Of a DNA stretch of 28,196 nucleotides, positions 1-28,196 are shown piece by piece. The stretch comes from a virus, in the IMG/VR virus record IMGVR_UViG_3300025159_000646, positions 1 through 28,196 of that record. One strand, 5' to 3'. The stretch's first letter is position 1. Each line of letters starts with the position of its first letter. The notes under the pieces were generated by a model. The model saw nothing but the letters and a program-made list of their open reading frames with translations, was not told the DNA's origin and ran no database searches. A program made the translations under genes and the position numbers.

Positions 1-25
1 GATCCTGTGAGGTTCACAACAGGCA

Positions 26-433
26 CTAGAGCGCCCTCCCACGTCGGGCGAAGTCGAGCATGTGCTTGTGCGTCCAACCAGTCGCTACTCGCCTGATCGC
101 CGCCTGCTCTTCCTCCAGCGTCAGAAGTACCACGGGCGCGCTACGATTCTCGGGCGTCGGCCCACTCTTCGGCGCTCGCTTGATGCCCGCGAGCCACGCG
201 AGACCTTCCTCCAGCGTGACCTCCTTCGCGGGATCGGGAAGCCCAGCATCCGACATGCACGTCACGAAGCCGACGCCGGAGTCCGCATCGAAGCGGTCCT
301 GGAAGAAGCACCCCTCATCCCATGCGCTATCGCATTCGGGCGGGGAAACCCAGCACACGTCGGCGCGGCGGGCGTACTGCACGAGGTAGTATCGGGCCAC
401 CCTACGCCCTCCCGTCGCTCGTGTAATAATCAA
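26..433 (-). CDS. GC-rich hypothetical protein, 5' end probably lost at a junction
   Basis: I do not recognise this protein (up to 135 aa). The frame is clearly coding: third codon positions are almost all G or C (CTC, GTG, GCC, GAC), with a sensible composition including many Trp and Cys and an acidic C-terminal half. The only start that reaches position 433 is a TTG lying inside AT-rich sequence with an in-frame stop just upstream, so the original start was probably lost where the GC-rich and AT-rich sequences meet (about 419-425). An internal GTG near residue 14 is another possible start. Codon use is the opposite of every other gene here, which points to a different source genome or to a chimeric contig. 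It ends in TAG at 26-28. Confidence 0.55.
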   Translation of the reverse strand: MIITRATGGRRVARYYLVQYARRADVCWVSPPECDSAWDEGCFFQDRFDADSGVGFVTCMSDAGLPDPAKEVTLEEGLAWLAGIKRAPKSGPTPENRSAPVVLLTLEEEQAAIRRVATGWTHKHMLDFARRGRAL

Positions 434-445
434 ATTTAATCATAT

Positions 446-829
446 CTATACGCCAGCTAAATCTCTAGGAATTAATAATAGCCACATATTTACATCACTT
501 GCTGCTGTTCCACCATTAGTAAAATCTACTCTTAAATATTCTCCAAGCAAAGCTACTTCTACACTTGATGCGGTATTAGCTGTTACTGTTGCTGTTGTGG
601 ACTTTAATGCTTTAAAAGTATCAGTGCTATCTATTACACCTTCTTGAAGAATAAATCCGTTAGTTGCTCCATTTTGATCACTTTTAACAATACCCCTAAG
701 TATAGCATAATCTCTTACATCAACTACTTCGGACTGGTGCACGCCGGCAGCTACCATTGTTCCGCCGACAAGTTTTAATGCTTTGTAGCTTCTACCAGGA
801 ACCTTTGAATCGAATCTTAGTGTGCCCAA
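446..829 (-). CDS. Beta-rich small phage protein, possibly structural
   Basis: 127 aa. Rich in Thr, Ser, Val, Gly and Asn with alternating hydrophobic residues, so probably beta-sandwich. Its second half contains a segment of the type LRVDFTNGGTA, similar to the 'RVxxTNG' strand common in small phage virion proteins, and a central VKSDQNGATNGFILQEG stretch. The start is a TTG at 829, chosen because AAAGGA lies 8 bases upstream and no better ATG exists before residue 25. It is the last complete gene of the minus-strand operon, directly after the 59-aa HTH gene. A decoration, fibre-associated or other virion role is an inference from composition only; the family is not identified. Confidence 0.7.
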   Translation of the reverse strand: MGTLRFDSKVPGRSYKALKLVGGTMVAAGVHQSEVVDVRDYAILRGIVKSDQNGATNGFILQEGVIDSTDTFKALKSTTATVTANTASSVEVALLGEYLRVDFTNGGTAASDVNMWLLLIPRDLAGV

Positions 830-849
830 ATTAGTATTCCTTTATTTAG

Positions 850-1029
850 CTACTGCTTATTATTTTTTAGATACTCTATGTCTTCTACTTTCAGGACCAT
901 CATTTCATCTTGATCATCTATTCTTAACCGAAATCCGCGCACATCCCCCTCTTCCAGAAGTTTCATTAGTTCTTCTTCCGGAACCCCAAGTATATTTGCA
1001 GCAAACGGTACTGTGTAATACTCAAACAT
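850..1029 (-). CDS. 59-aa excisionase-like HTH protein
   Basis: A short gene: ATG at 1029, TAG at 850. The ribosome binding site AAAGGAAG lies just upstream of the ATG, and the previous gene ends GAATAA immediately before it. The N-terminal pattern (YTVPFAANILGVPEEELMKL, residues 5-24) is the helix-turn-helix of the excisionase/MerR-like small DNA-binding family: 'TV..AA..LGV....'. It is followed by an acidic wing (RLRIDDQDEMMVL) and a final VEDIEYLK helix typical of the family. This could be a small transcriptional regulator or recombination accessory factor; no integrase is seen in the window. The family call rests on pattern only. Confidence 0.65.
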   Translation of the reverse strand: MFEYYTVPFAANILGVPEEELMKLLEEGDVRGFRLRIDDQDEMMVLKVEDIEYLKNNKQ

Positions 1030-1041
1030 AAATTACTTCCT

Positions 1042-1386
1042 TTATTCTACTTCTTCCACAGTTAAATCTTTTTGCTCAATATCAATAGCTGCATTTAGTA
1101 ATGAATGATACAGTTCGTTAAGATTTTCTTCCAGTGGTTTTATGTTGTGGTAGGAGTCTTCTATCCCCATTACCATTGTGCTGATTCTATCCATTATGGC
1201 TATTGTAGCGCCTTCTTCCGCGAAGTCAACCTTATCTGCTAAATTTTCAACATCATTCATTTTATCCACTAATTTATCTAAAAATGATACAAATTCTGCA
1301 AGAGGATCTCTGTAGTTTGGTAGAGTAGTTTTTTTATTCTCTACAAATGTTGCAAAATCTCTTAGCTTATCTGATACTTCTTTCAC
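1042..1386 (-). CDS. Small acidic helical protein (114 aa)
   Basis: All predicted helix with heptad-like hydrophobics (DKLRDFATFVENKK, LAEFVSFLDKLVDKMNDVENL, then a long C-terminal helix) and a Glu-rich end (VEEVE). It starts with GTG overlapping the stop of the upstream gene (ATGTGA), with GGGAGAAAA as ribosome binding site, so the two are translationally coupled. It has no motif of a known enzyme and no signal peptide. It is a member, by size and style, of the group of small helical proteins that fills this operon. Function unknown. Confidence 0.75.
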   Translation of the reverse strand: MKEVSDKLRDFATFVENKKTTLPNYRDPLAEFVSFLDKLVDKMNDVENLADKVDFAEEGATIAIMDRISTMVMGIEDSYHNIKPLEENLNELYHSLLNAAIDIEQKDLTVEEVE

Positions 1387-1673
1387 ATCTTTTCTCCCAG
1401 TATTTTTAATATTTCGTTTAATTCCCCGGGGTAAAAATTAATTATCTGAAATTCATTATCATCAGGATACTTTGTATTCCATAATAATGCAGCACATTCA
1501 TTACTTCTCTTAAGATTATATGATATTCCAATAGCTGCTTTTCCCCGGTTATTTTTTCGGTTTATTTTTAAAGCCGCGGAAGAATATACTTTAGAAGAAT
1601 CTTTTATATTATCGTCTATAATATATCCTACTATTTCATATGTCTGTGCAAATATTTGCAGTCCTTCTTTCAT
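1383..1673 (-). CDS. Small alpha/beta protein, unknown (96 aa)
   Basis: Unlike its neighbours this protein is not all-helical: it has alternating strands (VGYIIDDN, AAIGISYNLKRS, FQIINFYP) and a basic middle (KINRKNNRGK), ending in a short helix LNEILKILGEK. ATG at 1673 is preferred; an in-frame TTG sits one codon upstream. No clear Shine-Dalgarno sequence is present near either. Its last codons overlap the GTG start of the next gene. Not recognised. Confidence 0.65.
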   Translation of the reverse strand: MKEGLQIFAQTYEIVGYIIDDNIKDSSKVYSSAALKINRKNNRGKAAIGISYNLKRSNECAALLWNTKYPDDNEFQIINFYPGELNEILKILGEKM

Positions 1674-1689
1674 CAACTATATACTCTGC

Positions 1690-1968
1690 TTATTCCCCGG
1701 TATATTCTTGTACAAGTGAAAATGTTATACTATCTGCTAAATCATTTATAAGATCCGACGGCGGCATATACATCATTTCTAAAGCACTATAGAAATATTT
1801 AACTGAATCACTAAGCACACTATCATTTAGTTTACCAGCAAGTTCTATATATCTTTCTTCATTATTACCTAGCTGGACTAGAACTTCGGTAAACTGTTCA
1901 ATATGCTTGCTCGTTTTTTTTAGATAATTTGCAAATTGTTGTAGTTCTTCCTTATCTTCTTTAACCAT
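1690..1968 (-). CDS. Small helical protein (92 aa)
   Basis: Predicted to form two or three long amphipathic helices (EELQQFANYLKKTSKHIEQF, then a central helix, then a C-terminal SDLINDLADSITFSLVQEY). The ATG follows the junction GGAGTAAATAAAATG, in which the stop codon of the upstream gene is fused to the ribosome binding site; the same 15-base junction occurs before the upstream neighbour. It belongs in style to the small helical set. Function unknown. Confidence 0.75.
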   Translation of the reverse strand: MVKEDKEELQQFANYLKKTSKHIEQFTEVLVQLGNNEERYIELAGKLNDSVLSDSVKYFYSALEMMYMPPSDLINDLADSITFSLVQEYTGE

Positions 1969-1973
1969 TTTAT

Positions 1974-2300
1974 TTACTCCTCTTCTTCCTCATCTTTAAC
2001 ACCACCGGATTCAGCTATAGTATTAAGTATCTCTATAAGGTCTTTAGCTTCTTGTTCTGATCCGTTATCAAAATAGACAGACTCTTCCATACTTACAATT
2101 TCAGACACTCTTTCGAACAATTGATTATACTCATCCCTGTTGTCTTCATCCACCATTCCTTCTACGTATTCTAAATCATTGTAAAATTCAAGTATAGTAT
2201 TTTGATAATCCTGTAGCTTTTGTTTAGCTTCAACCACTTTACCTAAAGATACCTTTATGGCTTCTGCGCCGCTCTTTACGTCAGCACTTGTATAACGCAT
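1974..2300 (-). CDS. Small acidic helical protein (108 aa)
   Basis: Mostly helical, with N-terminal ADVKSGAEAIKVSLGKVVEA resembling a coiled-coil arm and a strongly acidic C-terminus ending in a run of six Glu. The terminal GAG codons run straight into TAA and act as the ribosome binding site of the next gene. Its own start follows GGAGTAAATAAAATG made by the end of the GT2 gene. Function unknown; part of the small helical set. Confidence 0.75.
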   Translation of the reverse strand: MRYTSADVKSGAEAIKVSLGKVVEAKQKLQDYQNTILEFYNDLEYVEGMVDEDNRDEYNQLFERVSEIVSMEESVYFDNGSEQEAKDLIEILNTIAESGGVKDEEEEE

Positions 2301-2305
2301 TTTAT

Positions 2306-3205
2306 TTACTCCGCAATACCTTCATCATATTCTTGATGAATCATTTTATTTGAATCTAGCCACTTTACAAATTTTCTTGGAATCTTACCCATATACAAAG
2401 GGTTCGTGAAATCGAAAACTGACCGTGTTGGATCCAAATATTCGTTTGGCACATTCCACTTTTCAGCATATCTTTTTCTACTTTCAACAATTCTTTGTCC
2501 AGCATTTAATTCCGGACATGATGAAAATGTGGCCGACCAGACGTGCCACACTGAGGGATAACTCAGTCCAGAGCTTGGCATTCCCATTTGCGCGGCTCTC
2601 GTGCCCCAGTCCGATTCTTCGTGAAAACTTTTAAATCCCTCATCGAAATTTCCCACTTTAAGAAAGTTTTCTCTGAGGTAGGCAAAGCAACTTCCAATCA
2701 TGCACATGACCCTGCCGCACCTGTTCTTACCGTCATTTCTCCCCTCCCATTCGGGCCGAAGTTGTTTTGTGATTGGATCTCTCGGGGTAATTTTCTCATT
2801 GTTAACTAATTTCTCCATCTCTTCATAATTACACCAACTGAGGGGCCAGCCGGAGGCTGCATATTCTGGATTATTACGAAGGAAAAAATTCATACATTTT
2901 AACCAATCAGGCTGTACTATGATGTCATCATTTAATACTACTAAGATTTCAGCATCGTCATAGTAGTGTGACACTTTATTCCAGCCATAACTGATGCCAC
3001 GATTTTCCTCGCTTCTTATAAGCGGAACATTGTGTTTATCACAGACTTGTTTAAAAGACTGCCCCGAATCGGGAGTTCCGTCATCGTAAACAACTATCTT
3101 GTAGTTTTCCCCATCGTTAGTAGAAAACTTTTTAATACTCTCTATGCACCAGTTTACTCTTTTTGCACCCTTATAGCTAGCGATGCCTATGCTGGTGTAA
3201 GACAT
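2306..3205 (-). CDS. GT2-family glycosyltransferase
   Basis: 299 aa, GT-A fold. N-terminal SIGIASYKGAKRVNWCIESI is the first strand/helix of the family; DDG at residues 41-43 is the nucleotide-sugar site and NDD at 92-94 is the metal-binding DxD-like motif. Residues 196-199 (EESD) hold the usual acceptor-side acidic pair, followed by a His in VWHVW. It is predicted to be a cytoplasmic enzyme moving a sugar from a nucleotide donor to an unknown acceptor. It begins directly after the stop of a LAGLIDADG endonuclease gene, with AGGAAAAT upstream. Parts of the gene (about 2500-2800 on the plus strand) look richer in GC than the surroundings, a possible sign of separate origin. Confidence 0.88.
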   Translation of the reverse strand: MSYTSIGIASYKGAKRVNWCIESIKKFSTNDGENYKIVVYDDGTPDSGQSFKQVCDKHNVPLIRSEENRGISYGWNKVSHYYDDAEILVVLNDDIIVQPDWLKCMNFFLRNNPEYAASGWPLSWCNYEEMEKLVNNEKITPRDPITKQLRPEWEGRNDGKNRCGRVMCMIGSCFAYLRENFLKVGNFDEGFKSFHEESDWGTRAAQMGMPSSGLSYPSVWHVWSATFSSCPELNAGQRIVESRKRYAEKWNVPNEYLDPTRSVFDFTNPLYMGKIPRKFVKWLDSNKMIHQEYDEGIAE

Positions 3206-4408
3206 TTAATTTTCCTGACTAGATACTACCAAATCCATAAAATTTAGTTTTTCATATTTCTCTATTATGGTTTTTGCGGTTTTATACTTTCTGTCTAGGG
3301 CTGTGGAACAATTTTCATATAATTTTTTAATAACTTTAATAGCATGTTTTCCATGTATTTTTAATGCAAATATTGAATTATTTTTTACAGGACTTGATTT
3401 AAAATCAGCAATATTTTTTGTAAACTTATAGAATTGCTCAATTATTGATTTACTACCACATAGCGAAATCTCCGGATATTTCTTATTTCTGTAAAATACA
3501 GATCCATCAGCATCTACTATGCCGCGCCAAAAATCCTTATCCTTTTCTAAATGTATAACTTCAGCAGTTAAACTTTTTTTTGGCACAACTCCAAATTTTT
3601 CTAATTGTGACGCTATTTTTTTACTAGTAAATACAACACCAGAAGAATAATAACATTTTGTACCAATTTTTTTAGTATGGTCTAGTATAGTTAAATCAGA
3701 TTTCAAAAATTTTATAAATTTTTTAATATGATCTATGTCTCCCGATTGTAAAAATAAACTTATTCTTGCATTTCTTTTAGAGTTAGTGCTAGAGACGTTT
3801 CCGTCACCCATCAAGAATCCGATCCAATATTTTGCGTCCTCAGTAAGTGGGTCATCAAAAACAGTTTCATCAACTTTCTTTATAATCGGACAGCCAGCAC
3901 GAATCATAATATTATTATGTTTAAGTATATCTATAATTTTTCTACGTCCTATACTATACTTATTAGCCAATTCTGCCAATGTACAATTATTTTCATAGTC
4001 TTTAATTAGACTAAGTTCTTTATCTCTGTTTAAAGACAAATTAGAAAACTTTTCATTTCTCTTCGAGTATGTTAAGTTTTTCTTTTTTAATATAGCTAGA
4101 ATCGTTTTATAATTTTTGTTATATTTAGATAGCAACTCTCTCATTTGTAATCCGTTAATTGTATCTTGGTATATAGTATCTATCTCGGAGCTTTCAACCT
4201 CCCCAACAACCTTAGAGGTCCAGTTTTCAGGTAATCGATTTTTTAATCCACACTTAAAAAGTATTCTATCAATTACTGAAACATCAACATCATAAGTTTT
4301 AGCTATCTTATAGGATTTTTCTCCACCAATGAACTGTGTTATTATTTCAGATTCCATTGATTGTTCTAGCACTTTCGATAATCCCAACTTCCCTCTCCTA
4401 CTCAGCAT
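3206..4408 (-). CDS. LAGLIDADG homing endonuclease with N-terminal HTH repeats
   Basis: 400 aa, freestanding. The two LAGLIDADG helices are YWIGFLMGDG (residues about 194-203) and FWRGIVDADG (about 293-302), each ending in the catalytic Asp, so a single chain should fold as the pseudo-dimeric nuclease. The first ~170 residues hold three helix-turn-helix-like repeats (SYKIAKTYDVDVSVIDRIL, MRELLSKYNKNYKTILAIL, LAELANKYSIGRRKIIDIL), likely extra DNA-contact modules. The ATG at 4408 overlaps the end of the upstream gene by 11 bases; a TTG seven codons on has a better-spaced AGGAG and could be the true start. It is flanked downstream by a GT2 gene, its probable homing neighbourhood. Confidence 0.88.
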   Translation of the reverse strand: MLSRRGKLGLSKVLEQSMESEIITQFIGGEKSYKIAKTYDVDVSVIDRILFKCGLKNRLPENWTSKVVGEVESSEIDTIYQDTINGLQMRELLSKYNKNYKTILAILKKKNLTYSKRNEKFSNLSLNRDKELSLIKDYENNCTLAELANKYSIGRRKIIDILKHNNIMIRAGCPIIKKVDETVFDDPLTEDAKYWIGFLMGDGNVSSTNSKRNARISLFLQSGDIDHIKKFIKFLKSDLTILDHTKKIGTKCYYSSGVVFTSKKIASQLEKFGVVPKKSLTAEVIHLEKDKDFWRGIVDADGSVFYRNKKYPEISLCGSKSIIEQFYKFTKNIADFKSSPVKNNSIFALKIHGKHAIKVIKKLYENCSTALDRKYKTAKTIIEKYEKLNFMDLVVSSQEN

Positions 4409-4628
4409 TGTTCATATAGACTTCATATAAGTCATCTAGACTTACTCCCAACTCTGTAAGAAGATCCTGATTTATTCTACTAACGGTTCTCGCATCTTTT
4501 GCTTGTAATATATTTTCTCTAACTATTTGTTCTCTCAACGTCACAATTGCGTCAAGTAATTTTGGAATGTATATTTCTTTTATACTGTCTAATATAGACA
4601 CAGCATCTGATACACCATTATTATTCAT
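4398..4628 (-). CDS. Small helical protein (76 aa)
   Basis: One long helix SDAVSILDSIKEIYIPKLLDAIVTL.. followed by a second (VSRINQDLLTELGVSLDDLYEVYMNN). Ribosome binding site AGGAGAA is made of the last codons and stop of the upstream gene. It overlaps the start of the homing endonuclease by 11 bases and ends GCTGAGTAG. No recognised domain; small helical set. Confidence 0.72.
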   Translation of the reverse strand: MNNNGVSDAVSILDSIKEIYIPKLLDAIVTLREQIVRENILQAKDARTVSRINQDLLTELGVSLDDLYEVYMNNAE

Positions 4629-4633
4629 AATAA

Positions 4634-4894
4634 TTATTCTCCTAGCTCTAAACTATTAGTTATCTTTTCAAATGTTGTATTTAAATCGTCTAAATTCTTT
4701 CGAAGAACATCCCAATCAAATACTAATCCCGCTATTACATCTTTTTCTGTCATTTCGTCTTCTTTTAATTTTTCAGGAGTATTTTCTAGCGGATCTGCAA
4801 AATCCCGAAATTCATCAATAATAGATCCTAATCCTTCATATATTGTTTTGAAGTTCTTTAACTGACTGTGTAGATTCTCATAATCTATAGCCAT
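4634..4894 (-). CDS. Small acidic helical protein (86 aa)
   Basis: Three predicted helices: NLHSQLKNFKTIYEGLGSII, a Glu/Lys-rich middle, and WDVLRKNLDDLNTTFEKI. Acidic overall. Its opening MAIDYENL is reminiscent of the MAIDKSKI opening of the 112-aa protein at 13049-13387, though weaker. ATG preceded by AGGATTAAATA. It ends with GGAGAATAA, which serves as ribosome binding site of the next gene. Function unknown. Confidence 0.74.
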   Translation of the reverse strand: MAIDYENLHSQLKNFKTIYEGLGSIIDEFRDFADPLENTPEKLKEDEMTEKDVIAGLVFDWDVLRKNLDDLNTTFEKITNSLELGE

Positions 4895-4895
4895 A

Positions 4896-5108
4896 TTATT
4901 TAATCCTATAAATTTCTATAGGTTTTTCTAGACTTTCAGTATTGTACTCTACCCCGCGACTATTTTCAATACCTAATATTCTACTCTCTAAACTTGCTAT
5001 TTTCCATAATACTAATATTGCAAAAAGTAATGCAAAAAAGATCATTCCTTTTAGTGCTGTATTCGATGATCTTCTAACTCTTATTCTTTTATACTCTGTA
5101 TTATTCAT
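4896..5108 (-). CDS. Single-pass membrane protein (70 aa)
   Basis: A basic N-terminus (YKRIRVRRSS) precedes one strong transmembrane segment at residues about 21-38 (GMIFFALLFAILVLW), then a short helix and polar tail. By the positive-inside rule the N-terminus is cytoplasmic and about 30 residues lie outside. Architecture resembles FtsL-like or small phage membrane proteins; a holin or spanin role is possible but not shown. It follows a 126-base gap, unusually long for this operon, and has no visible Shine-Dalgarno sequence, so it may have its own promoter in the AT-rich stretch upstream. Confidence 0.7.
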   Translation of the reverse strand: MNNTEYKRIRVRRSSNTALKGMIFFALLFAILVLWKIASLESRILGIENSRGVEYNTESLEKPIEIYRIK

Positions 5109-5234
5109 ATAACTATATTTATTCTTTATTCAATATATTTCAAATAACTCCAGGAATTCTAGTAACTTGTATCATTTTCCCTCTCCACCCCACCCTACAA
5201 GACTCGTCGTAAGTCCTTACTGCCAAAGGATTTA

Positions 5235-7241
5235 TCAATAGTAGCCGGAAGCGGTCGCTTGCCCTAAGTTCGTTGGTACTTTGGACTTACCAAATAAATT
5301 ACCTAATATGCCGCCAAATCCTTTAAGTAAATCTTTACCTAATCCTTTAAGTTCTTTACCCATAAGTTTACCACTTACAAATTCTGGGAAGTCTGATATT
5401 ATATCAGCTAATGCTTCTCTAAATCGATCCATTATTCCGGCGATATCTTTGTATTGATAATTTCCTTCAATAATATTTCCATACTGTGTTATACCATCAC
5501 TTATTAATCCACTATAATCTGTTGTTATATCAACTAACTCATCCCCGAGTTTTTTAAAATCTATCGGTTTTTTAGATATATCTGTAACTACTTTTTGCAT
5601 ATCTTTTCGCATCTTTGCGAAATTCTCTACCCCAGCAGTAATTGCTTTTCTTATTAAAGGAAGTTTTTCTGCTTTTTCTAAAATATCCGCGGCAGTATTT
5701 TTTGTTTCTTCTGGTTTTCTTACTCTAACGGGAACTGGAGATGTGGAATCGGATTTTGCGTCGCCTAAATGTATTGTAAGCTGTTCAGTATTCTCCCTAA
5801 CCGTTGCGACAGCAGTTTCTGTATCCTTTACAACATCACTAAGTCCTACAATAAATTCAAGTCTCTGATCATATGTTATTCCGCTTTCTTTTTCCGGACC
5901 TTTTTTTACATTGGCCCCTATCTCTTTATATAATTCAATTCTTGGAATACTTTCCATAGGAGTTTTTAGATTTTCATAAATTGTTTCGAGAGAACTTACA
6001 AGTTCTTTCTTGCCAGCTTCTGATGCAACTCCCTTGGCTATAGCATCTTTTATTAACTGTGCAATTTTTGCAGATTCGCTAAGGGCTTTTAATTCCTCGC
6101 TGTTGTCTGTAAAATTATAAAGATACTTTGATGTTTCCGCAAGGATATCGAGATCAGTAGAAATTTCTCCCGCGGATTGCAGAATTTTATTTTCCAGCTC
6201 AGCATCTACGATCCAAATTTTTCCTTCTTCCGGAATTGAATCGGTATATGTTTCCAACCATTCTTCTGCTTGCGATAGTAATCCGCTTACAGTAACAAGT
6301 GTTGAATCGAATTTCTCTATTATCTCGGATACTTCTCCAAAAAGTTTTTCTAAATCTTCACCTTCTATTTCCGGCTCTTCTAAAATTTCAACTGGGGTGG
6401 CTGACGGCATTGCTAGAATTATTTCAATATCGCTGATCAGTGTTAAGATATTTACACTTATAGCGTCTATTATTTCATTCTCCGGAACTGCGGCTGCTAA
6501 TTTTTCAATGCTCGCAGAAGAATCTTGTAGACTTTCTCCCAGAGTTTTAAAACTTTCTATAAGAGGTATTTCTATTGTTTTTTGTTGACTGGCACTTAAA
6601 TTCCAAGGATCCTTTCCGGGATCCGTCGCCATATATCTAGAAATATACTTATTTACCGCGAGCAAATTCTTTTTTATTTCTTCTATGCTGGTTAAAAAAC
6701 TATTTAATAAGTCTCTAGCCGAGGATGTTGTTTCTTTTTTTTCCTCTTCTGTTTTTTCTTCGGCAGGTTTTTCTTCAATGGGTTTTTCTTCTTCGGCCCC
6801 TTTTTCCTCTGCTTCCTTTGCTTCCTCTATTGTTTTTTTAGCTTCTTCAGCGGATGGAAACTCATTTTCATATATAGTTACAGCTTGACCAAAAAATTCT
6901 GCAAGATCTGTTATTAAAGTATTAGCTTCTTCTATAGAAAATTGTCCATTAATTAGTTTATTCTGAAACTCCGCTACTTTGGTTCGGATATTCGCAGCAT
7001 CCGCATCATCGGTTTGACTTTTAGTATTTGCTGAGAAATTGTTTACAAAGTCTTGAAGTTGAATATCAAAATCGTATAGTGTTGTAGCTAATCCATTTAA
7101 TACTTCTTTCTTATTCTCTACTTCAACTGATTGCGCATCTACGTCTGTTCCAAATTTCTGAATAGCATTCTGGAGTTTATCTAAGACTGATTCTATATTT
7201 TTATCAGTTGTTCCTGGTGGAATTTTAAAAGATACTGCCAC
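5235..7241 (-). CDS. Long acidic coiled-coil protein (668 aa) with amphipathic Gly-rich tail
   Basis: Almost entirely helical, built of successive ~100-residue bundles of the same style as the small neighbouring proteins (for example residues 13-130, 175-260 and later units). A Glu/Lys/Pro low-complexity linker spans residues about 138-172. The last ~37 residues switch to a Gly/Leu/Lys amphipathic segment (KGLGKDLLKGFGGILGNLFG, 632-651) that looks membrane- or pore-seeking, then a polar end ATASGYY. GTG start at 7241. No enzyme motif or signal peptide. It is too short and too acidic for a typical tape-measure call, though it is the longest helical protein in the usual tail-gene position. A structural or scaffold role is inferred only from architecture. 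Confidence 0.8.
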   Translation of the reverse strand: MAVSFKIPPGTTDKNIESVLDKLQNAIQKFGTDVDAQSVEVENKKEVLNGLATTLYDFDIQLQDFVNNFSANTKSQTDDADAANIRTKVAEFQNKLINGQFSIEEANTLITDLAEFFGQAVTIYENEFPSAEEAKKTIEEAKEAEEKGAEEEKPIEEKPAEEKTEEEKKETTSSARDLLNSFLTSIEEIKKNLLAVNKYISRYMATDPGKDPWNLSASQQKTIEIPLIESFKTLGESLQDSSASIEKLAAAVPENEIIDAISVNILTLISDIEIILAMPSATPVEILEEPEIEGEDLEKLFGEVSEIIEKFDSTLVTVSGLLSQAEEWLETYTDSIPEEGKIWIVDAELENKILQSAGEISTDLDILAETSKYLYNFTDNSEELKALSESAKIAQLIKDAIAKGVASEAGKKELVSSLETIYENLKTPMESIPRIELYKEIGANVKKGPEKESGITYDQRLEFIVGLSDVVKDTETAVATVRENTEQLTIHLGDAKSDSTSPVPVRVRKPEETKNTAADILEKAEKLPLIRKAITAGVENFAKMRKDMQKVVTDISKKPIDFKKLGDELVDITTDYSGLISDGITQYGNIIEGNYQYKDIAGIMDRFREALADIISDFPEFVSGKLMGKELKGLGKDLLKGFGGILGNLFGKSKVPTNLGQATASGYY

Positions 7242-7252
7242 GTTATTTTATC

Positions 7253-8068
7253 TTATAAATTAATACAAGAACTACAAGTTGACTCTTTAAGTCCTGTTGG
7301 AGTAATCCATTTTACTGTAGGTAATTCATAATTTTTTAACAAGTCTACTTCTACATCTCGGGGGTTTTTTCCATTATACATGTTTCTGAAAACTAATAAA
7401 TCATCATTTAATTTTTCCGATGCGCGTAACTCCTTGTACCCATCAAGAGTTGCGTGTTCGACATGATATACTACAGGATATTTCATTCGATAGCTGGGAT
7501 ACCCAGCCTTCAGCAATCGGATGCAGAACTCTGAATCCGATATATAATACTTGAAGTTATTATTGAATCCATTCAAATCTTTCCACAATCTACGTTCAAA
7601 AGCATAGCAATATCCGGCTAGTTCTGTGGCTATTTCCGGAGCTTTTTCTTCGCCGTAATCTACTACTATTTCTGAATCACCTAAACTGTATAACTCATCC
7701 TCTGTTACTTTAACACTCTTAAATCCTACAACTCCGGTTTTATTATTCCGCAGGAAATATAATAAACAATCTATAAAATTATTAGGTACTACTAAATCGT
7801 TGTCTAAGAAACAAATATACCCTTCTTTACTATTTTCTACAATTGTATTATAACTCGCCGCTACTCCGCGATTAGTTTCATGTTTTATATATTTTGCGCC
7901 ATAATCTACACAATGCCCGCGGATATATGCTGATTCTAAAGAACTTGAACCATCATCTATAACAATCACTTCAAAATTTGAACAATACTGATTTTTAAGA
8001 TTTTTTAATAGATTTTCTAATAGCCTGTGCCCGCCATAAACTGGGGTGCCTAGGGAGATATACCCCAT
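7253..8068 (-). CDS. GT2-family glycosyltransferase
   Basis: 271 aa, GT-A fold. Opens with ISLGTPVYGGHRLLENLLKN; DDG at residues 38-40 is the donor-nucleotide site and DND at 89-91 the DxD metal site. Downstream SDSEFCIRLLKAGYPS is the typical late GT2 acceptor/catalytic region, followed by a VVYHVEHA His motif. The C-terminus ends in CSSCINL; the CxxC is unusual for the family and could bind metal or be incidental. It is one of three GT2 genes in the region and the only one without an adjacent homing endonuclease. No Shine-Dalgarno sequence is obvious. Acceptor unknown. Confidence 0.87.
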   Translation of the reverse strand: MGYISLGTPVYGGHRLLENLLKNLKNQYCSNFEVIVIDDGSSSLESAYIRGHCVDYGAKYIKHETNRGVAASYNTIVENSKEGYICFLDNDLVVPNNFIDCLLYFLRNNKTGVVGFKSVKVTEDELYSLGDSEIVVDYGEEKAPEIATELAGYCYAFERRLWKDLNGFNNNFKYYISDSEFCIRLLKAGYPSYRMKYPVVYHVEHATLDGYKELRASEKLNDDLLVFRNMYNGKNPRDVEVDLLKNYELPTVKWITPTGLKESTCSSCINL

Positions 8069-8072
8069 ATTT

Positions 8073-8360
8073 CTATTGCGCTTCTTCTATAGAATTGGTA
8101 AGATTATCCAGGTATTCGGCCATAACTGTAATTGGTTCTAAGCTTGCTGTAGAAAATCCTTTTAGCATGTCCAATCCTTTCTGAAAGATTGGATCCGCTA
8201 AATCTGGCGATATACTTTTTAGATTATTAAAACTCTCGTCAATCTTTGCAACCGACGCATCTATATCTGGTAAAAAAGATCTAATTGATTCTAGGGCACT
8301 GGCTATTTCTACAAGATTACTATTTATTTCACCTATTTTTTCTTTAGCAATTATTGCCAT
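8073..8360 (-). CDS. Small helical protein (95 aa)
   Basis: Predicted three-helix bundle (IGEINSNLVEIASALESIRSF; VAKIDESFNNLKSI; LEPITVMAEYLDNLTNSIEEA). The ATG lies just after the stop of the upstream GT2, whose final codons AGGATGAAATAG supply the ribosome binding site. It sits between two glycosyltransferase genes. Not recognised; small helical set. Confidence 0.75.
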   Translation of the reverse strand: MAIIAKEKIGEINSNLVEIASALESIRSFLPDIDASVAKIDESFNNLKSISPDLADPIFQKGLDMLKGFSTASLEPITVMAEYLDNLTNSIEEAQ

Positions 8361-8361
8361 T

Positions 8362-9240
8362 CTATTTCATCCTAACAGTTAATTTCTTTAATTCACCCCA
8401 AGATATACTATCGGCTTTGTTAGTTGTTGGATTTAACCAATATAAATTCTCAAATCTATTTTCGCTAAGGGAATCAGATGCTTCAAAAACTTTATACTCT
8501 ACTTGATCTATGGAACCGCCGTGATTTTGTTCAAATAGTTCTTTCGATAACTTCATTCTGATTTTCGGAAATAACAAATCTTCGTTCTGTCTAAATGTTT
8601 CACCCCATTCATGAATTACAGATGGTGGTATTCCATAACTGTAATAACCTAATTTTGCTAATTTGCAAAATAGATCGCATTCCTCGAAAAAACTATAATA
8701 TCCTTCGTCAAATTTCCCGACCATTTCCCAGTTCTTTAATTCTGTTAAAAAACAATAACCCTCAACAGCAATTCTTCTAAACGGCTTATTTATATCCGCG
8801 CCATCTGGTATTCTTATTCCTTGCCCGCCCACGTTTTGTTGGAGACTAACACCGCCGACTTTTTGATTATTCTTAATAAAGAACATTAAATACTTTAGCC
8901 AGTCTGGAGTCATCTCTAAATCATCATTTAGCAATACTCCGTATTTACATTTATTTTCCTTCGCATATTCATAACAATGATTCCACCCCGCGGGAATCCC
9001 TAAATTTCTACGATGCTCTCTTAACGGAACATTAAATTCTTTACAGATTTCTCTAAGGATTTTTAATTCTCTTTCCGCTGAACCATCGTCTACAACAACC
9101 TTTGTCATCGAATCAAAATTAGGTGTATTCTTTACAAGAGATTTTAAAAGCCTGTATATTCTAGCATTGCCGTTAAAAGTTATTATACCTATGGCACATT
9201 CTTCTGTATTATAATCTGTAATAAATTCTCTACTGGACAT
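8362..9240 (-). CDS. GT2-family glycosyltransferase
   Basis: 292 aa, GT-A fold. After a 15-residue lead (SREFITDYNTEE) comes AIGIITFNGNARIYRLLKSL, then DDG at residues 51-53 and the NDD metal motif at 105-107. EECDLFCKLAKLGYYSYG and VIHEW form the C-terminal catalytic region. ATG at 9240 follows GGGGAATAATAG, formed by the end of the upstream homing endonuclease. The lead sequence is echoed in a 22-codon stub on the far side of that endonuclease (10089-10157), suggesting that a related GT2 gene once stood there. Acceptor unknown. Confidence 0.88.
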   Translation of the reverse strand: MSSREFITDYNTEECAIGIITFNGNARIYRLLKSLVKNTPNFDSMTKVVVDDGSAERELKILREICKEFNVPLREHRRNLGIPAGWNHCYEYAKENKCKYGVLLNDDLEMTPDWLKYLMFFIKNNQKVGGVSLQQNVGGQGIRIPDGADINKPFRRIAVEGYCFLTELKNWEMVGKFDEGYYSFFEECDLFCKLAKLGYYSYGIPPSVIHEWGETFRQNEDLLFPKIRMKLSKELFEQNHGGSIDQVEYKVFEASDSLSENRFENLYWLNPTTNKADSISWGELKKLTVRMK

Positions 9241-9243
9241 CTA

Positions 9244-10104
9244 TTATTCCCCTCTCAAAATCTCTTCCAGTTTTAATCTTTTTTCTTCCGGTAAAAATAC
9301 TTCTTTACTAACTATACCCAAGGCTTTCTGATATTTCCTATCCAGATATATATTAGAATTTTTATATAATAATCTAGCTAATATAATAGAACTAAACCCG
9401 TTTAGTAAAATACTAAAAAGTTTTTTAGGGTAATGATCTCGAATACGCATTGTGCTTATACCGCAACTCTCACAGAATTCTTTAAACTGACTCATCAAAA
9501 GAACATTTCCGCAAAGTCCTATGCGACAAGCACCATAACTTTCAACATTCGTTACCCAGCCATCACCATCTATCACACCTCTCCAAAAATGTTTATTTCC
9601 AATTATTTTTTCTGAAGCCCCACTGAAACTTTTATATTCATTAATTCCGTAAGATTCCAACGCTTCCGTAAGATATGGAGAACTTATAGCTATATAAGCT
9701 TGCTTATATACTTTCTTACGAACTTTATCGTCACATTTTTTAATTTCATGGACGACGTTTAAAAATTTCTTAAATTTCTCAAGATGTCCTATATCTTTTT
9801 CAGAAAGCTTTAACGTTAATCTCCCCGAGTAACCGCTCTGTCTGTGAATACTTCCGTCAGCGGTTAGAAACCCCGCCCAGTATGCTGATTCTTCAGTAAC
9901 TTTATCAAAAGCAAAGTCATTACAAATTATTTTTCTTCTCGAATCAAAACTGTTTCTAATCGGAATATTTAATTTTCTAAATTGATACCAGAGGCTAACC
10001 GGCCTCAATCCAAATGACCTACTTATTTCACTAATAGATTCTCCATTTTGGTATCTAGAGATCCCTATTTTAACTTGTTCATCTGTTATTACTCTTGCCG
10101 GCAT
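9244..10104 (-). CDS. LAGLIDADG homing endonuclease
   Basis: 286 aa, freestanding. N-terminal helix-turn-helix (GESISEISRSFGLRPVSLWY, residues 21-40) is followed by two LAGLIDADG helices, YWAGFLTADG (about 75-84) and FWRGVIDGDG (about 173-182), both with the catalytic Asp. It shares layout with the 400-aa endonuclease at 3206-4408 but has one HTH unit instead of three. The ATG at 10104 lies inside the 22-codon GT2-like stub, so the gene appears to have landed in, or next to, the beginning of a glycosyltransferase gene. It ends directly before an intact GT2. Confidence 0.88.
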   Translation of the reverse strand: MPARVITDEQVKIGISRYQNGESISEISRSFGLRPVSLWYQFRKLNIPIRNSFDSRRKIICNDFAFDKVTEESAYWAGFLTADGSIHRQSGYSGRLTLKLSEKDIGHLEKFKKFLNVVHEIKKCDDKVRKKVYKQAYIAISSPYLTEALESYGINEYKSFSGASEKIIGNKHFWRGVIDGDGWVTNVESYGACRIGLCGNVLLMSQFKEFCESCGISTMRIRDHYPKKLFSILLNGFSSIILARLLYKNSNIYLDRKYQKALGIVSKEVFLPEEKRLKLEEILRGE

Positions 10105-10157
10105 ATTTTACCTACTTCAAGAGGATCATAATCTCTAATAAACTCCCTCTCTCCCAC
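10089..10157 (-). pseudogene. Truncated GT2 5' end (22 codons) upstream of homing endonuclease
   Basis: GTG at 10157 is preceded by AAGGAG at good spacing and opens a frame that stops at 10089. Residues 4-10 (REFIRDY) match residues 4-10 of the GT2 at 8362-9240 (REFITDY), and the DNA over that stretch is about 20 of 24 bases identical by eye. The frame then runs into the endonuclease start. I read it as the remnant of a second GT2 copy, or of the original GT2 start, disrupted by endonuclease insertion. It could still be translated as a leader peptide. Confidence 0.5.
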
Positions 10158-10172
10158 AAATATTCTCCTTAG

Positions 10173-10424
10173 TTATAATTCATTCTGGTGATTTTCTATC
10201 TTTTGAGTAAATCCGGCTAGTTCCGCATCGTATACTTCTTGAGTTTTTTGAATAATTCTATTTAAATCATCCTTCATTCCTTGCGGAACACCCTCTGATT
10301 CAGATTCTTCTATATCTCTGCGGAGATCTTCTAGTTTTCTCATAATACTATCTAGATCATTAGCAACTTCCTGGGATACTTCTAACGCATGGTCCCAGAA
10401 CATATCCTGTGTAAATTTAGCCAT
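10173..10424 (-). CDS. Small acidic helical protein (83 aa)
   Basis: Two long charged helices (WDHALEVSQEVANDLDSIMRKL.. and GMKDDLNRIIQKTQEVYDAEL) separated by a Glu/Ser/Gly turn: a probable helical hairpin. The ATG follows GAGGAATAACTAAAATG, a stop/ribosome-site fusion shared with the gene upstream. No known domain. Small helical set. Confidence 0.76.
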   Translation of the reverse strand: MAKFTQDMFWDHALEVSQEVANDLDSIMRKLEDLRRDIEESESEGVPQGMKDDLNRIIQKTQEVYDAELAGFTQKIENHQNEL

Positions 10425-10429
10425 TTTAG

Positions 10430-10726
10430 TTATTCCTCATCAGTATACGCTATAAGACTGTCAATCCATTCCGCCATATTTCTTAAATGCGTAACTATAG
10501 CCTCTCCCCCCGCTTCTGAATTTGGATTAGTTAGTTCTTTATCCAATTCTGATAAACTAATCATTATAAAATCATCTGGTTCTCGATTTCCTTCTTTTTG
10601 CAGTTCTCTATATTTATCCTGAATTAAATCAATTAACTTGCCGGCGTCACCCTCTAATCTTTGAACTTCTGCTACAAGATTTGTTAACCCACTTTTTACT
10701 TCTTTAAGCACGTTTTCTCCAACCAT
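10430..10726 (-). CDS. Small acidic helical protein (98 aa)
   Basis: N-terminal coiled-coil helix (LKEVKSGLTNLVAEVQRLEG, LIDLIQDKYRELQKEG), a Pro/Asp turn, then two further helices ending in LRNMAEWIDSLIAYTDEE. The start lies at GGAGTAACTAAAATG and the end at GAGGAATAACTAAAATG, so the gene sits as a cassette between two almost identical junctions. Function unknown. Confidence 0.76.
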   Translation of the reverse strand: MVGENVLKEVKSGLTNLVAEVQRLEGDAGKLIDLIQDKYRELQKEGNREPDDFIMISLSELDKELTNPNSEAGGEAIVTHLRNMAEWIDSLIAYTDEE

Positions 10727-10731
10727 TTTAG

Positions 10732-11064
10732 TTACTCCGATACTTTATAATAATCCATTCCTCTACTAGCCACACTTCTCTTTTCTGACATAAACTCTAG
10801 TTCTTCAAATGTGTCATCTATCTTGCCGTTAACTTCATTAATAAATTCCACGGCATTACTGAAAAGTTGATCGATTTCTTTGGTTAGATTGTCTATGTCA
10901 AAATCCCCTGTTTGAAATATATCAGCTTTTTTAACAATTTCAAGTATTAAATTATTTATTTCTGAAGTATATGATTCTATTATTTTGTTAGACTCTATTT
11001 GAAGTTTATCTAGATCAGTAGCTAAGTCCAGAAAGCTTTCATGTATTTTTGATTTATCTAACAT
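10732..11064 (-). CDS. Small acidic helical protein (110 aa), paralogue of 13049-13387
   Basis: The opening LDKSKIHESFLDLATDLD closely matches IDKSKIDEEFYPLVDDLD in the 112-aa protein at 13049-13387, and FINEVNGKIDDTFEELEFMS matches the corresponding C-terminal helix there. The two are therefore duplicates about 2 kb apart. Predicted helical throughout. It ends in KVSE with GGAGTAA feeding the next gene. No known domain. Confidence 0.78.
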   Translation of the reverse strand: MLDKSKIHESFLDLATDLDKLQIESNKIIESYTSEINNLILEIVKKADIFQTGDFDIDNLTKEIDQLFSNAVEFINEVNGKIDDTFEELEFMSEKRSVASRGMDYYKVSE

Positions 11065-11118
11065 TTATATTAATCTTGTTTGGTCTCAAGCCATTTTTAA
11101 AATAATTTTATCACCACG

Positions 11119-11394
11119 CTAAGATTGCTGATCCAGCCATCTTTCATATTGTTCTATTTGTGACATACCCCCAGTTGGGGATTGTTCGTCTAAATAATTA
11201 TATAGTAAAGTAATCCTCTGCTCAATAGACGGCAATTCTCTTTTACCAAAAAATACGTCTATGAATATATGGGAATCTCCTGTTATTTCCGTCCAAAACA
11301 CAACATCATTAAACGCACGTATATGTTCATTAAAAAATCTATATAATAATTCTAGTTCTGCTTCACCTGAATATTTAGATTCATTTTGTGTCAT
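11119..11394 (-). CDS. Small hypothetical protein (91 aa)
   Basis: Mixed helical protein with more aromatic residues than its neighbours (LLYRFFNEHIRAFNDVVFW, HIFIDVFFG, LLYNYLDEQ) and a C-terminal helix QIEQYERWLDQQS. Start ATG at 11394 with AAGGAAAATAA upstream. A 54-base gap follows it. Not recognised; perhaps a soluble partner of the adjacent helical proteins, but nothing shows this. Confidence 0.68.
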   Translation of the reverse strand: MTQNESKYSGEAELELLYRFFNEHIRAFNDVVFWTEITGDSHIFIDVFFGKRELPSIEQRITLLYNYLDEQSPTGGMSQIEQYERWLDQQS

Positions 11395-11409
11395 AAGTTA
11401 TTTTCCTTA

Positions 11410-11616
11410 TTAATATCCAGATTCTATTTTATCAATCTCCACCAAGGATTGTTCAACCATATCTATATAGTTGACAATTTTTTCATACTCGTCTGTGATA
11501 CCTCCAAAATCTGCGGCAGTCATAATATCTTTATTGCTCCCGTTATTAAAATCAGTAATTTCAGAAATAAGTTCTTTTCTAAGATCATTGACCCGTTCGA
11601 TAAGTAAATTATACAT
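11410..11616 (-). CDS. Small helical protein (68 aa)
   Basis: I place the start at ATG 11616 because GAGG lies just upstream; the longer frame to 11646 would begin at a TTG inside the duplicated epimerase tail. The protein is helical (NLLIERVNDLRKELISEI; YEKIVNYIDMVEQSLVEIDKI) with a central AADFGGI. The DFGGI string also occurs in the 91-aa protein just upstream (11705-11980), which supports a duplication of the unit 'epimerase end plus small helical gene'. Function unknown. Confidence 0.68.
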   Translation of the reverse strand: MYNLLIERVNDLRKELISEITDFNNGSNKDIMTAADFGGITDEYEKIVNYIDMVEQSLVEIDKIESGY

Positions 11617-11624
11617 GAAGTCCT

Positions 11625-11680
11625 CTAAATTAATTGGTCGGCCCAAGTTTTGGGAGTTTTCTCATTTATTAATTCTAATT
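11625..11680 (-). pseudogene. Remnant of a second sugar-epimerase 3' end
   Basis: In the frame ending at the TAG 11625-11627 this stretch reads LELINEKTPKTWADQLI, against LELVNEKTPRTWVDQLI at the C-terminus of the intact epimerase (11993-13027). By eye about 46 of 53 bases agree. No epimerase sequence remains upstream of it, so it is a duplicated tail whose body was lost or never copied. It lies between two small helical genes that share a DFGGI motif. Confidence 0.72.
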
Positions 11681-11704
11681 GACCGATCCACACTAAACAA
11701 TTCA

Positions 11705-11980
11705 CTAATTTCTAGTGGCGTCAATGTCGAGGTCTCGGAGTAATCCATCAATATTTTCTTTAAAGGAATCTAGAACTCTTTGTATTTTGTTATAAGCATC
11801 GGTAGTCACGCTATTGTCAAAAGCTACTTCTGGATGCTCCTTCTGAAGACTCTTTATTATTCCCCCGAAGTCAACACCGAGATTTAGAATCTCAACATTA
11901 TACTGATTCATTATACTAGCAATGTCATAAGCTTTTTCTGCAAAATCTACTACTTTATCCACATCAATATTTTCGTTCAT
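11705..11980 (-). CDS. Small acidic helical protein (91 aa)
   Basis: Start placed at ATG 11980, preceded by GGGGG at 5 bases; an upstream GTG at 11992 gives four more residues but lacks a ribosome site. Helical: VDKVVDFAEKAYDIASIMNQ, then GVDFGGIIKSLQKEHPEV, then YNKIQRVLDSFKENIDGLL. It shares DFGGI with the 68-aa protein downstream. It immediately follows the epimerase gene. Function unknown; small helical set. Confidence 0.74.
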   Translation of the reverse strand: MNENIDVDKVVDFAEKAYDIASIMNQYNVEILNLGVDFGGIIKSLQKEHPEVAFDNSVTTDAYNKIQRVLDSFKENIDGLLRDLDIDATRN

Positions 11981-11992
11981 AGCAACCCCCAC

Positions 11993-13027
11993 TTAAATTA
12001 ATTGGTCTACCCAAGTCCGCGGAGTTTTCTCATTTACTAATTCTAACGGTACAGAATAAACTGGTTTAACACCATAAGGATATTTCTTATAAGCCCACTC
12101 TATAAATTCTCTAACAGCTTCTCTTAATGTTTTTGTTTCCTTGTACCCAAGTAAATCTATGGACTTCTGAACAGTTGAATATGCCACAGCCACTTCTCTG
12201 GGTCTATCCTGTAAATATACTGGATCTGGTGTCTTTTTACCAGTTACCTTTTCAAATTCTTCTCTCACCATTACTGATAATTCATTTAATGTATTTGGTG
12301 TCTTTGCCCCTAGATTAATTATTTGACCATGAACATCTCTATCTAAACAATTTACCATTGCATCAATTACATCGCCAAGATAACTCCAGCTTCGAACATG
12401 TGAACCGTCGCCATAAACAAAATAATTTTTATCCCGCAATAAACAATTTACCCATATTGCTAATACATTTCTTGCAGAATCATATAAAAATTGACGTTTT
12501 CCCACTAAATTATGAGGACGAATAATCGTGTATCTAAAATCATATACGTCGGAAAATATTTCGGTCATTCCCTCTATCGAAGATTTACACCAAGCGTAAA
12601 CGTCTACCGGATTTCTTGGGAGTGACTCGTCAAATGGTGATTTCTGATCCCCGTAACATGCCATACTACTTGCTACTATCCAATATGGCACCTTAGTTTT
12701 AATCGCAGCTTTAGCTAAATTAACAAAAGCTACTGTATTATTCTCTACACAGAATTTAGGGGTGAACTGTGATCTTCCTTCAGTTGCATCTGCTGCGAGA
12801 TGAAAAAGAGCATCAATTCTTCCATTATTATAGTAATAATCTAAAATCTTGTTTACTGCTTTTTCATCCCGCAGGTCATCATACCACTGTTCTACTTTGT
12901 CATTAATGTTTTCTTTTAGCCCGCCGGATAAATTATCAACGCCTATTACAGAGTGTCCTTTTTCTATTAATTTGTCGCAAAGCCAAGACCCCATCATCCC
13001 AGCATTCCCAGTACAAAGAATTCGCAT
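11993..13027 (-). CDS. NAD-dependent nucleotide-sugar epimerase/dehydratase (extended SDR)
   Basis: 344 aa, normal length for the extended short-chain dehydrogenase family. GNAGMMG (residues 7-13) is the NAD-binding GxxGxxG loop; VDNLSGG follows beta-2; LAAD near 77-80, SSM at 120-122 and the catalytic YxxxK (YAWCK, 144-148) are all present. RPHNLVG and the DGSHVRSWSYLGDVIDAM stretch are typical of UDP-glucose 4-epimerase and UDP-glucuronate epimerase relatives. It should make or interconvert a nucleotide sugar in the cytoplasm, plausibly the donor for the neighbouring glycosyltransferases. The exact substrate cannot be told. A copy of its last ~53 bases lies about 0.4 kb downstream. Confidence 0.9.
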   Translation of the reverse strand: MRILCTGNAGMMGSWLCDKLIEKGHSVIGVDNLSGGLKENINDKVEQWYDDLRDEKAVNKILDYYYNNGRIDALFHLAADATEGRSQFTPKFCVENNTVAFVNLAKAAIKTKVPYWIVASSMACYGDQKSPFDESLPRNPVDVYAWCKSSIEGMTEIFSDVYDFRYTIIRPHNLVGKRQFLYDSARNVLAIWVNCLLRDKNYFVYGDGSHVRSWSYLGDVIDAMVNCLDRDVHGQIINLGAKTPNTLNELSVMVREEFEKVTGKKTPDPVYLQDRPREVAVAYSTVQKSIDLLGYKETKTLREAVREFIEWAYKKYPYGVKPVYSVPLELVNEKTPRTWVDQLI

Positions 13028-13048
13028 ATTCCGTATTACTTTTATATA

Positions 13049-13387
13049 CTAATGAGGACCAACTGAACGATATAATTCATCCGCGGATTTTTTTAATACT
13101 TCATCAACATCGGATAATAATTCTAATTCAGTTATAGCATCTTCTATGTAGGTTATAGAATCCTCTACTAGTTCCATTCCTTTAGATAGTTGATCGCTTA
13201 ATGCTCCGACATTATGATCCACGGTTCTATCATGTGTTTCTTGCGCAAGAATTTTATCTTGTTCGAGTTTTGGATTCCATTCATTTATATAAGCATTTAC
13301 TAATGCTTGAAGTAGACTTGCAAAGAAATCTAGATCATCTACTAGTGGATAAAATTCTTCATCTATTTTTGATTTATCTATAGCCAT
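13049..13387 (-). CDS. Small acidic helical protein (112 aa), paralogue of 10732-11064
   Basis: IDKSKIDEEFYPLVDDLD at the N-terminus and ELVEDSITYIEDAITELELL near the C-terminus match the 110-aa protein at 10732-11064. Predicted helical bundle with a His/Thr-rich turn in the middle (ETHDRTVDHN). Weak ribosome site (AGGT). It lies directly upstream of the epimerase gene, with 21 bases between. Function unknown. Confidence 0.77.
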   Translation of the reverse strand: MAIDKSKIDEEFYPLVDDLDFFASLLQALVNAYINEWNPKLEQDKILAQETHDRTVDHNVGALSDQLSKGMELVEDSITYIEDAITELELLSDVDEVLKKSADELYRSVGPH

Positions 13388-13397
13388 AAAATTTTAC

Positions 13398-13763
13398 CTA
13401 AACCACTGTTGTTTGTACAGTTTTTATTTCTGCTGAAAATTCTTGTAAAACTATTTGTATAGCTTCTAAAGCAGCGGATGCTATGCTTCCGCCAAGAGGT
13501 TTGTTTTCAACACCTATTGTTATTTGATCCCCTGCAAAATCTGTAATTTCTCCAATATTTTCTTCGACTATTTTTTTGAGTTCGTTGTAAATAGGTTCTT
13601 CTAGTTTACTTAATCCATTAATAGTTACTGCTAAAAAAATCCCCACATTACCCACAGAGATTTCCGCGGAATCAAATCTAATACTATTTCTTAAAGAGTT
13701 GGAAATAGTTAATTTAAATTTTTCTTCAGGCTCATTTTCAAATCGCAATTTTGATTGGAGCAT
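13398..13763 (-). CDS. Small alpha/beta protein (121 aa), paralogue of 13791-14120
   Basis: Beta-rich N-terminal half (FKLTISNSLRNSIRFDSAEI, VGIFLAVTING) followed by helix-strand-helix. The segment AGDQITIGVENKPLGGSIAS aligns with SGDELTLQVESGPIGDQIIS in the 109-aa upstream neighbour, with the same flanking helices, so the two are tandem paralogues. Ribosome site AGAGGTAGATAA before the ATG. No known family; the fold is not the helical one of most neighbours. Confidence 0.75.
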   Translation of the reverse strand: MLQSKLRFENEPEEKFKLTISNSLRNSIRFDSAEISVGNVGIFLAVTINGLSKLEEPIYNELKKIVEENIGEITDFAGDQITIGVENKPLGGSIASAALEAIQIVLQEFSAEIKTVQTTVV

Positions 13764-13790
13764 TTATCTACCTCTTTACTTTTCTTACAG

Positions 13791-14120
13791 TTAAGCCGCC
13801 TTGGCTTCCTCAGCTTCTCGCATAGACTTCCTATTCTCATTAATGAGTTTCTCTAATTCATCCAGCGGTCCTTGTACCGCTCTTTCTAATAGAGAAATAA
13901 TTTGATCGCCTATCGGCCCAGACTCTACTTGAAGTGTTAGCTCATCTCCGCTTACGCTGGAGACTTTACCCACTTGCTCATTAATGTACTCTAGGACAAA
14001 CGATTCTTCGTCCTGGTCTAAGTATTCAAATCCTTCTAGTAACATAATTACATCAACCATAAATAATGGATTGAATACTAAGTAGTTACCATCCAAACGA
14101 ATAGGTAGGTCATTATTCAT
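13791..14120 (-). CDS. Small alpha/beta protein (109 aa), paralogue of 13398-13763
   Basis: N-terminal strands (IRLDGNYLVFNPLFMVDVIM), a helix with acidic turn (LDQDEESFVLEYINEQVG), then SGDELTLQVESGPIGDQIIS shared with the next gene, and a C-terminal coiled-coil tail rich in Glu and Ala. AAAGGA lies about 12 bases before the ATG. Follows the GT4-like gene by 13 bases. Unknown function. Confidence 0.75.
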   Translation of the reverse strand: MNNDLPIRLDGNYLVFNPLFMVDVIMLLEGFEYLDQDEESFVLEYINEQVGKVSSVSGDELTLQVESGPIGDQIISLLERAVQGPLDELEKLINENRKSMREAEEAKAA

Positions 14121-14133
14121 GGTTTAGTATCCT

Positions 14134-15933
14134 TTATACTATTTCTGACAATAGAACTTTTCGTATCTCTTTTATAGAATTACTGTATGCTGTCCAATTT
14201 TCTCGTATTCCGCGGAAAGCTTTCATTAATGGAACTATTCTTATTTTATTATCATTCACAGCATAGACTGGAAAATGAAATCTTGAAAAATAACCCTCTG
14301 GAACTATAGGAACTGTTTGTGAAAGTATGGAACAAATGATTAATGGATCCCATACTTTATCATTTGATGTCCATAATAAAATATCAACTGCTGAAATTAA
14401 ACTTTTTACATCACTACTATTAGTTACTTGTATTTTACTATTCTTATATATGAAATTGGTATTGCTACTGTAGACTAGCAGTTTTACATCATCTTTATCC
14501 GATGCTCTGTACTCATTTGAAAAAGCATCTATTACTGTTTGAACCTTCTCATTATCGCTACTCATTATGCCGAACACAAGGTTTTTCTTATTCTCATCTA
14601 TATTTTTTGGCGGGAAGTCTTTTACTAACTGCTTGATGTTCCTGATCTTAACAGAGCCCATACGCGAGACTAAACCGTTTACAACACTGTTTATTGTAGA
14701 TTGTGAATACTTAATTTTTATTTTCTCAATTACCTCTTTTGGTACTTTATAATCCCATGCTTTATGAATAGCACCTAATACATCAATTTTATCAAATCTC
14801 TTTGCATATATTAAATCATCACCATATTCATTTCTTAACTGATCATTTTCTAATGCTACAAATGGCTTGCCACAAGCCAGGAATTCCGCGGGAACTATTC
14901 CATGCCCCTCATGTCTCGATAATACGATACCTAATCTGCATCTCTTAAATATCTGAAATTTTTCCGCATCATTTAAATCTTCACATATATTTATCTTATG
15001 ATTTTCATTACTCTTAAATATATTTTTTATTCGAGTCGTATCGTGTCCGATAAATGTAATATCATATTTTAAATCATCTTTTAATGCAGCTTCTAATAAT
15101 TGTTTATATCCTTTTTGTTCAATAGCTCTACCGCAGAATACAATTTCGTCACTCTTTTCCTCGGTCCAAATTGAATTAATTATATCTAGATTTATCGACG
15201 GATTAACTACATGAATTCTGCTATCTTCAAATTTATCATCCCACTCTAAGCATTTCTTTTTTCCAAGTTCACTACATATAATAATTCCATCAGCTTCTAA
15301 ATAAACATCTTTAGTTGTTTTGGACATCAAATTTTCATACTCTGGCATATGCTCTAAATGCCAGTTGTCGGATTCATACATCAATGCATAGAATGGAATC
15401 CCGTACTTACGAGAATATTCTAGCCCTATGCTTAATGCTTGCGGCGGGGCTACGAATACACAATCAAATCCTTCATAATCTGTATTGATATCCGGCTTAT
15501 ATTCAAATGTAACATATACGCTACTGGGAATATCTTGGGCACATATTGGTAATGCATTTGTGCAAACGTGTACGTGGCACTTTGCTTCCGATAAAGCATT
15601 AACAACTTGCATGTTCCACAATCTGGCCCCGCTGTACCCGCCTTCATTGTAGGTTATAAAAAGTATCTTTCTTTTTATATCCGACGGGTAATTAACATAT
15701 TCATTTATATTTTTCCGCGGGGGTTTTTTGTTACTTTCTCTTAACCATTTTTCATCCACAGCACATTGGGCAAATTCTTTAGTATCTACAAACCATTGTT
15801 TCATCGATTCTAGAACTTGAAACGGTCTACTGTCCCCAACAAATATTTTTCTAGGCGTAGCTGATAATGAATCATCAACCATCTGATCTTTATTAGATCC
15901 AGTATACCGCATCCAAATAGTAGCTCTGCTCAT
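14134..15933 (-). CDS. GT4-like (GT-B fold) glycosyltransferase with N- and C-terminal extensions
   Basis: 599 aa, about 200 longer than a usual GT4 enzyme. KRKILFITYNEGGYSGARLW (residues 88-107) starts the first Rossmann domain; IVFCGRAIEQKGYKQLLEA (264-282) starts the second; the E-x7-E motif HEGHGIVPAE (Glu 342 and 350) is the donor-binding signature. The ~85-residue N-terminal part (MRYTGSNKDQMVDDSLSA..) is not part of the fold and is unrecognised. After about residue 440 a further alpha/beta domain (NLVFGIMSSDNEKVQTVIDA..) could be a degenerate second GT-B half. A cytoplasmic retaining glycosyltransferase is likely; donor and acceptor unknown. It precedes the alpha/beta paralogue pair and the epimerase. 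Confidence 0.85.
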   Translation of the reverse strand: MSRATIWMRYTGSNKDQMVDDSLSATPRKIFVGDSRPFQVLESMKQWFVDTKEFAQCAVDEKWLRESNKKPPRKNINEYVNYPSDIKRKILFITYNEGGYSGARLWNMQVVNALSEAKCHVHVCTNALPICAQDIPSSVYVTFEYKPDINTDYEGFDCVFVAPPQALSIGLEYSRKYGIPFYALMYESDNWHLEHMPEYENLMSKTTKDVYLEADGIIICSELGKKKCLEWDDKFEDSRIHVVNPSINLDIINSIWTEEKSDEIVFCGRAIEQKGYKQLLEAALKDDLKYDITFIGHDTTRIKNIFKSNENHKINICEDLNDAEKFQIFKRCRLGIVLSRHEGHGIVPAEFLACGKPFVALENDQLRNEYGDDLIYAKRFDKIDVLGAIHKAWDYKVPKEVIEKIKIKYSQSTINSVVNGLVSRMGSVKIRNIKQLVKDFPPKNIDENKKNLVFGIMSSDNEKVQTVIDAFSNEYRASDKDDVKLLVYSSNTNFIYKNSKIQVTNSSDVKSLISAVDILLWTSNDKVWDPLIICSILSQTVPIVPEGYFSRFHFPVYAVNDNKIRIVPLMKAFRGIRENWTAYSNSIKEIRKVLLSEIV

Positions 15934-15953
15934 TTTAATACCCTAAAGAAATG

Positions 15954-16367
15954 TTAATCCGGAACTGTTAGGGTAGAAACCTCTTCTACCTCTTTAACAG
16001 TTTTCCGTCTTTCCATTTCTTTAGAGGAATCCGGATCAGACCTTACTTCCGCAACAGCCTTTGACTCGTTAACAATTACTTGGGACTCTTTGGCAAGAAC
16101 ACCAGACTCAGCAGCCTTTAATCTCTTTTCCTTATTAACTAACTGTAGCTCCCGGACCTCCATTGTTGCTAATTTCTCGCGGGCATTATCTAAATCTCTA
16201 TTATATTGCTCAAGCATTGAATTAGCGTAATTTCTAGCAGCTTTCGGAACCTCTGCCATCATATTAACTACTTGTCCAAGATCATCCTTTACAGAATCCA
16301 ATTTATTTTTTATTTGTGCAATCTTTGTCAAAATATCCTCAATGCATTGTACTGCTTCTGGTCTCAT
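15954..16367 (-). CDS. Coiled-coil protein (137 aa), first gene after the capsid terminator
   Basis: A helical N-terminus (VQCIEDILTKIAQIKNKLDS) and a long continuous charged coiled coil (residues ~50-115), ending in a Glu/Lys/Ser-rich tail. The ribosome site GAGGAGAGAGGAAAATG is among the strongest in the window, and the gene is the first after the terminator at 16456-16489, so it may have its own promoter or depend on read-through. I see no convincing -10/-35 pair in the 90 bases upstream. Function unknown. Confidence 0.77.
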   Translation of the reverse strand: MRPEAVQCIEDILTKIAQIKNKLDSVKDDLGQVVNMMAEVPKAARNYANSMLEQYNRDLDNAREKLATMEVRELQLVNKEKRLKAAESGVLAKESQVIVNESKAVAEVRSDPDSSKEMERRKTVKEVEEVSTLTVPD

Positions 16368-16455
16368 TTTCCTCTCTCCTCTGTAGAATTAAAAGTTACA
16401 ATCCTGCCCCAAAAACTACACAATTATTTTTAGCAGACACAACTTGGTATAAAAC

Positions 16456-16489
16456 AAAAAAGGGAGCCGCGTCAAGCGGCTCCCTTTTT
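16456..16489 (-). terminator. Strong symmetric intrinsic terminator after the capsid gene
   Basis: A perfect 9-bp GC-rich stem (GGGAGCCGC / GCGGCTCCC) with a 5-base loop GTCAA, extended by five A:T pairs because an A-run precedes and a T-run follows. The structure therefore works in both directions. It starts 36 bases past the capsid stop codon on the minus strand and is the only clear terminator in the operon. It would set capsid mRNA apart from the downstream accessory genes. Confidence 0.92.
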
Positions 16490-16524
16490 CATAACTTATA
16501 TGCTTGTTTTTTATCAATCAACTA

Positions 16525-17586
16525 TTACGCACCAGCGGCGGAAAGATCCGTGGCAGCACAATAAATCGAATAAACCTGATCAGAGTTGAGGACTTTAACC
16601 TCATAATATGTGATTAACGCGATTCCAAGATCCTGGTCATAATCGAAAAGCTTCTCTTTCCAAATATATCCAGGCCCTAGGTTATACAGCCCGCGTGCTT
16701 CCGCGATAGAACGGGGACCAATCACGAAGTTGGCTGCAACTTTAATCGAGTAACCACCAGTTGTTGCGTATCTAACGTTACCAGACTTGTAAAGTAGAAC
16801 CCCATCCCAGAACGCATCGAAACCCTGGAACATCGGTCCGACAACTTTATTTGCATTTACAAGTGCGGCATAAGAAGCCGCTGTCTTGTAATCAGCATGT
16901 TGTGTTAGATCGTAGATTGTATACGGGTGGAAAACTCCGGTGTAGTAACCCTCATTCATTCCAGGTGTATCCCCGGGCTTGAATGTGGGAACTCCTGCCG
17001 TTGCCATCTCATATCTAATTTTTGAAATGTCACTCGGCACTAGTTTATCCGAAGATGTAAGAGACTGCGCTGTAGTCTTACTTCCACCATAACGGGTATT
17101 TGCTACTAGAACACCATTCCGTAGAGCCGCGTGAGCGTCTAAATCTTTCTTCTCAGCCATCCAATCTCCGAGGAGATAGGTGGCCTCGTTCTTAAGATCA
17201 AGAATACTCTTTGAAGCAGCTTCTGCTGTTACTCTGCAAGCATTTCCAACCTTTGTTGGAGTAAATGCTACGCGAGACTGACTAAATGTTTCTTCGTTTC
17301 CTTCAAGCACTGAAGTTGCTGTAAGGTTTCCAGAAGCGGTGAGTTTCGACCGCTTCCAAATATATACAACATCTCCCTGCTTACTAACAAGTCCATCCTC
17401 TGGTACAAGGAATCTCTCCATGAACCGATGTGCTTTAACATAATCCTCAACCTTCTGTGTCCAAAGTTCGGGGATTGTGTTATCGATAGTAGTAGACGTT
17501 ACCGCTGCGGATTTGTCTACGGCTCCGAAGCGGACTTGTCCGAATTTACCAAGGTCTTCCTGTTTCCAGTTAGCTGAGTCCTTCAT
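16525..17586 (-). CDS. Major capsid protein, HK97 fold, N4-gp56-like
   Basis: 353 aa. Typical layout: flexible N-terminus, then TIPELWTQKVEDYVKAHRFM (37-56), GDVVYIWKRSKLTA (71-84), the long helix region around 125-160, YYTGVFHPYTIYDLTQH (214-230) and VIGPRSIAEARGLYNLG (288-304), and a final strand pair DLGIALITYYEVKVLNSD (319-336). This pattern fits the N4-gp56 family of HK97-fold capsid proteins. A strong ribosome site AGAGAGGAAAAAA precedes the ATG, and codon use is slightly GC-richer than the neighbours, as expected of a highly expressed gene. It follows the protease/scaffold gene and is closed by a terminator. No removable N-terminal delta domain is evident. Confidence 0.87.
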   Translation of the reverse strand: MKDSANWKQEDLGKFGQVRFGAVDKSAAVTSTTIDNTIPELWTQKVEDYVKAHRFMERFLVPEDGLVSKQGDVVYIWKRSKLTASGNLTATSVLEGNEETFSQSRVAFTPTKVGNACRVTAEAASKSILDLKNEATYLLGDWMAEKKDLDAHAALRNGVLVANTRYGGSKTTAQSLTSSDKLVPSDISKIRYEMATAGVPTFKPGDTPGMNEGYYTGVFHPYTIYDLTQHADYKTAASYAALVNANKVVGPMFQGFDAFWDGVLLYKSGNVRYATTGGYSIKVAANFVIGPRSIAEARGLYNLGPGYIWKEKLFDYDQDLGIALITYYEVKVLNSDQVYSIYCAATDLSAAGA

Positions 17587-17624
17587 TTTTTTCCTCTCTT
17601 AAATTTGTTTATATTCCGCCCGAA

Positions 17625-18320
17625 TTATACCACCCAGTAGGCTTTGCCTGTTGAGTGATCTTCTATAATTTTACCTTCCTCTCTCTCGCGCTGATACAGA
17701 CTCTTATCGTTTGCATCTCTTGCCGAGAGACGGAGGTGGTCTTCTCTAGTTAAGAACTTTTTTCCACCAGTATCTGGATTAGAAACAACTCTCCCAAGAT
17801 TTTCTTCAAATCTAGTAGAAGGCAGCGCCTTCAGAATACCGAGAACTTCTGCCGCAACAGTGGATTCTGACTTACCATCCTCGAACTTAACAACACTGGC
17901 GCGAGCGCCAAAAACCACCTTCTTAACATTATCTACAACAGCGGGCGGAATCTTTCCATCACGAACAAGCTGTTCAATCTCTGATGTCATTTTCTCTTTT
18001 TCAACCGCTTCATTTTGTGCTTCGAGGGACACCATTCTCTTCTGTAAGATTTCATTTGATCTGCGAAGTCCTTCGAGTTCAGTTTTCATTTTCGAATCCT
18101 CAAGTTTTACTTCTGGTGATGCAGCAGTTTTTCTAGCTGCAAGTCTGGCGCGGATTTCGGCAAGCTTTCTCTTAGCTTCTTCAAATTTTGCAGTTCTATC
18201 TTCTGTTTTTACAGCAGGTGTCGCAGCGCGATCCTTGCGCCGCTGCTCTAGCCGTGCGCGAACTGCTTCAACTTTCTTTTTGATTTCTTCTCTCTTGGCT
18301 TCTAGCTGTGCTTTATCCAT
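17625..18320 (-). CDS. Nested in-frame scaffold protein (internal start of the protease gene)
   Basis: ATG at 18320 (Met 500 of the 730-aa protein) is preceded by GGAGAGAAGGAA at ideal spacing and would give a 231-aa protein made of the coiled-coil scaffold only. The same arrangement, a protease gene with an internal scaffold start, is established in Mu (gpI/gpZ) and lambda (C/Nu3). The frame and ribosome site are seen; use of this start is inferred. Confidence 0.68.
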   Translation of the reverse strand: MDKAQLEAKREEIKKKVEAVRARLEQRRKDRAATPAVKTEDRTAKFEEAKRKLAEIRARLAARKTAASPEVKLEDSKMKTELEGLRRSNEILQKRMVSLEAQNEAVEKEKMTSEIEQLVRDGKIPPAVVDNVKKVVFGARASVVKFEDGKSESTVAAEVLGILKALPSTRFEENLGRVVSNPDTGGKKFLTREDHLRLSARDANDKSLYQREREEGKIIEDHSTGKAYWVV

Positions 18321-19817
18321 TTCCTTCTCTCCAGAATCAAAATTCCGACCGGTAAGTTTCGCCACCACAAACGCTAATCTGTTTCCAAGCTCCTTGGATG
18401 AGTATCTATTATCTACATCTTCAGCAATACTGTCAAGAATTACTTTTCCAAACTTGCTAATGGTTGTTGGAAGTAAAACTTCCTCCAGCCCCAACTTCCG
18501 CATGATTGCGGAACAATCGGGATCTAATTTTTCAAAAGCCGCGATTTTAAACAGTGTATTACCATCTTTTTCAATAACTGTTCCAGAATCAACATATTCC
18601 TTAACTGCTTCACATGCGGCCATTCCCGTATTCTCAATAGGCATTTTTTCATGCTGTTCTGTAATTCCACCAGCTATTTTCTTAGCTATCTCTTTTTCCG
18701 CATCCGCGGAGTTTCCACCATCTGGAAGTACGCTTTTGGGTTCTTGTTTAGGAACAACTTTCTTGCGCTTTGCTCTGCGCCGTGCAAGCATTGCACGAAT
18801 TTCTTCAATTTTTTTAGCCGATTCCGTAGTTACTGCTGCGCTTGAAGTTGCTGAGAGTCTACTCTTTTTCATTTCTTCCAGCTTAGCTTTAATTGTTTCA
18901 ATAGACACGACTTCTTCTCCTGTTGTTACTGGTTTTACTTCTTTTGTAACTAATAGACTTCCAGCTTCAAATCCATATTTGACTTCATGATCTACTAGCC
19001 ACTTTTTAGAATTTTCCTTTGCCCAATTTTTTGATTTTTCAAAAGTAACATTTCTAGTAGCCCATTCCCCGCCTTCAGCTAATTGTCCTCTAATAAACTC
19101 TACACCTAATGGAAGTTTTCCGCCAAAATTTGTCCCTCTAAAAGAGGCATCTTTTCTAAATATATTTTCTGCTCTAACTGTTACAAAAATCTTATCTTTA
19201 TCCTCTTCCCATTTTCCGATTTCTGATAATATTTTTACATCGGAACCTTTTTTGTTAGACTCAAAAATTACCATTTTATCTTTGAAATTTGCAACACCCT
19301 CTAGTTCTGCAAATGGTGCTAGATCCCTAACATGCGGAGTATTTGTTAACGCTACGTGCCACAAACATTCAAAAACTTTTCCAGTTTTAGGATCTACATA
19401 TGGTTGAACAAGAACAGAATCTCCGCGAATTGTTCCATTGCGAATTAAATTCGCAACATCCGGTTCTGTTATTTCAATATCGGCCCATAGCCCGCCATCT
19501 TCAACCCAAAGGTCTTTTACCCATCCAGAATTTCTTAGCGGGTTGTCTGTATGTCTAATAGGTACAAATACATCTTTTAATACATTTTTGAAGTTGTCGA
19601 TCCAGGTTTGGAATCTTGCCTCGTCAAAACTTAATGTTTCGGAAGGATTCAGGGGATTTACAAAAGATCCAATATTAAGAATTTCTTTCTTGAATCTTGC
19701 TTTTCCGTTTTGATTCTCTAGAGAGAGAACATTACTGTCCGAACCGTTTAGAACTTTACAAAAAGTTCCGAACGGTCCAGTAATGTATTTATCCTGTGCT
19801 ACTAAAACATTATCCAT
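17625..19817 (-). CDS. Fused prohead protease and scaffold
   Basis: 730 aa. Residues ~45-170 resemble the Mu gpI-type head maturation protease: VPIRHTDNPLRNSGWVKDLW (candidate catalytic His 89), GLWADIEITEPDVANLI, RGDSVLVQPY (candidate nucleophile Ser 134) and HVALTNTPHV. Residues ~190-285 contain a second unit (NVTFEKSKNWAKENSKKWL) of a kind often found beside phage head genes. The rest is scaffold-like: Arg/Lys-rich coiled coils with a thrice-repeated [K-x3-IRA-x-L-x2-RR] motif at 336-353, 515-531 and 551-566. Met 500 has its own ribosome site, giving a nested scaffold. The product should assemble and then degrade the scaffold inside the prohead. Catalytic residues are by pattern and not certain. 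Confidence 0.86.
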   Translation of the reverse strand: MDNVLVAQDKYITGPFGTFCKVLNGSDSNVLSLENQNGKARFKKEILNIGSFVNPLNPSETLSFDEARFQTWIDNFKNVLKDVFVPIRHTDNPLRNSGWVKDLWVEDGGLWADIEITEPDVANLIRNGTIRGDSVLVQPYVDPKTGKVFECLWHVALTNTPHVRDLAPFAELEGVANFKDKMVIFESNKKGSDVKILSEIGKWEEDKDKIFVTVRAENIFRKDASFRGTNFGGKLPLGVEFIRGQLAEGGEWATRNVTFEKSKNWAKENSKKWLVDHEVKYGFEAGSLLVTKEVKPVTTGEEVVSIETIKAKLEEMKKSRLSATSSAAVTTESAKKIEEIRAMLARRRAKRKKVVPKQEPKSVLPDGGNSADAEKEIAKKIAGGITEQHEKMPIENTGMAACEAVKEYVDSGTVIEKDGNTLFKIAAFEKLDPDCSAIMRKLGLEEVLLPTTISKFGKVILDSIAEDVDNRYSSKELGNRLAFVVAKLTGRNFDSGEKEMDKAQLEAKREEIKKKVEAVRARLEQRRKDRAATPAVKTEDRTAKFEEAKRKLAEIRARLAARKTAASPEVKLEDSKMKTELEGLRRSNEILQKRMVSLEAQNEAVEKEKMTSEIEQLVRDGKIPPAVVDNVKKVVFGARASVVKFEDGKSESTVAAEVLGILKALPSTRFEENLGRVVSNPDTGGKKFLTREDHLRLSARDANDKSLYQREREEGKIIEDHSTGKAYWVV

Positions 19818-19827
19818 ATTTTATCCC

Positions 19828-20691
19828 TTATCCAACAGCACTATTTTCTGCTTCACTTATTTGCCCAAGTATTTTTTTAATTGAACCGTATGAATATCCT
19901 AGTTCACCTTTAGCATCGAAAATTATTTCAGCGGCGGTATCAATATTATCTTTAATACTATACTTAGCGCCAGATTCTTCACTCTCTCCAACTTTTTCTA
20001 ATCCCACAAGAGCACCTTCTAATAAATCGGATGCCCCGGAAATATAATTAGTATTTCTATCAATGTTATCCATTACCTCTAAAATCTTTTCGTCAACCGC
20101 CCCACTCCCGCTTAATTCTTTTTGCGCTTCGCCAATAACCAGAAGCAGTTCTCCCAATCTACCTGATTTACCCTCTAGCCCAACAAGATCATCGACAAAA
20201 TTCTTTACTACAGAAACTTGCTCTTTGTCTTCGTCTTTCAATACAGTGCTATCTGAAGATAGATGACTACTGACGACATTTAATACATCCCGCTCCTGTG
20301 TCATTCCTTCGAGAAGTGTTTCTAACATTACACTAGAATCTGTTAATGTGTTTCTTAAAAATTCTAGCGTATCTTTTTCAAGAGATAATAATTCATCACT
20401 TCCTATTTTTACAAAGGGTACTTTCTCCACTTTTCCTACACTTACTATAGGATTATCTGGATCTTCATCTTCAAATCTTAAAAAATTTGATTCCATTTTT
20501 TTCTTTTCATTATGTGGCTTTACAACCAATCCATTAGCTATACTGAATGCTTTGGATTCTTTCTCTTTTTTTGTTCCCTTTGTTTTTTCAAAAACTGCAT
20601 TCCATATATTATACCAGCGATCAATATCTTTATCCGATAGTTTCTTTACATATTCTGGAAGTTTTTTATCTTTAATTCCAATATACGGCAT
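19828..20691 (-). CDS. ChaB-like N-terminal domain fused to an acidic helical region
   Basis: 287 aa. Residues ~8-55 (LPEYVKKLSDKDIDRWYNIW, then AFSIANGLV) match the ChaB-like motif that is common in phage head-module proteins. After an internal MESNFLRF segment the protein becomes acidic and helical (EKDTLEFLRNTLTDSSVMLE and onward) in the same manner as the small helical proteins in the window. It lies between portal and protease/scaffold; its ATG is two bases from the portal stop and has no clear ribosome site, so coupling is likely. A head-assembly role is inferred from position. Confidence 0.72.
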   Translation of the reverse strand: MPYIGIKDKKLPEYVKKLSDKDIDRWYNIWNAVFEKTKGTKKEKESKAFSIANGLVVKPHNEKKKMESNFLRFEDEDPDNPIVSVGKVEKVPFVKIGSDELLSLEKDTLEFLRNTLTDSSVMLETLLEGMTQERDVLNVVSSHLSSDSTVLKDEDKEQVSVVKNFVDDLVGLEGKSGRLGELLLVIGEAQKELSGSGAVDEKILEVMDNIDRNTNYISGASDLLEGALVGLEKVGESEESGAKYSIKDNIDTAAEIIFDAKGELGYSYGSIKKILGQISEAENSAVG

Positions 20692-20692
20692 A

Positions 20693-22843
20693 TTAATACA
20701 GTTTGTTTACTAAATTTTTACCCTGTTCATAACAACTCTTTAACAGGGTTTGCATATTTACTTTATTCCGTTTAAATGTTTCTTCGAGTTTTGATTCCAG
20801 AATTATACAATAATCCGCGGATTCTAATGCTACTTTCCCGCTATCTATTGCTGTTTCTTTAACTTCTTTTTCAATGTTATTTACAAAACTTGAACAATGG
20901 TTTTCCGACTTTTTATCCAGTAGACTATATTCCACTGAAGAAATTTTACCAATTATTGAATTATTGTCAACCCTATTCTGCTGTGCTGTATCTCTGATAC
21001 CGGCTTCAAACGCTTCAAAGGCATAGCTTTTGAAGAATTCTATATATTTATCAGAACTAAATAGTGACTCATTTCTTATTCTTTTAGCTGCGTCTATATT
21101 AGCTCCTAATGCTACTAAATAACTTTTAACAACTGCTGATTCACTTTTCCAAAATAAATCTAAATCACTAGATGCTGATCTTTGTATGCTATTTAGACTT
21201 GAAGCATACGTAATTGAATTTTTAGAATGCCCGTTGTTTCCTAATTTTATTCTTCCATTACTGGGAATTCTTATTTCTAATGGAGCAACTTCTGGTACAG
21301 CAACTGTTGCTGTTGCTGTTTCCGACGGTGCTTCAGTTTCTTCTCCCCCAACTGTTAACGGGGCTGATATTTCTTTTAATCTTCCGCCAAAGCTTTCGTC
21401 CGGCTTTTCCTCCGCTTTGGGAGTAACCGGTGTAGCTGGTTTTAATCCGCCACCAATTCCCCCTAATCCGCCAAATGCGGGTTTTTCTTCAGTTGTTTCT
21501 TCTCCTGTTCTTCCAGCTTTCTTTAACTTTTCAAGAGCCCTCGCACTAGTAATAAGATATTCCTCGCTAACAGGAATATTTGCTGTTTCAAGAATTGGCT
21601 TAATATCAATTGCGGGCGCAAACTTCTCTCGCGCCTTCTCCATAACACTGAGCGCAAATTGCTTATCGTCATCTCTGAGAGATTTGAACTTAAAGAATAT
21701 GTCTGTATTTTCTATACGGTCTTCTGCAAAGTTTAATTGTACCAGGGGAAGAATAATGTATTGCAAGGCATGATCTGCAATATCTTCTAGAATACCCTCT
21801 ACTTGAAGAAGAAAGAACGAGCCTTGTTCTTTAGCCTTTGCTAATGATCCACTTCCTCCCTGGGATAGTTCATCAGGAACTCCCATTCCCCGCGCTTTCA
21901 TTTTATCAAAATGCGCGTGAGATTCATTAAATGGGAATTTTTCCCCCTCTGTTGTTAATGGATCCGCTTTCCATTGTTCCACTCCCTGAGTTCCTGTCGG
22001 GGCACTTGGAAGAGTTACAACGGTTGCGTTTCTAATAGATTCCCCAATTTCCTGTGCTAAATCTAGATTATCTACTAAAATATCATTTCCAGCCCCGTCT
22101 ACACCGCGCTTTGTTTTCCCAAGTGGTGCCCGCATAATTAGCGGTGAAATTGCTCTTGACTCTGCGTAAATAGCTTGATAATCGTAGAAATATCTATCAC
22201 TATACCAGTATCTAAAAGCCGCTCTTAACATTGATCTCCCGTATAGATTTCCAAATTCCTTATCATATGTATATACGAATGATTTTTCTTTTGGAATGAA
22301 TACATCTTTTCCATCAACGCTATACTGAATAAGTCCATTAAAACTACCATCTTTTGCAACAACAATTCTTAACTGATTTCCATGCGGACGAAGATCGAGG
22401 AATCTATTGTAATACCACTTCCCGTCTCTTTCATTATATCTAAATCTTTTCTCCATTCCCACCCAGCCGTATTTAAAAGCATGGGTACATGCACGAATTA
22501 AAGGTCTCCATATGTTATTAAGATTTTTAAGAATAAATACTTTTATTTCATTATCGGTGCAAATCAAATCCCAAGGTGTTCTGATTGTTAGCCATTTGAT
22601 AATATTTAACGGAAATGCTATCCCGGCATCGTCCGCCATATCACTAAATGTTTCATACGCTGTTTTTTCCGGATTAGCGGCTATTCCTTCTCTTCCTCGT
22701 GTAAGCCGCGACATCCATGTTTGACCAATTGTACCGTATAGATACTCTTGCCCATCCTCGTTTACACGAGTAGATTCTGTTTTTGCCCGCCCAAATAATT
22801 TTCTGAGCGGCGGTTTGCCGTCCATGAAGTCTTTGAAGTCCAT
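20693..22843 (-). CDS. Portal protein with C-terminal extension
   Basis: 716 aa. The core (about 75-445) has the features of DUF935/Mu gp29-type portals: a wing and stem around KEKSFVYTYDKEFGNLYGRS (185-204), the long helix SMLRAAFRYWYSDRYFYDYQ, an Asp/Glu-poor SPLIMRAP strand, and the distal helices around GILEDIADHALQYIILPLVQ. A low-complexity Gly/Pro/Glu linker (446-545) leads to an unusual helical domain (546-716) that might be a degenerate minor head protein or a binding platform. The portal forms the dodecameric DNA gate at one capsid vertex and docks the terminase. Upstream gene order (terminase) and downstream order (protease, capsid) fit. Confidence 0.88.
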   Translation of the reverse strand: MDFKDFMDGKPPLRKLFGRAKTESTRVNEDGQEYLYGTIGQTWMSRLTRGREGIAANPEKTAYETFSDMADDAGIAFPLNIIKWLTIRTPWDLICTDNEIKVFILKNLNNIWRPLIRACTHAFKYGWVGMEKRFRYNERDGKWYYNRFLDLRPHGNQLRIVVAKDGSFNGLIQYSVDGKDVFIPKEKSFVYTYDKEFGNLYGRSMLRAAFRYWYSDRYFYDYQAIYAESRAISPLIMRAPLGKTKRGVDGAGNDILVDNLDLAQEIGESIRNATVVTLPSAPTGTQGVEQWKADPLTTEGEKFPFNESHAHFDKMKARGMGVPDELSQGGSGSLAKAKEQGSFFLLQVEGILEDIADHALQYIILPLVQLNFAEDRIENTDIFFKFKSLRDDDKQFALSVMEKAREKFAPAIDIKPILETANIPVSEEYLITSARALEKLKKAGRTGEETTEEKPAFGGLGGIGGGLKPATPVTPKAEEKPDESFGGRLKEISAPLTVGGEETEAPSETATATVAVPEVAPLEIRIPSNGRIKLGNNGHSKNSITYASSLNSIQRSASSDLDLFWKSESAVVKSYLVALGANIDAAKRIRNESLFSSDKYIEFFKSYAFEAFEAGIRDTAQQNRVDNNSIIGKISSVEYSLLDKKSENHCSSFVNNIEKEVKETAIDSGKVALESADYCIILESKLEETFKRNKVNMQTLLKSCYEQGKNLVNKLY

Positions 22844-22876
22844 TCTAATAGCCCAAAGCAGAATTTATTTGTGTAA

Positions 22877-23026
22877 TTACAACCCTATATCGCTAAGCGG
22901 AACTAAAATACCGCTTTTTTCAGTTACTCCGCTAGAAATTCTGATCTCTCCTCCGGGGCCATCATCGTCAAACACAGCGTCTGGTAAAATCTCAAGAATC
23001 TTTGCCATTAGCTCATCCAGAGTCAT
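22877..23026 (-). CDS. 49-aa protein between terminase and portal
   Basis: ATG at 23026 behind a strong AAAGGAGAAACAAGT, stop at 22877. The protein opens MTLDELMAKILEILPDAVFD and continues with a short strand pair (GEIRISSGV, GILVPLSDIG), the pattern of tiny phage proteins of the 'LPDA.f..d.dG.i.I.tg' type that occur near other phage structural or replication genes. Its function is not known. The strong ribosome site and full use of the gap make it a real gene. Confidence 0.72.
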   Translation of the reverse strand: MTLDELMAKILEILPDAVFDDDGPGGEIRISSGVTEKSGILVPLSDIGL

Positions 23027-23043
23027 ACTTGTTTCTCCTTTTT

Positions 23044-24633
23044 CTAGTAATCCGAAGTGGGATTTCCGCCAGGAATTCTATGAATATTCATAGGGTTATA
23101 TCTTCTAGTATTGAAGCGATTATTAGCTATTCTTATAAGAGAACTTCCCATTGTTTGTGGTTTGAATCCGTGTTTCTTTTCCAGCACTTTATAGTAGAAT
23201 TCTGTTCCTTCTATTCCCCCCATCGTTATTCCATATCTTAACGCATCTGGTCCATTTGCATATTTATTATCTGGCAATCCACTAGCTAATCTTTTATGTC
23301 TTACCAGATCGTTACGCAAATTTTTGCACCGCGATGAAATTCTTATCCTGGGTTTTCCCATCGCGGGTTTCATTAATCCATTTACATGCTCAATACTATC
23401 ATCTAATCCAGAAGTCGCGGGAAAGCATAAAAATCCATTATCTACCCATTTTTTCATCGCTCTCGGATCGCTACTATCAAGATATGCCGTCATGCCTTGT
23501 TTGCACCAAGGCTTTTTCATTACTTCTCTTATAACATCATCGTCGTATTTGTCAACTAAATAAACCTCATCAATCACCCAAAATTCCTCGCCATGCTTCT
23601 GAATCGGTAAAATTACATAAGGATCAACAAATCCAAAATCTACTCCCAGCCAAGTAGTTGCTTCTGGGAAGCCTAAATCTTCATTAGCAATTATTGTATC
23701 GTCATAATTAGTAAATATTCTGTTACTTGTTCCAGGTCTTCTGCATAGCCATTCTACTTCAATTGTATCCTTTGGAAGAGTTTTTAACATGTGAGCCCAG
23801 TCGGCCCATTTATAAAAACCTTTTGCATTTTTCATTATTTCATAATTTGGTGTATTAAATTCTTTCTCCATAAAATCACAAGTGGATTTATGTTCTTCTG
23901 TACACGGTTCCAGGGAATCGAGAATGCACCAGCGACATAATTTATATCCGCCAGGGATTGCCATATTATCTAAAACATATTTTACCATCCCCGAACTTTT
24001 ATGATATGTCGAGGCCATAACAATTGATGAACGGATAGTATCAGAAGATCTTGGCTGAGACAGGGAGGCATTAAAAACGTCAAAGGACATTTCCTCAATT
24101 TCGTCTAGTTTTAATTTTTGCGGGTGTGGTCCTCTGGCCTGCCGAGGAGAAGCTGAGTTAATAAATACATTGGAGTCGTTATTAAATTTAACTTTGCCTT
24201 TAGAACTTGTCTTACAAAAATAGTCAAACATTTTTGCATCGTTGATAATCTTAAGCATCTCGTCACGGCAGCCATCTGCTTGTTCCTTTACCCCGCCGAA
24301 TAATCTAGTCTGACAAGTTTTTTTAAAAACAGAGTCTAGAAACATCGATAGTCCGAAAATACAGGATTTTCCGCCGCTACGATTCGCCCAGAGAAAAAGC
24401 CTATCATTTTTTTCAAAAAAAAGATCGCTGATAGCTTCAAATGGTGAGTTATGATCTTTACAGATATGATTATCGAGCGGATTTAATCCTAATCCATACT
24501 TAATAAGTTTTTTTAAATCCTCGTCATTTTTAACACCTGTTTTTATATATGATAAAATAATCGCGGCGCGTCTCTTATGTTCTGGAAGAGATAATAACTT
24601 TGACGCTACATCTATTTGTCCAATATTTGTCAT
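23044..24633 (-). CDS. terL: Large terminase subunit (DNA-packaging ATPase and nuclease)
   Basis: 529 aa, full length. Walker A ANRSGGKS (83-90), Walker B LKLDEIEE (174-181), coupling motif ASTYH (207-211). Nuclease domain: GVDFG with Asp 332, YLDSSDP with Asp 386 and 389, and GPDAL with Asp 463 complete the RNase H-like metal site. Between the two domains lies a Cys cluster (Cys 233, 236, 244, 252) in CRWCILDSLEPCTEEH, which resembles a zinc-binding insert known in a subset of terminases. It pumps DNA into the prohead through the portal. The ATG overlaps the stop of the 82-aa gene (TAATG), so the two are coupled. Confidence 0.95.
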   Translation of the reverse strand: MTNIGQIDVASKLLSLPEHKRRAAIILSYIKTGVKNDEDLKKLIKYGLGLNPLDNHICKDHNSPFEAISDLFFEKNDRLFLWANRSGGKSCIFGLSMFLDSVFKKTCQTRLFGGVKEQADGCRDEMLKIINDAKMFDYFCKTSSKGKVKFNNDSNVFINSASPRQARGPHPQKLKLDEIEEMSFDVFNASLSQPRSSDTIRSSIVMASTYHKSSGMVKYVLDNMAIPGGYKLCRWCILDSLEPCTEEHKSTCDFMEKEFNTPNYEIMKNAKGFYKWADWAHMLKTLPKDTIEVEWLCRRPGTSNRIFTNYDDTIIANEDLGFPEATTWLGVDFGFVDPYVILPIQKHGEEFWVIDEVYLVDKYDDDVIREVMKKPWCKQGMTAYLDSSDPRAMKKWVDNGFLCFPATSGLDDSIEHVNGLMKPAMGKPRIRISSRCKNLRNDLVRHKRLASGLPDNKYANGPDALRYGITMGGIEGTEFYYKVLEKKHGFKPQTMGSSLIRIANNRFNTRRYNPMNIHRIPGGNPTSDY

Positions 24634-24881
24634 TATTTCTTTGAAACTTCTTTACAAGAATCTTGATAGATTTTCAATGCAACATCTTTTATATGCTCTA
24701 AATCTTTTAAAATAATCTCTGTATCTTTTAGAAAATCCGTAACTGTACCTTGATATTTCACATCTAGTTCTTGTAATTTTTCCCCGCCAGCTTTTCCATA
24801 ATACTTTTTAATATCATTTACTGCCGTACTGTACATTAGATATAACTGGTAAAGAAAATCAGTTTGTTCTACAGAAGTCAT
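24633..24881 (-). CDS. Small helical protein (82 aa) between terminase subunits
   Basis: Helical throughout (DFLYQLYLMYSTAVNDIKKYYG, then LQELDVKYQGTVTDFLKDTE, then ILKDLEHIKDVALKIYQDSC). It is translated just before, and overlaps, terL. Position between terS and terL suggests a packaging accessory role but no motif confirms it. By size and style it also fits the small helical set. Confidence 0.75.
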   Translation of the reverse strand: MTSVEQTDFLYQLYLMYSTAVNDIKKYYGKAGGEKLQELDVKYQGTVTDFLKDTEIILKDLEHIKDVALKIYQDSCKEVSKK

Positions 24882-24887
24882 AACTAT

Positions 24888-25436
24888 TTATCCCGTCTTT
24901 GACCTTTTGTTCTTCGTCTCTACTTCGTCCAGAATCTTAAGGATATCATCTCTATTCATATCAACCATATTGTCTACTAGGTCTGATTCCTTATCAACAG
25001 GTGTTTGCCCGGTACTAATTCTCTTGTCCACGATAGGAATAATTCCGGATTTAAACTCCAGGGCTATTCTTTCCATTCTGGATTTTAACACTAATTCAAG
25101 ATACCCTTTTTTTAGCGGTTTATCGTCTCCAGCTAATTCGTATTGTATAAGTGCTTCACCCTCTACGTGTTTTAATACACTTAAATGATCTCCAACCTCT
25201 TCGTCGGTTTTTTTCCTTAACCCGACTATTTCTTCCGCGCCACCTTTTCTAAGATGTCGTAAATCTTGTACGATTGTATTTCTATGAACGTTAAGTATTT
25301 CTGCAATTTTTCCCTGCGGTATGTTCTGAAGATAGTATTTATATACAAGAACTCTTCTTTCCTCTAAAGACATTTTATTCAGAGGATTTTTAGAATTTTC
25401 TGGATCTGGACTCAAACCATCAAAATCTTCAGACAT
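24888..25436 (-). CDS. terS: Putative small terminase subunit
   Basis: 182 aa. A helix-turn-helix lies at residues ~38-61 (NIPQGKIAEILNVHRNTIVQ followed by DLRHLR), then a long helical oligomerisation region (about 80-135, containing YLELVLKSRMERIALEFKSG) and an acidic tail. This order (DNA-binding HTH, oligomerisation core, terL-facing tail) matches small terminases, and the gene is one gene away from terL. It would recognise the packaging site and feed DNA to the large subunit. No Shine-Dalgarno sequence is visible; a tandem ATCCTTA repeat precedes the ATG. It might alternatively be an unrelated HTH regulator. Confidence 0.7.
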   Translation of the reverse strand: MSEDFDGLSPDPENSKNPLNKMSLEERRVLVYKYYLQNIPQGKIAEILNVHRNTIVQDLRHLRKGGAEEIVGLRKKTDEEVGDHLSVLKHVEGEALIQYELAGDDKPLKKGYLELVLKSRMERIALEFKSGIIPIVDKRISTGQTPVDKESDLVDNMVDMNRDDILKILDEVETKNKRSKTG

Positions 25437-25452
25437 AATTATACTTTAAGGA

Positions 25453-25983
25453 TTAAGGATTAAGAATATCACTTACATCGTTTAAAAGATTTTCAATATT
25501 TGAATCAAATTCATCTAATTTTAATTTTATATCTTCTATAAAAGATTCATCTATTGTATTTCCCAGCGGTATTTTATATTCGTCAAATCTTTCTTTAATC
25601 TGATTATACATTCCATCAAGTTTAGAATCGATAACATCTACTTCCTTTTGTGTTCTTAAATTATCATCTCGCATTCGTGAAAGTGCTTTATTTAGTTTTT
25701 GCCTCTCACCATCGTCTATTTGTCCAGTTAAATCACCTTCTACTGAATCAGCTTCTTGTCTATTAACTTCTAGATAATTATTGAATTCTTTTTTTGTATC
25801 TAGTAAATTACCTATTTCATTTAGTAAATCCCAAAGTTCTACATTTCTATTAACTGCTCCAGTTAACTTTTCTATCGCGTGTAATAATTCTTCTTCCCCG
25901 ACATCTTTTAATTCGCTTATTGAACCTATACCAGCTAATGCTAAAGAATACTCCGCGCCCAGTGCTGATGAATCAAATTTCAT
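25453..25983 (-). CDS. Acidic helical protein (176 aa)
   Basis: Helical, acidic; contains ELKDVGEEELLHAIEKLTG (residues about 24-42) that matches ELKSFNSEELWNAIIHLFG in the 69-aa upstream protein, so they share a module. The second half is coiled coil (QIDDGERQKLNKALSRMRDD, DEFDSNIENLLNDVSDILNP). Ribosome site TGGAATAAGC before the ATG. Function unknown; early part of the operon before the terminase genes. Confidence 0.76.
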   Translation of the reverse strand: MKFDSSALGAEYSLALAGIGSISELKDVGEEELLHAIEKLTGAVNRNVELWDLLNEIGNLLDTKKEFNNYLEVNRQEADSVEGDLTGQIDDGERQKLNKALSRMRDDNLRTQKEVDVIDSKLDGMYNQIKERFDEYKIPLGNTIDESFIEDIKLKLDEFDSNIENLLNDVSDILNP

Positions 25984-25997
25984 GCTTATTCCAAATA

Positions 25998-26207
25998 TTA
26001 AATTAATTTTTTAAGACTATCTTTTACACCAAACAAATGAATTATGGCATTCCACAATTCCTCCGAATTAAAAGATTTCAATTCATCAACAGTGGTGTCT
26101 TTTAAAACATTAAAATACAAATTTTGTTTTTCGTCTAAAATATCTTCGATCCTATTTATATTATCTTTTATTATTTGTTCAACTTCATCTCTTGTAATAT
26201 CTCCCAC
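25998..26207 (-). CDS. Small helical protein (69 aa)
   Basis: GTG start at 26207 with GAGGAGTAATACT upstream. A coiled-coil helix EVEQIIKDNINRIEDILDEK is followed by the module VDELKSFNSEELWNAIIHLF shared with the 176-aa downstream protein. This looks like a minimal version of the same unit. Function unknown. Confidence 0.73.
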   Translation of the reverse strand: MGDITRDEVEQIIKDNINRIEDILDEKQNLYFNVLKDTTVDELKSFNSEELWNAIIHLFGVKDSLKKLI

Positions 26208-26224
26208 AGTATTACTCCTCTTAT

Positions 26225-26566
26225 TTATGGACCAACGTAGCCGATGTCATCTACTTTTTGAATAATACTTCCAATATTTTCAGCAGTATTTTTTAATCTG
26301 TCGGGGTCGTATGTAATGCGTGTATTCCATTGAGAGCCGTCTGCTGATAATTCATACACAGCACTTATCGTATAACCCTTAAGATCTGTTACTGCTCCCA
26401 TAATATTTTGTCCTAGCTCTGCTTCTTTTCCGCCAGCTTTTAATAATGCTCTATTTAATATCTTTACTACATCCAAAACACCTTTGAGAATTTTTGAAGT
26501 GGATTCCGGATCTTGAATTGATTGAAGTTTCTTAACAGCTTTTATTAATAAATCCTTTACGGCCAC
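26225..26566 (-). CDS. Small protein, helix plus beta end (113 aa)
   Basis: GTG start (26566) with GGAGAATAAATC upstream, formed by the end of the previous gene. The N-terminal helical half (DLLIKAVKKLQSIQDPES, KILKGVLDVVKILNRALLKA) is more basic than its neighbours. It is followed by a Trp-containing beta segment (KGYTISAVYELSADGSQWNT). Different in architecture from the helical set; unrecognised. Confidence 0.73.
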   Translation of the reverse strand: MAVKDLLIKAVKKLQSIQDPESTSKILKGVLDVVKILNRALLKAGGKEAELGQNIMGAVTDLKGYTISAVYELSADGSQWNTRITYDPDRLKNTAENIGSIIQKVDDIGYVGP

Positions 26567-26569
26567 GAT

Positions 26570-26908
26570 TTATTCTCCGGCAAATATTTCGCCTAGGCTT
26601 TCCACCTCATCTAAAATGTCTAGAATTAAATCGGAATCTTCTAAAAGAATATCTTTAACTATTTCTATATCGCGGATATTTGATTCCGCGTCGTAAAACA
26701 TTTCTCCGGTTAAATTCATCAAATCTTCTATTTCATAAAACTGATGTGAAGCTGTTTCCGTTTTAATACTTATAACAGAGTCTCTTACAGAACTCATGTG
26801 TAAAAATACATCTTCCGCGGATTTTTTAAAATTGACAAGAGATGCTCTGAATCCGTTAATAGAACCTTTAAGAGAATCTACAGAAGCTTCAAACTTATTA
26901 ATATTCAT
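26570..26908 (-). CDS. Small acidic helical protein (112 aa)
   Basis: Two or three long helices (FEASVDSLKGSINGFRASLV; a second after AETASHQF; a final EIVKDILLEDSDLILDILDE). The ATG overlaps the upstream stop as TAATG. Strongly acidic C-terminal half, ending FAGE with GGAGAATAA as ribosome site of the next gene. Function unknown; small helical set. Confidence 0.76.
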   Translation of the reverse strand: MNINKFEASVDSLKGSINGFRASLVNFKKSAEDVFLHMSSVRDSVISIKTETASHQFYEIEDLMNLTGEMFYDAESNIRDIEIVKDILLEDSDLILDILDEVESLGEIFAGE

Positions 26909-27282
26909 TATGGAAGTGCTCCAAGTCTATTCAAAATTTCTTCCGCCTCATCGAGTGCTGCGTTGATATCACTGTCAAAATCCATATGTAATTTTTCAGT
27001 ATCTGATTCTTTCTTTCCGCCAAGTGGATCAAGTCTTTTACCAAGACTTATACTATCATCTGTAAGATCACCAAGTCTATCGATCATATCGATCACGAGT
27101 TCCATTGTATCGCTAATAAACTCACTTCGATGTAGTAATTTCTTTCTTTTTTCTTTAGTTTTTGCCATCGATGCATTTTTTTGCAGAAAGAGAATCCAAT
27201 ACTCCAAAGCCAATCTTAACCTGTCCTTATATTTTGGCAAGGGAAAAATTCCGAATTTTTTACTCACACTGTTGAGTAGCAT
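26908..27282 (-). CDS. First gene of the operon, hypothetical helical protein (124 aa)
   Basis: A basic, aromatic N-terminus (KKFGIFPLPKYKDRLRLALE, YWILFLQKN) precedes a Lys-rich turn and helical acidic C-terminal half (DINAALDEAEEILNRLG). ATG 27282 lacks a good ribosome site; an ATG at 27168 also lacks one, so the start is uncertain. It is next to the divergent protease gene, so the operon promoter should lie within 27283-27487, though I see no convincing minus-strand pair. Not recognised. Confidence 0.65.
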   Translation of the reverse strand: MLLNSVSKKFGIFPLPKYKDRLRLALEYWILFLQKNASMAKTKEKRKKLLHRSEFISDTMELVIDMIDRLGDLTDDSISLGKRLDPLGGKKESDTEKLHMDFDSDINAALDEAEEILNRLGALP

Positions 27283-27416
27283 CTACTTGCAGGGAGTGGG
27301 ATTACAAAGCTTTGTATGAAAAGTGTTTTTAGTAGGCTTGGGAAAGGGGATCCAAAAGTCTATAACTCTTTTCTATATTGCGACTAAAATCAATTCTCTA
27401 TAACTGCCAATAGCCG

Positions 27417-27444
27417 TTGATCATAATTTGTTTTGTTCTATTAT
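27417..27444 (+). promoter_or_regulatory. Possible sigma-70-type promoter for the divergent protease
   Basis: TTGATC (27417-27422) and TATTAT (27439-27444) separated by 16 bases resemble -35 and -10 boxes, 44 bases before the protease ATG. The match is partial and the area is AT-rich, so chance is possible. The 205-base gap 27283-27487 otherwise holds a repeated CTATAACT (near 27360 and 27398) and no gene that I can support. Confidence 0.35.
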
Positions 27445-27487
27445 TAAGGGTGGGAGTTTTCGCTTTTACCGTATTGAGGAACTAGCC

Positions 27488-28196
27488 ATGAATCGCTTTA
27501 TTTTACTTCCCGCCGCTGTATTTATATCGGTATCTTCATTATGCTATTCAGATGAGGACACTAAAAAAGCTATACGGGAAAAAATGATTCCGTGTACTGT
27601 TAAAATAAGTACAAATAGCGGCACCGGGAGCGGTGTAATTATATATTCAAAAAGCAAAAGTGCTACTTCAAAAGTAGAAACGTATATCTGGACAGATTAT
27701 CATGTAGTAGATGATACCGTGGTTGCGGAAAAAAAAGATGGGATGACTATTATAAAAATACTCCCTGTAACTGTATTTACTTATCGATACGATGGTAGAA
27801 ATATAGTAATCTCGGAAACACTTATAGCATATACACTTTGGTATAATAAGGAACAAGATTTAGCTACTCTTAAGCTTCAATCCGAAAAAGTTTATCCGGT
27901 TGCTGAATTTGCAGATTTAAATGAAATAAGTGTAATAGATGAATGCTATGCAGTTGGTTGCCCAACAGGTGAAAATCCAACAGTAACTGCTGGAATGATT
28001 CAACAAATTGATCAGAGCATTATGGGAATAAATTGCTGGAGAATCTCTGCTGATATTTTCTTTGGGGACTCCGATGGCGGTGTGTGGACAAAAAGTGGAA
28101 AACTGGTGGGATTAGTAGATATGGTTAGGACATATAAAGGTCAAGCTATCACCCATATTGGATTTATTATTCCTTCCTCCAATCTTGAAAAATGGA
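27488..28196 (+). CDS. Secreted trypsin-like serine protease, 3' end beyond the window
   Basis: At least 236 aa, cut by the window end. ATG with GAGGA 8 bases upstream. A signal peptide occupies about residues 1-21 (MNRFILLPAAVFISVSSLCY then SDED). The chymotrypsin-fold catalytic triad is visible: His 72 in TDYHVVDD, Asp 124 in KEQDLATLKL, and Ser 195 in FFGDSDGGVW with the oxyanion glycines. Four further Cys (36, 153, 158, 183) could form disulfides. It should act outside the cytoplasm. It diverges from the phage operon and is the only plus-strand gene, so it may mark another phage transcription unit or the flank of the phage region. Confidence 0.87.
   Translation, partial: MNRFILLPAAVFISVSSLCYSDEDTKKAIREKMIPCTVKISTNSGTGSGVIIYSKSKSATSKVETYIWTDYHVVDDTVVAEKKDGMTIIKILPVTVFTYRYDGRNIVISETLIAYTLWYNKEQDLATLKLQSEKVYPVAEFADLNEISVIDECYAVGCPTGENPTVTAGMIQQIDQSIMGINCWRISADIFFGDSDGGVWTKSGKLVGLVDMVRTYKGQAITHIGFIIPSSNLEKW

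Follow-up and report, generated by a model that had tools for sequence, protein, structure and literature searches.

The 3' end of a sugar epimerase gene occurs twice in the genome of an uncultured tailed phage, once in the intact resident gene and once as a body-less stump between two small genes, A and B; this stump was probably left by recombination between related phages and marks a mosaic junction. The DNA analysed, called here the window, is the virus record IMGVR_UViG_3300025159_000646 at its full length of 28,196 bases. In the scenario that we favor, an ancestral phage would have carried the order 'epimerase(old)-B', and a related phage with the order 'epimerase(new)-A' would have recombined in, supplying the epimerase body and gene A. 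The right-hand join would have fallen close to the 3' end of the old epimerase, within its last codons, so that the 17-codon tail of this gene stayed ahead of B. We infer the donor, the direction, and the single-event nature of this exchange.

Genomic Context

The minus strand of the window carries tailed-phage head genes, i.e., terminase, portal, head maturation protease, and major head protein (Table 1). The region 3' of these head genes contains two endonuclease-like genes and one epimerase, together with glycosyltransferase-like genes and numerous small genes without assigned function. In the order of transcription, the region considered here reads X1, epimerase, A, stump (11678-11625, stop codon included), B, a further small gene, and X2.

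Four glycosyltransferase-like genes (2306-3205, 7253-8068, 8362-9240, and 14134-15933), three of them mutually related, are found in the structural region beside the epimerase and suggest a sugar decoration of the virion or of the host surface. The two endonuclease-like genes (3206-4408 and 9244-10104), both matching phrog_4645 and 28.7% identical to each other, are located between glycosyltransferase and small genes and are a possible cause of gene exchange. A separate short repeat (D15 in the repeat search) links 1957-1987 with 10715-10745; over these 31 bases, two small genes have ribosome-binding and start regions that are 81% identical.

Table 1. Features of the window and, where given, the basis on which each was assigned.
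Feature	Positions	Strand	Basis
Terminase	24633-23044	minus	
Portal	22843-20693	minus	
Head maturation protease	19817-17625	minus	
Major head protein	17586-16525	minus	
Small gene X1, paralogue of X2	13049..13387	minus	protein comparison
Resident sugar epimerase, 344 aa, NAD-dependent epimerase/dehydratase family	11993..13027	minus	PF01370 match
Repeat copy 1, resident epimerase tail with the conserved C-terminus	11994..12046	minus	alignment and family motif
Small gene A, 91 aa from ATG, between both repeat copies, with DFGGI	11705..11980	minus	
26-base spacer, A stop to stump	11679..11704	minus	no alignment with the part of the epimerase that precedes the tail
Possible 26-aa mini-ORF that runs across the stump, with a GTG that overlaps the stop codon of A	11625..11705	minus	open frame in sequence
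Repeat copy 2, stump with the final 17 codons of a putative lost second epimerase	11626..11678	minus	46/53 identity, family-model score 33.8
Small gene B, 68 aa, predicted helical hairpin, with DFGGI	11410..11616	minus	
Further small gene between B and X2	11394-11119	minus	
Small gene X2, paralogue of X1	10732..11064	minus	protein comparison
CCGCGG sites	1574, 5687, 6170, 7917, 8988, 12017, 13081, 13664, 14210, 14886, 15715, 18704, 20815, 26815		

The 53-Base Repeat

The best local alignment between the two copies is gapless and pairs 11626-11678 with 11994-12046 on the minus strand, with 46 of 53 bases identical. Its score is 39, against a maximum of 21 among 300 shuffled comparisons, and the repeat search of the window lists the same pair (D4, 87%). 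A sequence-only reading of this DNA had described a copy of about 53 bases with roughly 46 identities, exactly as we find; its position for the resident tail was also correct, while that of the first copy (11627-11679) was one base off. The comparison of codons confirmed, as that reading had proposed, that both copies keep the frame and the stop. The stump reads LELINEKTPKTWADQLI followed by a TAG stop codon (11625-11627), and the resident tail reads LELVNEKTPRTWVDQLI followed by TAA. Thirteen of the 17 codons are identical, and the four that differ, stump versus resident, are ATA/GTA (I/V), CCC/CCG (P), AAA/CGG (K/R), and GCC/GTA (A/V). Four of the seven base differences fall in a single cluster, CAAA/GCGG, which generates a CCGCGG palindrome. 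When seven random substitutions were simulated, about 3% of the outcomes left all changes conservative and stop-free.

The DNA homology between the copies ends sharply at the stop codon, which is the gene boundary. Each copy is followed at once by a small gene, as had been noticed before, with a gap of 8-12 bases (ATG of B at 11616, ATG of A at 11980), and the AGGA-type ribosome-binding site of B abuts the stump stop codon. The identical junction is present in IMGVR_UViG_3300025322_000150, a contig of the same population that is 99.96% identical over 11.4 kb (11,400 bases), so that an error in a single assembly is unlikely. A third contig, IMGVR_UViG_3300025164_000687, stops short of the epimerase.

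The CCGCGG palindrome is the most over-represented of the 64 six-base palindromes in this phage. Genes contain 14 copies, compared with 1.7 for synonymous-codon shuffles (at most 5 among 200), and TCCGCGGA occurs seven times for 0.15 expected. Among 255 sequences of at least 4 kb, just this phage's own contigs stand out by such an excess. HIP1 is an iterated palindrome of cyanobacteria; CCGCGG is possibly a HIP1-like iterated palindrome or a modification site, and thus a lead to the host.

The Resident Epimerase and the State of the Stump

The resident epimerase matches PF01370 with 145.4 bits (cut-off 20.9) and covers positions 1-240 of the 240 of the profile. It does not reach the NCBIfam equivalog cut-offs, the best being galE (113.2 versus 262.3). 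By these profile comparisons, the gene is a predicted sugar epimerase of the PF01370 family. Starting from 168 loci with family epimerases, of which 167 were recovered by tblastn at 1e-10 and 165 kept after a length filter, we aligned 166 sequences including the resident one. A C-terminal motif is common to all these viral, bacterial, and archaeal relatives: E329 and W339 are found in 166/166 and P336 in 164/166. The tail lies past the aligned part (residues 1-312) of the best-matching solved structure, 4zrm. In the viral collection, the DNA pattern for KTPxTWxDQ is present in ten stretches, i.e., the epimerase tails of eight other viruses, one chance match, and one stretch from the same population. 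Because this motif is family-wide, the stump truly derives from the 3' end of an epimerase gene and is neither a chance nor a low-complexity match. The earlier proposal that this piece represents the 3' terminus of another epimerase gene, now without its body, is supported.

The stump scores 33.8 bits with a model of the family tail, the resident tail 27.6, and the median is 27.4; only 16 of 169 full tails exceed the stump. Moreover, the stump has the family-typical K at a position where the resident has R. Judged by this model, the stump motif has not decayed. Since it outscores the resident tail and keeps the typical K, it would have been under selection within a real epimerase until recently, and both tails would have diverged inside two complete genes, the second body being lost later. 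No body-less tail was found elsewhere in 171 sources, except in the same population and at one contig edge.

To calibrate the divergence, we used 161 family members with gap-free tail DNA. A tail identity of 44/51 corresponds to a median body identity of 82%, with a 5-95% range of 68-95% (78 non-independent pairs). This suggests an identity of about 82% (68-95%) between the resident epimerase and the lost one, i.e., within the range of alleles of related phages. If the CAAA/GCGG cluster is one event, the lost epimerase may have been nearer to the resident than 82%, and all the tail differences could sit on the resident branch. The differences between the copies had been read as a sign that the event was not recent. 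We agree that the tails are not very recent copies, but the argument from age is weakened by the concentration of four of the seven differences in the CCGCGG-creating cluster.

Origin of the Stump

Four observations support recombination: the identity of the stump, its undecayed motif, a homology that ends sharply with the stop codon, and the fact that A and B are unrelated in DNA. On the other side, the shared tail is just 53 bases long, four of its seven differences may be a single event, the protein similarity of A and B is not zero, A and B were found only in this population, and neither a donor nor a single-copy relative was found. We compared downstream neighbors among 84 viral loci with at least 600 bases downstream. 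Between 70 and 90% epimerase identity, 440 of 627 viral pairs (not independent of each other) have no similarity of downstream neighbor. Similarity is absent in 426 of 525 pairs at 70-80% identity and in 14 of 102 at 80-90%; the 88 pairs of this latter class that keep a similar neighbor count against recombination. The proposed recombination presumes a tolerance of such divergence, and passages of PMC3945230 describe phage recombinases as tolerating diverged sequence.

The main rival, to which we give a limited chance, is that tandem epimerases (epi-A-epi-B) diverged in this lineage, before a deletion removed the body of the second. The same end product would result, and the undecayed motif of the stump suits a late deletion. 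Furthermore, the paralogous genes X1 and X2 (27% identity over 103 aa, E=1.8e-5) flank the region, so that duplications have occurred there. However, X1 and X2 are far older, at 27% in amino acids, than the tail repeat, at 87% in nucleotides, and a separate origin would be needed for A or B, which are not DNA copies of each other. A relative with two full epimerases, which the sequence-only reading had named as the thing to look for, did not appear: none of the 168 other epimerase loci has a second close family member or a close tandem pair. The second epimerases that do occur in these loci are 22-26% identical to the resident one, the flanks being limited and some of them truncated. In three Pelagibacteraceae loci (L115, L116, and L118), a family epimerase is directly followed by a distant second epimerase, 23-26% identical to that of the window. 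Recombination is favored over the rival with tandem epimerases and a later deletion because it requires fewer steps and fits the base rates of neighbors and of tandem pairs.

A search of viral_contigs with five query proteins (epimerase, capsid, portal, A, and B) yielded no relative with two epimerases and none with B without A, and A and B were found there in the same population only. The tail DNA pattern likewise led to no such relative. No relative of A beyond this population was found in 247 loci. In a capsid-alignment search (79 loci), no window protein other than the capsid was matched at 1e-3. The epimerase as a single query found no match in genome_contigs, and an alignment query returned 80 loci. 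No relative showed the order 'epimerase-B' or the features of a donor, and no phage record was obtained by the terminase search or with the 40-residue C-terminus.

Copying of the 53-base tail alone, by template switching or repair and with no second epimerase ever present, would leave no epimerase body beside the stump, and no such remains were found there. We nevertheless hold it to be very improbable: a lone tail should decay while the resident changes, whereas the family model gives the stump a higher score than the resident tail, which argues against such copying unless the stump is itself selected; the repeat also ends at the stop codon, as expected of a gene join.

The Small Genes A and B

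The earlier account of the region was a tandem duplication of an 'epimerase plus small gene' unit with loss of one epimerase body, A and B being the two copies of the small gene; we regard this as highly improbable since the homology stops at the stop codon and only the tails are homologous in DNA. The local DNA score of A against B is 10, similar to that of shuffled sequences (p=0.87). Simulated co-duplicates at 14, 26, and 36% divergence (300 each) gave minimum DNA scores of 80, 37, and 20, while the tail divergence is 13% (95% bounds 5-25%). Copies diverged like the tails would thus be recognized, as the simulated ones are even at 36%, and a co-duplication of A and B with the tails was rejected.

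That A and B are related small genes, as had been claimed, is weakly supported by the proteins and not by the DNA. DFGGI is found at residues 36 and 37 of the two genes, nearly the same place, and in 0 of the other 37 window genes checked. The Smith-Waterman alignment of the proteins has p=0.003 against shuffles, which ignore helical periodicity, and ranks 7 of 300 small-protein pairs. It centers on DFGGI and TD[AE]Y.KI, with an 18-residue gap, and is suggestive at most of a protein similarity. B is predicted to fold as a helical hairpin (pLDDT 75.7), and the model of A is poor (pLDDT 59). Compared with viral structures, the B model gave 0 matches at E<=0.001 and 539 at E<=10.

A second paralogous pair of small genes is found at 13398-13763 and 13791-14120 (E=7.9e-6). 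The 25 small genes, both paralogous pairs included, had no relatives in the loci fetched. X1/X2 and this second pair indicate that the small-gene set of this phage did grow by duplication, but the events concerned differ from the one behind the tail repeat and are far older.

Consequences of the Junction

Gene A sits between direct repeats that are 87% identical. Recombination across them would delete A and yield an intact, in-frame hybrid epimerase ending in LELINEKTPKTWADQLI directly before B. No variant without A between the repeats was seen, A and B being found in this population only. One could imagine that the repeats are kept because they are used, A being a removable cassette that allows a switch between 'epimerase-A-B' and 'hybrid epimerase-B', with an epimerase that always works and a putative mini-ORF that couples translation from A to B; we would give this little credence.

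With the stump, a probable scar of gene exchange can still be read in an uncultured phage that has almost no close relatives in the collections searched. It suggests that the small genes beside sugar-modifying enzymes change by swapping of neighbors and not by duplication alone. The body-less tail also draws attention to a C-terminal motif that is strongly conserved in this epimerase family.

Comparison with Known Systems

Like PF01370 sugar epimerases with a C-terminal extension, the resident protein passes the Pfam cut-off and ends in the motif shared with viral, bacterial, and archaeal relatives. The stump, in contrast, is devoid of the nucleotide-binding domain: its frame has at most 28 codons, and just the final 17 residues of the family are retained in it.

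The closest parallel is found in mycobacteriophages. According to the relevant passages of PMC3029335, genes 67 and 68 of Island3 have some 60 bp in common at the 3' end, and these 18 C-terminal codons of the one gene recur where the small gene after it ends; Brujita has a single recombinant copy, and the repeat is interpreted there as recombination between sequences of about 50 bp. Our phage presents the same two signs, i.e., a duplicated coding 3' end on both sides of a gene (the 46/53 repeat around A) and an abrupt loss of homology at the gene boundary, with no DNA similarity between A and B past the stop codon. It differs in two respects: a single-copy relative, Brujita, is known for Island3 and none was found for this phage, and the Island3 copy ends an 85-residue gene, against the short frame of the stump. 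As in the phage mosaic junctions and short boundary sequences described in parts of PMC3029335 and PMC3945230, the join falls at a gene boundary, both neighbors are functional, and unrelated genes lie on either side. In contrast to these boundary sequences, the piece shared here is coding: it is the 3' end of an enzyme gene, occurs twice in one genome, and is not a dispersed linker. In conclusion, this junction is a clear and clean new example of a type of phage mosaic junction that has been described before.
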